Positions 1 to 64,000 of a DNA stretch of 64,000 nucleotides are shown piece by piece. The notes under the pieces were generated by a model. That model had not been told where the DNA came from. It saw nothing but the letters and a program-made list of their open reading frames with translations, and searched no databases. The DNA is taken from the NCBI RefSeq assembly GCF_900128895.1, contig NZ_FSQW01000001.1, forward strand, positions 992,001-1,056,000. The letters run 5' to 3'. A program made the translations under genes and the position numbers. The stretch comes from Parasphingorhabdus marina DSM 22363. GTDB lineage: Bacteria > Pseudomonadota > Alphaproteobacteria > Sphingomonadales > Sphingomonadaceae. Within the stretch, counting starts at the first letter, position 1, and each line of letters opens with the position of its first letter.

Positions 1-518
1 CGGACATTGTCCGGCCGCTCCGATGCACCGCCTTCGAGCAGGGATCGCAGCAATCGTGCTGCGCTTTCGTCGCCATCAAATCCCATATCATCGATAAACA
101 GCAGGAAAGCCCTGTCGATGCCCGACAGCTGGCGGAAGAGATCGGGCAGGCTGTCCAGCCGGTCGGCCGAGGCTTCAACCAGCGCCAGGTCTGCCCCGTC
201 GCCTTGCAGGGCACCTGCAACAGATTTGACCAGTGCCGACTTCCCCATGCCCCGGGAGCCCCATAACAGGACATCATGGGCAGCGAATCCCTCGGCAAAG
301 CGCTGGCTGTTTTCGAGCAAGCGGGATTTCTGTTCGTCGATACCGGTCAGAAGATCGAGATCCAGCGGCGCGAATTCCGCAACCGGCCGCATAGCCTGGC
401 CATCCCAGTACCAGGCATTCCCGTCGCCAGGATCGGCGGGAGCTTGAGCGGGAGGAGACAGCCGGTCGAGCGCATTCGCAATGCGCTCCAGAACGTCCCG
501 GATATCCCCGTCCGCCAT
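1..518 (-). CDS. DUF815 family AAA-type ATPase, C-terminus cut by window edge
   Basis: The frame starts at an ATG at 518 and is still open at position 1, so about 172 N-terminal residues are visible. A P-loop GSRGMGKS lies at residues 87-94 and a Walker-B-like FIDDM at 141-145. The layout (short N-terminal segment, then a lone P-loop domain around residues 45-170) matches DUF815 ATPases, a family of unknown cellular role. The stop codon of the acyl-CoA dehydrogenase lies one base upstream of the ATG, so the two are probably co-transcribed. The family call is from remembered motifs; function remains open. Confidence 0.8.
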   Translation of the reverse strand, partial: MADGDIRDVLERIANALDRLSPPAQAPADPGDGNAWYWDGQAMRPVAEFAPLDLDLLTGIDEQKSRLLENSQRFAEGFAAHDVLLWGSRGMGKSALVKSVAGALQGDGADLALVEASADRLDSLPDLFRQLSGIDRAFLLFIDDMGFDGDESAARLLRSLLEGGASERPDNV

Positions 519-519
519 G

Positions 520-2271
520 TCAGGCGGACAGTGCGTCGCTGTCGAGCGCGTAGAGAATATCTGCGCCGCTCATTGCAGCCGGCTTGAGGCCCATGGCTTC
601 GGGGACAAGATGATCGAGATAATAGCGTGTGGTCACCAGTTTGGCCTGCAGGAACGGATCGGAACCATCGCCGGGTTCGGACCGGGCAATTTCATGCTGC
701 TGTTTCATCAACATGCCGCATGTTGCAGTCGCCAGCATGGTCATGAACGGATAGCTGCCGGCCAGCCGGTCATCGATGGAGGCCTCACCGCCGCTCATCC
801 ATATGGCGACATCTTCCACGGCCTGCGCGAGAGCCGACAGGGCGGGTTCGTCTCCGGCGGACAATTTGATCTCGGCAAGCAGGCTGTTCATCGCTTCGCC
901 GCCATCCAGACCCAGCTTCCGGCCGACAAGATCAGCAGCCTGAATGCCATTTGTGCCCTCATAGATCGGCGCAATCCGGGCATCCCGGAAATGCTGTGCC
1001 GCGCCGGTTTCCTCGACAAAACCCATGCCGCCATGGACCTGCACGCCAATCGACGCCACTTCATTACCGACATCCGTGCCATATCCCTTGATCAGCGGGG
1101 TCAGGATTTCGGCGCGCGCTTTGGCTCCTTCGAGACCCAGCGTCGCGCGATCGACATGCGAGGTGGCATAGTAGAGCAGAGCCCTTGTAGCCTGGGTCAG
1201 CGACCGGGACCGCAGCAACATGCGGCGAACATCGGGATGTTCGATAATTGCCACCGGATCCTTGCTACCGCTGCCGGCACGCGCTGACTGAACGCGTTCG
1301 GTTGCATAGCCAATCGCCTGTTGTGTGGCCCGTTCGGAAATCTGGACGCCCTGCGAACCGACATTGATTCGGGCATTGTTCATCATCGTGAACATCGCCT
1401 TCATCCCGCCAAATTCGCCGCCGATCATTTCACCATAGCATTCATCCTTTTCGCCATAGGCCATCACGCATGTCGGCGAGGCGTGGATACCCAGCTTGTG
1501 CTCGATCGATACGCAGGTCACATCATTGGGTTCAGCCACGTTACCATCGGCATCAAGATGATTTTTCGGCACGATGAACAGCGAAATACCGCGGGTACCT
1601 TCCGGCGCCCCGGGGGTCCGGGCGAGGACCAGATGGATGATATTTTCGGTCAGGTCATGTTCGCCGAAGGTGATGTAGATTTTCTGGCCCTTGATCCGGT
1701 ATTTGCCAGCATGCGGGCCGTCAGTCACCGGTTCGGCGGTGGCGCGGAGCGCGCCGACATCCGATCCGGCCTGCGGTTCGGTCAGGTTCATCGTGCCGGT
1801 CCATGCCCCCGATATCAGGTTGGGGAGATAGCGGGCCTTTTGCTCATCGCTGCCATGGGCGTGAATCGCCTCCACTGCGCCAAAGCTGAGCATCGGGCAC
1901 AGGGTGAATGCGAAATTCGCCGCACCGCAAGTTTCCAGGATCAGCGCCGACAGCGAATAGGGCAGGCCCTGTCCGTCAAATTCTTCGGGTCCGTCAATCG
2001 AGGCCCAGCCACCGGCGACAAATTCGTCATAGGCCTTCCGAAAGCCATCGGGCATGGTGACTGCGCCGTCTTTCCACTGCGCGCCGACCGTATCACCCGT
2101 CCGGTTCAGCGGGGCGAACTCTCCCATCGCGAACTGGCCTATGCCTTCGACAATCGCCTCGACCATGTCTTCGCTGGCATTTGCAAATCGCTCATGCTCG
2201 GCCAGTTCGCCGATTTTCGCGATATGCTTGAGAACGAAAATCTGTTCCCGGCTGGGTGCTCTGAAATCCAT
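520..2271 (-). CDS. Acyl-CoA dehydrogenase, long (DmdC-like) subfamily
   Basis: 583 residues, typical of the long acyl-CoA dehydrogenase subfamily that includes 3-methylmercaptopropionyl-CoA dehydrogenase (DmdC) and differs from the ~380-residue classical enzymes. Visible signatures are NLTEPQAGSDVGAL (FAD/substrate motif, about residues 160-175) and the C-terminal IYEGTNGIQA segment that carries the usual active-site region. The enzyme would oxidise an acyl-CoA to the 2-enoyl-CoA with FAD. The substrate cannot be told from sequence, and no beta-oxidation partners are adjacent. It diverges from sua5 across 52 bp and is followed directly by the DUF815 ATPase gene. Confidence 0.88.
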   Translation of the reverse strand: MDFRAPSREQIFVLKHIAKIGELAEHERFANASEDMVEAIVEGIGQFAMGEFAPLNRTGDTVGAQWKDGAVTMPDGFRKAYDEFVAGGWASIDGPEEFDGQGLPYSLSALILETCGAANFAFTLCPMLSFGAVEAIHAHGSDEQKARYLPNLISGAWTGTMNLTEPQAGSDVGALRATAEPVTDGPHAGKYRIKGQKIYITFGEHDLTENIIHLVLARTPGAPEGTRGISLFIVPKNHLDADGNVAEPNDVTCVSIEHKLGIHASPTCVMAYGEKDECYGEMIGGEFGGMKAMFTMMNNARINVGSQGVQISERATQQAIGYATERVQSARAGSGSKDPVAIIEHPDVRRMLLRSRSLTQATRALLYYATSHVDRATLGLEGAKARAEILTPLIKGYGTDVGNEVASIGVQVHGGMGFVEETGAAQHFRDARIAPIYEGTNGIQAADLVGRKLGLDGGEAMNSLLAEIKLSAGDEPALSALAQAVEDVAIWMSGGEASIDDRLAGSYPFMTMLATATCGMLMKQQHEIARSEPGDGSDPFLQAKLVTTRYYLDHLVPEAMGLKPAAMSGADILYALDSDALSA

Positions 2272-2323
2272 GAAATTCTATTCCGCTATTGCTTGAAATC
2301 CTGCTGCGCTATAGCGCCCAATC

Positions 2324-3283
2324 ATGTCTGGCTCAAATGATCATATTGCGGAAAATGCGAGACGCTACGGCAAGCTTGCGATAGCGGAAGCCGCGCGGCT
2401 CCTGCAGGCAGGAAAGCTGGTCGCGGTTCCGACTGAAACGGTTTATGGGCTGGCGGCAGATTCGACGAACCCGGAGGCGGTGGCCGGAATCTATCGAACC
2501 AAGGGCCGGCCGGACTTCAATCCGCTGATCGTACATGTTCCAGACCTCGATGCGGCATTGCGGATTGGCGAATTCCATCCTCTCGCCCGTCAGCTGGCCG
2601 ACAAGTTCTGGCCCGGACCTCTCACTCTGGTCGTAACGCTCCGGCCCGATGCGGGCATTTCCCCGGCGGTGACCGCTGGTCTCGATACCATCGCTTTGCG
2701 ATGCCCTGCGCATCCGGTCATGCAGGAACTGTTACGGGATTCCGGACTGTTTCTGGCCGCGCCATCGGCCAACCGCAGCGGTGGCATCAGTCCGACCACG
2801 GCCGATCATGTGCGAACCAGTCTGGGGCCCGCCGCACCCGCTATTCTGGATGCGGGGGCCTGCTCCAGCGGGCTGGAATCCACGATTATCACGACAATGG
2901 GCGAGGATTATACAATATTGCGCCCTGGCCCGGTCAGCCCTGAAGATCTCGAGAAAGTTGCTGGACGAAAAGCTGTTGCCCCTAAGAACAAGGGGATCCA
3001 GTCGCCGGGGCAACTTGCCAGTCACTATGCGCCATCGAAACCGCTGCGACTGGACGCACTGGACGCCAGTCCGGAGGAATTCCATATCGGGTTCGGAGAC
3101 GTGCCTGGCGATGCGAACCTGTCTGCTGCGGGCGATCTCGCCGAAGCGGCCAGCCGGCTCTATGCCCTGCTCCATCAGGCGGATGCCAGTGACAGACCGG
3201 CCATCGCGGTTGCTCCCGTCCCTGTGCACGGCGCGGGCCTAGCGATTGCCGACCGGCTGGCACGAGCGGCGTTCCGGTCGTAA
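2324..3283 (+). CDS. L-threonylcarbamoyladenylate synthase (Sua5 type)
   Basis: Makes threonylcarbamoyl-AMP from threonine, bicarbonate and ATP, the first step of the t6A modification of ANN-decoding tRNAs in the cytoplasm. At 319 residues it is the two-domain Sua5 form, not the shorter TsaC/YrdC form. The YrdC domain (residues ~15-210) shows [12 protein letters not shown], the RTKGRP basic loop and SANRSGG; a C-terminal Sua5 domain follows, with the linker motif [11 protein letters not shown] around residue 225. The ATG at 2324 has no clear Shine-Dalgarno sequence; the transcript may be leaderless or nearly so. Confidence 0.93.
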
Positions 3284-3404
3284 ACGCCAGGATACACCTG
3301 TTTACAGGCCCCGGTTTGAGCCTGCCACCCAAATGCTGTACTATCGCGCCGTCATCGCAAGATATGACGTTCAAAATGAAGGCAAATTTGAGGGGATGCG
3401 CATC

Positions 3405-4127
3405 ATGACTGCAGTTCAAAAATCGCTTGCGGAATTTCTGGGAACATTCTGGCTGGTATTCGGTGGGTGCGGGAGTGCCGTTATCGCCGCCGCTTTTCCC
3501 GAAGTCGGGATCGGATTGCTGGGCGTATCCCTGGCTTTTGGCCTGACAGTCGTCACCATGGCCTATGCCATTGGTCATATCAGCGGATGCCATCTCAATC
3601 CGGCGGTAACGCTGGGTCTCTGGGCCGGTGGCCGCTTCCCGGCCAACGAGATTCCGGTCTATATCATCGCGCAGGTCGTGGGGGCCGTCGCCGCCGCCGC
3701 GGCGCTGTATCTCATTGCTACCGGCAATGCCGATTATGATCTTGCGACCAATGGCCTTGCAGCCAATGGCGTCGGGGAGAAGTCCCCGGGCGGCTATGCG
3801 ATGGGCGCCGGGTTCGCGATTGAAGTCTTGCTGACCTTCTTTTTCCTGATGATCATCCTCGGCGCCACGGACGGACGAGCCCCAGCCGGTTTCGCCCCGC
3901 TGGCGATCGGTCTTGGCCTGACACTCATCCACCTGATCAGCATCCCGGTCACAAACACGTCGGTCAATCCGGCGCGGAGCACCGGGCCCGCACTGATCGA
4001 AGGCGGGATCGCCCTGTCGCAACTCTGGATATTCTGGGTGGCTCCGATCATTGGCGCCATCCTTGCCGGCTTTGCCTACAAAATCGTGGGTGGCAGCGGA
4101 CAGGATGTGACCGGTACCGAGGAATAA
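3405..4127 (+). CDS. aqpZ: Aquaporin Z-type water channel
   Basis: 240-residue MIP-family membrane channel with six hydrophobic segments and both pore motifs: NPA at 65-67 and NPA at 188-190, the second followed by the selectivity-filter arginine R191. H176 and T185 sit where E. coli AqpZ has its filter histidine and threonine, which favours water over glycerol. The start at 3405 is preferred because AGGGG (3391-3395) lies at a suitable distance. An in-frame ATG at 3396 abuts that site, and the longer open frame upstream overlaps sua5. A terminator-like hairpin follows the stop. Confidence 0.93.
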
Positions 4128-4141
4128 CAGAAAACGGATGA

Positions 4142-4182
4142 CGGGAAGGAAGTCCTGAACGGCCTTCCTTCCGCCCTGTTTT
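4142..4182 (+). terminator. Probable terminator of aqpZ
   Basis: A 9-bp perfect stem, GGAAGGAAG at 4144-4152 pairing with CTTCCTTCC at 4164-4172 around an 11-nt loop, is followed by a short T-rich run (TGTTTTG). The stem is not GC-rich and the T run is short, so termination strength is uncertain. Confidence 0.45.
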
Positions 4183-4264
4183 GAGTTGCATAATGCAATT
4201 TTTATTGGACCACGAGCGCGGGTTGGGCAATAAAGGTGCACCAAAGGGGTGTTGTTTGCTCGAG

Positions 4265-5314
4265 ATGGTGGGTTTCCGGCGAGAATATCTGGCGTTATTT
4301 GGCGCCCTCCTTCTGATGGCCTGTGCGGCTCAGAAAGAGGAAGAAGTCAAACAGACCGATCCGATACCGGCTGCCGTCTCCGCCGCCAGCCCGGCTGCCG
4401 AAACCGAAATCATTACCTCCGCCGGAACCGTCCGGCTGCGCCGGGAAACCGAACTGGGCTTTACGACAGCCGGACAGGTCGCGAGTGTTCGCTATGACGA
4501 AGGCGACCGGGTCCGCAAGGGCGCGGTGCTGGCCGCGCTCGATACCAGCACTGTATCCGCCGATCTGGAGGCTGCCAGAGCCGAACAGGACCGGGCAGAA
4601 GCGCAGCATGAGCGCATGACATCACTCTTTGCCGACGGCTGGGTGACCCGGGCCCAGCTGGAACAGTCCGAAGCCGCGATGCGCGCCTCCCGTGCCAGTG
4701 TCCAGGCCAGCCGCTTTGCCAGCAACACCTCGCGGATCATCGCTCCCGGCAACGGTATTCTGCTGACACGCAATATTGATGCCGGCCAGATTGTCGCTGC
4801 CGGCCAGACGGTCATGATATTTGGTGAAACCGGCAAGGGTTTTTTGCTGCGTGTTCCGATGACTGACGATGTGGCCGCGCGGGTGCGCGTGGGCATGCCG
4901 GCCCAGGTGACCATCCCCGCGGTTCAGGAAAGTCCGATCGATGCGGTCGTCGCCGAAAAGGACGGGCGGGCGGATCCGCGGACCGGTACCTTTGATGTCG
5001 GGTTCCTGCTGCCGGCCAGTGACCGCTTGCGGTCCGGGCAACTTGGCTCGGTGGATATCCAGGTCGCGCGCGGGGCCAATAGTGCCATATCCATTCCCTC
5101 GACCGCCATATTCGGTATCCGGTCCGGCGAGGGACTGGTTTTTGCGGTCGACAAGGAAAATCGCGTCAAACAGCGCGCGGTGGTCATCGGGTCGCTGCAT
5201 GATGACCGTATCGAGATTGCTTCGGGGCTCAAGGAAGGCGACCTGATCGTCACCCGGGGAGTCGAGGATCTGCGCGATGGAGATCTGATCAAGCCGATAC
5301 GAGCGGCCCAGTGA
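4265..5314 (+). CDS. RND efflux periplasmic adaptor (membrane fusion protein), lipoprotein
   Basis: Adaptor that would link the inner-membrane RND pump encoded next to an outer-membrane channel. The 349-residue product begins with a lipoprotein signal ending in LMAC (Cys20), so it is probably anchored in the inner membrane. The usual order is visible: barrel-sandwich half (GQVASVRYDEGDRVRKG), a helical hairpin around residues 95-150, second lipoyl half, beta-barrel and a C-terminal IASGLKEGDLIV segment. ATG 4265 is chosen for the signal peptide. A TTG at 4256 has a better-spaced AAAGGGG, and the open frame extends to 4181. No TolC-type gene is nearby. Confidence 0.9.
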   Translation: MVGFRREYLALFGALLLMACAAQKEEEVKQTDPIPAAVSAASPAAETEIITSAGTVRLRRETELGFTTAGQVASVRYDEGDRVRKGAVLAALDTSTVSADLEAARAEQDRAEAQHERMTSLFADGWVTRAQLEQSEAAMRASRASVQASRFASNTSRIIAPGNGILLTRNIDAGQIVAAGQTVMIFGETGKGFLLRVPMTDDVAARVRVGMPAQVTIPAVQESPIDAVVAEKDGRADPRTGTFDVGFLLPASDRLRSGQLGSVDIQVARGANSAISIPSTAIFGIRSGEGLVFAVDKENRVKQRAVVIGSLHDDRIEIASGLKEGDLIVTRGVEDLRDGDLIKPIRAAQ

Positions 5315-5350
5315 GCGCCATATTCCTGACCGGGTCTCTGGAGGACTGAG

Positions 5351-8300
5351 ATGCTCGCCCGGTTTGTCATAGAACGCTGGCAACTGACCTTCGTCATGTT
5401 CCTGCTGATGTCGGTCCTCGGCGTCTTCGCGCTCAACAACATTACCAGGGCGGTCGATCCGCATTTCCCGATTCCGTCGGTGACGGTGATCGCCATTCTC
5501 CCCGGTGCGGATGCACAGGACATGGAAGAAACAGTGGCGAAGCCGATCGAGGACGTCGTGCAAGGGCTGGATGATGTTGTCGAAATAGAATCGACCAGTA
5601 CCGATGGCGGGACCATCGTGCGCGTGGAGTTCAGTGAATGGTCCGGCGATGTCGACGGCTATTTTGATGATGTGGTCCGGGAAGTGTCGGCGATCCGGGA
5701 CCAGTTGCCGGACAATCTGGCGCGGCTGGAATACCGCAAATTCCGGACCACCGAAGCCGCGGTTATCCAGCTGGCGATGGTCAGCGACACGGCCTCCTGG
5801 CGCCGGATGGAAAAATATGCTGACGATCTGGTCGACAATCTGAGTCGCTATGACGGTGTGCGGGAAGCGCGGATCTTTGGTTTGCCGGACCCGGAAGTCA
5901 GCGTGATCATCGATTCCCGGCGACTGTCGGAACTGAGAGTTCCGCCCAGTGCCGTCGCCGATGCACTGCGCCAGGGCGGCATGGAAATGCCGGGTGGTGC
6001 GGTACAGAGCGGCGGACGCCGGTTGAATGTCGAGGCTGGCGGTGCCTATCGGGATCTCGACTCGATCCGGTCGCTGCCGTTGCGCGCCTCGGACGGAACG
6101 GTACTGAAAGTCGAAGATGTCGCCGACGTCGAATGGGGTGCGGACGAGCAGATTTATCGGACCAGGCATCAGGGCAAACGGGCGGTATTCATCACTGCGA
6201 CCCAGAAAGACGGGATCGACGTGACCCGGCTGAAGGAGCAGCTGGATGTCGAGCTCGACCAGGCCAGAGCCTTGCTGCCCCCGGACATTCGACTGGAAAT
6301 GCAGTTCGACCAGAGCAAGGATGTCGAGCGGCGGCTGAGCGAACTGGCCCGCGATTTCATGATTGCCATCGGGCTCGTGATTTTCACCTTGCTGCCGCTT
6401 GGGCTCAGAGCGTCGGGGATTGTCATGATCTCGATCCCGCTGTCGCTCGCATCGGGACTGCTCGTGCTATATGCGATGGGCTATAATCTCAGCCAGCTCT
6501 CCATCGCAGGCTTCATCGTGTCGCTGGGATTGCTGGTGGATGACAGCATCGTGGTCACGGAAAATATCGCCCGTCATCTGCGCATGGGGAAATCCCGGAA
6601 GCAGGCTGCAATCGATGCCAGCCTGGAGATTCGGGCAGCGGTGATCGGATCGACCTTTGTGCTGGTGTTCGCTTTTGCACCGCTGCTGTACCTGCCCGGT
6701 GGCGCCGGATCCTATACCCGCTCCTTCTTCATCTCGATCATGGCGACGGTGCTGGCCTCACTGGTGATTTCCCTGTCGCTGATCCCGTTCCTGGCGAGCC
6801 GGATGCTGCGCCGCGACGAGGATCCGGAAGGCAATGTCGCGCTGCAATGGGTGAACGGCAAGATCCACAAGTTCTACCGGCCGTTTCTGCATGTGGCGCT
6901 GGGGGCACCCTGGAAAACGGTGATCATTGCGCTGGTGCTGTGCCTCTCGGCCTTCGCCCTGGTGCCGCGCATGGGCTTTTCGCTCTTCCCGTTTGCAGAC
7001 GCGCCCTATTTTCGGGTGTCGGTGGAAACCGAACAGGGCAGCAGTCTCGACCGGACCGAATCTGTCGTCACCGAAGTGTCAGAGATCCTCGCCAGAGAGC
7101 CCACGATCAAGGTCCGGGCTGAGAATATAGGCAATGGCAATCCCCAGGTTTTCTACAATGTCGGGCCGCGAGCCGAACGCACCAATTATGGCGAGATTCT
7201 TGCCGTGATGGATGAATGGGATAACAGTGAAAGCCCGGAAATGGTGCGGCGATTGCGCGAAGAACTGGACAAGATCCCCGGCGCCCGGATCAAGGTGGAG
7301 CTGTTCAACAACGGCCCGCCGGTCGAGGCGCCGATTGTGTTCCGGATCAGTGGACCGCAACTGGATGTGCTGAAAGACCTGTCGCAGCAAGTCGCCGATA
7401 TCTTGCGCGACACCCCTGGAGCACGGGACATTGTCAATCCGCTTGCAACCGACAAGATCGATCTGGATATCGGGCTGGACCAGAACAAGGCGGCGTTGCT
7501 GGATATCCCGCCAGGCGAGCCGCGCCGGGCCATAAGGCTGGCGCTGAGCGGCGAACGCGCGGCTTTCTATCGCGACGAAGAGGGCGACAATTACCCGGTG
7601 ACGGTGCGGCTGCCGCTCGACAACAGCCAGCCGGTTTCGGCACTGGACGATATCTACCTCGCCACGCGCGGCGGAGACCCGGTGCCCCTGTCGCAGGTGT
7701 CGAACCCGGTTCTCACCAATGTCGTGCCCGAGATTTCCCGTAATCAGCTCGAACGGGTGGTGTCGGTTACCGCGCAGGTGGAATATGACCGCGTCCCGGC
7801 AACCGTCAACAATACGGCCTTGCAGAAGATCAGACAGATCGAATTTCCGGAGGGCTATGAATTTGCTGTCGGCGGGGAAACCGAAGCCATCGGCGAGACA
7901 TTTGGCGATTTCGGCCCGATCATTGCCACGGCGCTGTTGCTGATCTTCGGCATACTCGTGGCCGAGTTCGGCCGTTTCCGGGAAACCATTGTGGTCGCCG
8001 GTGTCGTTCCGCTGGGCACTTTTGGTGGCCTCATCGCGCTCTATATCACCGGCAATTCGCTCAGCTTCATGGCGATTATCGGGTTTATTGCCCTGGTCGG
8101 GATCGAGATCAAAAACTCCATTCTTCTCGTCGACTTCACGACCCAGCTGCGGGAACGCGGCATGGCATTGCGGCCAGCGATCGAGGAGGCTGGCGAAGTC
8201 CGGTTCCTGCCGGTGTTGCTGACATCGATTACCGCTATTGGGGGCCTGTTGCCGCTCGCGCTGCTGGGTGGCTCGCTTTATGCCCCCGTGGCGATCATTA

Positions 8301-8452
8301 TTATCGGCGGCCTGATCAGTTCCACCTTGCTTTCTCGCGTTGTCACCCCAGCTATGTATTTGCTGGTTGCGCGGCGCGATGAGGCGCAGCGGCTGGCGAA
8401 GGAGCAAAATGGCGGCGAAGGCGAAGATCCTCCGGAACCCGTCACCGCATGA
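5351..8452 (+). CDS. RND efflux transporter permease (AcrB/MexB superfamily)
   Basis: Inner-membrane proton-driven pump of 1033 residues, full length for the family. The TM4 proton-relay pair is present as LVDDSIVV (Asp ~396/397) and the TM10 lysine as EIKNS (~residue 921). Two large periplasmic loops and twelve predicted membrane segments follow the standard duplication. GGAGGACTGAG gives a strong ribosome site, and the gene lies 36 bp after its adaptor. Sequence style (MLARFVIERWQLTFVMF) is that of proteobacterial HAE1-like pumps rather than metal (CzcA) pumps, but the substrate is unknown. Confidence 0.93.
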   Translation: MLARFVIERWQLTFVMFLLMSVLGVFALNNITRAVDPHFPIPSVTVIAILPGADAQDMEETVAKPIEDVVQGLDDVVEIESTSTDGGTIVRVEFSEWSGDVDGYFDDVVREVSAIRDQLPDNLARLEYRKFRTTEAAVIQLAMVSDTASWRRMEKYADDLVDNLSRYDGVREARIFGLPDPEVSVIIDSRRLSELRVPPSAVADALRQGGMEMPGGAVQSGGRRLNVEAGGAYRDLDSIRSLPLRASDGTVLKVEDVADVEWGADEQIYRTRHQGKRAVFITATQKDGIDVTRLKEQLDVELDQARALLPPDIRLEMQFDQSKDVERRLSELARDFMIAIGLVIFTLLPLGLRASGIVMISIPLSLASGLLVLYAMGYNLSQLSIAGFIVSLGLLVDDSIVVTENIARHLRMGKSRKQAAIDASLEIRAAVIGSTFVLVFAFAPLLYLPGGAGSYTRSFFISIMATVLASLVISLSLIPFLASRMLRRDEDPEGNVALQWVNGKIHKFYRPFLHVALGAPWKTVIIALVLCLSAFALVPRMGFSLFPFADAPYFRVSVETEQGSSLDRTESVVTEVSEILAREPTIKVRAENIGNGNPQVFYNVGPRAERTNYGEILAVMDEWDNSESPEMVRRLREELDKIPGARIKVELFNNGPPVEAPIVFRISGPQLDVLKDLSQQVADILRDTPGARDIVNPLATDKIDLDIGLDQNKAALLDIPPGEPRRAIRLALSGERAAFYRDEEGDNYPVTVRLPLDNSQPVSALDDIYLATRGGDPVPLSQVSNPVLTNVVPEISRNQLERVVSVTAQVEYDRVPATVNNTALQKIRQIEFPEGYEFAVGGETEAIGETFGDFGPIIATALLLIFGILVAEFGRFRETIVVAGVVPLGTFGGLIALYITGNSLSFMAIIGFIALVGIEIKNSILLVDFTTQLRERGMALRPAIEEAGEVRFLPVLLTSITAIGGLLPLALLGGSLYAPVAIIIIGGLISSTLLSRVVTPAMYLLVARRDEAQRLAKEQNGGEGEDPPEPVTA

Positions 8453-8464
8453 CAGGAGAATGAG

Positions 8465-8998
8465 ATGACGATGCAGGAAGCCATATTTGCCGGCGGATGT
8501 TTCTGGTGCACGGAAGCGGTTTTCAATGACATTGCCGGCGTAACTGCGGTCGAAAGCGGTTATATTGGCGGCGAAAAGCCCAACCCGACCTATCGCGAAG
8601 TCTGTTCGGGCAGCACCGGGCATGCCGAAGCGATCAAGATCGGATTTGATGACTCGGTGGTCAGCTATGCCGATCTGCTGGACATATTCTTTGCTACCCA
8701 CGATCCCACCCAGCTGAACCGGCAGGGCAATGATATCGGGACCCAGTATCGTTCCGCGATATTTCCGCTGGATGATGCCCAGCGCACCGAAGCCGAGGCC
8801 GGTATTGCGCGGGCTGCGGCGGACCGGTCAGAGCCTGTGGTGACAACGATAGAGGGGCCGGCGCCCTGGTATGTTGCCGAAGACTATCATCAGCAATATT
8901 GGGCTGACGAAGGGCGCGGAAACCCTTATTGTGTTGCGACAATTCCTCCGAAGCTGCAAAAGCTGCGGACAAGCTTCGCTGACAAACTGAAGGACTAG
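8465..8998 (+). CDS. msrA: Peptide-methionine (S)-S-oxide reductase
   Basis: Reduces the S-epimer of methionine sulfoxide in proteins and as free amino acid, using thioredoxin. The catalytic motif GCFWC is at residues 11-15 (nucleophile Cys12), and downstream the family motifs GYIGGEKPNPTYREVC, STGHAEA and AEDYHQQY are intact. The length, 177 residues, is normal. The gene starts 12 bp after the RND permease with a GGAGAATGAG site, so it looks like part of the same transcript, and galU follows 10 bp later. No msrB is nearby. Confidence 0.96.
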   Translation: MTMQEAIFAGGCFWCTEAVFNDIAGVTAVESGYIGGEKPNPTYREVCSGSTGHAEAIKIGFDDSVVSYADLLDIFFATHDPTQLNRQGNDIGTQYRSAIFPLDDAQRTEAEAGIARAAADRSEPVVTTIEGPAPWYVAEDYHQQYWADEGRGNPYCVATIPPKLQKLRTSFADKLKD

Positions 8999-9008
8999 AC
9001 CCATTTCC

Positions 9009-9878
9009 ATGAAACCGATCAAAAAAGCCGTGTTCCCTGTTGCCGGTATGGGAACGCGGTTCCTGCCCGCGACCAAGGTGATGCCGAAGGAACTGTTCCC
9101 GGTCGTCGACCGGCCCTTGCTGCAATATGCGGTCGATGAAGCGCTTGAAGCCGGGATCGAACAGATGATTTTCGTCAATGGCCGCGGCAAGGGCATGATC
9201 GAGGATCATTTCGACATGGCGTTCGAATTGCAGCGCAACATGGGCGACCGCGGCAAGGATCAGTCGATCCTCGACGGCACGCGCCTGAAACCGGGCAATG
9301 CGGTCTTTGTCCGACAGCAGGAACCGCTGGGACTGGGCCATGCCATCTGGTGCGCGCGGGACATTATTGGGGATGAACCCTTTGCCATTTTCCTGCCCGA
9401 CGAATTCATGGTCGGTGAACCGGGCTGCATGAAGCAGATGGTGGATGCCTATGAATCGCTTGGCGGCAATGTTGTTTGTGCGCTGGAGATCCCGATGGAA
9501 GACACGTCGTCCTATGGCGTGATTGACCCTGGCAAGCAGGAAGGCCCGATCACCGAAGTGAAGGGGCTGGTCGAGAAACCGGCGGCGGGCACGGCGCCGT
9601 CCAATCTGATCCTGCCGGGTCGTTATATATTGCAACCGGAAGTTATGCGTATTCTGGAAACGCAGGAAGCCGGTGCGGGGGGCGAGATCCAGCTCACCGA
9701 TGCCATGGCGCAAATGATCGGGCAGCAACCCTTTCACGGCATGACTTTCGACGGCAAGCGCTATGACTGCGGGTCAAAGCAGGGCTATGTCGAAGCCAAT
9801 CTGGCGCTGGCGCTCGCGCATCCGGAAATTGGCGAAGATATCCGCAAGATTGCCGGGGATCTGCTCGCGGGGTCCTGA
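9009..9878 (+). CDS. galU: UTP-glucose-1-phosphate uridylyltransferase
   Basis: Forms UDP-glucose from UTP and glucose-1-phosphate for envelope and exopolysaccharide synthesis. The nucleotide-binding signature GMGTRFLPATKVMPKE is at residues ~14-29, and VEKPAAGTAPSNL and the AGAGGEIQLTDAM segment are typical of GalU. The 289-residue length is normal. The gene lies 10 bp after msrA at the end of the efflux run, a placement that suggests co-transcription but not a shared function. Confidence 0.95.
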   Translation: MKPIKKAVFPVAGMGTRFLPATKVMPKELFPVVDRPLLQYAVDEALEAGIEQMIFVNGRGKGMIEDHFDMAFELQRNMGDRGKDQSILDGTRLKPGNAVFVRQQEPLGLGHAIWCARDIIGDEPFAIFLPDEFMVGEPGCMKQMVDAYESLGGNVVCALEIPMEDTSSYGVIDPGKQEGPITEVKGLVEKPAAGTAPSNLILPGRYILQPEVMRILETQEAGAGGEIQLTDAMAQMIGQQPFHGMTFDGKRYDCGSKQGYVEANLALALAHPEIGEDIRKIAGDLLAGS

Positions 9879-9960
9879 TATCCCGGCCCGGGCTCTGATC
9901 ATCCGGTCATTCAGCGCCTCTTCATCACATAGCGCGCAGGAGCGGACCAAGGAGATGATC

Positions 9961-10227
9961 ATGCGAAAGACTTCCCTGACTGGCATCATGCTGGTCCCAT
10001 TTCTGCTCAGCGGCTGTGTGGCCGGCAAGATTATCACTGCGCCGGTGCGTGCGGCCGGGACGGTTGTCGAAACCGCGGTCGATGCCTCGACGCAGACTCA
10101 GTCGGAAAAGGAAGAGGACGAAGGGCGTCGGGTTCTGGCCGAGCGCAAGCAGGCACGCGAAGACTGTCTGGACGCGGCGGAAGACAAGCAGGAACGCAAG
10201 GCCTGCAAGCAGCAATATCCGGATTGA
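9961..10227 (+). CDS. Small lipoprotein, possibly DUF6726 type
   Basis: 88-residue protein with a lipoprotein signal ending LLSGC, then a short hydrophobic patch (GKIITAPVRAAGTVVETAVDAST) and a highly charged tail with three more cysteines. AAGGAG at 9949-9954, 6 nt before the ATG at 9961, fixes the start; an ATG at 9955 sits on the ribosome site itself. The TAVD-T-SQSE pattern recalls small alphaproteobacterial lipoproteins of the DUF6726 kind, from memory only. Its TGA is directly abutted by the stop of the convergent M48 gene, with no terminator between. Confidence 0.75.
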   Translation: MRKTSLTGIMLVPFLLSGCVAGKIITAPVRAAGTVVETAVDASTQTQSEKEEDEGRRVLAERKQAREDCLDAAEDKQERKACKQQYPD

Positions 10228-11235
10228 TCAGGGCAGTTTAAGCAAAGGCGGGTGGCGCCCGCTTTCCCCCGCTTCGATGTCTGCCATTTTCTCCAGTTCT
10301 TCCTCGAACAGCCCGACCCGCTTTTTCCAGCGATAGTGGGTGGATGCGGAGAATATGCCTTTGCCATGCTCCTTGCCATAGCGGGTCCAGAACCGGATCG
10401 CCGCCCGGGGGTCATATCCGGCATTGGCCATCAGCCAGACCGACAGGCGATCTGCTTCTATCTCCGCGGTCCGGATGCGCTTCGCACTTTTGCCGAACTG
10501 ACCGAAAAACCCGCGATTGACCTTCTGCGCATTGAGCCGGTCCCGATGGCGGAGCAGATTATGGGCCAGTTCGTGCGCCGCAACCGCGGCAAATTCGTCA
10601 TCGCTCTCGAAATATTCAGCGAGGGTCGATGTGATGCTGACAATCCGGCCGTCGGCAGAGGCCTTCCTTTTCCGGTCCGGCTTGATTTCAAACCGGCTGC
10701 GACAGGCTGGTACGGGGGTGAGGCTGGTTTCTATCCTTTGTCCGTCGCGCAACACGGCGATGTTGATAACATTCTGTTCTAGCAGAAACTTGAACCGGTT
10801 CAGCCGGTGCAGGCTGTCATTTTTCGGAATTTCTGCCGGCGGGTCGGCTGCGTAATCTTCCAGAGAAAACCCATTGATCGCGATCAGTCCGTCGCCGGCC
10901 TGCAACCCGGCCTGATCCGCCGGGCTTCCTGAAACGACCGCATGGATTGTCAATTCCCGGGAGAATCCAAACACCGCACGGGCCGCTTCCGGGTTCCCAT
11001 ATTGCCGGATGTCATGCAGCAAGATTCCGGTTTTCGGCCCGCTGCTTCGGCAAAAGGGCTCGTTGGCCGTAATCAGCCGGTAGCCGATCTGGTGCAGACG
11101 CTGATCGAGCGATTGCAGGGCTCGCAAAGCCTCCACTTGCGGTGAGTCCAGAGCGGCTGGCACCTCATCCTGCGCGTGCAGGGGAGTGGTCCACAACAGC
11201 AGAAAGGCAAAGAAAAGGCGGATCATTCCCGACAT
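10228..11235 (-). CDS. Secreted PDZ-containing M48-type metalloprotease
   Basis: 335 residues with an N-terminal signal peptide, a PDZ-like domain around residues 85-160 (VSGSPADQAGLQAGDGLIAING) and a zinc-protease core with HELAH near residue 220. The third zinc ligand is probably the Glu of AEIEADRLSVWL. The fold order matches alphaproteobacterial M48 proteins with an internal PDZ; a periplasmic or envelope role is inferred. Its ATG follows the TAA stop of the LysE gene immediately (TAAATG), so the two are translationally coupled. An internal start at 11226 would shorten the leader by three residues. Confidence 0.87.
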   Translation of the reverse strand: MSGMIRLFFAFLLLWTTPLHAQDEVPAALDSPQVEALRALQSLDQRLHQIGYRLITANEPFCRSSGPKTGILLHDIRQYGNPEAARAVFGFSRELTIHAVVSGSPADQAGLQAGDGLIAINGFSLEDYAADPPAEIPKNDSLHRLNRFKFLLEQNVINIAVLRDGQRIETSLTPVPACRSRFEIKPDRKRKASADGRIVSITSTLAEYFESDDEFAAVAAHELAHNLLRHRDRLNAQKVNRGFFGQFGKSAKRIRTAEIEADRLSVWLMANAGYDPRAAIRFWTRYGKEHGKGIFSASTHYRWKKRVGLFEEELEKMADIEAGESGRHPPLLKLP

Positions 11236-11916
11236 TTAACTCACCATCTCTTTCGGCAAGTTGAATGCGCTTTGCAAGCCGGAGTCCGTCAGATTCCACC
11301 AGACCAGGATGAGGGCGGCTCCGATCAGGACAACCGCCGCAATTTTCTGGAAAACAGGCTGGGCCTGATCGGCTTCTCCCAGATTGCGGGCTTTCGAAGC
11401 CAGCGCCGCATAGAAAGTCAGTCCGGCGGTTTCCGTGAAGACCGTCAGCCCGGCCAGTATCGCGAACTGCAAAAAGAGATTGCCACTCGGGTCGATGAAC
11501 GGCGGAATGAATGCGGTATAGAACAGCAATGCCTTGGGGTTGGACATATGTACGGCCAACCCGTTCAGAAATCCCTTCTGGAAACTCGCTGCCCGGGCAG
11601 CCTGACTGGCGAGACGGCTGCTACCACCGCGCAGCATCTGCAATCCCATCCATGCCAGATAGGCGACACCTATCCAGCGCAATGCGGCATAGGCGGTTGG
11701 GACAGCCTGAATCAGGGCGATCAGACCAAAAGCTGTCAGCGCATACCAGATGAAGTTGCCGATATTGACACCGACGATCGGCCCAAGCGCGCCGCGCATG
11801 CCACCCGCTCGCCCGGCAGGCAGAGCATGACTGACCGTGACCATGGTTGCCGGACCCGGTGTGAAGCAGAACATCAGATCGGCGACCAGGAACAGCAGGA
11901 TGGTTTCTAAAGGCAT
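11236..11916 (-). CDS. LysE-family amino-acid/metabolite exporter
   Basis: 226-residue inner-membrane protein with about six hydrophobic segments and the LysE/RhtB signature FTPGPATM near residue 17, GAxGPIVGVNIGN and SNPKALLF. Members export amino acids or homoserine lactones; the substrate here is unknown. I place the start at ATG 11916 because family members begin MxLETxLLFL. The frame stays open to a TTG at 11988, but that would put 24 non-family residues in front. The M48 gene starts directly after the stop. Confidence 0.88.
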   Translation of the reverse strand: MPLETILLFLVADLMFCFTPGPATMVTVSHALPAGRAGGMRGALGPIVGVNIGNFIWYALTAFGLIALIQAVPTAYAALRWIGVAYLAWMGLQMLRGGSSRLASQAARAASFQKGFLNGLAVHMSNPKALLFYTAFIPPFIDPSGNLFLQFAILAGLTVFTETAGLTFYAALASKARNLGEADQAQPVFQKIAAVVLIGAALILVWWNLTDSGLQSAFNLPKEMVS

Positions 11917-12117
11917 GATGGAATTGGCGCCATCGGAAGACAGAAACGGAAAAATTCTGCCAAAAGCCTGCACCCCGTTTGATTGCAAATATCGCGAAAC
12001 CTAAAGCGTTTTCGATGAGCTGGACAGAGGAAATATGACCGGTTCAGTTAAGGGAACGGCGATTTGACAGGCTTCGGACCCCGTGCCACACCCTTTTCGG
12101 GCGAGAGGGAGGAAATG

Positions 12118-12747
12118 ATGCGGAACATGCGAACACGGATTCTGTCGTCTGGCATGGCGCTGACGCTGCTTCTGACGGGGTGTGGACAGAACGAAGTCGC
12201 TAATGAAACGGGATCCTCGGCGGAGTCCTCAGCCACTGCATTGCCGTCGGAAAACATCACCGAAGCCAGCTTCGGCTGTATCAGTGAACTGACAGCTGTC
12301 GACCGGTTCTTCGTCGGCAATCTCAACGGCGACATCGAGGCAACCATTGCCGTGGCGCAGGCTGAAGAAGGCGGGGTCTATCCCCCCGGATCGGTAGTGC
12401 AGCTTGTTCCCACTGAGGTGATGGTCAAACGCGCGCCGGGATTCAGCGCGAAAACAAGGGACTGGGAGTTTTTTGATCTCGAGGTGACGGCTGATGGCAC
12501 CAAAATCCTGACTCGCGGAGCGGACGAAGTGGTCAATCGTTTCGGAAACAGTTGTCTGGAATGCCATGAAAAGGCGCAGCCGCAATTTGATCTGGTCTGC
12601 AAAACCGACCATGGCTGCGATCCTATTCCCATCAACGATGTGATGATCCGGGGTTTGCAGAAGACGGATCCGCGTTGTGCGCCGCAAGAACTGACCGCGG
12701 AAGAGAAACAGGGCCTCGAGGCGCTGCAGGCAGCGCTTGGCACCTGA
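12118..12747 (+). CDS. Haem-binding (cytochrome P460-like) lipoprotein
   Basis: About 209 residues: a lipoprotein signal ending LLTGC (Cys22), a low-complexity Ser/Ala linker, then a globular domain with one c-type haem motif CLECH (Cys146, Cys149, His150). The YPPGSVVQLVP segment and the W-F pattern ahead of the CLECH motif recall cytochrome P460 domains, which bind a modified haem; this is recognition of the pattern, not a search. After the haem motif come CKTDHGCDPIPI and a short helix. GGAGG at 12108-12112 supports ATG 12118; ATGs at 12115 and 12127 are alternatives. The gene stands alone. Confidence 0.72.
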   Translation: MRNMRTRILSSGMALTLLLTGCGQNEVANETGSSAESSATALPSENITEASFGCISELTAVDRFFVGNLNGDIEATIAVAQAEEGGVYPPGSVVQLVPTEVMVKRAPGFSAKTRDWEFFDLEVTADGTKILTRGADEVVNRFGNSCLECHEKAQPQFDLVCKTDHGCDPIPINDVMIRGLQKTDPRCAPQELTAEEKQGLEALQAALGT

Positions 12748-12769
12748 AATCCCCGTGGCCACCCGGGCT

Positions 12770-13660
12770 TCAGCGCAATTGCTCTTTCAGATGATCGATC
12801 AGTGCGTTGACCCGCGCCGGGCGCAATGGTGACGGAGGCATAACGATATTGAGATTGATGGGTTCAAAGTCCCAGTCTTTCAATATGCTGACCAGCTCAC
12901 CCGACCGGAGTTGCTCGTCGACCAGAAAATCCGGCAAATTGCTGATGCCATGACCTGCAACCAGGGCTGCCAGCTCCAGTGAACCGTTGTTGGATCGCAT
13001 ACGGCAATGCGGCTGGACGCTGACTTTCTCGCCATCCGGGCCCGTCAGATGCCATGTTTCGGGTGTGGGCAGATTGGAATAGATGAAGCAGTCATGTTCA
13101 CTGAGCTCGGACGGATGCCGGGGTGTGCCTTTTCTGTCCAGATAAGCTGGCGAAGCAACAAAATGACGATGGATCGGACGAAGCGCGATAGCCCGCAAAC
13201 TGCTGTCCGGGAGGGCGCCGATGCGGACCGCGAGATCAAATCCCTCTTCGACCAGATCGACCCGGGCATCGCTCAGTTGCACGTCAATGGCAATTTCCGG
13301 ATATTTGCTCATGAAATCCGCAATGACCGGTGCGAGGTGGGAGAGGCCATAGCTCAGCGGTGCGGCCATCCGCACCTGGCCTCGCAGGAGATGGGTTGTA
13401 TCGCGGGCGGCATCCATCGCCGCTTCGCCGTCCAGAGCAATCTGCCGGGCATGCGGCAGCAGGGCATGCCCGGCGCTCGACAGGGAGATTTTGCGGGATG
13501 TCCGGTGGAACAGCACCGTATCGAGCCGTTTTTCCAGCCGCGTGATGGCCTTGGACACCGTTGGCTTGGACAGGTTCAGTTCCCCCGCAGCCGCAGTGAA
13601 ACTGCCCAATCGGGCTACAGCGGCAAATATCGCCCAGGCTTCGAAATCGGGTAAGGACAC
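12770..13660 (-). CDS. LysR-family transcriptional regulator
   Basis: 296 residues with the LysR helix-turn-helix at the N-terminus (FTAAAGELNLSKPTVSKAITRLE, residues ~21-43 in parts) and a periplasmic-binding-like effector domain ending DHLKEQLR. The sequence type (VRMAAPLSYGLSHLAPVIADF) is that of the large DhcR/PtxR-like group. Translation starts at GTG 13660 with AAGGACCT just upstream. It is divergent from pirin-wrbA, and LysR factors commonly control the divergent neighbour, so quinone/redox-linked control of those two genes is a reasonable inference. Confidence 0.93.
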   Translation of the reverse strand: MSLPDFEAWAIFAAVARLGSFTAAAGELNLSKPTVSKAITRLEKRLDTVLFHRTSRKISLSSAGHALLPHARQIALDGEAAMDAARDTTHLLRGQVRMAAPLSYGLSHLAPVIADFMSKYPEIAIDVQLSDARVDLVEEGFDLAVRIGALPDSSLRAIALRPIHRHFVASPAYLDRKGTPRHPSELSEHDCFIYSNLPTPETWHLTGPDGEKVSVQPHCRMRSNNGSLELAALVAGHGISNLPDFLVDEQLRSGELVSILKDWDFEPINLNIVMPPSPLRPARVNALIDHLKEQLR

Positions 13661-13666
13661 AGGTCC

Positions 13667-13680
13667 TTATTATGTAATAA
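13667..13680. promoter_or_regulatory. Palindrome in the LysR/pirin divergent promoter region
   Basis: TTATTA-TG-TAATAA is a perfect dyad 6 bp in front of the LysR start codon, in the 126-bp gap shared with pirin. LysR factors bind AT-rich dyads of T-N11-A form, so this is the best visible operator candidate. No experimental support can be seen from sequence. Confidence 0.4.
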
Positions 13681-13786
13681 TCAGAAACAATCAATTGCAA
13701 TTCTGTCTATTTAAGAAACAAAAATCTGTGCCTATCTCTTTCTCATCACCGGACAACAGATGCTTGTCCTCAACAGGAGAAAGACC

Positions 13787-14506
13787 ATGATGGAGAAACG
13801 CGAATTTGCCGATCTGGCTCATGTCAATCATGACTGGCTTCAGGCCCGTCACCATTTTTCCTTTGGAAAATACTGGGATCCCGACCGGATGGGTTTTGGA
13901 CCGATCCGGGTGTGGAATGATGACGAGATTGCACCGCAAACGGGATTTCCGATGCACCCCCACCAGAATATGGAAATCATTACCTATGTCCGCAAAGGGG
14001 CGATTACCCATCGTGACAATATGGGCAATGAGGGCCGGACCGAGGCCGGAGATGTTCAGGTCATGAGTGCCGGCAGCGGCGTGATGCACAGCGAATATAA
14101 TCTGGAACATGACGAAACCCGTCTGTTCCAGATCTGGATCGAGCCGCGCGCTGCCGGTGGATCGCCACGCTGGGATGCAAAGGCTTTCCCCCGGGGCAGC
14201 CGTTCCGGGAAACTGGAAATTCTGGCCAGCGGTTTTGACAAGGATGTGGAAGCCGGAGCGCTGATGATCCGGGCCGATGCCCGGCTTTACGGTGCGACGC
14301 TGCAAAAAGGGCAGACGGTTCATCACGACGTTGCGCCGGGCGATCATCTCTATCTGGTCGGTTCTGCCGGCCGGGTGCTGGTCAATGGCGAGGAAATTGC
14401 GGCGCGCGATTCCCTGGCGATCCGTGATGTCGAGACACTGACCATCACCGGGCTGGATGACGAAAGCGAGTTTGTGTTCGTCGAAACGCAGTCCGGAATG
14501 CACTGA
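13787..14506 (+). CDS. Pirin family protein
   Basis: 239-residue double-cupin protein. The metal site of the N-terminal cupin is visible in [15 protein letters not shown] (two His and Glu) with a second His in [11 protein letters not shown], as in pirins with quercetin 2,3-dioxygenase activity. The true substrate is often unknown. AGGAG seven bases before ATG 13787 decides the start over an upstream in-frame alternative at 13760. It is followed by wrbA and is divergent from a LysR gene; pirin-wrbA pairs fit a role in quinone or flavonoid and redox metabolism. Confidence 0.92.
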
Positions 14507-14518
14507 CACCCGCAAGGA

Positions 14519-14553
14519 GGGGCGCCGTTCCTCTCCCCCGATCGCGGCGCCCC
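14519..14553 (+). other. GC-rich hairpin between pirin and wrbA
   Basis: GGGGCGCCG at 14519-14527 pairs perfectly with CGGCGCCCC at 14545-14553 around a 17-nt loop. No T run follows, so it is more likely an mRNA-stability or partial-attenuation structure than a full terminator. It lies between the pirin stop and the wrbA ribosome site. Confidence 0.45.
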
Positions 14554-14580
14554 TTCAACCAACAACAAAGGAGAATGAAA

Positions 14581-15180
14581 ATGGCGAAGATACTGGTAGT
14601 TTATTACTCATCCTACGGACATGTGGACAGCCTTGCCGAAGCGATAGCCGAAGGCGTCCGGCAGGAAGGTGGCGAAGTCACGATTGGCCGCGTGCCGGAA
14701 ACCGTGCCTGCGGAAGTTGCCGAAGCATCCGGATTTCGCGCCAATGAAAATCATCCGGTGATCGATCCGGAGACACTGGCGGACTATGATGGCATCATTG
14801 TTGGCTCTCCGACACGTTTCGGACGGCTGTCGAGCCAGATGGCATCCTTTTGGGAGCGCACTGGCGGCCTGTGGATGAAAGGGGCCCTGGTCGGCAAGGT
14901 TGGGGCGTCGTTCACGTCGACCGGATCCCAGCATGGCGGTCAGGAGACCACCCAGTTTTCGATCCTGAGCAACCTGCTGCATCATGGCATGACGATTGTC
15001 GGGCTGGATTACGGCTTTGCCGGGCAGATGGAGGCTGAGGCGGTGATTGGCGGTTCCCCCTATGGTGCCTCGACAATAGCCGGCGGAGACGGCAGCCGGA
15101 CACCACATGAGATCGATCTCGACGGCGCGCGCTATCTCGGTGCCAGGGTCGCCCGGACGGCGGCGAAGCTGATCGCCTGA
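14581..15180 (+). CDS. wrbA: NAD(P)H:quinone oxidoreductase, WrbA type
   Basis: Flavodoxin-like FMN enzyme that reduces quinones by two electrons, protecting against semiquinone radicals. The FMN phosphate loop [14 protein letters not shown] is at residues ~8-21, and [16 protein letters not shown] and [12 protein letters not shown] are WrbA-specific. The length of 199 residues is normal. ATG 14581 is chosen because AAAGGAG (14567-14573) is seven bases away, while ATG 14575 nearly touches it. It is the second gene of the pirin-wrbA unit and ends in a strong terminator. Confidence 0.96.
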
Positions 15181-15191
15181 ACAGGGCAAAT

Positions 15192-15228
15192 GAAAAGCCC
15201 CGCCGGATCGTCTCCGGCGGGGCTTTTC
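15192..15228. terminator. Strong bidirectional terminator after wrbA
   Basis: A perfect 15-bp stem, GAAAAGCCCCGCCGG (15192-15206) with CCGGCGGGGCTTTTC (15214-15228) and loop ATCGTCT, has T runs on both strands. It serves wrbA on the plus strand and the convergent PEP-CTERM gene on the minus strand. Its core recurs in the rpoC terminator. Confidence 0.92.
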
Positions 15229-15250
15229 ATGTTCGGATTGTCAGATCGCC

Positions 15251-15907
15251 TCAGGCGTAGCTGACTTTCACATTGGTCTTGCGCTGACGGCGCATCGCTC
15301 CGCCAATCGCACCAAAGCCCAGGATCATGAATGCCCAGGTAGCGGGTTCCGGAACCGCGCCGACACCTCCAAGGGGTGTCTCGATCCGGATCTCGTTGAC
15401 ACCGAAACTGTCATTACCACCGATGCTGAAAAAGGCGATATCCGCAGCGGCACGCGTGATTTCAAACGTGGTGCGGCCATTCGGTCCCAAGGGCGGGCCA
15501 TTCAAAGCCGTTTCCAGAAGGTTGTTGTTGATGTCAAACACACTGAGTGTGAGCGAACCATTTGCCGCATTTCCGGCTTCAGCGAAAAAGTAGCTGGTCA
15601 ATCCCTGAACCAGCGATCCCAGCTGGACAATGCGACCATCAACCGCAGTGACCAGGTCACAATTTCCTGATGCATTGATGCCGCAAAAGGCTTCGGGTGG
15701 ATCACTGAAAATGCCTTCGGCATTGCCAAAGGTAAAATCAATGCCGGTAGAGATGGTCGCATCTCCGACCGCCTGCACCAGGGCACCACCAGGTGGTGTC
15801 AGACTTACGCCCGGCACATTTTGTGCATCCGTGGTAATGATTGCAGCATTCGCGGCCGGCGCAAGAAACGCAGCGGCAGATGCAGCGGCTAACAGATATT
15901 TTTTCAT
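15251..15907 (-). CDS. PEPxxWA-CTERM sorting domain protein
   Basis: 218 residues: an N-terminal signal peptide (cleavage near AANA-AI), a beta-rich secreted domain, and a C-terminal tripartite tail VPEPATWAFMILGFGAIGG followed by a basic MRRQRK cluster. This is the PEPxxWA variant of the PEP-CTERM signal that exosortase/archaeosortase-type enzymes cleave to anchor or release extracellular proteins; it is common in sphingomonads. The passenger domain has no recognised function. No exosortase is visible in the window. The gene is flanked by two near-identical terminators. Confidence 0.92.
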   Translation of the reverse strand: MKKYLLAAASAAAFLAPAANAAIITTDAQNVPGVSLTPPGGALVQAVGDATISTGIDFTFGNAEGIFSDPPEAFCGINASGNCDLVTAVDGRIVQLGSLVQGLTSYFFAEAGNAANGSLTLSVFDINNNLLETALNGPPLGPNGRTTFEITRAAADIAFFSIGGNDSFGVNEIRIETPLGGVGAVPEPATWAFMILGFGAIGGAMRRQRKTNVKVSYA

Positions 15908-16039
15908 AGAATTGTTTCCCTCAGTTCGACGACCCTACCGTAAAACCAGGTTTTTGCGAGATTCGTTACATGCCTCAATGAATCTCTCCTGACCCAGTAG
16001 CAGAATTGCCACCTGTGAACAATGGGTTAACCATGGTCG

Positions 16040-16084
16040 GACCTGCTGTCCCGATTTGGGACAGTCGATTTTGGACAGCAGGTC
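16040..16084. repeat. Nested, mutually exclusive inverted repeats upstream of the rpoC terminator
   Basis: GACCTGCTGTCC (16040-16051) can pair perfectly with GGACAGCAGGTC (16073-16084). The same left arm, as CTGTCCC (16046-16052), can instead pair with GGGACAG (16058-16064). The two hairpins exclude each other. The element lies in the gap between the rpoC terminator and the PEP-CTERM gene. Confidence 0.6.
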
Positions 16085-16125
16085 AAAGAAAAACCCCGCC
16101 GGATCGTCTCCTGCGGGGTTCTCTT
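16085..16125 (-). terminator. Rho-independent terminator of rpoBC
   Basis: Read on the minus strand, AACCCCGC pairs with GCGGGGTT and is followed by a TTTTTCTTT run (genome 16093-16085). It lies 25 bp after the rpoC stop. The stem-loop core differs by one base over about 25 nt from the terminator at 15192-15228. Confidence 0.88.
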
Positions 16126-16149
16126 TTACGGTTCAGCCGACGGGTCGTG

Positions 16150-19100
16150 TCAGGACTGATCCTCTTCAGGAGCCGCAGCCTCTTCGGCCGGCGCCTCGGC
16201 CGGAGCCTCTTCCACGACAGCCTCTGCAGGCGCCGCTTCTTCCGGAGGTGCAACCTCGGCGGCTTCTTCCGCTTTCAGTTCCTCGGCAGCATTCATGGCA
16301 TCAACCATTTTCTGCTGCTGGGCCCGGAGCGCGGCATCGCGGCTGCTCGCGGCGATCCGTGCGCGGTTCATGCCCGCACCCGTACCGGCCGGGATCAGAC
16401 GTCCGACGATGACATTTTCCTTCAGACCGATCAGCGAGTCCTTCTTGCCTTCCACGGCCGCCTGGGTCAGCACCCGGGTGGTTTCCTGGAAGGACGCCGC
16501 AGAGATGAACGAACGCGTCTGCAGGCTGGCCTTGGTAATGCCCAGAAGCACCGGTTTGCCTTCGGCAGGCTTCTGCTTCTTCGCCAGCTTGGCGTTGATC
16601 TCGTTCATTTCTTCCAGATCAATCTGCTCGCCCGGCAGCAGCACGGTGTCTCCGCCATCGGTGATCTCGACCTTCTGCAGCATTTGCCGCACAATCGTCT
16701 CGATATGCTTGTCGTTGATCTTCACGCCCTGCAGACGATAGACTTCCTGAATTTCCGCGACGAGATATTCTGCCAGTGCCTCGATACCGAGAACTTCCAG
16801 AATGTCATGCGGGTCAGGTGAACCGGACACCAGGTTGTCACCCTTCTTCACGAAATCGCCTTCCTGGACGTCGATGACTTTCGTCTTCGGTACCAGATAT
16901 TCGACCGGATCCCCTTCCTCGGGAACAATCGCGATCTTCCGCTTGGCCTTGTAGTCGCGCAGATATTCCACGCGGCCGGAGACCTTGGCGATGATCGAAT
17001 TGTCTTTCGGAACGCGGGCTTCGAACAGTTCGGCCACGCGAGGCAGACCACCCGTAATGTCACGGGTTTTTGCGGCTTCACGAGAAACACGGGCGATCAC
17101 GTCACCGGCGACCACTTCCTGACCGTCGGTCACGGAAAGCGTGGCGCCATTGGCCAGCATGTAGCGTCCGGCTTCACCACTGTCCTTGTCGAGCAAGGTC
17201 ATCCGCGGACGCAGATCTTCCTTATTCGCACCCCGACCGGTGGCGCGATATTCGGTAATCACACGTTGTGCGATACCGGTCGCTTCATCGGTCTGTTCGG
17301 CCATGGTCTTGCCTTCGATGATGTCCTGATACTTGATCGTACCCGGCTTCTCGGTGATCACTGGCATGGTGAACGGATCCCATTCTGCCAGACGATCGCC
17401 GATCTTCACCTTCGCACCGTCCTTGACCAGCAGGCTGGTACCATAGGGGAGCTTGTCGGCAGAGCGTTCCCGGCCATCGCTGTCGATCACCGCAATTTCG
17501 CCGGAGCGCGCGAGGGACAGGAACCGTCCGTTCTTGTCCTCGATCACCGGCATGTCGCGATATTCGACCGTACCTTCGGCTACGGCTTCCAGGTTGGACT
17601 GCTCGTTAAGCTGTGCCGCGCCACCGATATGGAAGGTCCGCATTGTCAGCTGCGTGCCCGGCTCACCGATCGACTGGGCTGCGATCACGCCGACGGCTTC
17701 ACCAATATTCACCGGCGTACCGCGAGCGAGGTCACGTCCGTAACAGGTGCCGCAGACACCCATTTTGGATTCGCAAACCAGTGGAGAGCGAATGCGTGCC
17801 GACTGAATGCCGAGCTCCTCGATCACCTTGATGGCAGACTCGTCAAGCAGCGTACCAGCCTTGATCACAACGCTGTCATCCTTGCTGTCGACAATGTCCT
17901 CCGCCATGGTCCGGCCAAGGATACGTTCGCCGAGTGATGCGATGACCGAGCCGCCCTGGACGATGGCTTTCATCTCCAGCGCATTTTCGGTGCCGCAATC
18001 TTCTTCGACAATGGTGCAGTCCTGCGACACGTCAACCAGACGGCGAGTCAGATAACCCGAGTTGGCGGTTTTCAGCGCCGTATCCGCGAGACCCTTGCGG
18101 GCACCGTGGGTCGAGTTGAAATATTCCAGAACCGTCAGGCCTTCCTTGAAGTTCGAGATGATCGGCGTTTCGATGATCTCGCCGGAAGGCTTGGCCATCA
18201 GGCCGCGCATGCCGCCCAGCTGCTTCATCTGGGCTGGGCTGCCACGGGCACCGGAGTGGCTCATCATGTAGATCGCGTTGATCTCGCGCTCGCGGCCATG
18301 CTCGTCCTCCGGCGTCGCCGCCAGTTCTTCCATCATGGCATTGGCAACTGTGTCACCACAGCGGGACCAGGCATCGATCACCTTGTTGTATTTTTCCTGC
18401 TGGGTGATGAGACCATCCTGATACTGCTGCTCATAGTCGGCAACCAGCGTCCGGGTTTCTTCCACCGTGGCGTCCTTGGAGTCCGGAATGATCATGTCAT
18501 CCTTGCCGAAGGAAATGCCGGCCTTGCAGGCGTGACGGAAACCGAGACCCATGATCGCATCGGCGAACAGGACCGTGTCCTTCTGGCCGGTGTGCCGGTA
18601 AACCTGGTCAATCACGTCGCCAACCTCTTTCTTGGTCAGCAGGCGGTTGACGATGTCAAACGGCACCTTGTGCGATTTCGGCAGACATTCGGCGATCAGC
18701 AGACGGCCCGGCGTGGTTTCAAATCGTTTCATTACGGTGTTGCCGTCGGTGTCGGTCTGCGGCACGCGGGTGACGATCTTCGAGTGCAGGGTTACCGCAC
18801 CGATTTCCAGCGCCTGGTGGACTTCGGCCATGTCGGCGAGGATCATGCCTTCGCCAGGCTCGCCCTTGCGGTCCATGGTGAGGTAATAGATCCCCAGCAC
18901 CATGTCCTGTGAAGGCACAATGATCGGCTTGCCGTTGGCTGGCGAGAGGATGTTATTGGTCGACATCATCAGCACACGCGCTTCCAGCTGGGCCTCGAGG
19001 CTCAGCGGCACGTGGACAGCCATCTGGTCACCGTCAAAGTCGGCGTTGAAGGCGGAACAGACCAGCGGGTGCAGCTGAATGGCCTTCCCTTCGATCAGGA

Positions 19101-20421
19101 CCGGTTCGAACGCCTGGATGCCCAAGCGGTGAAGCGTTGGTGCGCGGTTCAGCATCACGGGATGCTCGCGGATCACTTCCTCGAGGATATCCCAGACTTC
19201 CTTGCGTTCCTTCTCGACCCATTTCTTCGCCTGTTTCAGCGTCATCGAGAGGCCCTTGGCATCGAGACGCGCGTAAATGAACGGCTTGAACAGCTCGAGC
19301 GCCATTTTCTTCGGCAGACCGCACTGATGCAGTTTCAGCTCCGGACCGGTCACGATCACGGAACGGCCCGAATAGTCGACGCGCTTGCCGAGCAGGTTCT
19401 GACGGAAGCGGCCCTGTTTGCCTTTCAGCATGTCGGACAGCGATTTCAGCGGACGCTTGTTGGCACCGGTGATCGTCCGTCCGCGGCGGCCATTGTCGAA
19501 AAGCGCATCCACCGATTCCTGCAGCATGCGCTTCTCGTTGCGGACGATGATGTCCGGCGCGCGCAGTTCCATCAGCCGCTTCAGACGGTTGTTCCGGTTG
19601 ATCACGCGGCGGTACAGATCGTTGAGATCGGAGGTCGCAAAACGGCCACCGTCGAGCGGCACCAGCGGGCGCAATTCAGGCGGAATGACCGGAATGATCT
19701 CGAGGATCATCCATTCCGGCTTGTTACCGGATTCGATGAAGCTTTCGACGACTTTGAGGCGCTTGATGATCTTCTTCGGCTTCAGCGTCGACTTGGTCGT
19801 CGCCAGCTCTTCCAGCAGATCTTCCTTCTCGCGCTCGAGGTCGAGTTCCTGCAGCATGATCTTGACGGCTTCTGCGCCGATACCGGCGGAGAAGGCGTCT
19901 TCGCCATATTCATCCTGAGCTTCGAGCATCTCGTCTTCGGTCAGCAGCTGGAATTTTTCCAGTGCGGTGAGGCCGGGTTCGATAACCACATAGCTTTCGA
20001 AATAGAGTACCCGCTCGAGCTGCTTGAGCTGCATGTCGAGCAGAAGCCCGATGCGGCTGGGCAGCGATTTCAGGAACCAGATATGTGCGACAGGCGCGGC
20101 GAGGTCGATATGACCCATGCGCTCGCGGCGCACCTTGGTCACCGTGACTTCGACACCGCATTTCTCGCAGACAATGCCCTTGTACTTCATGCGCTTGTAC
20201 TTGCCGCACAGGCATTCGTAGTCCTTTACCGGACCAAAGATCCGCGCACAGAACAGGCCGTCGCGCTCGGGCTTGAACGTCCGGTAGTTGATCGTTTCCG
20301 GCTTCTTGATTTCACCGAAAGACCAGCTGCGGATCCGCTCGGGAGATGCGAGGCCAATCTGGATCTGGTCAAATGTTTCCGGCTTTGCGATCGGATTTGC
20401 AAAATTTGTTACTTGGTTCAT
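16150..20421 (-). CDS. rpoC: DNA-directed RNA polymerase subunit beta'
   Basis: Largest core RNA polymerase subunit, 1423 residues from ATG 20421. The N-terminal zinc ribbon is at Cys70, Cys72, Cys85 and Cys88 ([18 protein letters not shown]), the catalytic magnesium loop NADFDGDQM is near residues 460-468, and the second zinc site includes CGTCYGRD. A proline-, alanine- and glutamate-rich tail of ~60 residues ends the protein. GAGGAAACAAGAC before 20421 and the family start MNQVTNF decide against a TTG start at 20451. It lies 62 bp after rpoB and ends at a strong terminator. Confidence 0.99.
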
Positions 20422-20483
20422 GTCTTGTTTCCTCTTGGGCTTGCGCCCCAAATTTCAAATGCTGGGTGGAGTATCGGGTTTCG

Positions 20484-23400
20484 CTACTCCGCCGCTATCG
20501 CAATGCCGTCATCATCATCGCCGTCTTCCTCATCTTCGTCACCGAAGCTGGAAAGTTCGACATTGAGACCCAGCGAACGCATTTCCTTGACCAGAACGTT
20601 GAAGCTTTCCGGAACGCCGGCTTCGAACGTATCGTCGCCCTTGACGATTGCTTCGTAAACCTTGGTCCTGCCGATCACGTCGTCCGACTTGACCGTCAGC
20701 ATTTCCTGCAGGGTGTAGGCAGCGCCATAGGCCTGCAGGGCCCAGACTTCCATTTCCCCGAAACGCTGTCCGCCGAACTGGGCCTTGCCGCCCAGAGGCT
20801 GCTGCGTGACCAGGGAATAAGGTCCGATCGAACGGGCGTGGATCTTGTCGTCGACCAGATGGTGCAGCTTGAGCATGTAGATATAGCCCACGGTCACCTT
20901 GCGGTCGAACTTGTCACCGGTCCGGCCATCGTAAAGATCAACCTGTCCGCTGCGGTCCAGTCCTGCCAGTTCGAGCATGTCCGACACGTCGCTTTCATGG
21001 GCGCCGTCAAACACCGGTGTGCCCATTGGCACGCCGTTGACCAGATTTCCGGCCAGCTCGACAATCTCACCGGTTTCACGGGCGTCGATATCCTCATGAT
21101 ATTGCTCGCCGTAAATGGTCTTGAGCCGGTCCTTGACCGCATCGGGCGGCGCGGCCGCCTGTGGATCGGGATTGGCCAGTTTCCATTCCTCGAGTGCCTG
21201 TGTCACCTGTTGGCCAAGGCCACGTGCCGCCCAGCCGAGATGGGTTTCAAAAATCTGTCCGACGTTCATGCGGGATGGCACGCCGAGCGGATTGAGCACG
21301 ATGTCGACCGGGGTGCCATCTTCGAGGAACGGCATGTCTTCCTGCGGAAGGATGCGGGAGATAACCCCCTTGTTCCCGTGGCGGCCGGCCATTTTGTCGC
21401 CCGGTTGCAGCTTGCGCTTCACCGCGACAAAGACCTTGACCATCTTCAGTACGCCCGGAGCCAGCTCGTCGCCGCGTTCCAGCTTCTCGCGACGGTCTTC
21501 GAACCGCTCGTTGATCAGCTTGATCGCTTCGTCATATTGCTGACGCGTGGCTTCGAAATCGGCCTGGACCTTGTCGTCCTTGACTGCAATCTTCCACCAG
21601 TCGGCCTGATCCAGTTCGGTCAGCCCTTCCTCGGTGATTTTCGCGCCCTTCTTCATTGGCTTCGGTGCCGAGGTGGCGGTCTGGCCGATCAGCATGTCCT
21701 TCAGCGTGTTGAAGGTTGCGCGGTTCAGAATCGCACGTTCGTCGTCCCGGTCCTTGGTGAAGCGGGAGATTTCCTCGCGCTCGATGGCCAGCGCACGCTC
21801 GTCCTTGTCGATGCCGTGGCGATTGAAGACACGGACTTCGACGACGGTACCGGCAACACCCGGCGGCAGACGCAGCGAGGTGTCACGAACGTCCGAAGCC
21901 TTCTCGCCAAAGATGGCGCGGAGGAGTTTCTCTTCCGGCGTCATCGGCGATTCGCCCTTCGGCGTAATCTTGCCGACGAGGATATCGCCCGGCTCGATTT
22001 CCGCACCGATGTAGACAATGCCTGCCTCATCGAGGTTGCGCAGCGCTTCCTCGCCGACATTCGGGATGTCGCGGGTAATGTCTTCCGGGCCAAGCTTGGT
22101 ATCGCGGGCCATCACTTCAAACTCTTCGATATGAATCGAGGTGAAGACGTCGTCTTTCACGATCCGCTCGGAGATGAGGATGGAGTCCTCATAGTTATAG
22201 CCGTTCCAGGGCATGAAGGCGACGAGGCTGTTCTTGCCCAGCGCCAGTTCACCCATATCGGTTGATGGACCGTCAGCCAGCGTATCGCCTTCCTGAACAA
22301 TATCGCCCACCTTCACCAGCGGACGCTGGTTGATGCAGGTATTCTGGTTGGAGCGCTGGAACTTCTGCAGCGTGTAGATGTCCACGCCCGACTTGCCGGC
22401 TTCCACCGCACCCGAAGCGCGGATCACGATACGTGTCGCGTCGACCTGGTCGACAATGCCGGCCCGTTTGGCGGCAATCGCCGCGCCGGAATCGCGGGCC
22501 ACGGTTTCTTCCATGCCGGTACCGACAAACGGGGCTTCCGCCTTCACGAGCGGAACGGCCTGGCGTTGCATGTTCGATCCCATGAGTGCGCGGTTGGCGT
22601 CATCATTTTCCAGGAACGGGATCAGCGAGGCCGCCACAGACACGAGCTGCTTGGGCGAAACGTCCATCAGCGTGATCTGGTCGCGGTGCGCGATCAGGAA
22701 TTCGCCGGCTTCACGTGCCGAAACAAATTCCTCGACGAAGCTGCCATCCTTGCTGAGTTCGGCATTGGCCTGGGCAACGGTGTGCTTCTGCTCTTCCATG
22801 GCGGAGAGATAGACCACGTCATTGGTGACCTTGCCGTCCTTGATCTCGCGATAAGGGGTTTCGATAAAGCCATATTTGTTCACGCGGCTGAACGAGGCCA
22901 GCGAGTTGATCAGGCCGATATTCGGGCCTTCCGGCGTTTCAATCGGGCAGATCCGGCCATAATGGGTCGGGTGAACGTCGCGGACTTCAAAGCCGGCACG
23001 TTCGCGGGTCAGACCACCGGGCCCAAGCGCCGATACGCGGCGTTTGTGGGTGACTTCCGACAGCGGGTTGGTCTGGTCCATGAACTGGGACAGCTGGGAT
23101 GAGCCGAAAAATTCGCGAACCGTGGCAACGGCTGGCTTGGCGTTGATCAGATCGTTCGGCATCACGGTCGAGACATCGACCGAGCTCATCCGCTCCTTGA
23201 CCGCGCGCTCCATGCGCAGCAGGCCGACGCGATACTGGTTTTCCAGCAGCTCGCCCACCGAACGGACGCGGCGATTGCCGAGATTGTCGATATCGTCAAT
23301 CTCGCCCTTGCCGTCCTTGAGATCGACCAGGGTCTTGACCACGGCGAGAATGTCTTCCTTGCGCAGGACCGTGTAATCGTCCGGCGCATCCAGATCGAGG

Positions 23401-24884
23401 CGCATGTTGAGCTTGACCCGGCCGACGGCGCTGAGGTCATAACGCTCGGGATCGAAGAACAGGCCTTCGAACAGCGCTTCTGCGGTTTCACGGGTCGGCG
23501 GCTCGCCGGGGCGCATGACGCGATAGATATCGGACAGTGCATCGTCACGCGTGTCGGCCTTGTCGACCTTCAGCGTGTTGCGGATCCACGGGCCGGTTGT
23601 GACATGGTCAATGTCGAGCAGCTCCAGCTGGTCAATGCCAGCCTTGTCGAGTTTCTCGAGATTTTCCGCGGTCACTTCGTCACCGGCTTCGATGTAGATT
23701 TCGCCGGTTTTCTCGTTGATCAGGTCAAAGGCGCTGTAGCGGCCAAAAATCTCTTCAGTCGGAATGACGACATTTTTCATGCCATCCTTTTCCGCCTTGT
23801 TGGCGCTGCGCGGCGTGATCTTGCTGCCCGCGGCAAACACAACTTCGCCGCTGTCGGCGTCGACAATGTCAAACGCAGGCTTCTGGCCACGCCACTGTTC
23901 GGTGACGAACGGAATGGTCCAGCCATCCTTGGCGCGCTTGTAGACGATCCGGTTGTAGAACAGGTTCAGAATATCTTCTTCCGAATAGCCCTGCTTCAGG
24001 ATGCCGGTGATCTCGGCACTCTTGGTGCGGCCTTCGTCTTCGATCTTGCCCTGGATTTCGATCGCGCCCATCGGCTCCTTGATCGTGATCCGGTTGCCGT
24101 CAATCTCGAGGATTTCGGCAGGCTGTTTCATGCCCGAAACGCGGACCATTTCACCAACCTTGAAGTCCGGCTTCTTCTCCTTGACTTCGATTGTCGCATC
24201 ACCCAGCGAACGCAGCAGGGCGGTGACCGGCAGCTTGCGCTTGCGGTCGATGCGGACATTGACGATGTCCTTGGCGTCAAATTCAAAGTCCAGCCAGCTA
24301 CCGCGGTAAGGAATGACGCGGGCGGCGAAGAGGAACTTGCCGCTGCTGTGGGTCTTGCCGCGGTCATGGTCAAACAGCACACCGGGCGAACGGTGCATCT
24401 GGCTGACAATCACACGCTCGGTGCCATTGATGACGAACGTGCCGTTCTTGGTCATCAGCGGCATGTCGCCCATGTAAACGTCCTGTTCCTTGATATCTAG
24501 AACCGAACGCGCTTCGGTTTCGGGATCGACTTCAAAAACGATCAGACGCAGTGTCACTTTCATCGGTGCGGCATAGGTAATGCCCCGCTGCCGACATTCC
24601 TCGACATTATATTTGGGGTCTTCCAGTTCGTAATTGACGAAATCCATTTCGGCGGTGCCGGCAAAATCGCGGATCGGGAAAACGCTGCGCAGCGTCTTTT
24701 CGAGACCGGACACATAGCCGGTTTCCTTGTTGGAACGCAGAAACTGTTCATAGGATTCGCGCTGAACCTCGATCAGGTTCGGCATGTCGATCACTTCGTG
24801 AATATCACCGAAGATCTTGCGGATGCGTTTCTTGCGGGTGGGGGTGGGAGCCGTCGTTTTTACCGATGCTGCTTTCGTCGCCAT
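20484..24884 (-). CDS. rpoB: DNA-directed RNA polymerase subunit beta
   Basis: Core RNA polymerase subunit of 1466 residues, longer than the 1342 of E. coli; part of the excess is an acidic C-terminal tail ([13 protein letters not shown]). The rifampicin-binding cluster (about residues 590-620) keeps the sensitive-type residues in [14 protein letters not shown] and [14 protein letters not shown]. The flexible-loop and hybrid-binding motifs [13 protein letters not shown] and [17 protein letters not shown] are intact. In contrast to the usual order, rplL does not precede it: 9.8 kb of unrelated genes intervene, and a promoter-like sequence lies about 220 bp upstream. Confidence 0.99.
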
Positions 24885-25106
24885 ATATAAGGTGCCTTCT
24901 CGCCATCACCGGCCTTTCCCAAGGGTTTGCCGGTGGAAATTCCAATTTGTGAGGCGCTCCAGAACTGCAAAAAGCCGCATATCTCCATGCCGGGAATCCC
25001 GGAAAGGAAATTGCAGCTTCTAGCGTCCTGAAAACCGGTCAGATTTCATTTCCTGCGGCGCGCTGCGCAACTGCGCACCCTGTCTCGAAACCTGTGGTGA
25101 GCCAGC

Positions 25107-25135
25107 GATATAGGCAGATGTTGGATTGCGGTCAA
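25107..25135 (-). promoter_or_regulatory. Putative sigma-70 promoter of rpoBC
   Basis: On the minus strand TTGACC (25135-25130), a 17-bp spacer and TATATC (25112-25107) form a good vegetative promoter about 220 bp upstream of the rpoB ATG. It is needed because rplJL is far away and genes on the opposite strand intervene. Confidence 0.65.
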
Positions 25136-25214
25136 GGGGTGGAGCCATAACGGCGTCGGGGAATTGTACTGGACAAACTGGACGCTTGTCTGGCTTGTCC
25201 CATCATTTCCTACA

Positions 25215-25274
25215 TTTATTGAAAAACAATAAAACTATTGACGTTTATCGATATTCGTATATTGATAAACAATA
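25215..25274 (+). promoter_or_regulatory. Promoter with paired palindromic operators before DUF2975-HTH
   Basis: Two dyads share the arms TATTG/CAATA: TTTATTG-AAAAA-CAATAAA at 25215-25233 and TATTG-ATAAA-CAATA at 25260-25274, centres 43 bp (about four helical turns) apart. A TTGACG -35 box (25238-25243) lies between them and a TATTGA/TATATT -10 region overlaps the second. The downstream HTH protein is the obvious candidate binder. Confidence 0.6.
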
Positions 25275-25304
25275 AATCACGACGAATCAGAAACGGAACA
25301 GGAA

Positions 25305-25874
25305 ATGAACCAGACCACAAAATCCCCCGAAACCAATGACATTGTACTGAAATCCACGCGCGGATTGCTGATTGTGACCAAATGGCTGATGCTGCTTGGC
25401 GTCACTGTGCTGACCTTTGCGATCCCGGTACTGCTGTTTTTCTCAAGCGAGGTGGCGGCCGAAATGGCGGATACATTCGTGACGCCGCCAGGCACCGAGG
25501 TCGTCTGGATGATCGTCGGCCTGATGCTGCTGGGCATTGTCATGATGCTGCTGACCCTTTTCGGTCTCAACCGGTTGCGCCGGATTGTCGACTCGGTTGG
25601 CGAGGGCAATCCTTTCACCCGGATCAACGGCACCCGGCTGCGCGGCATGGGCGTTGCCGCTTTCGCCATCCAGATTGTGACCTTTGTCGGCAGTCTGCTG
25701 GCCAGCGCAATGGTCTCCATCCTTGGCGAGGTCCAGCCGGGCGAGGAGTTCAGCATGCATATCGAGGGTGGCCTGTCCATCTCCGGCATCTTGCTGGTCC
25801 TGCTGCTGATCATTCTCGCCCGGGTCTTTGACCGCGGCGCCGAGATGCAGGACGAACTGCAGGGCACCGTCTGA
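25305..25874 (+). CDS. DUF2975 membrane protein
   Basis: 189-residue inner-membrane protein with four predicted membrane segments (about 25-50, 68-90, 118-140, 150-172) and the family linker GLNRLRRIVDSVGEGNPFTRING between segments 2 and 3. DUF2975 proteins have no proven function but are almost always paired with a small HTH protein. That pair exists here, overlapping by ATGA, and suggests a membrane-associated modulator of the regulator. An AT-rich promoter with two dyads lies directly upstream. Confidence 0.88.
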   Translation: MNQTTKSPETNDIVLKSTRGLLIVTKWLMLLGVTVLTFAIPVLLFFSSEVAAEMADTFVTPPGTEVVWMIVGLMLLGIVMMLLTLFGLNRLRRIVDSVGEGNPFTRINGTRLRGMGVAAFAIQIVTFVGSLLASAMVSILGEVQPGEEFSMHIEGGLSISGILLVLLLIILARVFDRGAEMQDELQGTV

Positions 25875-26089
25875 TGGCGATTACGGTAAAGCTCGACGAC
25901 CTGCTCCATGACAACCGGATGACCCTGTCCGAACTGTCGGAGCGGGTCGGGATCACCCTGGCAAACCTGTCGATCCTGAAAACCGGCAAGGCCAAGGCGA
26001 TGCGATTCTCGACCCTGGAGGCAATCTGCCGGGAACTGCAATGTCAGCCAGGCGACCTCCTGTCCTATGAGGACGGGGAGGCAGACTGA
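25874..26089 (+). CDS. Small Cro/C1-type HTH regulator (YozG-like)
   Basis: 71 residues, essentially one helix-turn-helix domain: LSELSERVGITLANLSILKTG covers the two DNA-contact helices, and RFSTLEAICRELQCQPGDLL is the typical C-terminal half of this family. The ATG overlaps the DUF2975 stop, so translation is coupled. It probably binds the repeated TATTG-N5-CAATA dyads in front of the operon and is autoregulated; this is inferred from position and symmetry. Confidence 0.88.
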   Translation: MAITVKLDDLLHDNRMTLSELSERVGITLANLSILKTGKAKAMRFSTLEAICRELQCQPGDLLSYEDGEAD

Positions 26090-26098
26090 TCCCCGGAC

Positions 26099-26680
26099 TC
26101 AGCAGTCGGTAAAGCGGGTCATCAGCACGACCTTTCGCACCATGTCCGGGTCATAGGCAATCTGGCCATCGAGGATCAGCATGGCGAGGCCGTGGACCAG
26201 CGACCAGGCGTGCAGGGCGGCGGCGGCGCGTTCTTCGGCAGGCATGTCGCCGGGCATCATCGCGGTGATGCCGGCGCGCAGCTGGTAAAAGGCTTCCCCC
26301 ATGCGTGTCGGGTTGCCGGCTTCCAGATCGACTTTTCCCACCCGGTCGTAGATCAGCCGAAGCAAGGCCGGATGTTCGACCGCCCAGCGGACGTAGGTCA
26401 CGCCCATTTCCCCAAACCCCTCGACCCCGCCGCCAACCGACCGGGCCGCCTCCGCCTGGTGCGCGCCCAGTTGATCCAGACCTTCCAGCGCCAGTGCGTC
26501 GAGCAGGGCGTCCTTGTTCGGGAAATGGCGATAGAGCGCGGTGGCCGAGACTCCCAGATCGCGGGCGAGGGCGCGCAGGCCGAGATCGGGATGCTCCTGA
26601 TCGGTCAGCCGTTCCATTCCCAGTTCCAGAGCAGCAGATCGCAGATCCCCGTGATGATAGGCCGGTTTTGCTGGACTCAC
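26099..26680 (-). CDS. TetR/AcrR-family regulator
   Basis: 193 residues. The DNA-binding domain is at the N-terminus (LGLRALARDLGVSATALYRHFPNKDALLDAL in pieces, residues ~33-63), and the C-terminal ligand domain resembles the WHG group (AWSLVHGLAMLILDG). It is convergent with the HTH gene (9 bp apart) and divergent from the membrane protein-carotenoid oxygenase genes. A long inverted repeat lies in the shared gap, so it is the likely regulator of those genes. The ligand is unknown. Confidence 0.92.
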   Translation of the reverse strand: MSPAKPAYHHGDLRSAALELGMERLTDQEHPDLGLRALARDLGVSATALYRHFPNKDALLDALALEGLDQLGAHQAEAARSVGGGVEGFGEMGVTYVRWAVEHPALLRLIYDRVGKVDLEAGNPTRMGEAFYQLRAGITAMMPGDMPAEERAAAALHAWSLVHGLAMLILDGQIAYDPDMVRKVVLMTRFTDC

Positions 26681-26709
26681 TGGACGCCTGTTCCGGTGAT
26701 CAGCAGGCC

Positions 26710-26757
26710 AATGTTGACACTGTTAGCATTTTGCTCCATGTTAACAGCATAAACATT
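26710..26757. promoter_or_regulatory. Long imperfect inverted repeat, candidate TetR operator
   Basis: The outer arms AATGTT (26710-26715) and AACATT (26752-26757) and the inner arms CTGTTA (26720-26725) and TAACAG (26742-26747) are arranged symmetrically, with CAT/ATG further inside. A TTGACA box (26714-26719) is embedded. The dyad sits in the 132-bp gap between the TetR gene and the divergent genes. Confidence 0.5.
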
Positions 26758-26812
26758 GCGACTCGCTTTGCAAGACAGTTCGGGCGCGGCGCAACCGGGA
26801 AGGAAAACAGGC

Positions 26813-27181
26813 ATGCTCATTTATGCATCTCTTGCCGCCGTGCTTGGGGTGATCGTCGGCATCGCGCACAGCGTGCTCGGCGAACGCGTGCTGCTCGGCC
26901 CGCTTTACCGGGAAGTCTCAACCGGCGTACTGGCCAACCGGTCATCCCGAGATATTTTCCGCGCTGTCTTTCATATCCCGTCCATTGCCTGGTCTGCGCT
27001 TGGCATTGCGGTGCTGGTCAATCGAATCCAGGACGGCGGGGACCTGCTGCCGCTCACCGCAGCATTGGTCTTCGCAATTTCCGGCATCGGCAATCTCGCG
27101 GCACTGCGCCGGCCGCACCCCGGCGGGCTGATACTTCTGGCAATGGCCACCGCCGCATTGGCCGACATATATTTCAACTGA
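26813..27181 (+). CDS. Small four-helix membrane protein, function unknown
   Basis: 122 residues with about four hydrophobic stretches (residues 2-22, 52-68, 76-96, 104-121) and short loops; a His-Ser pair sits in the first (GIAHSVLGER). I do not recognise a family. The ATG at 26813 follows GGAAGGAAAACAGGC. The carotenoid oxygenase starts 11 bp after the stop, and the TetR gene is divergent, so it probably belongs to that regulated unit. A lipid- or carotenoid-related membrane role is conceivable but only from context. Confidence 0.7.
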   Translation: MLIYASLAAVLGVIVGIAHSVLGERVLLGPLYREVSTGVLANRSSRDIFRAVFHIPSIAWSALGIAVLVNRIQDGGDLLPLTAALVFAISGIGNLAALRRPHPGGLILLAMATAALADIYFN

Positions 27182-27192
27182 AGGGAATTCCC

Positions 27193-28635
27193 ATGGCTTC
27201 CGTAATCGAAAAAACCATCCGTGCCGCCGTCACCCCGGTGATGACCGGGGTCGCCAATTTCAATCGCAAGAGATTGCCCGAACCGGAGGAGGGCCATCCC
27301 TATCTGACCGGTGTACACAAACCCATGCAGAGCGAGGAAACCATTTCGGCGATGCAGGTGACCGGTACGATCCCTTCCGGTCTGGACGGCCGCTACATGC
27401 GGATTGGTCCCAATCCCGTGACCCCGCCACAAGAGGCGAGCTATCACTGGTTTGTTGGCGATGGCATGGCGCACGGGATCCGCATCCAGAACGGGGAAGC
27501 TGTCTGGTATCGCAATCGCTGGATCCGGTCCAATGCGGTCAGCGACGCGCTGAAAGAACCGCGCAAGCCGGGTACCCGCAAGCCGGGCAGTGACACGGCC
27601 AATACCAATATTGTCGAAATCGGCGGCAAGACTTTTGCCATTGTCGAGGCCGGAGGATTTCCGGTCGAACTGACGGACGAACTCGACACCGTGAAGCACA
27701 ATCCCTTTGATGGCACGCTGACCAACGCCTTTTCCGCGCATCCCCATGTCGATCCGAAAACCGGTGAGATGCATGCCATCTGCTATGACGCGCCGGTGGC
27801 CGATACAGTCTGGCATGTGGTTGTCAGTCCGGATGGCAAGGTCACCCGCGAGGAGCCGATTGCGGTGAAGGACGGCCCGTCCATCCATGACTGCCAGATT
27901 ACCGAGAATAATGTGCTGGTCTTCGACCTGCCCGCGACATTTTCGATGAAGCGGATGCTGGCCGGCTATGCTTTCCCCTATGACTGGAACCCGGACCATG
28001 GCGCACGGATTGGCCTGCTTCCGAAAAGCGGCAGCAATGACGACATTATCTGGTGCGAGCTGGACGAGCCTTGCTACGTCTATCATCCGGCCAATGCGTT
28101 CGAGACCGGTGACGGAAAAACGGTTGTCGACGTGGTGGTGCATGAAAGCACCTATGCCAGCACGACGTTCGGTCCCGGCGGAAACTGGTCGCGGTTCGAG
28201 CGCTGGACCATCGACCCGGCGACCAGAAAGGTGGATCGCAAAATCCTCCATGACCGTCCCCAGGAATTTCCGCGCTATGACGAACGGCTGACCAGCCAGC
28301 CCTATCGCTATGCCTATGCGGTTTCCCTGGGCGGCGAGAATGGCGATTTTGATGTCGCGGGCAATGAGCTGTTCAAACATGATCTGGAAACAGGCGAGAC
28401 CTTGACCCGCGATTTTGGCGCAGGCCGACATCCGGGCGAATTCGTTTTTGTCCCCCGCCATGAAGGCGCCGGTGAAGATGAAGGCTGGCTGATCGGACTG
28501 GTCATCGATGCCGGGAACGAGACCAGCGAGCTGACGATATTGAAGGCCGACGATTTTCTCGGCGAGCCGCAGGCGGTGATCCATGTGCCCCACCGGATCC
28601 CGCCGGGATTCCACGGCAATTGGGTGGCGAGCTAG
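27193..28635 (+). CDS. Carotenoid cleavage oxygenase family protein
   Basis: 480 residues with the four iron-binding histidines of the seven-bladed propeller family: H183 (SAHPH), H232 (SIHDC), H298 (VYHPANA) and H474 (FHGNW) at the extreme C-terminus. Members cleave carotenoids, stilbenes or lignin-derived stilbenoids with dioxygen. Bacterial sequences of this type include lignostilbene dioxygenases and apocarotenoid oxygenases; the substrate cannot be decided here. The AAGGG ribosome site fixes ATG 27193, and the much longer open frame upstream is not coding. A desaturase-type gene and an SDR gene nearby hint at terpenoid or lipid metabolism. Confidence 0.92.
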   Translation: MASVIEKTIRAAVTPVMTGVANFNRKRLPEPEEGHPYLTGVHKPMQSEETISAMQVTGTIPSGLDGRYMRIGPNPVTPPQEASYHWFVGDGMAHGIRIQNGEAVWYRNRWIRSNAVSDALKEPRKPGTRKPGSDTANTNIVEIGGKTFAIVEAGGFPVELTDELDTVKHNPFDGTLTNAFSAHPHVDPKTGEMHAICYDAPVADTVWHVVVSPDGKVTREEPIAVKDGPSIHDCQITENNVLVFDLPATFSMKRMLAGYAFPYDWNPDHGARIGLLPKSGSNDDIIWCELDEPCYVYHPANAFETGDGKTVVDVVVHESTYASTTFGPGGNWSRFERWTIDPATRKVDRKILHDRPQEFPRYDERLTSQPYRYAYAVSLGGENGDFDVAGNELFKHDLETGETLTRDFGAGRHPGEFVFVPRHEGAGEDEGWLIGLVIDAGNETSELTILKADDFLGEPQAVIHVPHRIPPGFHGNWVAS

Positions 28636-28790
28636 CCGACCCCCTGTCCTGCCTGTTCGATATTTGGGATGCGGCAATGCATATTGACCACATTCTCGGG
28701 ACCGGCCTGCTTTCCCGCTAGCAAAACTGCGGCTTGCCGCCGGGCTGTTCTTCGCCGAAAAACCCGGTTTGGAGCCAGCAGGAGACAGAC

Positions 28791-29507
28791 ATGAGAACAG
28801 CAATTGTGACCGGCGCTTCGAGCGGCATCGGGGAGGCTACGGCGCGCAAGCTGATTGCCGATGGGTATAATGTCATGCTGGCCGCCCGCCGGGCTGACCG
28901 GCTGGAATCTCTCACAGAAGAACTGGGAGAACATGCCGCCTTTCATGTGACCGATGTCAGCAGTCGTGCGGACCAGGAGGCGCTGGCTGCGGCGACAACG
29001 GAAAGATTTGGTCAGGTCGATGCCCTGGTCTGCAATGCCGGCATCATGCCGGTTTCGCTGATCGAAAAAGGCGATGTCGAGGACTGGGACCGCATGATCG
29101 ACGTCAACCTGCGCGGGGTGCTCTACGGGATCAACGCGGTACTTCCCCGGATGGTCGCGCGAAAGGATGGCCATGTGATCATCATCTCGTCGATCGCCGC
29201 ACTCGAGAATTTTCCGTCCAGTGCCGTTTACTCGGCGACCAAGGCCGGGGTACGCTCGATGAGCGATACGCTGCGCAAGGAAATGACCGCGCATGGTGTC
29301 CGGGTCACCACGATATTCCCGGGCGGTGTGAAAACCGAACTGGGCAGCAGCATCAAGGACCAGTCCGTGCTCGAAATGATGGGCGGGGTGTTCAATTTCG
29401 AATTTCTCGAACCCGAAAATCTCGCAGACAGTGTCGCTTATGTGCTGAACCAGCCGCCGTCAGTCTGTGTCGGCGAGCTGATGATCCGGCCGACCGGACA
29501 GGCCTGA
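28791..29507 (+). CDS. Short-chain dehydrogenase/reductase
   Basis: 238-residue SDR oxidoreductase using NAD(P)H. The cofactor motif TGASSGIG is at residues 8-15, with NAG in the middle, and the catalytic Ser-Tyr-Lys set appears as SSIAALE...YSATKAG. The type (VTDVSSRADQEALA, PGGVKTELGSSI) is that of the YdfG-like clan, whose substrates vary from hydroxy acids to terpenoid alcohols. AGGAGACAGAC supports ATG 28791. It stands 155 bp after the carotenoid oxygenase, so it may have its own promoter. Confidence 0.93.
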   Translation: MRTAIVTGASSGIGEATARKLIADGYNVMLAARRADRLESLTEELGEHAAFHVTDVSSRADQEALAAATTERFGQVDALVCNAGIMPVSLIEKGDVEDWDRMIDVNLRGVLYGINAVLPRMVARKDGHVIIISSIAALENFPSSAVYSATKAGVRSMSDTLRKEMTAHGVRVTTIFPGGVKTELGSSIKDQSVLEMMGGVFNFEFLEPENLADSVAYVLNQPPSVCVGELMIRPTGQA

Positions 29508-29517
29508 TCCCGACCTG

Positions 29518-30378
29518 TCAGATATTCTCCAGCCGGCACCCCCGCTGTTCCAGAATATGCCGCATGTCGCGATAGGCGGCCGGTGTGTCGGTCAGCGGGA
29601 TATAGGGATGGAGATGATGGACAATATGATATTGCATGCCCATTGAGCCGATATTGCCCCAGCTGCTGCGGAAGGCCCGGGTGTCGCGATAGCGGCCCGT
29701 GCCGTCCGCGGGATGATGCGGGGCCCAGCTGAGGAAAAACTGGATATAGGTCAGACCGATCTGCCGCGGCAGCCACCACAGCAACGCGGCCTCGATCGCA
29801 TGACCGGACAGCGCCAGGCCAATCAGGATAGCGAAATGGACAATCTGGAACAGCGCGCCGTCGAGCAGCAGATCCTCCCGTCCGATATCTCTCAGAATAT
29901 CGCCATATTTGTTGAAGCCACCCTTTGCTCCGGGTTGCCGGTTCTGAATCGATTTCCAGATCGCTTGCCAGGGTCCCGGTGCCATGCTGCTGTAATCGGG
30001 ATCCCGGTCAGGATCATTGGCATGGAGGTGATGCTGGATATGGGTCACCTTGGCGACGCGATAGGGCAGAACCAGCGGAATGGTAGACAGATGCCCGACC
30101 AGCTCGTTGAGCCAGCGCCATTTCGTGCCCTTGCGCCCGATTATATCATGTTGAGCCTCGTGCGAAGGCAGATAGCAAAGCATGACGTTGAGCGTCGCAA
30201 TCGGGAAAGCGAGCCAGAGCGGCATGACATCGAAAAATACCAGCGGCCAGAGAGCCAGCCAGACTGCCAGGTTTCCCAGGCCCCAGATCACCGCCTCCCA
30301 GGGCAGGCGGCCAGCATATTTGCGGGCGATTTGCTGTTCCTGGCGACGCAGGGCATTGGGTGAGGTGGAGATCGTCAT
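29518..30378 (-). CDS. Membrane fatty acid desaturase / carotenoid hydroxylase-like diiron protein
   Basis: 286 residues with four or so membrane segments and three histidine boxes: HEAQHD (H73, H77), HIQHHLH (H113, H116, H117) and QYHIVHHLHP near residue 250. These bind the diiron centre of membrane desaturases, ketolases and hydroxylases. The sequence could be an acyl-lipid desaturase or a carotenoid-modifying enzyme; neighbouring carotenoid oxygenase and SDR genes keep the second option open. The stop codon of the upstream small membrane gene overlaps ATG 30378 (ATGA), which fixes the start. Confidence 0.85.
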   Translation of the reverse strand: MTISTSPNALRRQEQQIARKYAGRLPWEAVIWGLGNLAVWLALWPLVFFDVMPLWLAFPIATLNVMLCYLPSHEAQHDIIGRKGTKWRWLNELVGHLSTIPLVLPYRVAKVTHIQHHLHANDPDRDPDYSSMAPGPWQAIWKSIQNRQPGAKGGFNKYGDILRDIGREDLLLDGALFQIVHFAILIGLALSGHAIEAALLWWLPRQIGLTYIQFFLSWAPHHPADGTGRYRDTRAFRSSWGNIGSMGMQYHIVHHLHPYIPLTDTPAAYRDMRHILEQRGCRLENI

Positions 30379-30569
30379 AGCCACCGCCCGCGCCACTGGG
30401 CGATCATTCCCCACAGCCCACCAATAGTCAGACCAATGGCGAGCGCAGGTAATCCCGCGACTTCACCATGACCCGCCATGGCCAGGATTTGAGAAATGAG
30501 CGGGCCCAAAAAACCCAGTCCGAAAATCAACGGCATGAAATGCAGGATGTTTTTCAGGACAAATTGCAT
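30375..30569 (-). CDS. Small two-helix membrane protein coupled to the desaturase
   Basis: 64 residues with two hydrophobic helices (about 10-28 and 38-56) and a basic C-terminus. A strong GGAGAGGG site precedes ATG 30569, and the stop overlaps the desaturase start in ATGA, so the two are translated together. I do not recognise a family. The tight coupling suggests a partner or membrane-assembly factor for the diiron enzyme; this is inference. Confidence 0.7.
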   Translation of the reverse strand: MQFVLKNILHFMPLIFGLGFLGPLISQILAMAGHGEVAGLPALAIGLTIGGLWGMIAQWRGRWL

Positions 30570-30647
30570 GAACCCTCTCCGAAACGCGGGCATGCTAGCC
30601 GACAGGTCCGAAAATATCAAACAATCTACATTCTTGTCAGTAAGTCT

Positions 30648-33068
30648 CTATCCGGTCTTTCTTGACGCATCCGTACCCGGCTTGTGCTCTGGCCTGGCCC
30701 ACGAATTTTCCAGGTCCCGGTCGCCATGGATATTTTCGGCGGGATTTCCGGTTTCGACGTCAGGCGGGACGCGTCCCTGGACTTCGGTGGCCGGCAGGGC
30801 CTTGCTGAACAGATAGCCCTGCACCTGGACACAGCCATCCTCTTTGAGCTGATCCAGCTGGCCATCGCGCTCGACACCCTCTGCTGTGGTGACCATCCCG
30901 AGGCTGGAGGCGAGACCTGTCACGGCCCGGATGATGGCACGGCAATCCTCCCGGCTGTCGACATCCTCGACAAAACAGCGGTCGATCTTGATCTTGTCAA
31001 ACGGGAAGCTGCGCAGATAGTTGAGGGAACTGTAGCCGGTGCCGAAATCGTCGAGCGCGATCCGCACGCCAAGCGAGCGGATCTTGTGGAGCAACTCGAC
31101 ATTGTTCTGGCTGTCGCTCATCAACACCGACTCGGTGATTTCCAGTTCCAGGCGCGAAGGATCGACACCGGTTGCCGCCAGAGCGCTTACAATCGTCGGG
31201 ATCAGATTGGGACTGCGCATTTGCGACGGCGACAGATTGACCGCCACACTGAGATGATCCGGCCAGTTGCACAGCTCCTGCAGGGCGGATCGCAGGACCC
31301 ATTCACCCAGCTGCACAATCAGCCCGGTTTCCTCGGCCACCGGAATGAAGGCATTGGGCATGATCAGGCCCCGCTCCGGGTGGTGCCAGCGGAGCAGCGC
31401 CTCATAGCCGATGGTGTCCCCGCTCTCGATATTGACCAGCGGCTGATAGCGCAGCTCGAGCTCGTTCCGTTGCAGGGCCGAACGCAGGTCAAGCTCGATA
31501 TTCCGCCGATCCTGGAACGCTGTGCCCATGGATTCTTCGAATACGGAAACACAGCTGCGCCCGTTATTTTTGGCATGATAAAGGGCGATGTCGGCGGATT
31601 TCAGCAGTTCGTCGGCCCCCAGTCCCGGCGCATTGCAAATGGCAATGCCGATGCTGGCGCCCGATACCACGGGCTGTCCTTCGATCATGATCGGTTCTGA
31701 CAGTTTGCGGATGACGGACGCGGCCTGTCTTTTGGCCTGGGCATCAGATGATATGTGGCGCAAGGAAATGGCAAATTCGTCGCCACCCAAACGGGCGACA
31801 ACATCTTCCACCCCGATGGCTTTCTCCAGTCGACTGGCGACCGCTTTCAGTACCAGATCTCCGGCGCCGTGGCCCAGCGTATCGTTAATGCTCTTGAAAT
31901 AGTCGAGATCGAGATAAAGGATGGCGAGCTTTTGCCCGGGTTTCAGCCGGGCAATGGATCGTTGCAGCGACTGGTTGAACAGGGCGCGGTTGGGTAAATC
32001 GGTCAGACTGTCGAAATGCGCCAGATGGGCGACCCGCTCTTCTGCCAGCTTCGCCCGGGTGATATCCGCTGCAACGCCGCGGATATGGAGACGACTGCCA
32101 TTCGTCCCTGGGGTCGGGCGACCCGAGAGTTTCCACCAAAACAGCTTGCCATGGATATTGATGGGAACCGCCAGATCGCGAAAGGCTTCGCCCGAATCCA
32201 GTGACTGGATCAGGAAGTTGCGTTCCGTACTGTCTTCGAACAGGTCCGTCAGAGGACGTCCGCGCAATTCCCGGATTTCCCGGGCAGCAGCAGAAGCAAA
32301 ACGGGCGGACGGATTGATGATGCGGAAATCTTCGTCAATTTCCCACAACCAGTCCGAACTTTGTTCGGCATAGTCGTGGAGCAATAACCTGACCGTGTCG
32401 GCGGCTTTCTTCTCCCGCGCGGCATGGATGTGGCGTTGCACGAAGTTGAAGAAGAACATGCGGTAGATATAATCGGCACAAAGCGTGACAAACAGGAACA
32501 GGGCGACACCGCCCAGCGCGGCAGTCCCTTCCGCCGCCAGAAAACCTCCGGTAAATGACAAGGAAGCAATGCCCATATACCAGCTCTGGGCGCGAGGGAT
32601 GCTGCCAAAAATAAACCCGCCAATGATAACCGTGCCGATGCCGAGGATGGCAACATCCAGCCCCATCGGGATTTGCCCAAAGGCGAGCGGGACAGCCACC
32701 AGAGCGCTGGCAAAAGCTGCATTGAGCTTGGCCTCGGCCACAATCATTCGGGCCGACTTCTCATAGTCGATGCGATCATGGTCCACCCGGGCTTGCCGCC
32801 GGTAATTGCGGATACTGGCAAAAGCCATCACTGCGACACAGAAAATCGTGAAGGCTGCAAAGGCGATATTCGCATGCATGCAGATCTTGATCAAAATATA
32901 GCTGGTGCCGGGAATGGAAATCAGCGAACCGATGCGGGAAATCTGGCTGATCGACTTGAGTTGTTCGCGCGCCACGGTTTCTGCGGTTTCCGCATCTGTA
33001 TCAAGACGAAACCGCCAGATTTTCTTCTGCATGGCCAGCAATCGCTGCAGCGTAACCGGATTGCCCAT
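30648..33068 (-). CDS. Membrane PAS-GGDEF-EAL cyclic-di-GMP protein
   Basis: 806 residues: about five N-terminal membrane segments (residues ~50-215), a PAS domain (~240-350, WLWEIDEDFRIINPSA), GGDEF (RLGGDEF near 428) and EAL (EALLRW near 558). The diguanylate cyclase motif is intact, but the RxxD inhibitory site is absent (GVED at that place). The EAL catalytic set is complete: NLSPSQM, ITES, DDFGTGYSSL, KIDR, AEG and QGY. It could therefore make or degrade c-di-GMP, or switch. A homologous protein is encoded at 57605-59974. Confidence 0.95.
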   Translation of the reverse strand: MGNPVTLQRLLAMQKKIWRFRLDTDAETAETVAREQLKSISQISRIGSLISIPGTSYILIKICMHANIAFAAFTIFCVAVMAFASIRNYRRQARVDHDRIDYEKSARMIVAEAKLNAAFASALVAVPLAFGQIPMGLDVAILGIGTVIIGGFIFGSIPRAQSWYMGIASLSFTGGFLAAEGTAALGGVALFLFVTLCADYIYRMFFFNFVQRHIHAAREKKAADTVRLLLHDYAEQSSDWLWEIDEDFRIINPSARFASAAAREIRELRGRPLTDLFEDSTERNFLIQSLDSGEAFRDLAVPINIHGKLFWWKLSGRPTPGTNGSRLHIRGVAADITRAKLAEERVAHLAHFDSLTDLPNRALFNQSLQRSIARLKPGQKLAILYLDLDYFKSINDTLGHGAGDLVLKAVASRLEKAIGVEDVVARLGGDEFAISLRHISSDAQAKRQAASVIRKLSEPIMIEGQPVVSGASIGIAICNAPGLGADELLKSADIALYHAKNNGRSCVSVFEESMGTAFQDRRNIELDLRSALQRNELELRYQPLVNIESGDTIGYEALLRWHHPERGLIMPNAFIPVAEETGLIVQLGEWVLRSALQELCNWPDHLSVAVNLSPSQMRSPNLIPTIVSALAATGVDPSRLELEITESVLMSDSQNNVELLHKIRSLGVRIALDDFGTGYSSLNYLRSFPFDKIKIDRCFVEDVDSREDCRAIIRAVTGLASSLGMVTTAEGVERDGQLDQLKEDGCVQVQGYLFSKALPATEVQGRVPPDVETGNPAENIHGDRDLENSWARPEHKPGTDASRKTG

Positions 33069-33188
33069 ACTGTTTCTTCCCGTTGTACGAACTTCGAGTA
33101 AGTAGAACGGTAGAAATGGCGGATTGTTAAATGGTTTATGCCCTGACAGGGTTCTGCAGCGCGTGAATCCCTGTTTTCCCGCGTTCGG

Positions 33189-33881
33189 CTAGAGATTCCT
33201 GATCAAATCCGTCGTAGCCGCTGCGGCGCGGTTGGCCGCTAGTATCAAGTTTTCTTGGAAGTCCCCGCTGCTTTTTCCGTCCGCCGTGTCGGTCGTCGCC
33301 TTGATGCCGGCCCAGGGCGTGCCGAGGAGTTGGGCGATCTGGGCAACAGCCGCGGTTTCCATATCCACCAGATCGGCTTGCAATATGTCCCGCAAATAGC
33401 TGGAACGTTCGGGGCATTTCACGAACATGTCGGCTGTCGCGATCCGGGCGGCGGGCAGGTTCAGCGCGGGCGGCATGGGCAGGGCCCGAAAGGGTCGCCA
33501 GTCCGCCGGACCCATTGGCCAGGCACCGGCATTATAATGGACAAAACCGTCATTGCCGCGCGAATCGTCCAGCGCTCCATAGTCCGCCTGCAGTGATTCG
33601 TGGAGATAGAAGCAATTGCCGGCGAGCGGACTGACCTGGCCAGCGGTGCCGATGACGAGAAAAAGGTCGGGGCGAATCAGCTGATGCATGAATATGGCCG
33701 CGCCAGCTGCGTGCACTTTGCCGATCCCGGGGCACAAAATACTGATTTGTTTACCACAATGCTCAATATTTCGGAGGGTGCCAAGCGGGCTTTCGCGAAG
33801 GGTCGCAGCAGCGTCCGGAAGCAGCGCATCCGCTTCGGCGTTAACCCCTGTGATAACCGCAATTCTCTCGATTTCGCTCAA
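33189..33881 (-). CDS. Nucleosidase / purine phosphorylase family protein (MTA/SAH nucleosidase-like)
   Basis: 230-residue protein of the PNP/UDP phosphorylase fold. PGIGKVHAAGAA and VIGTAGQ resemble the N-terminal motifs, and VDMETAAVAQIAQ holds the catalytic glutamate region of 5'-methylthioadenosine/S-adenosylhomocysteine nucleosidases. It is divergent enough that the exact substrate, MTA/SAH or a futalosine- or hopanoid-related nucleoside, is uncertain. Translation starts at TTG 33881, supported by GCAGGAG at good distance and the lack of an in-frame ATG. The GGDEF-EAL gene follows 120 bp downstream on the same strand. Confidence 0.8.
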   Translation of the reverse strand: MSEIERIAVITGVNAEADALLPDAAATLRESPLGTLRNIEHCGKQISILCPGIGKVHAAGAAIFMHQLIRPDLFLVIGTAGQVSPLAGNCFYLHESLQADYGALDDSRGNDGFVHYNAGAWPMGPADWRPFRALPMPPALNLPAARIATADMFVKCPERSSYLRDILQADLVDMETAAVAQIAQLLGTPWAGIKATTDTADGKSSGDFQENLILAANRAAAATTDLIRNL

Positions 33882-34059
33882 CCCGTCACTCCTGCATCGT
33901 GCCGCACTCTGATTGCGGAGCCGTTAAGACTTGTCAATTGCCGTGACCCAAATAGAGACTGGGGCTGTACGCCGCTTTCTGCGCGGGATTGAGGGTCATA
34001 TAATCGGGGCACAACCAAAGACACGGGCATCAATCACGTGTCACAGGAGTACCGTCAAA

Positions 34060-34599
34060 ATGCAAAATCCCGTTACCTATATTGTCGCCTTTCTCATGTC
34101 GTTCATCGCCGCCCAGCCGGCGCTGGCTGACGAGATTTATGTCGGCGTTGCCGTGCATGCGATTGACTCGCCCTTTTCGATGGAAACCGGAGAGGGGGGC
34201 ACCGATTTTCAGATCGGCTATCGCGGGGACGAGATAGAGGCGCTGTCCTTTATCGGTTCACCATCTCCCTATGTCTTCGCCTCAATCAACAGCGACGGTG
34301 ACACCAATATGCTGGCAGCCGGGATCAGCTGGAAATTCGGGGACAAGATCTACATTCGTCCCGGCATCGGACTTGCCATCCACGACGGACCGTCCCTGCG
34401 CATTGCCGATGACGGATGGCAGACCCAGCTGGGATCGCGGGTGCTGTTTGAACCGGAACTGTCCATCGGAGTGCAGATTTCGGAACGTGTCGACCTGGAA
34501 GCAAGCTGGGTGCATGTCAGCCATGCCGGGTTATTCAATAACGGACAAAATCCGGGCCTCGACAATGTCGGGCTGCGGCTGGTGGTTAAACTGCCCTGA
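34060..34599 (+). CDS. pagL: Lipid A 3-O-deacylase (PagL-like acyloxyacyl hydrolase)
   Basis: 179-residue outer-membrane beta-barrel with a signal peptide ending ALADE. The C-terminal part holds the PagL active-site pattern H152-V-S154-H followed by GLFNNGQNPGLDNVGLRLVVKLP and the aromatic-poor barrel end. PagL removes the 3-position acyl chain of lipid A. AGGAG before ATG 34060 decides the start. A perfect TATAAT (33999-34004) lies about 55 bp upstream, without a clear -35 box. A strong terminator follows. It sits on the opposite strand inside the broken ribosomal/RNA-polymerase cluster. Confidence 0.82.
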   Translation: MQNPVTYIVAFLMSFIAAQPALADEIYVGVAVHAIDSPFSMETGEGGTDFQIGYRGDEIEALSFIGSPSPYVFASINSDGDTNMLAAGISWKFGDKIYIRPGIGLAIHDGPSLRIADDGWQTQLGSRVLFEPELSIGVQISERVDLEASWVHVSHAGLFNNGQNPGLDNVGLRLVVKLP

Positions 34600-34626
34600 T
34601 CTTTTGACGGGGATCGGGCAGCAATT

Positions 34627-34665
34627 GGGGCGGCCTCCATAACGGAGACCGCCCCCTTTTTGTTT
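34627..34665 (+). terminator. Rho-independent terminator of pagL
   Basis: GGGGCGG (34627-34633) pairs with CCGCCCC (34649-34655) and CTCC (34635-34638) with GGAG (34644-34647), interrupted by one mismatch; CTTTTTGTTT follows. The structure also lies between the convergent pagL and rplL genes, but only the plus strand has the T run. Confidence 0.88.
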
Positions 34666-34689
34666 GTAATTCTGATCGAACCGTCAGGC

Positions 34690-35067
34690 TTACTTGAGTT
34701 CGACGGTACCGCCGGCTGCTTCGATCTTCGACTTGATCTCTTCGGCTTCGGCCTTGGCAACACCTTCCTTGATCGGTTTCGGTGCACCTTCGACGAGAGC
34801 CTTGGCATCGGTCAGACCCAGAGCGGTAATCGCACGGACTTCCTTGATCACCTGGATCTTCTTGCCACCGTCGCCGGTCAGGATGACGTCGAATTCGTCT
34901 TTCTCTTCCGCAGCAGCTTCACCACCACCAGCGCCGGCAGGGCCAGCTACGGCAACAGCAGCGGCAGCAGATACGCCCCACTCTTCTTCCAGAGCCTTGG
35001 ACAGTTCAGCCGCTTCCATCACGGTCAGTTTCGAAAGTTCTTCTACAAGTTTAGCTACATCAGCCAT
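34690..35067 (-). CDS. rplL: 50S ribosomal protein L7/L12
   Basis: 125-residue stalk protein of the large ribosomal subunit that recruits translation factors. The N-terminal dimerisation part, the alanine/glycine-rich hinge (residues ~35-55) and the C-terminal factor-binding domain ([28 protein letters not shown]) are complete. GGAGTGATTGAAA favours ATG 35067 over a TTG at 35073. It follows rplJ by 43 bp but is not followed by rpoB: pagL is convergent on its 3' side. Confidence 0.99.
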
Positions 35068-35110
35068 TTTCAATCACTCCAATTTCAAAATTCAAAATAT
35101 TTCAGTAAAA

Positions 35111-35623
35111 TTACTCACCCGAAGCGGCATAAGCGCCGACTACGCGTGCAAGGGCTCCGGCCGGTTCCTTGACCACCCGTGCGATTTTCGTTTGCGGCGC
35201 TGTAAGCAGGCCAACAATCGTTCCGCGCAGTTCGTCGAGGGACGGCATGGATGCCAGAGATTTCACGCCGGCTTCGTCCAGAAGGGTATCGCCCATTGCG
35301 CCGCCAACGATTTCAAGCTTGTCGTTGCCTTTGGCAAATTCCACTGCAATTTTGGCAGCAGCCACCGGATCATCCGATGTGGCGAGCGCGACCGGGCCCG
35401 ACAGCAAGTCGCTGATCGGGGCATAGTCGGTACCTTCCAGAGCGCGTTTGGCGAGGCGGTTTTTCGAGACCTTGAAGCTGGCACCTTCTGCCCGCATCTT
35501 CGTCCGCAGCTCGGTTGACTGAGCGACGGTGAGACCCAGATTGCGTGTCACCACGACAACGCCGGCCTCTTTGAAGGTTGCGTTCAGAGCAGCAACAGCA
35601 TCGGCCTTTTGACCACGATCCAT
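35111..35623 (-). CDS. rplJ: 50S ribosomal protein L10
   Basis: 170-residue base of the L7/L12 stalk; it binds 23S rRNA through its N-terminal domain and L12 dimers through its C-terminal helix. MDRGQKADAVAALNATFKEA is the typical alphaproteobacterial start, and AAGGAG lies six bases before ATG 35623. An upstream in-frame extension to 35704 has no family similarity. With rplL it forms a two-gene unit detached from both rplKA and rpoBC. Confidence 0.98.
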   Translation of the reverse strand: MDRGQKADAVAALNATFKEAGVVVVTRNLGLTVAQSTELRTKMRAEGASFKVSKNRLAKRALEGTDYAPISDLLSGPVALATSDDPVAAAKIAVEFAKGNDKLEIVGGAMGDTLLDEAGVKSLASMPSLDELRGTIVGLLTAPQTKIARVVKEPAGALARVVGAYAASGE

Positions 35624-35975
35624 ATTTTGCTCCTTCATGCGGATACCCGTCGAGACAGGCATCCTGTTTCCAAATTTGTCACCCCGTTTCCACGGGAATG
35701 ACAAGCGAAAGGATTGGTCGAAACCAGTCCTGTTTGTATCCGAAGGGGGGTTTTGTCACGGGCCGCACGAAAGGCTGGCAGATGACCCGCAGGCATGCCT
35801 GCGAAAAAACTGATCCCCGTCTAGGCTGGAAATTAAGAGAGGCAAATTCCTCTCACCGGCTGTCTCGGACGGTGACCGGCAGCCGAAACTGCCGTTCGAG
35901 GAGCGCGTTTAGCGGCAACAGCCGGGAAGTCAAGAAAAACTGGTGCAGAAGACGTCTGGAAAGGCGGCCCGGAAG
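35624..35975 (-). promoter_or_regulatory. Non-coding leader and promoter region of rplJL
   Basis: This 352-bp gap lies between rplJ and the upstream DUF11 gene. A weak promoter candidate reads on the minus strand as TTGACT (35933-35928), 16 bp, then TAAACG (35911-35906), which would give a leader near 280 nt. A perfect 16-bp palindrome CGCAGGCATGCCTGCG lies at 35788-35803. L10-(L12) autoregulation through an mRNA leader is known in other bacteria; whether this leader folds that way is not shown. Confidence 0.4.
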
Positions 35976-37115
35976 CTACTTTATCCGGACCCGGAACGCG
36001 AAGTCGATCCGCGGTGTCGATCCGCCATGTCCCAGCACGCCTTGCGGCCGGATACAGATATAGCGGATGTCGGAACGGAAACTGCCATCCATGGCAATGG
36101 AAACACAGTCGTCGAAACTGGCGGGCGGCGTAACGGCAGTGCTGTATCTGAGGTCGGCAACAGGATCAAACAGAACGCCGGAGCCGGTGACCTGTTCGAA
36201 ACCAACCGGGGCGATGTCGGCAAAGGTCTCCGGACCGCCCGAGTCGATATCCCCGTTCCAGAATTCGACATCATCGGGCAGGCTGTCGAGTATGAACAGC
36301 GAGCCGGAGTCGACCGCCCCGTCTCCGGTATTGCGCACTTCGATACGGTAAAACATCTCGTTTCCCGGAATCGAAAACCTGCCTTCGTTTGCGGGGTCCC
36401 AGAGATCGGAATTCTTGGTGACGGCCAGCCGTGCGGTGCCGACCCGGTCGGTGGTGCGGACGTTGTAGATGCCGACCAGCTCGTCTTCGAGACCATACCA
36501 GAGAATGCTGGTAATCTGAACGCCGGCATCAATCAGGTCGCTGTCCACAATCACGCCGAGAAATCCGACAGGGGCGGCTGCAGAGGGCGTTGGCCCGGAA
36601 ATATCCGTGAAGCTGCCATCGCTGAGAAACACCCGGATCGCGGATCGTTCGAGACCGATATTGCTGTCGTTCCAGTCGACATGATTGAACGCAAAGGCCA
36701 CGGCTCTCCCGGTAGGTGTGAAGGTGACGGTACCACCGCCGGAGCCCGGCACCGCGAACGCGCCGACAATTCCGGGGACCGATGGCGCATTGGCGTTATA
36801 GCCGGTGCAGGTGGTCGGAGAGGATGCCTGGGGATCACTGAGCCGCGGGCAATAGCCCGCAATGCCGAAGGATCCGGAACCTGAGGCGACCACCGTGAAT
36901 CCGTTCCAGCTGTCCCCGGTGCCTTGCGACATGGAATAATTGGTGTTCACGGATGAAAAAGTCTCGACCCGGGAGACGACATCCGTGGAGGGCAGGGCGC
37001 TGTTCCAGCTCGCCAACGAGCTATAGGTGTGCACCGACTGGGCTGCCGCCGGCAGTGCGTGCCAGGGCAGCAACAAAAGCAAGCCAATTCGGCAATATGT
37101 CAGCAATCCCGCCAT
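35976..37115 (-). CDS. Secreted DUF11-repeat protein
   Basis: 379 residues: a signal peptide (cleavage near AAAQ-SV), an N-terminal beta-rich domain (~30-235) with a Gly-rich loop PGSGGGTVTFTPTGRAVAF typical of extracellular adhesive folds, and a C-terminal DUF11 repeat (~245-345, LAVTKNSDLW...FYRIEVRNTGDGAVDSGSLFILDSLPDD). It ends in FAFRVRIK without a sorting tail. DUF11 proteins are cell-surface or secreted; function is unknown. AAGGTG before ATG 37115 and the signal peptide fix the start, although the frame is open to 37346. It lies immediately upstream of rplJ. Confidence 0.75.
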   Translation of the reverse strand: MAGLLTYCRIGLLLLLPWHALPAAAQSVHTYSSLASWNSALPSTDVVSRVETFSSVNTNYSMSQGTGDSWNGFTVVASGSGSFGIAGYCPRLSDPQASSPTTCTGYNANAPSVPGIVGAFAVPGSGGGTVTFTPTGRAVAFAFNHVDWNDSNIGLERSAIRVFLSDGSFTDISGPTPSAAAPVGFLGVIVDSDLIDAGVQITSILWYGLEDELVGIYNVRTTDRVGTARLAVTKNSDLWDPANEGRFSIPGNEMFYRIEVRNTGDGAVDSGSLFILDSLPDDVEFWNGDIDSGGPETFADIAPVGFEQVTGSGVLFDPVADLRYSTAVTPPASFDDCVSIAMDGSFRSDIRYICIRPQGVLGHGGSTPRIDFAFRVRIK

Positions 37116-37413
37116 TTTCACCTTGATCCGGTTTCCTTTTGCATTGCCGCTTCGATCGACCCTTGGGCGGCAAAGTGGAGAGCTGCAGGAACCGTGCCAG
37201 TCCCTTGCAATTCCCGCTCCTGTTCCAGAAACGGCAAAATCAGGCGGGATTTTAGGAAGCAGGCGACCAGTCTGGCACGCGAATTGCTCTGATTGGGGAA
37301 CCGAAAGGTGAAATTCGGTGGAAACATGAGGAGTTGCCCGTGCCATTCACAGCTAAATTTCTGGCGGTCACGACCGTTATTCTAATAAGCTTTGGCCGCA
37401 GGGAGGGAATGAC
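37116..37413. other. 298-bp divergent gap without visible gene
   Basis: Shared upstream region of the DUF11 gene (minus) and a small secreted protein gene (plus). The open frames here show no family similarity and no ribosome sites. I see no strong hairpin or promoter; GCAGGGAGGGAATGAC just before 37414 is the ribosome site of the plus-strand gene. Confidence 0.4.
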
Positions 37414-37638
37414 ATGATGACCGGAATGACGGTGGTGCTGCTGCTCGCAGGTGCAAATCTTGCCGATGAAGGATGCGGCATATCCTGTGTCGACCGGGCC
37501 GAAGAGCGCGAGATCGCCCGCTCGAAAACCTTGTCCTCCGGAGCCGAATGCGGCGCCATGACGCTACAGTTCAAGGTGGGAGGCAAGATCCGGGAAAAAC
37601 AGCAACAGGTCTGTGAAATCCGGGTGAAGCAACGCTAG
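37414..37638 (+). CDS. Small secreted four-cysteine protein, unknown function
   Basis: 74 residues beginning with a signal peptide (MMTGMTVVLLLAGANLAD) and carrying four cysteines (positions 21, 25, 46, 67) in the mature part, which would allow two disulfides in the periplasm. GGGAGGGAATGAC precedes ATG 37414; ATG 37417 is also possible. No family is recognised. The convergent GFA gene ends 18 bp downstream. Confidence 0.55.
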   Translation: MMTGMTVVLLLAGANLADEGCGISCVDRAEEREIARSKTLSSGAECGAMTLQFKVGGKIREKQQQVCEIRVKQR

Positions 37639-37656
37639 ACGCCGCGCGCGCCAAAT

Positions 37657-38046
37657 TCAGTCCTTTTGCAGGATCCCGTCGCCGAGCTCGTAATAGTCCC
37701 CCTTGTCGGCCACATGGATATGACTCCACAGCCGGGTGCCGGTCGGATTGTCAAAAGCGCCCAGGGCGATGGCAATATCGTCCCGTGTACTCGCATCCCA
37801 GAACAGAAAGGACCCGCAGGTTGCGCAAAAGCCGCGACGCACCTTCTCCGATGACTGATACCAGCGCACATTGTCCGCGCCGTCTATCGCGACGCGGTCC
37901 ATGGGCACGTCCACGGAAGCCCAGACATGACCGGATTGCTTGCGGCACTGGGTACAGTGACACGCATCTCCCTCGGGCAGATCGCCCGCGACAGTGATCC
38001 TGACAGCGCCGCACAGGCAGGAGGCTTTGTGGGAATTTTTGGTCAT
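37657..38046 (-). CDS. GFA (glutathione-dependent formaldehyde-activating / CENP-V) family protein
   Basis: 129 residues with the zinc-binding pattern of the family: SCLCGAVR near the start, CHCTQCRKQSG around residue 30 and FCATCGSFLFW around residue 73. Although named for a formaldehyde-glutathione adduct enzyme, most members have no tested function. It starts one base past the DUF1330 stop on the same strand, so the two are an operon. Confidence 0.9.
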   Translation of the reverse strand: MTKNSHKASCLCGAVRITVAGDLPEGDACHCTQCRKQSGHVWASVDVPMDRVAIDGADNVRWYQSSEKVRRGFCATCGSFLFWDASTRDDIAIALGAFDNPTGTRLWSHIHVADKGDYYELGDGILQKD

Positions 38047-38047
38047 G

Positions 38048-38461
38048 CTAGCCGGCCAGGCTCTTGATCTTGATATTGAGCTGCCCTTCCAGACCAGCCT
38101 GGCGGTGATGCTGGATCGCCTGATATTCCGGCGATTCCACCATGTTTCGAAATGCGGAGAGTGACGGATACTGGACAAGGGCAACCATGTCCCACAATTC
38201 CTCGACTTCTCCCAGCATAAGGCCGGTCACCATGCCGGACGTCAGGGGTTTCGCGCCGACCGCCTGCAGGCAGGCTGCGACGGCCATGCCATAGCGCAAA
38301 TAGGCGTCACGTCCGGAAAGCCCGTTGTCTGACCCATCATCATATTCGGCCTTGTCTTTGAATTTGAGCAGATTGACCATGATGAACGGACCATCTTCCG
38401 CGGCTCCGAAAAATTCCTGTGCCCGCTTGGGCGACGGTTCAATCTGGTTGATGACCTGCAT
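38048..38461 (-). CDS. DUF1330-type (dimeric alpha-beta barrel) protein
   Basis: 137 residues. GPFIMVNLLKFKDKAEY, GRDAYLRYG and DMVALVQYPSLSAFRNMVESPEYQ are characteristic of DUF1330 dimeric alpha-beta barrel proteins. Function is unknown. ATG 38461 lies just after the rplKA terminator; a TTG at 38479 would fall inside the stem. It forms a two-gene unit with the GFA gene, so a promoter must overlap or follow that terminator unless read-through feeds it. Confidence 0.82.
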   Translation of the reverse strand: MQVINQIEPSPKRAQEFFGAAEDGPFIMVNLLKFKDKAEYDDGSDNGLSGRDAYLRYGMAVAACLQAVGAKPLTSGMVTGLMLGEVEELWDMVALVQYPSLSAFRNMVESPEYQAIQHHRQAGLEGQLNIKIKSLAG

Positions 38462-38472
38462 ATCGGTGTTCC

Positions 38473-38510
38473 AAAACAAAAAGAGGGCCGGAATTGCTTC
38501 CGGCCCTCTT
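38473..38510 (-). terminator. Strong terminator after rplKA
   Basis: A 13-bp perfect stem, AAGAGGGCCGGAA (38481-38493) with TTCCGGCCCTCTT (38498-38510) and a 4-nt loop, is followed on the minus strand by TTTTTGTTTTGG. It closes the rplK-rplA transcript and separates it from rplJL. Confidence 0.93.
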
Positions 38511-38538
38511 TTATCTCTGGATATGTGTCTTGGCCAGA

Positions 38539-39240
38539 TCAGGCGCCTTCGATCTCGCTGAGATCGATTTTGAGGCCCGGGCCCATGGTGCTCGAAAGTC
38601 CGACTTTCTTGACATATTTGCCCTTGGCGCCGGTGGGCTTGGCCTTGACCACTGCAGACATCAGCGCGTCGAAATTCTGGCGCAGATCAGCTTCCTTGAA
38701 GCTGGCCTTGCCGATGCCGTTATGAATGATACCGGCCTTTTCGACACGATATTCAATCTGTCCGCCCTTGGCGTCCTTGACGGCCTGGGCCACATTCGGG
38801 GTTACCGTACCGAGCTTCGGGTTCGGCATCAGGCCCTTGGGGCCCAGCACCTTGCCGAGACGGCCGACAACACCCATCATGTCCGGTGTCGCAATGACGC
38901 GGTCAAAGTTGAGATCGCCACCCTGCATGGTTTCCATCAGGTCTTCGGCGCCGACAACATCGGCTCCGGCTTCCTTCGCCTCGTCCGCTTTCGCGTCCTT
39001 GGCAAAGACGGCGACCCGGCTGTCCTTGCCGGTTCCGGCAGGCAGGCTGATCACGCCGCGGACCATCTGGTCGGCGTGACGCGGATCAACACCCAGATTG
39101 ATGGCGATATCGACAGTTTCGTCAAATTTGGATTTCGAGGCGAGATCCTTGATGATCTTGATCGCTTCGTCGATGCCGTAGAGCTTTTCGCGGTCCACGA
39201 CTTCGTTCGCGGCCTTGGCGCGTTTTGTCAGTGTAGCCAT
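38539..39240 (-). CDS. rplA: 50S ribosomal protein L1
   Basis: 233-residue large-subunit protein that binds 23S rRNA at the exit-site stalk and, in other bacteria, represses translation of its own operon. Signatures [29 protein letters not shown] and GKASF are intact. It begins one base after the rplK stop and ends 28 bp before a strong terminator, so rplKA is a closed transcript here rather than running into rplJL. Confidence 0.99.
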
Positions 39241-39241
39241 C

Positions 39242-39673
39242 TTATCCCTCCACCACTTCGATGCCCATCGAACGGGCGCTGCCGGCGATGATCTTGATCG
39301 CCTGATCAATGTCATTGGCGTTGAGATCTTCCATCTTGGCTTCGGCGATTTCCTTCAGCTGCGACGTCTTGATCGTACCGGCGACTTCCTTGCCCGGCTC
39401 CTGCGAGCCTTTTTTCAGCTTGGTCAGCTTCTTGATGAAGAAGCTGGCGGGCGGGCTCTTGGTTTCGAAGGTGAAGCTGCGATCGGCATAGACCGTGATC
39501 TTGGTCGGGATCGGTGCGCCTTTTTCCATCTTGTCTGTCGCCGCGTTGAACGCTTTGCAGAATTCCATGATGTTGACACCGCGCTGACCCAGTGCCGGGC
39601 CGATGGGCGGGGATGGGTTTGCAATACCGGCAGGTACTTGCAAATTGATATAGCCATCAATTTTCTTTGCCAT
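39242..39673 (-). CDS. rplK: 50S ribosomal protein L11
   Basis: 143-residue protein of the GTPase-associated centre. The N-terminal [19 protein letters not shown] loop, target region of thiopeptides, and the C-terminal rRNA-binding half ([25 protein letters not shown]) are complete. It is separated from nusG by 158 bp and is followed by rplA after a single base. Confidence 0.99.
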
Positions 39674-39831
39674 TTGGCAGTCCTTTCATTCTGTCTCCAC
39701 CCTTGCACCAGGCTCCGGCGGATCAAATTAAGCGGTCAGACAGCAAGTTCGAAAACCTGCCTCCCGCATGGGTTGTCCGGTGGCTGAAAGCCTCCGGGGC
39801 TTATCCGGCAGCCTTGCGGCCACCAAATCTC

Positions 39832-40365
39832 TTATTTCGCGACCTCGACCTGTTCGAAGTCCAGTTCGACCGGGGTCGCGCGGCCAAAGATCGAAACCGA
39901 AACCTTGACCTTGTTCTTGTCAAAGTCGAGCTCCTCGACAATGCCATTGAAGCTGGCGAACGGGCCGTCGAGCACCTTGATCTGGTCGCCAATTTCGTAA
40001 TTGACGGTGATCCGCTGCTTCGGTGCGTTGGCGGCTTCTTCCTTGGTGTTGAGGATCCGCGCCGCTTCGGCTTCGCTGATCGCCTGTGGCTTGGACGTAC
40101 CCAGAAAGCCGGTGACCTTGGGCTGGTCTTTCACCAGGTGATAGACATCATCGGTCATCTGCAGTTTCGCGAGCACATAGCCAGGGAAGAACTTGCGTTC
40201 CGACTGCACCTTCTTGCCGCGCCGCACCTCGGTCACGGTTTCCGTCGGCACCTCGATTTCCTCGACCAGCTGCTCGAGACCCAGGCGCTTGGCATCCGCC
40301 TCAATGGCTTCCTTGACCTTGTGCTCAAAGCCCGAATAAGCGTGAATGATGTACCAGCGTGCCAT
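39832..40365 (-). CDS. nusG: Transcription termination/antitermination protein NusG
   Basis: 177-residue elongation factor binding RNA polymerase and Rho. The NGN domain ([19 protein letters not shown] at the start, [12 protein letters not shown]) and the C-terminal KOW domain ([23 protein letters not shown]) are both present. It follows secE on the same strand by 40 bp, the classic secE-nusG pair. Confidence 0.99.
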
Positions 40366-40405
40366 GCGTTAAACCCGTTCTTCCAATATCTGTCTGTTCC
40401 GTGGC

Positions 40406-40600
40406 TCAGGCCAGGGACAGAAGCCAGCCGACAATTCCGTTGAACACCGAATCGATGCCCAGGAAAAACAGACCCAGGATGGTGGTCATGATCAGCACCA
40501 TGATCGCGGTGCGGACGGTGTCGGGCCATGTCGGCCAGACAACCTTGCTGCTCTCGGTGCGGACCTGCCGCACAAATTCTCCTGGATTGACTTTTGCCAT
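40406..40600 (-). CDS. secE: Preprotein translocase subunit SecE
   Basis: 64-residue short SecE with a single C-terminal membrane segment (about residues 32-62), the form found in most bacteria outside the enterics. VNPGEFVRQVRTESSKVVWPTW is the conserved amphipathic part that clamps SecY. The start at ATG 40600 is set by the family; the frame continues open upstream to 40834 without similarity. tRNA-Trp, its usual upstream neighbour, lies 7 kb away. Confidence 0.97.
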   Translation of the reverse strand: MAKVNPGEFVRQVRTESSKVVWPTWPDTVRTAIMVLIMTTILGLFFLGIDSVFNGIVGWLLSLA

Positions 40601-40766
40601 GCTGTGTTTCCAAAAATTCGTTTTTCCGTCTGTCCGGCATAAACTCCGGGTATCAGTCGCTGGACTGTGATCGGATATATGCATGATTCTGGAAAGAACC
40701 AGCCCTTTACGCCGTGATTCCCGGATAGGCAAGGGGGGATCGGGATTTTTGCACCACGAAAAAGGA

Positions 40767-41207
40767 TCAGGAAGCCGTGTTGTTCTCCGCTTTTTCGAGC
40801 GCCTCCCGGATGCTGTTCCAGATTTGCACTTCATGCTTCACAAATCGCCACTCGCCCTCTCGCCTTTCCAATGTGCTGCGATAGAGCCCGCGCAGCTGGA
40901 TCGGTTTGCCCTTCCGCCCCGCATGTCCGTCTGCGTCATAATAGGCTTCGGCATGGGCCTGATCACCATCCACAGTAATGGCTGGCGTATAGAGACAATG
41001 CCGGAGCCCCTGGACCGGATCACGCATCTTGGCGATCCATTTGGCGAAACCGACCCGCGCTTCCTCCACGCCTTCATGGATATTGCCACCAAAGTTCAGA
41101 TAACAATCCTCCCAGAAAAAGGCCGCGATATCTTCGGCCGTCCCGCGATCTACCGCAAAGCAATATTCGGCGTAGAGATTCTGAATCTGTTGCTGGTCTG
41201 TCGGCAT
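40767..41207 (-). CDS. NTF2/SnoaL-like fold protein
   Basis: 146 residues with the nuclear transport factor 2-like pattern of bacterial SnoaL_4 proteins: QNLYAEYCFAVDRGTAEDIAAFF, then a barrel ending in GLYRSTLERREGEWRFVKHEV. Members are small-molecule isomerases, hydratases or ring-hydroxylating dioxygenase beta-like proteins; no catalytic set can be assigned. ATG 41207 is preferred; ATG 41231 is an alternative. It is third in the co-oriented run PhyH-caspase-NTF2, 58 bp after the caspase stop. Confidence 0.8.
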   Translation of the reverse strand: MPTDQQQIQNLYAEYCFAVDRGTAEDIAAFFWEDCYLNFGGNIHEGVEEARVGFAKWIAKMRDPVQGLRHCLYTPAITVDGDQAHAEAYYDADGHAGRKGKPIQLRGLYRSTLERREGEWRFVKHEVQIWNSIREALEKAENNTAS

Positions 41208-41265
41208 GAGACTTCTTTCATCTTTTTTCATCTTTGCGAAAAGGGCGGGAAGGCGAACAATCGGG

Positions 41266-42924
41266 CTAGACTGTATCAATCAGCACGACATCCTGTGTCG
41301 GCTTTTCGCAGAACAGCATCGGGCTTTGATAGCGATCGGTCAGATCTTCCACTTCTCTGCGAATATAATTGGCAAACTGCTCCACTGTCAGTCCGGGCTG
41401 GCCGAGCGCGTTGGTGAGGGCGATGGCAAAGGGGCTGCGTTGCTGACCGGGTGCGGCATCCATGGCAAATTGATAATAGCTCGCGGCAAACAGGACCGAA
41501 CATTGCGGATAGTTGCCGGGACCTTCGCCTTGCCCCAAGGCCCGTATGTTATCGAGTACGCCCGTGATCCTGTTGCTCAGGACATCCGGTGACAATCCGA
41601 AGCGGGTCTGCCATCCGGACTGGAGCTGGGCATCTTCGAGGCAAAAGTCGCAAAGCAGGTGCACATTCTTCATGTCAAAAGCATCGAGAATTTCGCCCAT
41701 CGCTACCATGGTGAGATCATCATTTCTTTTGCTCTGCTTGAGATTGATCGCCAGCCCGCGCGTGCCGGCTTCCCCTTTTTTCTGGCTGGCCGCGGCCGAA
41801 CTGCCTTGCAGAAACAGCCATGCTCCGCGATCAATCAGTCCGCCCATTCCGGCGAGATAGACAAAATTGCGCTCATGGCCACGGCTGGCCATTTCCTTGC
41901 AGGAAGCCAGCAACTCCCCGCGCGACGGATCGAGCAGGGTGGTGACATTCGCCCCCAGTTCCTCAAAGTCGGCCGTCAGCCTTTGGGCATCGGAATGCGG
42001 CGTCGCCAGACTCACAAGGCTGGAAAACTCGTCATATTTCTCGATCCCGACAACCAGAACACCGGTATCCGCCAGCCCCGCTTTCCGGTTTTGCCTCTTG
42101 CGACGGGCCGGTGCCTTTTTGGCATCCAGCCGGACGTCGCGCCCCGCCTGATCATAGATGGCCGGGCATTGATTGCGGCCAATGGATTGCGCGTCGGCGA
42201 GCACCGCTTCGCGGGTGGATTTGATGACATCGTCAATCAGCACATCTGGCGCCATCTGGTCGATCAGGTGCCGGACGAACAATCCATTGGGATGCTTGTC
42301 CTCATCACCGAGATGATCAATGGCATATTGCCCGGCACCGGCGGAGTAGGTGACATAGAAGCCGCCCGGTGCGTTGGTGGATGCGAATCCGTTGGCGCGA
42401 CCATTGAGCTGGATCTCCAGCGGCTCGTCACGGCAGGCATCGAGGATGACAATCGCCTGTCGCGGTCTGGTGCTGGCGATCTGATCCAGCAGATAGCCGG
42501 TCTGTACGGACGACTCCAACAGGGCATCACCGTCTTTCGCGACATCGGCAGGCAGGATGAAGTTGGTTCCAGCTGACTGGATGCCATGGGCTGCCATATA
42601 GATGAAGACAGCGCTATTCGGTTCCAGGTTTGAATAGAATGTGTCGAAACTGCGGAACAATCCGTCGGCATCGACATTTTCCGCCAGCTGCACCTGATAG
42701 CCGAAGGATTCGACCTTCGCGGCTATCGACCGGGCATCGGCGACGGCGCGTTCCAGCGGACGGATGTGCTGATATTTGTCCACGCCAACGACAAAGGCTG
42801 CCAGTTTGGTTGCGGCGGGGCTGGCAAGGAGCCCGGAATGGGCCCATCCGCCGGCGAGGCCGGTGACGGCCGCACCGGAAATAAAATTCCGACGGTCAAT
42901 CGGGAATGGCGGCACGAGCGACAT
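41266..42924 (-). CDS. Tat-exported caspase-family protein with tandem active and pseudo-caspase domains
   Basis: 552 residues. The N-terminus DRRNFISGAAVTGLAGG is a twin-arginine-type signal, so export in folded form is likely. Domain 1 (about 40-250) is a C14-type caspase fold with the dyad His113 (YMAAHGIQ) and Cys164 (ILDACRDEP). Domain 2 (about 288-545) repeats the fold (GVLVVGIEKYDEF) but has Met360 where the histidine should be (YLAGMGGLID) and a misplaced-looking Cys428 (LCDFCLED). Bacterial orthocaspases cleave after Arg/Lys; the target here is unknown. It starts 3 bp after the PhyH stop. Confidence 0.85.
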   Translation of the reverse strand: MSLVPPFPIDRRNFISGAAVTGLAGGWAHSGLLASPAATKLAAFVVGVDKYQHIRPLERAVADARSIAAKVESFGYQVQLAENVDADGLFRSFDTFYSNLEPNSAVFIYMAAHGIQSAGTNFILPADVAKDGDALLESSVQTGYLLDQIASTRPRQAIVILDACRDEPLEIQLNGRANGFASTNAPGGFYVTYSAGAGQYAIDHLGDEDKHPNGLFVRHLIDQMAPDVLIDDVIKSTREAVLADAQSIGRNQCPAIYDQAGRDVRLDAKKAPARRKRQNRKAGLADTGVLVVGIEKYDEFSSLVSLATPHSDAQRLTADFEELGANVTTLLDPSRGELLASCKEMASRGHERNFVYLAGMGGLIDRGAWLFLQGSSAAASQKKGEAGTRGLAINLKQSKRNDDLTMVAMGEILDAFDMKNVHLLCDFCLEDAQLQSGWQTRFGLSPDVLSNRITGVLDNIRALGQGEGPGNYPQCSVLFAASYYQFAMDAAPGQQRSPFAIALTNALGQPGLTVEQFANYIRREVEDLTDRYQSPMLFCEKPTQDVVLIDTV

Positions 42925-42927
42925 GGC

Positions 42928-43806
42928 TCATGGGTTTAGCACCTTCGACGGATGCATGCCATCGACATATCCCATGAAGGGCAGGTGGATATTGTAACCC
43001 AGCAGCTCCTGCACACGCTTTGGAAATTTGGCCACTTTCCCGGGAGGTACGGCCAGCAATTGCTGTTCGAGCGGGCGGCACCAGCCCTTGCAGAACTGGG
43101 GTGTGACGATCAGCCGCGGCGCATCGGAGTCATTGCCGCCGCCGCGATGCCATAATGTGCCCTTGGCGATCATCAGCGAACCAGCCGGCATGGTCGCCTT
43201 GATCGCCTGCCGGTGATCGCCGCGGCTTTCGCCATTACCGTCGATGCGTCCGGTGACAAAATCATCGGCGCTGTTGGCACCGTCGGGCTGTTCGTCACCC
43301 CATTTATGACTTCCCGGGATGATCTCTGTCGCGCCATTGTCCTCGGTCGTGTCGGTGATCGACCAGAATGTCGACATGCTCAGCGGTTCGCGCGGGCGCG
43401 CCAGGCCGCAATGGCTGTCATCAAAATGCCAGGGCTGCGCCGTCTCGCCGGGATGCAGGTTAATCGCGAGACTGGCATAGAGAAGCACGCTGGTTCCCAG
43501 TTCGCGTTCGGCAAAAGCCAGTTGCAGCGGATGGGCAATCAGGTCCGCGAAGACCGGATCCTTGTCGAGCATCGCGTAGATGCGGTTGGAATTCGACCCT
43601 TCGAAATTGTTGCGCCCGCGAATGTCGGCGTCAATCCACGGCCTGAGCGCCGCGCGCTGGGCCTCCAATTCCTCTGGCGTGAGCACATTCTCGAATATTA
43701 CATACCCCTCTTCCTGGAACTGGGTCCAGCAGTCCTCAAAGCTGCGCCCGCCAAGCCAGGGCGTCAGATCGACATTGGTCGGTTCAATCGTGCTCGCGAC
43801 ATTCAT
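42928..43806 (-). CDS. Phytanoyl-CoA dioxygenase (PhyH) family protein
   Basis: 292-residue Fe(II)/2-oxoglutarate-dependent oxygenase. The facial triad is visible as HFD (QPWHFDDSH near residue 127) and a distal His in TLWHRGGGND near residue 222; the 2-oxoglutarate-binding Arg would be in APRLIVTPQF. The substrate is unknown; relatives hydroxylate fatty acids, ectoine or natural products. It is divergent from a TetR gene across a 120-bp gap with a perfect palindrome, and is followed at once by the caspase gene, so it heads a probable regulated operon. Confidence 0.9.
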   Translation of the reverse strand: MNVASTIEPTNVDLTPWLGGRSFEDCWTQFQEEGYVIFENVLTPEELEAQRAALRPWIDADIRGRNNFEGSNSNRIYAMLDKDPVFADLIAHPLQLAFAERELGTSVLLYASLAINLHPGETAQPWHFDDSHCGLARPREPLSMSTFWSITDTTEDNGATEIIPGSHKWGDEQPDGANSADDFVTGRIDGNGESRGDHRQAIKATMPAGSLMIAKGTLWHRGGGNDSDAPRLIVTPQFCKGWCRPLEQQLLAVPPGKVAKFPKRVQELLGYNIHLPFMGYVDGMHPSKVLNP

Positions 43807-43853
43807 TGGTTTCTCTCCGTGATTCGGTTCTTGGCAGAATTTTTATCTGCAAA

Positions 43854-43873
43854 TTGAATTGAATTCAATTCAA
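43854..43873. promoter_or_regulatory. Perfect 20-bp palindrome, candidate TetR operator
   Basis: TTGAATTGAATTCAATTCAA is identical to its reverse complement. It lies between the divergent PhyH and TetR genes, about 50 bp from each start codon. Its size and position are those of a TetR dimer operator. Confidence 0.75.
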
Positions 43874-43926
43874 AAAATGGATAGAAGCTGAAACAGGCTG
43901 AAATACTGATTTCTGGAGGACGGAAA

Positions 43927-44544
43927 GTGAGTGAGAGGACGCGGAACCCTCAGGGCAAGCCGGGGCGTTCGGACAAAAAGGTTATTCGCGCCGCCAGGAT
44001 CATTGCCGCGGCCGAACGGATATTGATTACAGGCAAGGGCGAACTGGAAATGGGGCAGGTGGCCGAAAAGGCCGGCGTTTCTGTCGGGCTGGCCTATCAT
44101 TATTTTGGATCCAAGTCGGGCATGCTGGGTGCGATCATCGATGCCTTTTACGATCGCTACAACCATGTGGTGAACCAGTATCTGGATCCCGATATCCAGT
44201 GGGCGGTCCGCGAGAAGCAACGGCTGCACGCGGCGGTCAACTTTCTCTACAACGACCCGATGGCCCCGATCATTCTTGGCCGGATGGCTGGCTCAAACCA
44301 GGTCGCTGCGATAGAGGCCGCGCGCCAGGAAGAAATGATCGAAATGGCCATCCGCAACATCAAATCGGGCATCCGGCGACAGCATATCGGTGCCCATATC
44401 GACCCGCAAATCGCCGGCGCCGCGATTGTCGGCGCGATGCGTCAAAGCCTGATGCATGCCATGAAAATGGAACCGCGGCCATCTGCCAAGGTACTGACGC
44501 ATCAGATCTGGGGGCTGATCGCCGGAGCGCTGGATTTGCGGTGA
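43927..44544 (+). CDS. TetR-family regulator divergent from PhyH-caspase
   Basis: 205 residues; the DNA-binding domain is near the N-terminus (MGQVAEKAGVSVGLAYHYFGSKSGML, about residues 41-65 in pieces) and the rest is a helical ligand domain. The start is GTG 43927, seven bases after GGAGG. The ligand is not deducible; acyl-CoA-sensing regulators commonly sit beside lipid oxygenases. It most likely represses the PhyH-caspase-NTF2 unit and itself through the palindrome at 43854-43873. Confidence 0.92.
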   Translation: MSERTRNPQGKPGRSDKKVIRAARIIAAAERILITGKGELEMGQVAEKAGVSVGLAYHYFGSKSGMLGAIIDAFYDRYNHVVNQYLDPDIQWAVREKQRLHAAVNFLYNDPMAPIILGRMAGSNQVAAIEAARQEEMIEMAIRNIKSGIRRQHIGAHIDPQIAGAAIVGAMRQSLMHAMKMEPRPSAKVLTHQIWGLIAGALDLR

Positions 44545-44726
44545 GGGGGTAGGAGGTTGGTTGCATCCCGAAAGCAGACATCAGGGATTTGTGCTATCCT
44601 GTCCTCATCTCGTCTAACTCACTATACTCATCTGCTAACTTTACGCCGGGGGGATTCTGAGCGGTCAGCAAAAGTACCTCCAGCAACACTTAACAGATCG
44701 ATAGTAAGATCATCATCAATGCAAGA

Positions 44727-44745
44727 TATATGCGCCACGCACATT
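44727..44745. promoter_or_regulatory. Islet palindrome, site A
   Basis: TATATGCG-CCA-CGCACATT: core TATGC-N5-GCACA, one base off the consensus TATGC-N5-GCATA. It is centred 31 bp (three helical turns) upstream of site B, before the SnoaL-GNAT genes. Confidence 0.6.
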
Positions 44746-44757
44746 TTTGGATTGCTA

Positions 44758-44776
44758 TATATGCGTCGCGCATATA
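44758..44776. promoter_or_regulatory. Islet palindrome, site B
   Basis: TATATGCG-TCG-CGCATATA is a perfect 8-3-8 dyad, 38 bp before the SnoaL-like start codon. A TATAAG sequence (44773-44778) that could serve as -10 box overlaps its right arm, so a bound repressor would block the promoter. Confidence 0.72.
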
Positions 44777-44814
44777 AGTTGTTGCAGTACTCAACGACTG
44801 CCACGGAGAGCAAT

Positions 44815-45213
44815 ATGACCGACACAAACCTCACCCCTGAACAGCAAGATTTCTATGAGCGTTTCAAATCGTTCTGGACCAAACCTTCTGGCGCCCGAGT
44901 GCCCGAAGTGATTGCGCCTGACGCGAAAATTCATTTCACTGGCGCAGGAATAATGTCCGGTACCACCTATGCAGAATGGATGACCGAGACATTGGCCACG
45001 ATGGAGGACATGACGGTGACTCCGCTCGACTGCGCCGGGAATGGAGAGATGTTATACATTGCTTGGGAAACGTCAGCCATGATCCATGGGGAGCGACGTA
45101 CCTATCGGGGCGTAGATCGTTTCCGCCTTAAAGATGGAATGGCGATAGAAGAGCATGTGATTTTCGATTCAGCAGTGCTCACACCCGAGGGGCGAGGCGG
45201 TATTGAGCAGTGA
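44815..45213 (+). CDS. SnoaL-like (NTF2-fold) protein
   Basis: 132 residues. FYERFKSFWTKPSGARVPEVIAPDAKIHFTG and the FRLKDGMAIEEHVIFD end are typical of SnoaL-like polyketide cyclase / NTF2-fold proteins with unassigned small-molecule roles. GGAGAG before ATG 44815 sets the start; the upstream open frame to 44557 crosses two operator-like palindromes and is not coding. It is first in a pair with the GNAT gene and lies in a stretch visibly richer in A+T than its surroundings. Confidence 0.82.
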   Translation: MTDTNLTPEQQDFYERFKSFWTKPSGARVPEVIAPDAKIHFTGAGIMSGTTYAEWMTETLATMEDMTVTPLDCAGNGEMLYIAWETSAMIHGERRTYRGVDRFRLKDGMAIEEHVIFDSAVLTPEGRGGIEQ

Positions 45214-45237
45214 CTATCAACCGATTGACACCATCTC

Positions 45238-45804
45238 GTGACCGACTTTAACACCAAACCGCTCAACGAAACCACTTGGCTGGATTTCGCGCGACTTGTC
45301 GAAGCGAACAACGGCGTCTGGGGTGGGTGCTGGTGTATGTGGTATCACGGAAAGGGTGCAAGTGCAGACGATGCAGCTGAAAAGCGCAAGGCGAAGGAAT
45401 GTCTTGTTCGCCAAGGCCGAGCGCATGCCGCGCTTGTATATGAAAGCGGGGATTGCGTGGGGTGGTGTCAATTTGGATCGCCAAATGAGCTCCCGCGAAT
45501 CCACAACCAGCGTGCCTATCAAAAGACCGATCCGGTATTACCCGACTGGCGGATCACCTGTTTTTTCTCTGGTAAGGGACATCGCGGAAACGGCGTTGCT
45601 TCGGTAGCGCTGGAAGGTGCAATCGAAGAAATTCGAAAGCTTGGCGGTGGAATTATCGAGGCTTATCCGGAGGATATTGAGGGTAGGAAGGCATCGTCAG
45701 CCTTTCTCTTTAATGGTGCTTTGCATATGTTTGAGCGACAAGGTTTCGAAAGATCACGGCAGATTGGAAAGCATAAATGGGTGGTGGTAAAAACCATCAC
45801 ATGA
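45238..45804 (+). CDS. GNAT-family N-acetyltransferase
   Basis: 188 residues with the acetyl-CoA-binding motif HRGNGVASVALEGAIEEI (about 118-136) and a C-terminal FERQGFE. The N-terminal VWGGCWCMWYHG segment is typical of a GNAT subgroup with unknown substrates. The start is GTG 45238, 24 bp after the SnoaL-like stop; no good ribosome site is visible, so coupling to the upstream gene is possible. Convergent with the alkyltransferase gene. Confidence 0.88.
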   Translation: MTDFNTKPLNETTWLDFARLVEANNGVWGGCWCMWYHGKGASADDAAEKRKAKECLVRQGRAHAALVYESGDCVGWCQFGSPNELPRIHNQRAYQKTDPVLPDWRITCFFSGKGHRGNGVASVALEGAIEEIRKLGGGIIEAYPEDIEGRKASSAFLFNGALHMFERQGFERSRQIGKHKWVVVKTIT

Positions 45805-45821
45805 TCAACAGCATTTGAAAA

Positions 45822-46397
45822 TCAATCCTGCGGCTTAGTCGCGAGTGGAAGATCATCAAACAAAGATGGCGGATCGGCAATTTGCGCCCCTTCAATTGAG
45901 AGCATCTTGAGTTTGGTTTCAATTCCGCCGGGTGCTGAAAAACCTATAAGTTTGCCGTTTGCGCCAACTACGCGGTGGCAAGGAATGATAATTGGGAATG
46001 GGTTACGTCCCAGGGCCTGACCAACCCTTTGTGCGTATAGTTTGTCGCCAAGCTGCAAGGCAACATCGCCGTAAGTAAGCGTCTCGCCAACCGGAACTGT
46101 CCGAGTGACGGAGTAGACCTCCATTGAGAATGGATCGATTCCATGAAAGTCGCAGGTGATAAATGATAAGTCTGCTTTTTCACCTTCGAGCAGCGCAGAC
46201 ATTGCTTGAATGGCGAGCTCTATAGCGGCTATCGGCTGGCCCTTTTTCGCTCCTGTTCGCTCAAATAGGCGCGCTTCTGTCGCAACGGGCGTCTTCTCCG
46301 GCAAAACGGTGGCAACGACCGTATCGCCACGCCATGCGATGCCGCAGTCGCCGACCGCCGTCGGGAAAAGAGTAAACTGCACTGTTTCCAAGACCAT
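45822..46397 (-). CDS. ogt: Methylated-DNA-[protein]-cysteine S-methyltransferase
   Basis: 191-residue suicide repair protein that takes the alkyl group from O6-alkylguanine onto its cysteine. The active-site motif IPCHRVVGANGKLIGFSAPGG contains the acceptor Cys, and the helix-turn-helix YAQRVGQALGRNPFP precedes it. The N-terminal domain is the degenerate RNase-H-like fold usual for Ogt. ATG 46397 is chosen over a TTG one codon upstream. No Ada-type activator is present. It lies within the AT-richer islet. Confidence 0.92.
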   Translation of the reverse strand: MVLETVQFTLFPTAVGDCGIAWRGDTVVATVLPEKTPVATEARLFERTGAKKGQPIAAIELAIQAMSALLEGEKADLSFITCDFHGIDPFSMEVYSVTRTVPVGETLTYGDVALQLGDKLYAQRVGQALGRNPFPIIIPCHRVVGANGKLIGFSAPGGIETKLKMLSIEGAQIADPPSLFDDLPLATKPQD

Positions 46398-46575
46398 CAA
46401 TCCTCAAGAATGATATTAAAGTCTACAGCAGTTGTCTGGTCAATAAGTACGAATGCGCCCCTATATTGTATTTCCTGCGCGGCGTCATGCATTGTTGTGA
46501 TCACGCAGGTGTAGCAAGAAGTTGCGAGGCTGATGCGCTTAGCGCCAGCATTGGCAAGGTTGGTTTAAGAACGGC

Positions 46576-46896
46576 TCACCGGGCCTTGTCGTTGCATTTT
46601 GCGAGTTTGTCAGCATCGAATGAAGCATCGCGAAAGCTAAACTTTTCGAGTTTACCGACTTCACGAACCAATCGCACGCAAACATGACGAGCGGAACTGT
46701 GAGATTTTTTTGCAAGGCATTCACCATTGGTGCAACGCCAGACAGTTTCCCTCGCAATTATGGTATCACTGATTGGTTCCATTGCTGTCGCTCGATAATC
46801 CGGTGTCTTATCTTTCGCGTGAGCCGATACTGCACTTATCGCGCCCAAGCCAATAATGGCAGTTATCAGGAAGGTACGATTCCATTCGTGGGTCAT
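46576..46896 (-). CDS. CC_3452-type small secreted protein
   Basis: 106 residues: a signal peptide (cleavage near SAHA-KD), then DTIIARETVWRCTNGECLAKKS, VCVRLVREVGKLEKFSF and DADKLAKCN with four cysteines. The pattern matches the CC_3452 family known in Caulobacter and sphingomonads, whose function is unknown. AGAGGAATTGTC precedes ATG 46896. A good promoter lies 45-75 bp upstream and carries palindrome site C inside its spacer, so it is probably controlled together with the divergent MarR gene. Confidence 0.83.
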   Translation of the reverse strand: MTHEWNRTFLITAIIGLGAISAVSAHAKDKTPDYRATAMEPISDTIIARETVWRCTNGECLAKKSHSSARHVCVRLVREVGKLEKFSFRDASFDADKLAKCNDKAR

Positions 46897-46938
46897 GACA
46901 ATTCCTCTTGCAAGAGTTGCAGTTTCGATAGCCAAAAT

Positions 46939-46969
46939 ATTATATGCATAACGCATACATATACGTCAA
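46939..46969 (-). promoter_or_regulatory. Putative sigma-70 promoter of the CC_3452-type gene
   Basis: On the minus strand TTGACG (46969-46964), a 19-bp spacer and a perfect TATAAT (46944-46939). Palindrome site C (46941-46959) overlaps the -10 box and most of the spacer. Confidence 0.6.
46941..46959. promoter_or_regulatory. Islet palindrome, site C
   Basis: TATATGCA-TAA-CGCATACA holds the exact core TATGC-N5-GCATA. It overlaps the minus-strand promoter of the CC_3452-type gene and is 45 bp from site D. Confidence 0.72.
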
Positions 46970-46985
46970 TCCGATAATTGCCTTT

Positions 46986-47004
46986 TCTATGCTCAGCGCA
47001 TACA
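46986..47004. promoter_or_regulatory. Islet palindrome, site D
   Basis: TCTATGCT-CAG-CGCATACA holds the exact core TATGC-N5-GCATA and ends 8 bp before the MarR start codon at 47013, a position suited to autorepression. Confidence 0.7.
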
Positions 47005-47012
47005 TTGCTGAC

Positions 47013-47507
47013 ATGGATCGAACCACAAACCTACTTGGCGCTCTTGCTTTGGCGCTTACCGACAAAATGGGCGCTGAGCTGAAAGACATTTTTGATCGCT
47101 CCGGCGAGACCGCGGCAGCAGTTATTGTTATCGGATATGTTCCCGGAATATCCGTTCAGATTCTTCGTCAGGTTCTTGATTTGTCACACCCAGGTACCGT
47201 GCGTGTGGCTGATCGGTTGGAAGAGGATGGTCTTGTCGAAAGACGCAGTGGCTTAGATGGTCGAACCGTTGCACTGCATCTCACGCGAAAAGGAACCATC
47301 ATGCGTAAGAAGCTTATGATGCGCCGCCTTGATATGCTGGAAGCTGCACTTGAGGGGATCACGACCAATGAACGGGGGGTTCTTGCTGATTTGATTGCGA
47401 AGGTTCTGACAAATTTACCAGAAACCGAAATGGGAAAGCACCGCATTTGTCGATTCTGCAACGTTCAAACTTGCAGCGATTGCCCAATTCGGGGCCACGC
47501 CATTTGA
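47013..47507 (+). CDS. MarR-family regulator with C-terminal four-cysteine cluster
   Basis: 164 residues with a MarR winged helix: LRQVLDLSHPGTVRVADRLEEDGLVERRSGLDGR covers recognition helix and wing in pieces (about 51-84). The C-terminus is Cys-rich: C146-R-F-C149 and C154-S-D-C157, spacing CxxC-x4-CxxC, suggesting metal binding or redox sensing. ATG 47013 is chosen; ATG 46989 would place operator-like site D inside the gene. No clear ribosome site is seen. It is the probable binder of the four TATGC-N5-GCATA palindromes of the islet. Confidence 0.87.
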   Translation: MDRTTNLLGALALALTDKMGAELKDIFDRSGETAAAVIVIGYVPGISVQILRQVLDLSHPGTVRVADRLEEDGLVERRSGLDGRTVALHLTRKGTIMRKKLMMRRLDMLEAALEGITTNERGVLADLIAKVLTNLPETEMGKHRICRFCNVQTCSDCPIRGHAI

Positions 47508-47564
47508 TTGAGCCGCCAAAAAGGCTCCCAAAGTACACACACACCAAAAAGTATCGGGAAAAAA

Positions 47565-47640
47565 TGGCAGGAGTTGAGGGACTCGAACCCACGACCCTCG
47601 GTTTTGGAGACCGATGCTCTACCAACTGAGCTAAACTCCT
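47565..47640 (-). tRNA. tRNA-Trp (anticodon CCA)
   Basis: 76-nt cloverleaf on the minus strand. The acceptor arm AGGAGTT pairs with AACTCCT, the D-arm contains AGCTCAGTTGGTAGAGC, the anticodon loop reads CTCCAAA, giving CCA for tryptophan codon UGG, and the T-arm has GGTTCGAGTCC. Discriminator G and the 3' CCA are encoded. In many bacteria this tRNA directly precedes secE; here secE is 7 kb downstream in the same direction. Confidence 0.97.
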
Positions 47641-47958
47641 GCACGGTCTGGACAGTTCGTAACGGCCCCGACCAAGCCGCGCATTAGCGGCAAGATACGT
47701 TCAGGGCAAGCCGCATTCTGCGTTCTTCGTCCGTTATCCCTGCTTATATGGGGATTACACCCGATTTCCGCAATGATGGTTAAAATTCGGCAAATTGCTG
47801 TTTACCTCCCGAAGGAACGGGGGGTTTACTCGCTGAGATGCAAAAGTTTTCCACCGGCGCTAAAGCTTCGGGGACTTTGGAATCACAGGTCTCCTAGCCA
47901 TTTTTCCCCCTGATGCTCCGTGTACCGGTACCGGGTCCTATCATTACGGAGAACGAAT
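47641..47958. other. 318-bp divergent gap between tRNA-Trp and the PilZ gene
   Basis: Apart from a weak tRNA promoter candidate and the ribosome site of the PilZ gene (GGAG before 47959) I see nothing that looks coding or structured; only a short palindrome GTACCGGTAC near 47925 stands out. Confidence 0.4.
47681..47709 (-). promoter_or_regulatory. Weak promoter candidate for tRNA-Trp
   Basis: On the minus strand TTGCCC (47709-47704), 17 bp, TAATGC (47686-47681). Transcription would start about 35 nt before the tRNA 5' end. The -10 box is poor. Confidence 0.33.
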
Positions 47959-48336
47959 ATGACAAACTTGCTTGTACGAAAGGGGCTGATACCTCCCACG
48001 CAGATCCCCTATATCTATGCGGCCGAAGAGGACCGCTGCGCCCCGCGGCATGACGTGCTTATCCCGTCTCGCATGCGGTTTACCGGATCGAACAGTTTTT
48101 CGGTCAACGTGGTCAATATCTCGCTGGCCGGCTTCGCGTGCGACGCCTTGCTGCAGATACATTCCGGCACCAGGTGCTGGTTGACCCTTCCAGGTCTGGG
48201 AGCGCTGGAAGCATCGGTTGTGCATCATAATAATGAAGGCCTGGGTTGCGCCTTTGAGAATATGCTCAATCCGGCGGTCCTGGATCGCTATGTCACCCAT
48301 TATCCGGTCCCCGAACTGGAGGATGACATAGACTAA
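47959..48336 (+). CDS. PilZ-domain cyclic-di-GMP receptor
   Basis: 125 residues forming a single PilZ domain. Both ligand motifs are visible: R26-C-A-P-R30 (RxxxR) and N53-I-S-L-A-G58 ((D/N)xSxxG), so binding of c-di-GMP is likely. GGAG at good spacing sets ATG 47959 ahead of a longer open frame. It stands alone, divergent from tRNA-Trp. Two GGDEF-EAL proteins elsewhere in the window could supply or remove its ligand; a direct link is only inferred. Confidence 0.88.
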   Translation: MTNLLVRKGLIPPTQIPYIYAAEEDRCAPRHDVLIPSRMRFTGSNSFSVNVVNISLAGFACDALLQIHSGTRCWLTLPGLGALEASVVHHNNEGLGCAFENMLNPAVLDRYVTHYPVPELEDDID

Positions 48337-48417
48337 ACCGGCCAAAGGTCGGCCAAAATCCGGTTTGGTTCTGTCTGGTGACACTGCTATGCTTCGCCCG
48401 CCCACAGGGAGAAGCCG

Positions 48418-48957
48418 ATGACCAAGTCACCAGACAGCAAACCGGAACCGCTCAAGGTCCTGCGCATCTTTAGATCCCGGGATGCGCAGGACTTTGGCGA
48501 GGCGGGCCACATGTCCTATGTCGATGATGATCCGGTCATCCTCAACGGGCTCGAGAAAATGGGCGCTGCGGGCGTCGCCGAAGGCTATTCGGGCAAATGC
48601 CTGTTCAGCGGATTCGGGTTTTCCCTCCATCAATTCTGGTTCCGGCCCGGCTATCCGCTGCCGCTGCACAGCCATGACAGTGATTGCCTCTACTACATCG
48701 TGGCCGGTGACATTCGCATGGGCACGGAGGAAATGGGGCCCGGCGACGGCTTCTTCCTGCCTGCCGAAACCCCCTATACCTACACCATCGGTGACAAAGG
48801 CGTGGAGCTGCTGGAGTTCCGCACCGAGGAAGATTTCAACATTCAGTTCAAGGGCAAGACCGAAGCTTATTGGGAAAAAATGCTCGACAGGCTGCGCAGC
48901 GAACGGCCCAAATGGAAAGAGGCGCTGCCGCCCAGTCGGGATTTCCGGAACGCCTGA
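48418..48957 (+). CDS. Cupin-domain protein
   Basis: 179 residues with one conserved cupin barrel around residues 75-140: PLPLHSHDSDCLYYIVAGDIRMG supplies the His-x-His and an acidic ligand, and GPGDGFFLPAETPYTYTIG is the second motif. The C-terminus is helical and charged. Function is unknown; single cupins of this type include dioxygenase-like and sensory proteins. It is convergent with the Rieske oxygenase gene (9 bp apart). The start at 48418 is an ATG shortly after an AGGGAGAAGCCG ribosome site. Confidence 0.85.
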   Translation: MTKSPDSKPEPLKVLRIFRSRDAQDFGEAGHMSYVDDDPVILNGLEKMGAAGVAEGYSGKCLFSGFGFSLHQFWFRPGYPLPLHSHDSDCLYYIVAGDIRMGTEEMGPGDGFFLPAETPYTYTIGDKGVELLEFRTEEDFNIQFKGKTEAYWEKMLDRLRSERPKWKEALPPSRDFRNA

Positions 48958-48966
48958 CTATCGTGC

Positions 48967-50187
48967 TTATTCGGCAGCCTCGAGCTGCGGTGCGAAGATG
49001 GCGTCCAGCTCTGCATCGTCAGCCTTGATCAACCGGTCTACCCACTGGTGGAAAACCTGTCCGCCGCCTTCATTGCGCCCGAACCAGACCTTGTCCATCA
49101 TGCCGGCCTGCAAGGCTTCATGCTGCCGCTTGCCGGTGGTGTAGTCCTCGTCGGCGACCACGGTTTCGAGGAAGGCAAACTGATCATGCGCGCCTTGCCG
49201 GACCGCTTCGTCCTCGGGCTCATTTTCCATGACATAGAACTGGGTGGTGAAGCTTTCGCCCACCGTCTTGCCGGGGAACAGTTGTGAAATCATCGCACCG
49301 CGTCCGCCGCCACCATAAAAGCTGGCGATCGAGATATGCGGGAAAATCGTCCAGACACCCTGGGTCAGCGCATCGATCGGCCAGTCCTCTTCGGCGATCT
49401 TGGTCAGATCAACAATTTCGTCACTTCCGGTTTTCTGGGCAGATGTGGAAGGCGAGGCGAGCCGCTGGTGCGGGCCCCAGGCGAAATAATTGGCGCGGTT
49501 GAAAAAGTCCGCCCCAAACGTGTCCTTGTGCAAAACCGGGAGATGATAGAAATCTAGATATCCGTCATAGGCCGTCTTCCAGTTCGGCCCCGGCAATGTG
49601 CGCTGCTCGAAAAGATGCCAGGACTTGAAGCCAAAATGTTCCAGCATCTCGTCATAGCCGCACAGATAGGTGGCAATATCGAGTGTGCTCCTGGGGTCGA
49701 GTGTCGCCCAGATCAGGCCCGCGCGTTCCAGAGTCGGAAATTTGGTGAGACAGAATTGCGCCTTGTCGACCGTGCCGAAATCTTTCGGCGAAGCCACGGC
49801 GAGCAGATCGCCGTCATTCTTGAATGTCCAGCCATGATAGCCGCAGGTGAAGCGGGTTGCCTTGCCACTGCCTTCGGCGACCGGATTGCCGCGATGGGTG
49901 CAGCTGTTGAGAAAAGCCTGCGCCGTACCATCCTTCTGCCGCGTCACCAATACCGGAATACCGGCGATTTCCATCGCCTTGTAGCAACCGGGTTCCGGCA
50001 GTTCGCAAGACGGGGCGACCATCAGCGGCATGCGCTTGAAAATCCGTTCCTTCTCCAGCTCGAACCGCTCTTCGTCGGTGTAATCCGAGGCTGGAACGCC
50101 AACCACCTCATCTGCCAGTTCCATCGTATCCGCTTCGCCGTGCGCCACCAGCGACCGGGTCATCTCGATCAGTTTTTCCCGCGACAT
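48967..50187 (-). CDS. Rieske non-haem iron oxygenase, alpha-subunit type
   Basis: 406 residues. The [2Fe-2S] Rieske motif is CTHRG...CGYHGW (residues ~90-115), and the mononuclear-iron site shows DFYHLPVLHKD, as in ring-hydroxylating dioxygenases and demethylases. The substrate is unknown, and no small subunit, ferredoxin or reductase gene is adjacent, so a homomeric enzyme with distant electron partners is likely. AGGAGAGAGTG sets ATG 50187; an upstream in-frame extension has no family similarity. Confidence 0.92.
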   Translation of the reverse strand: MSREKLIEMTRSLVAHGEADTMELADEVVGVPASDYTDEERFELEKERIFKRMPLMVAPSCELPEPGCYKAMEIAGIPVLVTRQKDGTAQAFLNSCTHRGNPVAEGSGKATRFTCGYHGWTFKNDGDLLAVASPKDFGTVDKAQFCLTKFPTLERAGLIWATLDPRSTLDIATYLCGYDEMLEHFGFKSWHLFEQRTLPGPNWKTAYDGYLDFYHLPVLHKDTFGADFFNRANYFAWGPHQRLASPSTSAQKTGSDEIVDLTKIAEEDWPIDALTQGVWTIFPHISIASFYGGGGRGAMISQLFPGKTVGESFTTQFYVMENEPEDEAVRQGAHDQFAFLETVVADEDYTTGKRQHEALQAGMMDKVWFGRNEGGGQVFHQWVDRLIKADDAELDAIFAPQLEAAE

Positions 50188-50238
50188 CACTCTCTCCTGC
50201 AATTGCCTGCAGGATAGCAAATTCCGGAAACCGGCAAA

Positions 50239-50646
50239 CTATTCTTTTGGTGCAGGCTCCTCGGTCGCCGCGATGGTCGTCGCAGGCAGCTGTTCCGGCT
50301 CGTTGCGAGTCCAGATCCAGGTGCCGCCAATCAAAGCCGCCGCCACAGGAATCAGGTTCCATGGCAGATCCACGAACAAAAGCGCAATCACGATGCTGAC
50401 AGCAAAGGCCAGCAGCGCGGCGCGTTTGCCCTTTTTGGTTATCGACCGGTTGTTTCGCCAGTTGCGGATGTGCGGCCCGAAATAGGCATGATCCAATAAC
50501 CAGGCCTCCAGACGCGGGCTGCTGCGGGCGAAACAAAAGGCGGCGAGGATCACAAAGGGCACGGTCGGCAGGAGCGGCAGGAAAATGCCTATGCTGCCCA
50601 GCGCGAGCGCCGTAAAACCGGCGGCAAGATAAAGGTGCCGTTTCAT
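50239..50646 (-). CDS. YbaN-type DUF454 inner-membrane protein
   Basis: 135 residues with the DUF454 signature: two N-terminal helices with GSIGIFLPLLPTVPF, then FARSSPRLEAWLLDHAYFGPHIRNW, then two further hydrophobic helices and an acidic, disordered tail. Function is unknown in the family. It lies between the Rieske gene and ydcH on the same strand, but a terminator after ydcH separates it from that gene, so it needs its own promoter. Confidence 0.9.
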   Translation of the reverse strand: MKRHLYLAAGFTALALGSIGIFLPLLPTVPFVILAAFCFARSSPRLEAWLLDHAYFGPHIRNWRNNRSITKKGKRAALLAFAVSIVIALLFVDLPWNLIPVAAALIGGTWIWTRNEPEQLPATTIAATEEPAPKE

Positions 50647-50714
50647 GCCAGCCGCTTAGCACAATTGTACCCGCACCATGCATGGAATTCTCTGTTCCGG
50701 GATTCACCACGCCC

Positions 50715-50755
50715 AAAAAAAAGGGCGGCAGCCAGTTGAGGGAGGACTGCCGCCC
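50715..50755 (-). terminator. Rho-independent terminator of ydcH
   Basis: On the minus strand GGGCGGCAG (50755-50747) pairs with CTGCCGCCC (50731-50723) and is followed by eight Ts (50722-50715). This is one of the clearest terminators in the window. Confidence 0.94.
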
Positions 50756-50783
50756 CGAGTGGGGTTAGGAAGGATAAGTAATG

Positions 50784-50966
50784 TCAGACGCTCCGCCGGG
50801 ACGGTGCGCCGCGATTTCGATGCAAATGCCGGATACGGTTTTTCAGTTGCGCGCGAAGTTTTTTGAGCGACCCGACGCGTTCCAGATTGCCGTGCATCCG
50901 GGCGATCTGGTCATCAAGTTTCTGATGCTTGCGGATGAGGCTGCTGAGATGATTGTCCATTGCCAT
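50784..50966 (-). CDS. YdcH-type DUF465 small protein
   Basis: 60 residues, almost entirely charged helix: LIRKHQKLDDQIARMHGN and SLKKLRAQLKNRIRHLHRN match the DUF465 pattern (a short coiled-coil of unknown role), although this copy is unusually basic at its C-terminus. ATG 50966 is preferred (GGAAAGG upstream); ATG 50960 is also possible. It is divergent from the OxyR-like gene and closed by a strong terminator. Confidence 0.8.
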   Translation of the reverse strand: MAMDNHLSSLIRKHQKLDDQIARMHGNLERVGSLKKLRAQLKNRIRHLHRNRGAPSRRSV

Positions 50967-51031
50967 GCCTTTCCGTCCCTTTTCGCCAATTGCACGGTTG
51001 ATATTGCATGCACCTGTTGATATTTCCAATC

Positions 51032-51066
51032 GAATGAAATCAAATCATTCAATAGATAATGTCTAT
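51032..51066. promoter_or_regulatory. OxyR-type operator region upstream of the OxyR-like gene
   Basis: ATAG-ATAATGT-CTAT at 51052-51066 has exactly the ATAG-N7-CTAT half-operator form of OxyR. A second dyad, GAATGA-N7-TCATTC, lies at 51032-51050. The region is between ydcH and the OxyR-like gene and abuts a TATATAAC sequence that may be a -10 box, suggesting autoregulation. Confidence 0.6.
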
Positions 51067-51085
51067 ATAACGAGAGGCCCGTGCC

Positions 51086-52012
51086 ATGCCCACATTGCGT
51101 CAGTTTGAATATCTTGTTGCCGTTGCGGACAACCGCCATTTCGGGCGGGCGGCACAGGCTGCCGCCGCATCGCAGCCGACCCTGAGTCATCAGCTGCGCG
51201 CGCTGGAGGCACGGCTGGGCGTCACGCTGGTTGAACGCCGGACCCATGGTGCGGAACTCTCGCCCATCGGCCGCGAAATTGCCGAGCGCGCCAGACAGGT
51301 GCTTGTCGAAGTCAAGGATATCCGGGATCTCGCCGAGCGGGCGAGCGACCGGCTGGCGGGAACGTTACGTTTCGGCGTGTCGCCCACGCTCGGACCCTAT
51401 CTTATGCCGCCGGTAATTGCCGGATTGCACCGGTCGCAACCGGACCTGCGCTTTTACATGCGCGAAGGTATTCCCGACCTGCAGGCCATGGAGCTGGTCA
51501 AGGGTTCGATCGACATGCTGCTCGGACCCTTGCCGATCGAGGGTGAAAATCTCACCATCGAGCCGCTGTTCCGGGAGCCGCTGATCCTGGTTGCACCGCC
51601 CGACCATCCGCTCGCTGGCAAGGGGACGATCAAGCAGGCCGATCTGGCAGAAACTTCCGTGCTGAGTCTGGATCGCCGGCACCATCTCCACCGGGATGTC
51701 GCAGAGCAATGTCGGCAGAATGGCATGATCTTGTCCCGGGATTATGAAGGGACCAGTCTCGACAGTGTGCGGCAGATGGTCGCCTCCGGACTGGGGCTGG
51801 CGATTTTACCGGCGCTCTATGTCCGGTCGGAAATTTCCCGCGGCGGAGATGTGGCCCTGCTGGAGGTGGAAGGCTGGAAAGCAACACGCAGTATCGGCGC
51901 AGCGTGGCGAACCGGTGCCGGTTTTGCCGATGAATATCTGGTGGTCGCGCGGAAAATTGCCGAAGAAGCAAATGTCTTGCTGAGCGAAGCCAGCCATGCC
52001 GATCGATCTTGA
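51086..52012 (+). CDS. OxyR-like LysR regulator lacking the peroxidatic cysteine
   Basis: 308 residues. The LysR helix-turn-helix is at ~18-40, and the effector domain is closest to OxyR (LRFGVSPTLGPYLMPPVI, TSLDSVRQMVASGLGLAILPALYV). At the place of the E. coli Cys199 motif GHCLRDQAMGFC this protein reads RHHLHRDVAEQC: the peroxidatic Cys is His200 while the resolving Cys is kept as Cys209, with identical spacing. Disulfide switching is therefore impossible in the usual way. aat overlaps its 3' end by 17 bp. Confidence 0.88.
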   Translation: MPTLRQFEYLVAVADNRHFGRAAQAAAASQPTLSHQLRALEARLGVTLVERRTHGAELSPIGREIAERARQVLVEVKDIRDLAERASDRLAGTLRFGVSPTLGPYLMPPVIAGLHRSQPDLRFYMREGIPDLQAMELVKGSIDMLLGPLPIEGENLTIEPLFREPLILVAPPDHPLAGKGTIKQADLAETSVLSLDRRHHLHRDVAEQCRQNGMILSRDYEGTSLDSVRQMVASGLGLAILPALYVRSEISRGGDVALLEVEGWKATRSIGAAWRTGAGFADEYLVVARKIAEEANVLLSEASHADRS

Positions 52013-52859
52013 CCTGCTGATCAAGGCCTATGGTTCGGGCATTTTTCCCATGGCCGATGCCCGGGATGATCCCGAAATTTTCTGGGTTGAACCGAAAACC
52101 CGTGCGGTTCTGCCGCTGGACGGATTTCACATGTCCCGGTCCCTGCGCAAGGTCATTCGGGCTGACCGGTTTCGGGTGACGGCAGATACCGCTTTTGCGC
52201 AAGTGATTGCGATCTGCGCCGAGACCGCAGATGATCGCCGCGAGACATGGATCAACGGCCAGATCGAGGAAGCCTTTCTTGCCCTCCACGCGCGCGGACA
52301 GGCGCACAGTATCGAATGCTGGCAAGCCGGTCCTGAGGGTGACGAGGAACTGGTGGGTGGTTTGTACGGACTGGAACTTGGCGGGGCATTTTGCGGGGAA
52401 AGCATGTTCTCGCGCACGCGCGATGCCTCCAAGGTGGCCCTGGCATGGCTGGTCGCGCGGTTAAAGATTGGCGGGTTTCGGCTGCTCGACTGTCAATTCA
52501 TGACTGACCATCTGGCATCCCTGGGTGCCGTGGAGATCAGCCAGGAAGAATATCTGGAACGGCTCAAGGCCGCACAGGTTCATTCGTCACCGGTATTTTC
52601 GGCGATCAGATCGCCAATCAGGTCTTCTGGTTCTTCAGCCGGTGTCGGTGCGAGCACCGGGGCAACCGGTGGCTGGGCAGGCGACGGGGAAACGCTCGAA
52701 GCCGTATCGCCATCCCCGGCCGCATCATTCTCTGCGCTGGATGAGAGGTTGACCGCATTGGAGGATGAAGATCGGGGCGCGGTCGGATTGGTAGAATCTT
52801 CCGGCGGATTTTCTTCACCCGGGAAGCTCATTTCGCATCTTTTGACCCAGACGTCATAG
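51996..52859 (+). CDS. aat: Leucyl/phenylalanyl-tRNA-protein transferase with extended C-terminus
   Basis: Adds Leu or Phe to proteins with N-terminal Arg/Lys, feeding the N-end rule pathway. The catalytic core is complete within residues 1-195: IKAYGSGIFPM, HSIECW, GGLYGLELGGAFCGESMFSR and DCQFMTDHLASLGA. Family members normally stop soon after this point, but here the frame continues about 92 residues as low-complexity Ser/Gly/Ala sequence read antisense to the DUF2155 gene. Whether that tail is a real extension or reflects a lost stop codon is open. Start ATG 51996 overlaps the OxyR-like gene. Confidence 0.93.
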   Translation: MPIDLDLLIKAYGSGIFPMADARDDPEIFWVEPKTRAVLPLDGFHMSRSLRKVIRADRFRVTADTAFAQVIAICAETADDRRETWINGQIEEAFLALHARGQAHSIECWQAGPEGDEELVGGLYGLELGGAFCGESMFSRTRDASKVALAWLVARLKIGGFRLLDCQFMTDHLASLGAVEISQEEYLERLKAAQVHSSPVFSAIRSPIRSSGSSAGVGASTGATGGWAGDGETLEAVSPSPAASFSALDERLTALEDEDRGAVGLVESSGGFSSPGKLISHLLTQTS

Positions 52860-53320
52860 ATCGGATGCTCCACCACATTGAGTGACGGGGATTCCCGGAA
52901 CAGCCAGCCGGAAAACACCTGCTTCCACTCATCGTCACCCGCGCGCGTCGAAGGGCGGTCATTGACCAGGAGCTGGACAAAGGCGCCCTGTTCGGGCGTC
53001 AGCTCCCACGGTGCGGTCCGTTCGCAGGCGCGCAGGCGGACAATGGCCCGCCCAATCCGCACGGACTGGCCAGGACGCAATTCCAGATCGCGTGTCAGAC
53101 CATTGCGCTTGTTGAGAAATCCGAGCGTGGCGACCCGCTCTGCCATCGGTGTGCCAATCTGTTCGGTGACCGGCTGAACCAGCTCTTCGTCCGTTGCCGC
53201 CACTTCGGCTTTTTCCGCCGCCTGGCCTATGGCGCGTTCTTCGACATCATCACTGCTGAACAGGCCGCATCCGCCGAGCAGAGCGATCGGCAGAAAAAGC
53301 AGGATGCGGGATTGCTTCAT
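52580..53320 (-). CDS. DUF2155 lipoprotein-like envelope protein
   Basis: 246 residues with a lipoprotein signal (LLGGCG) and the DUF2155 domain (about 65-165: ATLGFLNKRNGLTRDLELRPG, RACERTAPWE, SGWLFRESPSLNVVEHPIYDVWV). A disordered Pro/Ser/Glu-rich C-terminal tail of ~80 residues follows. DUF2155 is typically found beside NDUFA12 and aat in alphaproteobacteria; function unknown. The stop of the NDUFA12 gene overlaps ATG 53320 in ATGA. The tail region is shared antisense with aat for 280 bp. Confidence 0.9.
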   Translation of the reverse strand: MKQSRILLFLPIALLGGCGLFSSDDVEERAIGQAAEKAEVAATDEELVQPVTEQIGTPMAERVATLGFLNKRNGLTRDLELRPGQSVRIGRAIVRLRACERTAPWELTPEQGAFVQLLVNDRPSTRAGDDEWKQVFSGWLFRESPSLNVVEHPIYDVWVKRCEMSFPGEENPPEDSTNPTAPRSSSSNAVNLSSSAENDAAGDGDTASSVSPSPAQPPVAPVLAPTPAEEPEDLIGDLIAENTGDE

Positions 53321-53718
53321 TCCGCTTCGGCCGGATTCCATGGTTCATAGTCTCCGGTCGCGGCAGCACGCCGTCCGCCGGATTCCAGTGCGCCAGCGGG
53401 TCGATAGGCCTCGGCAGTTCCGGTCAGGTTGCCGGTTGGCGCTTTTTCCCAGATCCGCGGCTGCGGCAAATGGCTTTCGGGAATCTCGTCATAACTGTGG
53501 TGCAGCCAGCCATGCCATTCCGGTGGCACCCGGCTGGCATCATTGGCGCCGTCATAAATGACCCAGCGCCGCTGAAAATTGCCTTCGGCCTTTTTGGCCT
53601 GAAAATAGCGATTGCCAAATATGTCTTCGCCGACCTGCTCGCCTTTGCGGGCCGTGAACAGCGAGGTACCGATGGTTGCGCCATCCCACCATGTGAATAT
53701 CTTGCCTAAGAGTCCCAT
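53317..53718 (-). CDS. NDUFA12-type accessory subunit of respiratory complex I
   Basis: 133 residues resembling the mitochondrial NDUFA12 / B17.2 subunit that alphaproteobacterial complex I shares with mitochondria: DIFGNRYFQ, RRWVIYDG, DASRVPPEWHGWLHH and a Pro-rich end WNPAEAE. It is a small peripheral accessory subunit of NADH:ubiquinone oxidoreductase. The nuo operon is not in the window. It overlaps the DUF2155 gene by ATGA. Confidence 0.95.
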   Translation of the reverse strand: MGLLGKIFTWWDGATIGTSLFTARKGEQVGEDIFGNRYFQAKKAEGNFQRRWVIYDGANDASRVPPEWHGWLHHSYDEIPESHLPQPRIWEKAPTGNLTGTAEAYRPAGALESGGRRAAATGDYEPWNPAEAE

Positions 53719-53806
53719 GCGAAGTCGCTTAGCGTCAGGGCGGGGGTGTCCGCAATTAAAAAATGCGCCCGTTCCGGCGGAACGAGGCTGGAGATCTTCC
53801 GATCGG

Positions 53807-54313
53807 TTATTTCAGCCAGTCGACCCGGTCACCCGGTTGCAGCGACAGTTCCGCCGCACGTCCGCCAGCAAGTTCGAGCACCGCCGCCACCGGCTCACCG
53901 GACTGCACGGGTTCGAGTGAATAGGGCGTTGCCCGTGCCGCGATCGATTCAATCGTGCCGTCGCTGCGGATGAAAATGATATCCAGCGGAATGACCGTGT
54001 TTTTCATCCAGAAACTCGCCATTTTCTCTGTCGGGAATGGGAAGAGCATGCCCTTGTCGGGCGCCAGTTCGGTGCGAAACATCATGCCGCGAGCCTGCTG
54101 TTCCGGGCTCTGCGCGAGTTCCACGGTGAACCGGTGCGTCTGGTCACCGGACGTGATGGTCAAGGGTGCGAGTTCCAGACCAGCCTCGGACAGCCTGGCT
54201 TCAGCTGCCGGGCTCGCTGCAGCTGACTCGCTGCTCTGGGCATTGCAGGCAGTGACGGACCCTAGCGCCACGCACATGGCGGACAGGCGAATCAAGCGGA
54301 CAGGAGCTTTCAT
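53807..54313 (-). CDS. DUF192 secreted protein
   Basis: 168 residues with a lipoprotein-like signal ending VTACN and a DUF192 domain in the C-terminal two thirds: ELAQSPEQQARGMMFRTELAPDKGMLFPFP and MKNTVIPLDIIFIRSDGTI are diagnostic. The domain has no proven activity. ATG 54313 is chosen for the signal peptide. It begins 13 bp after the stop of the cold-shock gene on the same strand, a pairing often seen in alphaproteobacteria. Confidence 0.92.
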   Translation of the reverse strand: MKAPVRLIRLSAMCVALGSVTACNAQSSESAAASPAAEARLSEAGLELAPLTITSGDQTHRFTVELAQSPEQQARGMMFRTELAPDKGMLFPFPTEKMASFWMKNTVIPLDIIFIRSDGTIESIAARATPYSLEPVQSGEPVAAVLELAGGRAAELSLQPGDRVDWLK

Positions 54314-54326
54314 GGGTTGAGAGCTA

Positions 54327-54947
54327 TCACTCGCCAGCGGAAGGGGGAAGGCTGACCTGTACGGCCATATGCCCGCGTTCGCCATCACTGGTCCGCACCA
54401 TCAGGGCCTGGCCGGGAAATACTTCGGTTAGCCCCGCATCGCGCAGGGTTTCCATATGAAGGAAGACATCACCATTAAGATTTTCTGCGATCAGGAATCC
54501 ATAACCCTTTGCGCGATTGAACCATTTGACCTCGGAGCGGACGAATGGCGTACTGTCGTCGTCCACGACATGGATGGCCCGGCGTTTGGTTTCCGGTGCC
54601 TGAAGATCCTGGGTGACCGCATGTTCCGGGATCTGGACATCCAGAATACGGGTTGCCTGCAAGCCTTTCGGTGCTTCGACATATTCGCAGGTGACGGTTG
54701 CCATTTCCGGCAGATCGCGCCGACCGAGCGGTTCCAATATGGTCCAGTGGACGAGAATATCCTGGCCCAGCATGCCGTCTGCCGGTGATTCCTCCGGGAC
54801 GATGAACCCGAATCCACGATGGCAATCGAACCATTTGACGGTCCCGGTCGCTTCCATCGTCTGCAACCCGGGATCCCGGCTGTCATCAACAGGACTGTCC
54901 GTGACACTGTCACCTGAATGTGCGGGATCTGCAACTAAGCTGGTCAC
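54327..54947 (-). CDS. Two-domain cold shock protein
   Basis: 206 residues with two CSD folds: the first (about 33-100) begins [19 protein letters not shown] and the second (about 128-195) [20 protein letters not shown], each with the RNP-1-like aromatic motif used to bind single-stranded nucleic acid. Both are linked by a charged spacer. Such two-domain CspD-like proteins are usual in alphaproteobacteria. Start GTG 54947 is set by GGAGG; an ATG at 54857 would keep both domains but lacks a ribosome site. The DUF192 gene follows. Confidence 0.93.
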
Positions 54948-55053
54948 CAAACGCCTCCGAAAACCATAACCGACTAAAGATGAAGAGACTCGGAGAGCCT
55001 TCACCGCAAATTCAATAACATATTCTCTGCAAAATGGCGATTCCATGGGTGAT

Positions 55054-55623
55054 TTACCCAGTGTAATCCTGATCCTCGATGTCTTCTCCCGGTGCTGCAT
55101 TGACAAAACGCGCCGCGATATCAAATCCGTGGCCCGCCCGGAGGAAGGCCTGCAACTGTTTGCGCCGGGTGTCAGGGTCGCGGATTTCCGAGGCATAGGG
55201 CCCGATCGATTTCTTGCGGGCAAAGGTCCGCGCAGCTTCCCATTTTCGGGCTTCTCCGACGGCCAAGGCGTCGGCATCATCTCCTTCGGCAATGCCCGCC
55301 TGATACAGCGCCTGTGAGATTCGCCGCTTGCCGTAACCCCGGGAACTCAGCGCCGCGGCCTTGTTTTTCGCGAACAGGGCATCGTCAATATATCCCAGCT
55401 CCGCGAACTTTACGACCAGGCCGTCAATGTCCGCCGATTGCTCCCCGTCCCATTCCCGTTCCCGCAATTTGCGGTGCAGATAGGCTTTCAGTTTGTGACG
55501 CGTGGTGGCGTAGCGGCTGACATAGCGCAAAGCGAGGTCTTGCAACCCAGTCTGGTTCAACGGTTTGACCCTGTTTTTCAACGCTTTGGCTCTCGAAAAC
55601 TGTGATTGCCCTTTTTGTGCCAC
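55054..55623 (-). CDS. recX: Regulatory protein RecX
   Basis: 189 residues of tandem three-helix repeats that bind and modulate the RecA filament: [37 protein letters not shown] and [16 protein letters not shown] are visible RecX repeat motifs. The start is GTG 55623; the upstream ribosome site is weak. recA is not in the window, as is usual for RecX in this lineage. It is divergent from the fatty acyl-AMP ligase gene. Confidence 0.88.
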
Positions 55624-55773
55624 AGTCGAGCCGAAATTTAAACGTCACTTGCAATCAATAGGGGCCCAGCATGAGAATAATTGCCATATCTGGCTCCTGC
55701 AGGGCCGGACGGGCGCATGTCTGGATAAATGAGGATTTTTTGAAGGCTGGACCTTCTGGAAAGTGGATTTTGA

Positions 55774-57504
55774 ATGACCGATCTGACGCCAACCCCCACA
55801 ACAGATAACCACCCCCGAATTTTTGCCGATTTCGAGACGCTCGGCGACGCGCTGGACTATGCTGCCAGAGGGCAGAAGGGCTTCAATTTTCATGACGCCC
55901 GGGCGACCCTTGTGAGGGTTTATCCCTTTTCGGAGCTGCGTGAAGATGCATTGGCCGCGGCGCATCGGCTGATCGCTTTCGGCGTCACCCCAGGCGACCG
56001 GGTGGCCTTGATTGCCGATACCGAACCGCAATTTTGCGCGCTGTTTTTCGGAGCTATTTATGCCGGCGCCCTGCCGGTCCCGCTTCCGTTGCCGACCTCG
56101 TTCGGAGGCAAGGAGAGCTATGTTGACCAGATCGGCGTCCAGCTCGACAGCTGCGATCCCTGCATATTGCTGTTTCCTGACGAAATTACCGAACTGGCCA
56201 GCGCTGCCGGGGAATCGCGGGATATTCCGGTTTTTGGCTGGGACAAGTTTGCCGAACGCGATGCGCCGGAAGGGGAGTTGCCAAAAGCGAAGGGCAGCGA
56301 CATTGCCTATCTCCAGTATTCCAGTGGTTCGACGCGTTTCCCGCACGGCGTTGCGGTGACCCATACCGCGTTGCTCCACAATCTGGGCTCCCATGCGCAT
56401 GGCATGCTGATTGACGGTAATGACCGCTGCGTTTCCTGGCTGCCCTTCTATCATGACATGGGACTGGTTGGCTGTTTCCTGTCGATGGTCGCCAATCAGG
56501 TGTCCACCGATTATCTCAAGACCGCCGATTTTGCCCGGCGGCCGCTGTCCTGGCTGGACCTGATCTCCCGCAACAAGGGAACATCCTGCAGCTTCTCGCC
56601 GACCTTCGGCTATGAAATATGTGCGCGGCGGATTGGCAGCCAGTCCAATGTCAAGGAACGGTTTGATCTCTCCCGCTGGCGGCTGGCCGGCAACGGGGCC
56701 GACATGATCCGGCCCGATGTCATGCAGCGCTTCACCGATGCATTTGCACCGGCAGGATTTGATGCGAAAGCTTTCCTGCCGAGCTATGGGCTTGCGGAAG
56801 CAACGCTGGCGGTGACGCTGATGCCGCCGGGCGAAGGCATGGAAGTCGAGCTGGTTGAAGAGACCGATCTTTCCGGCGACGAACCGGCGGGCGGCAATCG
56901 GCCGAAACGCTATCGTGCCATTGTCAATTGCGGCAAGCCTGTACGTGACACACTGCTCGAAATCCGTGAAGAAGATGGATCGGTCCTGCCCGAGAAAACG
57001 GTCGGCAAGGTCTGGATGCAAAGTCCCTCGGTCATGGAATGCTATTACCGGGATCCCGAAGCAACCGCGGCCTGTCTGGTCGACGGGTGGCTCGACACCG
57101 GAGACATGGGCTATCTGTCAGACGGCTATCTCTATGTTGTCGGCCGGGCGAAGGACATGATCATTATCAACGGCAAGAATCACTGGCCGCAGGATATTGA
57201 ATGGGCGGTCGAGCAATTGCCCGGTTTCAAGGCTGGCGACATCGCCGCCTTCGCAATCACCACCCCGGGCGGAGAAGAAACGCCGGCCGTGCTGGTTCAG
57301 TGCCGCACGTCGGATGAAATCGAGCGCTTACGGTTGCGCGACGAGATCCGGGAAAAAGTGCGGTCGATTACCGGCATGAACTGTGTGATCGAGCTGGTTC
57401 CGCCGCGGACACTGCCGCGCACCAGTTCCGGCAAGTTGAGCCGCGCAAAGGCGCGTAATCTTTACCTTTCCGGCGATATCCAACCCTATGCAATTGCAGC
57501 CTGA
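55774..57504 (+). CDS. Fatty acyl-AMP ligase (FAAL)-like adenylating enzyme
   Basis: 576 residues of the ANL superfamily. The P-loop motif is LQYSSGSTRFPHGVAVTH (about 185-202), with His where a Lys is usual; PSYGLAEAT, DTGDMG, NGKNHWPQDIE and the C-terminal PRTSSGKLSRAKAR with the adenylation Lys are intact. FAAL enzymes activate fatty acids to acyl-AMP for transfer to acyl carrier proteins in polyketide, siderophore or sphingolipid assembly. No acyl carrier protein, PKS or serine palmitoyltransferase gene lies beside it, so the acceptor is unknown. Confidence 0.88.
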   Translation: MTDLTPTPTTDNHPRIFADFETLGDALDYAARGQKGFNFHDARATLVRVYPFSELREDALAAAHRLIAFGVTPGDRVALIADTEPQFCALFFGAIYAGALPVPLPLPTSFGGKESYVDQIGVQLDSCDPCILLFPDEITELASAAGESRDIPVFGWDKFAERDAPEGELPKAKGSDIAYLQYSSGSTRFPHGVAVTHTALLHNLGSHAHGMLIDGNDRCVSWLPFYHDMGLVGCFLSMVANQVSTDYLKTADFARRPLSWLDLISRNKGTSCSFSPTFGYEICARRIGSQSNVKERFDLSRWRLAGNGADMIRPDVMQRFTDAFAPAGFDAKAFLPSYGLAEATLAVTLMPPGEGMEVELVEETDLSGDEPAGGNRPKRYRAIVNCGKPVRDTLLEIREEDGSVLPEKTVGKVWMQSPSVMECYYRDPEATAACLVDGWLDTGDMGYLSDGYLYVVGRAKDMIIINGKNHWPQDIEWAVEQLPGFKAGDIAAFAITTPGGEETPAVLVQCRTSDEIERLRLRDEIREKVRSITGMNCVIELVPPRTLPRTSSGKLSRAKARNLYLSGDIQPYAIAA

Positions 57505-57604
57505 CGGTGGTTAACGCAGAGGTTAAGGTAAGTTAACAATTTGGGGCCGGAAAAACTGGGTCATCCTTACGTTTCGATAAGGTTTTCGGCGTAAGGGACA
57601 ATCC

Positions 57605-59974
57605 GTGGAAGAAAAAGTGTCTCAATCCGGATTGCCCCGGGATATCCCGCTGCGTGTGCTGATCGGCCTGGCCGATCCCGAAGGCGTGGACTGGGGCCGT
57701 ATCCGTGCGCTGCAGTTCGAGGGTGTTCGCCAGCATGACATGGTGAAAATCATCGGATCGACAGTGTGCGGTGCCCTGGCTGTCCAGATCGCTGCGGCGA
57801 GCGTCGGATGGCTGGCGGCCGGGCTGTGGTTTGTCGCGCTTTGTGGCCTCTATTTCTACAGCCACCTCACCTTCAAGAAGCAGGCACTCTGGCAGCGCAA
57901 GAGCATCGATTTGCGGGACACCACGATCGCGCATCTCTTCTCTGCAGCAGCCGGGGGGATCTGGGGTATCGGTTTTGTCACGCTTGCGTTGTTTGGCGAT
58001 CAGGCGGCCATGATGAACCTCTGGTCGATCATGATCTGTCTGATGGTCGGGTCCGCGATGATGCTCTCCGCTATTCCCCTGAGCAGTCTGCTCTATATCG
58101 GGATTAGCGGCGGCGCGATGATCTTTGGCTGGTATCATGTCGGCAGCTTCCAGATGACGCTGGGGTCCATGGCGATCACGGTGTTGCTTCTGTCCTCCTG
58201 TCTGATGACGGGCCGGTCGTTCATCTACCGCAAGGTCGCCGAAGCGCATCTCAACGAGAAAAGCGAAGTGGTGAGCCTGCTGCTCAAGGAATTTGAGGAT
58301 ACCGGGGCCGACTGGCTGTGGCAGACCGACACCTCGCGGCGCATTGCCCATGTGTCTCCCCGCTTTGCGCATGCGCTGGGGATGACGCCGGAAGAAATTG
58401 ACGGGAAACCATTTTTGCAGCTGGTTGCGGGTCAATCCTGGGACACCGGGAAGTTCCCGCCGGCTTTGCATGATCTGGCGGAAAAGCTGAAACGGCGGGA
58501 CAGTTTCAGCAACATGATGGTTCCGGTACAGATTCGCGGCGAGACCCGCTGGTGGGAATTGTCTGCTTCACCCAAGCTCGACGACAGCGGAGTGTTCCAC
58601 GGTTTCCGAGGGGTCGGCTCCGACGTGACCGAGCAACGCGAGTCCGCCGACAAGATCTCGCACATGGCGCGATTTGACACTTTGACCAGCCTGCCCAACC
58701 GTCTGCAGCTGACCGAAACGCTGGGCAAGGCCATGCAGAATTCCGACAAGTGGAACGGCCGCTGCGGCTTCATGATGATCGATTTGGACCGGTTCAAGGC
58801 GGTCAATGATACGCTGGGCCATCCGGTCGGTGACCGTCTGCTGGCCCGCGTCGCGGACCGTCTGCGTTCGATCATGACCGACAACGAACTGTGCGGCCGG
58901 CTTGGCGGTGACGAATTCGCCATCGTGATCCGCGATGCCAGCGACTCCCAATATACCGAGATGCTCGGCAAGAAGATTATCGAGACATTGTCACGTCCAT
59001 ATGAAGTGGATCAGCACACGCTCTATATTGGCGCCAGTGTCGGGACAGCCATTGGCCCGCGCGATGGACGGACGGTGGAAATGCTGATGCGCAGCGCCGA
59101 CCTTGCACTCTACCGGTCGAAGGACCAGGGCGGCGGCGCGCACAATCAGTATGAGCCCAAATTGCACGTCCATGCCGAAGAGCGCCGGGTCATGGAAATT
59201 GCCCTGCGCAAGGCGCTCGACAATGAAGAGTTTTCACTCAACTACCAGCCAGTGGTCAGCGCCGATACTGGCGGAGTCATGGGATTTGAGGCGCTGCTGC
59301 GCTGGACCAATCCGGAATTTGGCGTTGTCTCGCCGGCCAAGTTCATCCCGCTGGCCGAGGATGCGCGCCTGATCGTCCCGATTGGCGAATGGGTGATGCG
59401 CACGGCCTGCAAGGAAGCGATGAACTGGCCCTCGACGGTCAAGGTCGCGGTCAACGTGTCGGCCGACCAGCTGAGTGATCCCAATTTCCTCGACATGGTC
59501 GTGTCGGCACTGCAGGACAGCCAGCTGCCCGCGCAACGTCTCGAGATTGAAGTGACAGAGAGTATTTTCATGCGCGAGGGAACCGGCGCAACCGAAGTTC
59601 TCGACCAGATTATCGCGCTGGGCATCAACCTCTCGCTGGATGATTTCGGTACCGGCTATTCTTCGCTCGGCTATCTGCGGAAAACCCGGTTCACGACGAT
59701 CAAGGTCGACCGCAGCTTCGTCCAGGGCGCGGCCAAGAAAGTTCCGGAAAGTCTCGCAATCATTCGTGCCGTTGTGGCAATGGCCGACAGTCTCGGCATG
59801 TCGACGACGGCGGAAGGCGCCGAGACCGAAGAAGAGGTCAAGATGATTCAGAAGCTCGGTTGCCGGAAGATTCAGGGCTATTATTTCGGACGGCCGATGG
59901 CGCCGCATGATGCGCTAGACCTGTTCCGCAATTTCGATCCGGACGCCGTGTCTCAGGATGACCGTGCCGCCTGA
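57605..59974 (+). CDS. Membrane PAS-GGDEF-EAL cyclic-di-GMP protein (second copy)
   Basis: 789 residues: six or so membrane helices (about 55-210), a PAS-type sensor (~240-350, WLWQTDTSRRIAHVS), GGDEF (RLGGDEF near 433) and EAL (EALLRW near 561). The cyclase motif is intact; the RxxD site is missing (TDNE). EAL catalytic motifs NVSADQL, VTES, DDFGTGYSSL, KVDR, AEG and QGY are complete. Start GTG 57605 has AAGGG upstream. Architecture and motif wording are close to the protein at 30648-33068, so the two are paralogues. ParA is convergent. Confidence 0.95.
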   Translation: MEEKVSQSGLPRDIPLRVLIGLADPEGVDWGRIRALQFEGVRQHDMVKIIGSTVCGALAVQIAAASVGWLAAGLWFVALCGLYFYSHLTFKKQALWQRKSIDLRDTTIAHLFSAAAGGIWGIGFVTLALFGDQAAMMNLWSIMICLMVGSAMMLSAIPLSSLLYIGISGGAMIFGWYHVGSFQMTLGSMAITVLLLSSCLMTGRSFIYRKVAEAHLNEKSEVVSLLLKEFEDTGADWLWQTDTSRRIAHVSPRFAHALGMTPEEIDGKPFLQLVAGQSWDTGKFPPALHDLAEKLKRRDSFSNMMVPVQIRGETRWWELSASPKLDDSGVFHGFRGVGSDVTEQRESADKISHMARFDTLTSLPNRLQLTETLGKAMQNSDKWNGRCGFMMIDLDRFKAVNDTLGHPVGDRLLARVADRLRSIMTDNELCGRLGGDEFAIVIRDASDSQYTEMLGKKIIETLSRPYEVDQHTLYIGASVGTAIGPRDGRTVEMLMRSADLALYRSKDQGGGAHNQYEPKLHVHAEERRVMEIALRKALDNEEFSLNYQPVVSADTGGVMGFEALLRWTNPEFGVVSPAKFIPLAEDARLIVPIGEWVMRTACKEAMNWPSTVKVAVNVSADQLSDPNFLDMVVSALQDSQLPAQRLEIEVTESIFMREGTGATEVLDQIIALGINLSLDDFGTGYSSLGYLRKTRFTTIKVDRSFVQGAAKKVPESLAIIRAVVAMADSLGMSTTAEGAETEEEVKMIQKLGCRKIQGYYFGRPMAPHDALDLFRNFDPDAVSQDDRAA

Positions 59975-59992
59975 TTGCAGAAGCTAACCTGG

Positions 59993-60724
59993 TCAGCCCC
60001 TGGCGATTCGTTTTTCAATACCCCGCCAGATTTTGGCAAAGGCCTGCGCGGCTGGCCCATTGGGCGAAAAATCTCCTACCGGCCGCTTGAGCTTGGTCAT
60101 CCGTTCGATGTCGCTCGACATGGGAATGACCGGCCACTTGCGATGTTTGTCCAGCGTGTTCTTGTGGATGGTCCGGCGTCGGTCCACCATGGTGTAGACC
60201 GGCAGCAGTGGCGCGTGTTTCCGGCCGGTGGAGTCGAGAAACAGCTGAACGTCCTTCAGGGCGCGCTCTGACAACGGAGAGGGGATGACCGGGACAATCA
60301 CATAATCGGCATTGCGCAGGATCTGTTCGCTGGTTTCGGTCAGACCGGGCGGGCAGTCGAGGATGATCCGGTCATAGTCTTTCGCGAGTCCGCGCAGAAT
60401 TTTCCCCATATGCTTTTTGCGGTTGATTTCAAAAAACAGCCGGTCGAGCCCGCGCAACGACACATCAGCGGCGAGCAGATCGAGATTGTCATAGGCCGTC
60501 GGCTTGATCAGCTTGCCGGCTTTGACATCACCCGCAATCATGGCTCGTGCGCGATCCTTTTTGACCTTGTCGCCCTTGAGAATGAAAGACGCTGCGCCCT
60601 GGGCATCGAGGTCCCAGAGCAATGTCCGTCGCGCGCTCTGTGTGGCACTGCTCCAGGCCAGATTGACGGCGGTGCAGCTTTTGCCGACGCCACCCTTCAT
60701 GCTGTAAACTGCGATAACGGCCAT
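59993..60724 (-). CDS. ParA/MinD-family P-loop ATPase
   Basis: 243 residues with the deviant Walker A KGGVGKS at residues 10-16, the Walker A' DLDAQGAAS and Walker B IILDCPPG. Such ATPases position chromosomes, plasmids, chemoreceptors or other cargo; no ParB partner is adjacent, so this is an orphan. VIAVYSMKGGVGKSCTAVNLA and the C-terminal PVGDFSPNGPAAQAFAKIWRGIE recall a chromosomal ParA subgroup of unknown cargo. It is downstream of arsC on the same strand by 55 bp. Confidence 0.9.
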   Translation of the reverse strand: MAVIAVYSMKGGVGKSCTAVNLAWSSATQSARRTLLWDLDAQGAASFILKGDKVKKDRARAMIAGDVKAGKLIKPTAYDNLDLLAADVSLRGLDRLFFEINRKKHMGKILRGLAKDYDRIILDCPPGLTETSEQILRNADYVIVPVIPSPLSERALKDVQLFLDSTGRKHAPLLPVYTMVDRRRTIHKNTLDKHRKWPVIPMSSDIERMTKLKRPVGDFSPNGPAAQAFAKIWRGIEKRIARG

Positions 60725-60779
60725 GGATGCAAACTCGAAAACTATGTGTCAAACGGGTTCGCCGAAAATGGTCCGACAG

Positions 60780-61130
60780 TCAGAGAATATCGTGGACCAG
60801 ATCCTGCGGCCGGCACAACCGGACCCCTTTGTCCGTTTCAACCAGCGGCCGGTTGATCAGAATGGGTTCCCGGGCCATCGCCTCCAGAATCTGGTCGGCA
60901 GTGGCATTCTCGTCTGTCAGCCCAAGCTCTTCGGCGGGCGAACCGCGCACCCTTAGGCCCTCCTGCGGGGTGATACCAGCATCGCGATAGAGTTGTTCCA
61001 GCTTGGTACGGCTCGGCGGTTGCTTGAGATATTCGACAACGGTCAGGTCCACGCCCGGTGTCTCCTCCAATATGGCAAGGGTTTTGCGGGATGTCCCGCA
61101 TTTCGGATTGTGCCAGATCGTCGCTTTCAT
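60780..61130 (-). CDS. arsC: Arsenate reductase, glutaredoxin-dependent type
   Basis: 116 residues of the ArsC/Spx fold: HNPKCGTSRKTLAILEE holds the catalytic Cys12 and the arsenate-binding Arg of the family is in RPLVETDKGVRLCRP. It would reduce arsenate to arsenite with glutathione/glutaredoxin; no arsR, arsB or acr3 gene is present, so housekeeping or other redox roles are equally likely. ATG 61130 is the family start; the frame stays open upstream to 61187. Confidence 0.9.
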   Translation of the reverse strand: MKATIWHNPKCGTSRKTLAILEETPGVDLTVVEYLKQPPSRTKLEQLYRDAGITPQEGLRVRGSPAEELGLTDENATADQILEAMAREPILINRPLVETDKGVRLCRPQDLVHDIL

Positions 61131-61222
61131 TGGGTTCTCCCTGAGGTTCGGCTGTTGCCAAAAAACACCATGTGCACAGATCTTCAAGGAAAATCATGAG
61201 CAGGACAGATTTTGATTGCTCT

Positions 61223-61237
61223 TGAGAATTATTATCA
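61223..61237. promoter_or_regulatory. Fur box upstream of the TonB receptor
   Basis: TGAGAAT-T-ATTATCA fits the 7-1-7 Fur palindrome with a single mismatch. It lies 61 bp before the receptor ATG, overlapping a TTGATT (61212) / TATCAA promoter region, and 93 bp from the divergent arsC start. Iron repression of the receptor is expected. Confidence 0.82.
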
Positions 61238-61297
61238 ATACGAGACGGTCTTGTTGAGAACGAATCGCAAATAAATTGCAAAGTGGGGAATATCTAT

Positions 61298-63454
61298 ATG
61301 TCCAAGATCAATATGCTGTCTTTCATGCTGGCGACAACGATGCTGGTGCCAGCGGCAGCTCATGCTTCCGATGCGGCTGCAGATCAGGGCAAATCCGATA
61401 TCCTGGTGGTCGGCGAAGTGCTGTATTCAGATCAGGTGAATTCACTCAAGACGCCGACCCCGATCATTGACGTCCCGCAGAGCCTGTCCATTACAACGGC
61501 CGACCAGATAGCCCGGCGTGGCTTCACAAGTGTTGGCCAGATTGTCGACTACACGCCGGGTGTCAATAATTCGCAAGGAGAGGGGCACCGCGATGCAGTG
61601 GTGTTCCGCGGTGTACGCTCTACCGCAGACTTCTACATTGATGGCGTGCGCGATGATGTCCAATATTACCGTGGTCTCTACAATCTGGAGCAGGTCGAAA
61701 TCCTGCGCGGGCCCAATGCCTTGCTGTTCGGACGTGGCGGCACCGGGGGAATCCTGAACCGTGTCACCAAGAAAGGCACCATTGGCGAGACTTTTGGTGG
61801 CGGTCAGGTTTCGCTGGATACCTTCGGGGCGTTTGACATCCAGGCAGACGTGAATCTGGCGGCCGGCGAGAATGTCGGCATCCGCCTCAATGCGGCTTAT
61901 GAGAGCCTCAACAATCACCGGGATTTTTATGATGGCGACCGCATTGGTATCAATCCGACAGTGCGGTTCCTGCTTGGCGAAAGGACAACGTTCGATCTGT
62001 CATACGAATATGCCGATCACGAGCGGTTTGTTGATCGTGGCATCCCAACCGGCATAGATGGCCGCCCGGTTGAAGCTTTTGAAGACATCGTGTTTGGCGA
62101 TGCCGAGCTCAACTTCACGACGCTGGAAGCCCATCTTGTCCGCGCCAATCTGCAGCACGAGTTTTCCGAGAATGTCAAAGGCAATTTCAGCGCTTTTTAC
62201 GGCGATTATGACAAGGTCTATTCCAACTTCTATGCCTCGGCCTATAATCAGCTCGCCACGCCGGATGACGTGACCACAGACGGTTATATCGATGCGACCC
62301 AGCGCGAAAATCTGATCCTTTCGGGCAATCTGATCGGAGAGTTTGATACCGGCAATATTCATCACACATTGATCGTCGGTGGAGAATATATAAACACGTC
62401 ATCCGATCAGAACCGCTTCAATGCATTCTGGGACCAGACACAGGATGACAACGAGATTTTCTCGATCGCACGTCCGCTCAATTTTCGCGGTGGAGTGGGG
62501 GTCAACGCTCTCGGACAGACCACCACCAACGATTTCACTGTAGATATCAATGATGATACGCGCGTCTCGATCGATGTGCTGTCCTTTTACATCCAGGACG
62601 AAATCAAGCTCACCGACTGGCTCAATATCGTTGTCGGCGGCCGGTTCGACAGTTTCGATATTGAAGTCAATAATGTCGTGGCAAGCGAGATTCGCAATCG
62701 CAAGGACGAAGAATTCAGTCCGCGTGGTGGTATCATTATCAAGCCGGAGGAGAATATCTCCATCTATGCGAGCTACAGCGAGAGCTTCCTGCCGCGCTCC
62801 GGAGAACAATTCGCCAACATCAATGGCAACAATGATGCACTGGCACCCAATACTTTCACCAATCTGGAAGCCGGGATCAAATGGGACTTTCAGCCGGGGC
62901 TCAGCCTGACGGCTGCGGTCTTTGATATTGAACAAAGCTCACCGCAGCCCAATGACAATGATCCGGCGACTCTGGATGTCATCGACTCCAATATTCAGGG
63001 CTTCGAGCTGCAATTGCAGGGCCAGGTGATGGATGGCTGGTTCATTTCCGCCGGATATAGTTTCCTGGACGGCGTCCAGGTCGATGCATTCGGCAATGAC
63101 GGTTTGCGTCCGCGGGAACTGCCCGAAAACATGTTTTCGATCTGGAATCAGGTTCAGGTAACCGAACGTTTCGGTATCGGAGTGGGCCTCACACATCAGA
63201 GCGAGAGCTTCATCACCAACGGCAATGTGACCTATACAGGCCTTAACGGTGACACGGTAACAACCCGCGCGATACTTCCTTCCTATACCCGTATCGATGC
63301 CGCGGCCTATTATGATGTTTCGGAAAATCTCCGACTTCAGGTCAATGTCGAAAATGTGACCGACACGCTCTACTTCCCGACGTCGCACAGCACACATCAG
63401 GCGAGTGTCGGGGCGCCGCTCAATGCCCGCTTCACGATCAGCGGGCGCTTCTAG
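61298..63454 (+). CDS. TonB-dependent siderophore receptor
   Basis: 718-residue outer-membrane receptor. A signal peptide (AAAHASDA), a plug domain (about 50-165: TPTPIIDVPQSLSITTADQI, PGVNNSQGEGHRDAVVFRG, LRGPNALLFGRGGTGGILN) and a 22-strand barrel ending in ...ARFTISGRF with a C-terminal Phe are complete. The plug wording is that of ferric-siderophore (FhuA/FpvA-like) receptors without a signalling extension. ATG 61298 follows a GGGGAA site. A Fur box upstream indicates iron control; the ligand is unknown, and no siderophore biosynthesis genes are adjacent. Confidence 0.95.
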   Translation: MSKINMLSFMLATTMLVPAAAHASDAAADQGKSDILVVGEVLYSDQVNSLKTPTPIIDVPQSLSITTADQIARRGFTSVGQIVDYTPGVNNSQGEGHRDAVVFRGVRSTADFYIDGVRDDVQYYRGLYNLEQVEILRGPNALLFGRGGTGGILNRVTKKGTIGETFGGGQVSLDTFGAFDIQADVNLAAGENVGIRLNAAYESLNNHRDFYDGDRIGINPTVRFLLGERTTFDLSYEYADHERFVDRGIPTGIDGRPVEAFEDIVFGDAELNFTTLEAHLVRANLQHEFSENVKGNFSAFYGDYDKVYSNFYASAYNQLATPDDVTTDGYIDATQRENLILSGNLIGEFDTGNIHHTLIVGGEYINTSSDQNRFNAFWDQTQDDNEIFSIARPLNFRGGVGVNALGQTTTNDFTVDINDDTRVSIDVLSFYIQDEIKLTDWLNIVVGGRFDSFDIEVNNVVASEIRNRKDEEFSPRGGIIIKPEENISIYASYSESFLPRSGEQFANINGNNDALAPNTFTNLEAGIKWDFQPGLSLTAAVFDIEQSSPQPNDNDPATLDVIDSNIQGFELQLQGQVMDGWFISAGYSFLDGVQVDAFGNDGLRPRELPENMFSIWNQVQVTERFGIGVGLTHQSESFITNGNVTYTGLNGDTVTTRAILPSYTRIDAAAYYDVSENLRLQVNVENVTDTLYFPTSHSTHQASVGAPLNARFTISGRF

Positions 63455-63526
63455 ACGATCGTTCTGTTTCATACCGGGTGCCGACCGCTCCCTTCCCTGG
63501 ACCCCCTGACGGCGGGCCCGGCATGA

Positions 63527-63853
63527 TCAGTGGGTGGTGGTCGTGAGCTGCAATCCGACGGCACCGATCAGGATCAGCGCGATAAACAGAAATTGCAGAA
63601 AGGCGAGCCTTTCGTCGAAGAAAAACACGCCGATGACGGTAATGGCGACGATCCCGATTCCCGACCAGATCGCGTAAACGACGCCAACGGGCAGCACCTT
63701 CAGTGCCGGAGCCAGAACCCAGAAGCAGGCGGAATAGCAGGCGATCGACAGAACACCCCAGTGCCATTTGGCAAATCCGTCGGACAGTTTGAGCAATGTG
63801 GTGGCGACAATCTCGAGGGCGATTGCGATGGCCAGATACCCCCATCCGCTCAT
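63527..63853 (-). CDS. Small multidrug resistance (SMR/EmrE-type) transporter
   Basis: 108 residues with four membrane helices. The essential proton/substrate glutamate is Glu14 (AIALEIVATTLLKLS), and the family motif WSGIGIVAITVIGVFFFDE is present. EmrE-like SMR dimers export quaternary ammonium or cationic compounds; some members export guanidinium, so the substrate is unproven. Its ATG at 63853 lies 10 bp after the stop of the gene upstream, so it is the last gene of an operon entering the window from the right. Confidence 0.93.
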   Translation of the reverse strand: MSGWGYLAIAIALEIVATTLLKLSDGFAKWHWGVLSIACYSACFWVLAPALKVLPVGVVYAIWSGIGIVAITVIGVFFFDERLAFLQFLFIALILIGAVGLQLTTTTH

Positions 63854-63863
63854 GGCTCTGTCC

Positions 63864-64000
63864 TCAGTCTTTGGGGGTCAGTGCCGGGACGGCCTTCGCC
63901 GCATCTTCCGGATCTATGCCTGGTGGCGGGGCAGCGCTCAGCACATCATCGCCGCTGGCCAGCCGCGCGGCGCGCTGGATCGCCTCGCGGATGCGCGGAT
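63864..64000 (-). CDS. C-terminal fragment of an unidentified protein, cut by window edge
   Basis: The minus-strand frame ending at TGA (63866-63864) is open to the window end and encodes about 45 residues, PRIREAIQRAARLASGDD then an Ala/Pro-rich tail to PALTPKD. It runs into the SMR gene at operon spacing, which supports it as real. The family cannot be told from so short a piece. Confidence 0.6.
   Translation of the reverse strand, partial: PRIREAIQRAARLASGDDVLSAAPPPGIDPEDAAKAVPALTPKD

Follow-up and report, generated by a model that had tools for sequence, protein, structure and literature searches.

The window, the whole 64,000-nucleotide stretch of Parasphingorhabdus marina DSM 22363 DNA analysed here, contains an islet of SnoaL-like, GNAT-like, ogt-like, CC_3452 family and MarR-family genes together with four palindromes, A to D, which are listed below with the family-model bit scores and cutoffs in brackets.

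43927-44544, TetR-type protein; gene end about 180 bp before site A
44727-44745, strand not applicable, candidate operator A: TATATGCGCCACGCACATT; nine of the 10 fixed bases matched; hybrid 19-mer TATATGC / GCACATT
44758-44776, strand not applicable, candidate operator B: TATATGCGTCGCGCATATA; perfect 19-mer
44815..45213, plus strand, SnoaL-like protein gene (Pfam PF12680, 40.4 bits, cutoff 27)
45238..45804, plus strand, GNAT acetyltransferase-like gene with GTG start (Pfam PF00583, 22.0 bits, cutoff 20.7)
45822..46400, minus strand, ogt-like O6-methylguanine-DNA methyltransferase gene (TIGR00589, 76.7 bits, cutoff 46.4); start at TTG 46400 or ATG 46397
46576..46896, minus strand, CC_3452 family gene (NF047636, 87.7 bits, cutoff 40)
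46941-46959, strand not applicable, candidate operator C: TATATGCATAACGCATACA; overlaps the leftward promoter-like stretch TTGACG ... CATATAAT
46986-47004, strand not applicable, candidate operator D: TCTATGCTCAGCGCATACA; sits between TTGCCT and the MarR start
47013..47507, plus strand, MarR-family regulator, 164 aa (Pfam PF12802, 34.8 bits, cutoff 27)

An earlier note on this DNA had described four palindromes with the core TATGC-N5-GCATA, and all four were found where it placed them, with only A deviating in the core. Its distance of 31 bp between A and B proved to be that from start to start (45 bp for C and D), and D lies 8 bp ahead of the MarR ATG at 47013, as had been proposed; 38 bp separate B from the SnoaL ATG, and 44 bp separate C from the CC_3452 ATG (46896, minus strand). 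When relatives were compared, the core was found to be part of a 19-bp palindrome, TATRTGC-N5-GCAYATA, and the motif first described is thus real but a truncated form of this operator. Two half-site forms were observed: TATATGC is that of the window's genus and of a number of paralogues, and TATGTGC that of loci in other genera where the SnoaL gene is divergent (loci and genomes are given by our L and G handles). Since site A joins one half of each form, it is read as a hybrid and not as a damaged site. B matches the 19-mer fully, A and C differ from it at one position each and D at two, and under a 14-position operator score C and D of the window reach 13 and 12, respectively. The related loci L006, L007 and L008 have both A and B, in each case with no more than one departure from the 15-mer core.

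Within the window alone, the test against chance is modest, with four matches at up to one mismatch compared with a shuffle mean of 0.98, and three of 100 shuffles reaching four. In the genome-wide pattern search, a check that the earlier note had called for, the motif was found to be rare and its enrichment in the islet strong: only five exact 15-mers occur in 3,547,928 bases, three of them within the 2.3 kb of the islet. If 15-mers were spread as thinly as the remaining two, three or more would fall there with a probability of ~4e-10; of those two, one is internal to a predicted reading frame of 638 aa and the other to one of 373 aa. The claim that such a recurrence is unlikely by chance is therefore supported by the genome-wide rarity, though the window shuffles by themselves are modest. 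With up to two mismatches, the 19-mer occurs at 20 places in the genome versus five for the reversed control; four of the 20 are A to D, and one further place (L063) has a single mismatch. Among the other 16 places, 11 were examined (L063-L072, L074), of which eight lie within a reading frame and three between frames (L063, L065, L067), as judged by a simple reading-frame caller.

The product of the MarR-family gene has the winged-helix domain of the family (PF12802 above its curated cutoff), and palindromes of about 16-20 bp by the gene's own start, a trait of the family, are present as putative operators (C and D, and in relatives). Its only cysteines, C146, C149, C154 and C157, are all in the C-terminal tail, and the redox cysteine in N-terminal helix 1, a trait of OhrR/SydR-type proteins, is absent. 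The tail carries the signature CR[LFM]C-x4-C-x2-CP (the Cys4 tail), which was found in all 23 rows of alignment A1 and in 25 of the 26 proteins of a wider set (L052_9526 being without it), with C146, R147, C149, C154, C157 and P158 invariant in the 23 aligned relatives. No NCBIfam equivalog reached its cutoff for the window MarR. Across 289 genomes of the class (threshold 1e-12), MarR scores drop from 153 to 65 bits, leaving a clear gap, and a search of 349 genomes of the phylum (1e-25; seven matched) gave four tail-bearing members at 94-141 bits, which indicates that the subfamily includes outlying members. The best PDB sequence match was YusO (1s3j), and an AlphaFold2 monomer computed from five sequences was a poor model (mean pLDDT 46).

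The association of operator and tail was quantified as the best match over the 14 scored positions in the 130 bp upstream of a gene, with a threshold of at least 12. Of 38 such genes with the tail, which fall into roughly ten mutually related groups, 34 reached the threshold, compared with 73 of 18,267 windows drawn at random from their loci and none of 27 MarRs without the tail, whose maximum was 10. The 38 genes are not independent, as close kin such as L055/L056 and L044/L045 are among them, and the count excludes L040 and L041 (whose DNA is that of L006 and L008), L058 (start uncertain; 13/14 upstream of 5184), a tail-less third MarR of L052, and L156-L160. The four exceptions are group J (L133-L135) and L137, which scores 9 and whose site overlaps the gene start; in the more distant, tail-bearing L158-L160, no operator of at least 11/14 was found within 3.5 kb. 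The third MarR of L052 (9089-9619), clustered with two tail-MarRs, is tail-less yet has a 13/14 operator 29 bp upstream; its tail may have been lost, and tail and operator are thus not inseparable. Of the loci added later, the plasmid loci L161, L163, L169, L170 and L172 scored 13/14 (L163 and L172 being near-identical DNA), as did both tail-MarRs of L162, and L164, L165 and, farther upstream, L171 scored 12/14; the best score was 10 in L166 and 8 in L167 and L168, where the plasmid MarR genes are adjoined by insertion elements.

In 397 genomes of the family, 23 exact 19-mers were found in 20 genomes (two for the reversed control), and 17 of the 23 lie at most 4.4 kb from a tail-MarR, 12 of these within 60 bp. 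The other six have no tail-MarR nearby (G206, G375, G385, G276, G110 and G112); five of these six regions were retrieved, that of G110 via search locus L091 alone. Related sites stand next to orthologues and paralogues of the window MarR, the second check proposed in the earlier note, and the presence of the operator appears mostly to follow the tail-MarR.

A covariation between protein and operator points in the same direction. Where the helix predicted to recognise DNA reads LS[HQ], base 7 of the half-site is C in 108 of 118 half-sites, and for five MarRs with [LI]TH it is C in 2 of 16 (Ser/Thr helix versus base 7, Fisher p 6e-11, uncorrected for relatedness and, as the half-sites are related, indicative only). 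Some of the S-type misses arose because the site finder slipped out of register (L125, L126, L054 5841, L162 5551), and the count omits L128 (helix outside the pattern), L137, group J, L171, L167, L168 and L172, with L053 of group F counted. The actinobacterial L171, with LTH but C at base 7, runs contrary to the trend; the covariation nevertheless links the window MarR to the 19-bp site.

Of 25 distal sites viewed oriented toward the divergent gene, 19 have a TTG at a distance of 7-10 bp ahead of the operator, comprising all 19 sites of locus groups A and B and none of the six others; in 17 cases the TTG extends to TTGAC. The corresponding stretches of the window are TTGACG ahead of C and TTGCCT ahead of D. 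With such a −35-like TTG ahead of it, the operator would cover the spacer and the −10 region, a usual place for repression. A simple sigma-70 scan found no promoter at the sites (two in the region versus a shuffle mean of 3.8), and the promoter claims therefore rest on the conserved flanks in relatives. Thus, of the claim that C overlaps the CC_3452 promoter, the overlap with the promoter-like stretch holds, but the scan did not recover a promoter there.

The layout described for the window proved to be MarR-linked outside the genus as well, but in a simpler form, with the MarR divergent from the SnoaL orthologue (L009, L043-L048, L051, L123, L127) or, in L049, L050, L124-L126 and L128, from a gene for a VOC, DUF3237 or different SnoaL-like protein; within the genus, L042 has DUF3237 at the divergent position. 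In close kin the divergent neighbour of the tail-MarR is accordingly one of these three, SnoaL-like, DUF3237 or VOC, in the usual case. GNAT follows SnoaL in L009 and L044, and in the window and L006-L008 the SnoaL-GNAT pair stands away from the MarR with its own site pair (A, B), which we read as the pair having moved as a unit along with its operators. Ten of 27 genomes have the SnoaL orthologue, each time no farther than about 4.5 kb from the tail-MarR, a linkage that is supportive only, because the 27 genomes were partly picked for having the MarR. Among 10 genomes of the genus, GNAT is present in 4/4 with and 0/6 without the tail-MarR, and in these six neither SnoaL nor GNAT was found at 1e-10.

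The ogt-like gene, which the earlier note had placed inside the unit, lies on the same strand as CC_3452 in the window and L006-L008, and on that of DUF3237 in L042. In L007 and L008 the genes run in the series CC_3452, MFS, PEP mutase family and ogt (the MFS and PEP mutase family assignments come from a family search in L007 only), and the reading frames of ogt and of the gene ahead of it on that strand share 4 bp if ogt begins at its TTG, or 1 bp if it begins at the ATG also present in L007. This overlap and the gene series point to one transcript from C, so that ogt probably closes the leftward transcript that begins with CC_3452, which is more likely than its being a bystander; a promoter of its own is possible, given a weak promoter-like match ahead of it at 46438-46410.

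Oxidant-defence genes were found beside distant paralogues. In the eight loci L052-L059, whose tail-MarRs share 33-38% identity with the window MarR where present in A1, a DUF417/RclC-like match occurs in six and MsrA in five, and the same set has GAPDH, OsmC fusion, sulphur transport and CMD genes; operators also precede the OsmC-hydrolase fusion, and KatG lies near L049. Similar neighbourhoods occur in plasmid records of Sphingomonas paucimobilis, Methylobacterium, Sinorhizobium and Citrobacter, the Citrobacter plasmid having DUF417, MarR, MsrA, a hydrolase and MsrB. In the closer kin (L006-L009, L040-L051, L123-L137), tblastn at 1e-6 gave no match for DUF417 or MsrA, and we know of no oxidant role for SnoaL, GNAT or CC_3452 proteins, so that the case for the signal comes from the cysteines and from paralogues sharing 33-41% identity. 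In E. coli, DUF417 proteins have been linked to the defence against HOCl (PMC9600549), and the MarR-type SydR of Sinorhizobium is released from DNA by NaOCl (PMC11633110). Based on these two reports and the oxidant-defence neighbours, we propose that the Cys4 tail may sense oxidants or electrophiles.

The conserved tail, the sites, their promoter position and their conservation beside this MarR subfamily can be read from the DNA itself, and the four palindromes are very probably binding sites of the neighbouring Cys4-tail MarR. We infer a mechanism in which the MarR protein (47013-47507) would bind the four 19-bp palindromes as a dimer and repress its own promoter via D, the leftward CC_3452(-ogt) promoter via C and the rightward SnoaL-GNAT promoter via A and B, by covering the −35/−10 spacer and the −10 region. 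The Cys4 tail would probably hold zinc or a dithiol pair and act as the sensor, such that an oxidant or electrophile would modify the tail thiols, the dimer would leave the DNA and the islet would be induced. The islet is most likely a local, autoregulated unit and probably a local stress-response unit. Binding and repression, taken by themselves, we regard as highly likely, and the whole statement, in which the MarR binds, represses the islet and senses through its Cys4 tail, is given a rough probability of 0.55. The MarR-controlled unit of SnoaL, GNAT and CC_3452 genes put forward in the earlier note is the best reading of the locus; with the motif rare and the sites standing beside the MarRs of relatives, neither of the outcomes that the note had named as refuting was seen.

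Alternative origins of the sites were weighed against this reading. A chance repeat or a functionless dispersed one, which the 3 of 100 window shuffles with four matches at one mismatch would allow, is extremely improbable given the genome-wide rarity of the 15-mer, the conservation at matching positions in relatives and the lack of an operator at the control MarRs without the tail (0/27); with the two other 15-mers lying inside reading frames, it was rejected. It is also very unlikely that the sites belong to another regulator, such as the TetR-type protein at 43927-44544, with the MarR a bystander: the end of the TetR gene close ahead of site A would suit this, but a separate perfect palindrome (TTGAATTGAATTCAATTCAA at 43854) occupies the region between the TetR and PhyH genes, the window TetR gave no tblastn match (1e-5, 1e-6) around the MarR genes of relatives, and the operator tracks the tail-MarR instead, for which reasons a TetR operator was rejected.

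The nature of the signal is where a rival deserves most weight. Many MarR regulators respond to aromatic ligands, and the MarR might repress the islet but respond to a small organic ligand (e.g., an aromatic one) in its pocket, with the Cys4 tail as a structural metal site. The SnoaL-like, DUF3237, VOC and hydrolase genes beside the closer kin would be in keeping with catabolism or detoxification, and DUF417 and MsrA were not found there; on the other hand, the four cysteines are kept in 23/23 aligned members, and the distant paralogues adjoin DUF417, MsrA, KatG and CMD genes. We consider a ligand signal quite possible, if on the doubtful side, and prefer sensing by the Cys4 tail.

As a bolder reading, we suggest, tentatively and at somewhat less than even odds, that the window MarR belongs to an undescribed thiol-sensor class, namely MarR repressors whose CxxC-x4-CxxC tail, as a zinc-thiolate or dithiol switch, would read hypochlorite or electrophiles, with one operator code across Alphaproteobacteria and plasmid copies in Enterobacterales, here wired to SnoaL-GNAT and CC_3452-ogt. 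Such wiring, if true, would link electrophile stress to alkylation repair. A MarR repressor with a palindromic operator is of a known kind, and a tail-defined subfamily with a common operator was not found described: the literature searched, in which most subscription journals were not covered so that absence weighs little, held no description of a Cys4-tail MarR, of the TATRTGC-N5-GCAYATA operator or of the islet gene set (SnoaL, GNAT, CC_3452, ogt). With this analysis, a palindrome that carried no label becomes an operator code open to testing, for a regulator group left unnamed by the family models searched; the resulting prediction of operator, promoter and sensor cysteines is bench-ready, and candidate functions would follow for SnoaL-like, DUF3237, GNAT and CC_3452 proteins. 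As members of the group stand beside chlorine-defence genes, including on an Enterobacterales plasmid, the signal would tell when those genes switch on.

Compared with known systems, the window protein resembles the MarR family (MarR, SlyA, YusO; PF12802) in its family match above cutoff and in the palindromes beside its gene; the PDB entries of the family differ, the 60 listed of 116 matches all ending at profile position 144 or before, ahead of the Cys4 tail. RclR is an AraC-type and RcrR a TetR-type regulator, neither being a MarR. The E. coli systems RcrR/RcrB and RclR/RclC are alike in that a regulator controls a DUF417 membrane protein in HOCl defence (PMC9600549), and an RclC-like DUF417 gene adjoins some tail-MarR paralogues as in the RclR/RclC system, whereas the window islet is without a DUF417 gene. 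OhrR, SydR, HypS and QorR are MarR-type repressors inactivated by oxidation; according to PMC11633110, OhrR and SydR use a cysteine of helix 1 and HypS and QorR a single cysteine, in contrast to the window MarR, whose cysteines are confined to the C-terminal tail and number four.

The window MarR-family regulator belongs to a group with a four-cysteine (Cys4) C-terminal tail (tail-MarRs), and relatives of this group were found on many Enterobacterales plasmids, in two plasmid record sets of 158 and 164 records, with Citrobacter (55), Klebsiella (36) and Enterobacter (27 or 28) among the genera. The tail, operator and neighbouring genes were examined in one of these records, a Citrobacter freundii plasmid (L161), whose MarR has both the Cys4 tail and the operator and is neighboured by genes for DUF417, MsrA, MsrB and an alpha/beta hydrolase. 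In three other plasmid loci (L163, L168 and L172), an identical DUF417 protein and recombinase (WP_010339850.1 and WP_010339849.1) were located beside a tail-MarR. The plasmids are from Methylorubrum, Sphingobium and Sphingomonas, and this recurrence hints at a mobile unit.

Tail and operator were also found apart. The distant tail-MarRs of L158, L159, L160 and L133-L135 have a longer spacing between the third and fourth cysteines, and no TATRTGC-N5-GCAYATA operator was found near their MarR genes. Conversely, a paralogue clustered with two tail-MarRs (L052, 9089-9619) lacks the Cys4 tail, yet has the operator. Exact 19-mers of the operator also lie near oxidoreductase-like reading frames in genomes G375 (L080; Pfam, FMO-like and Pyr_redox) and G112 (L092; likeness judged by eye), and a tblastn search with the window MarR gave no match in the fetched regions of both loci.

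Two further features were located in the window:
41266-42924, minus strand, gene whose product has a caspase domain (115.8 bits to Pfam Peptidase_C14)
43807-43926, gap between divergent PhyH and TetR genes

This gap holds a perfect 20-bp palindrome, TTGAATTGAATTCAATTCAA, at 43854, which is probably the operator for the adjoining TetR regulator.
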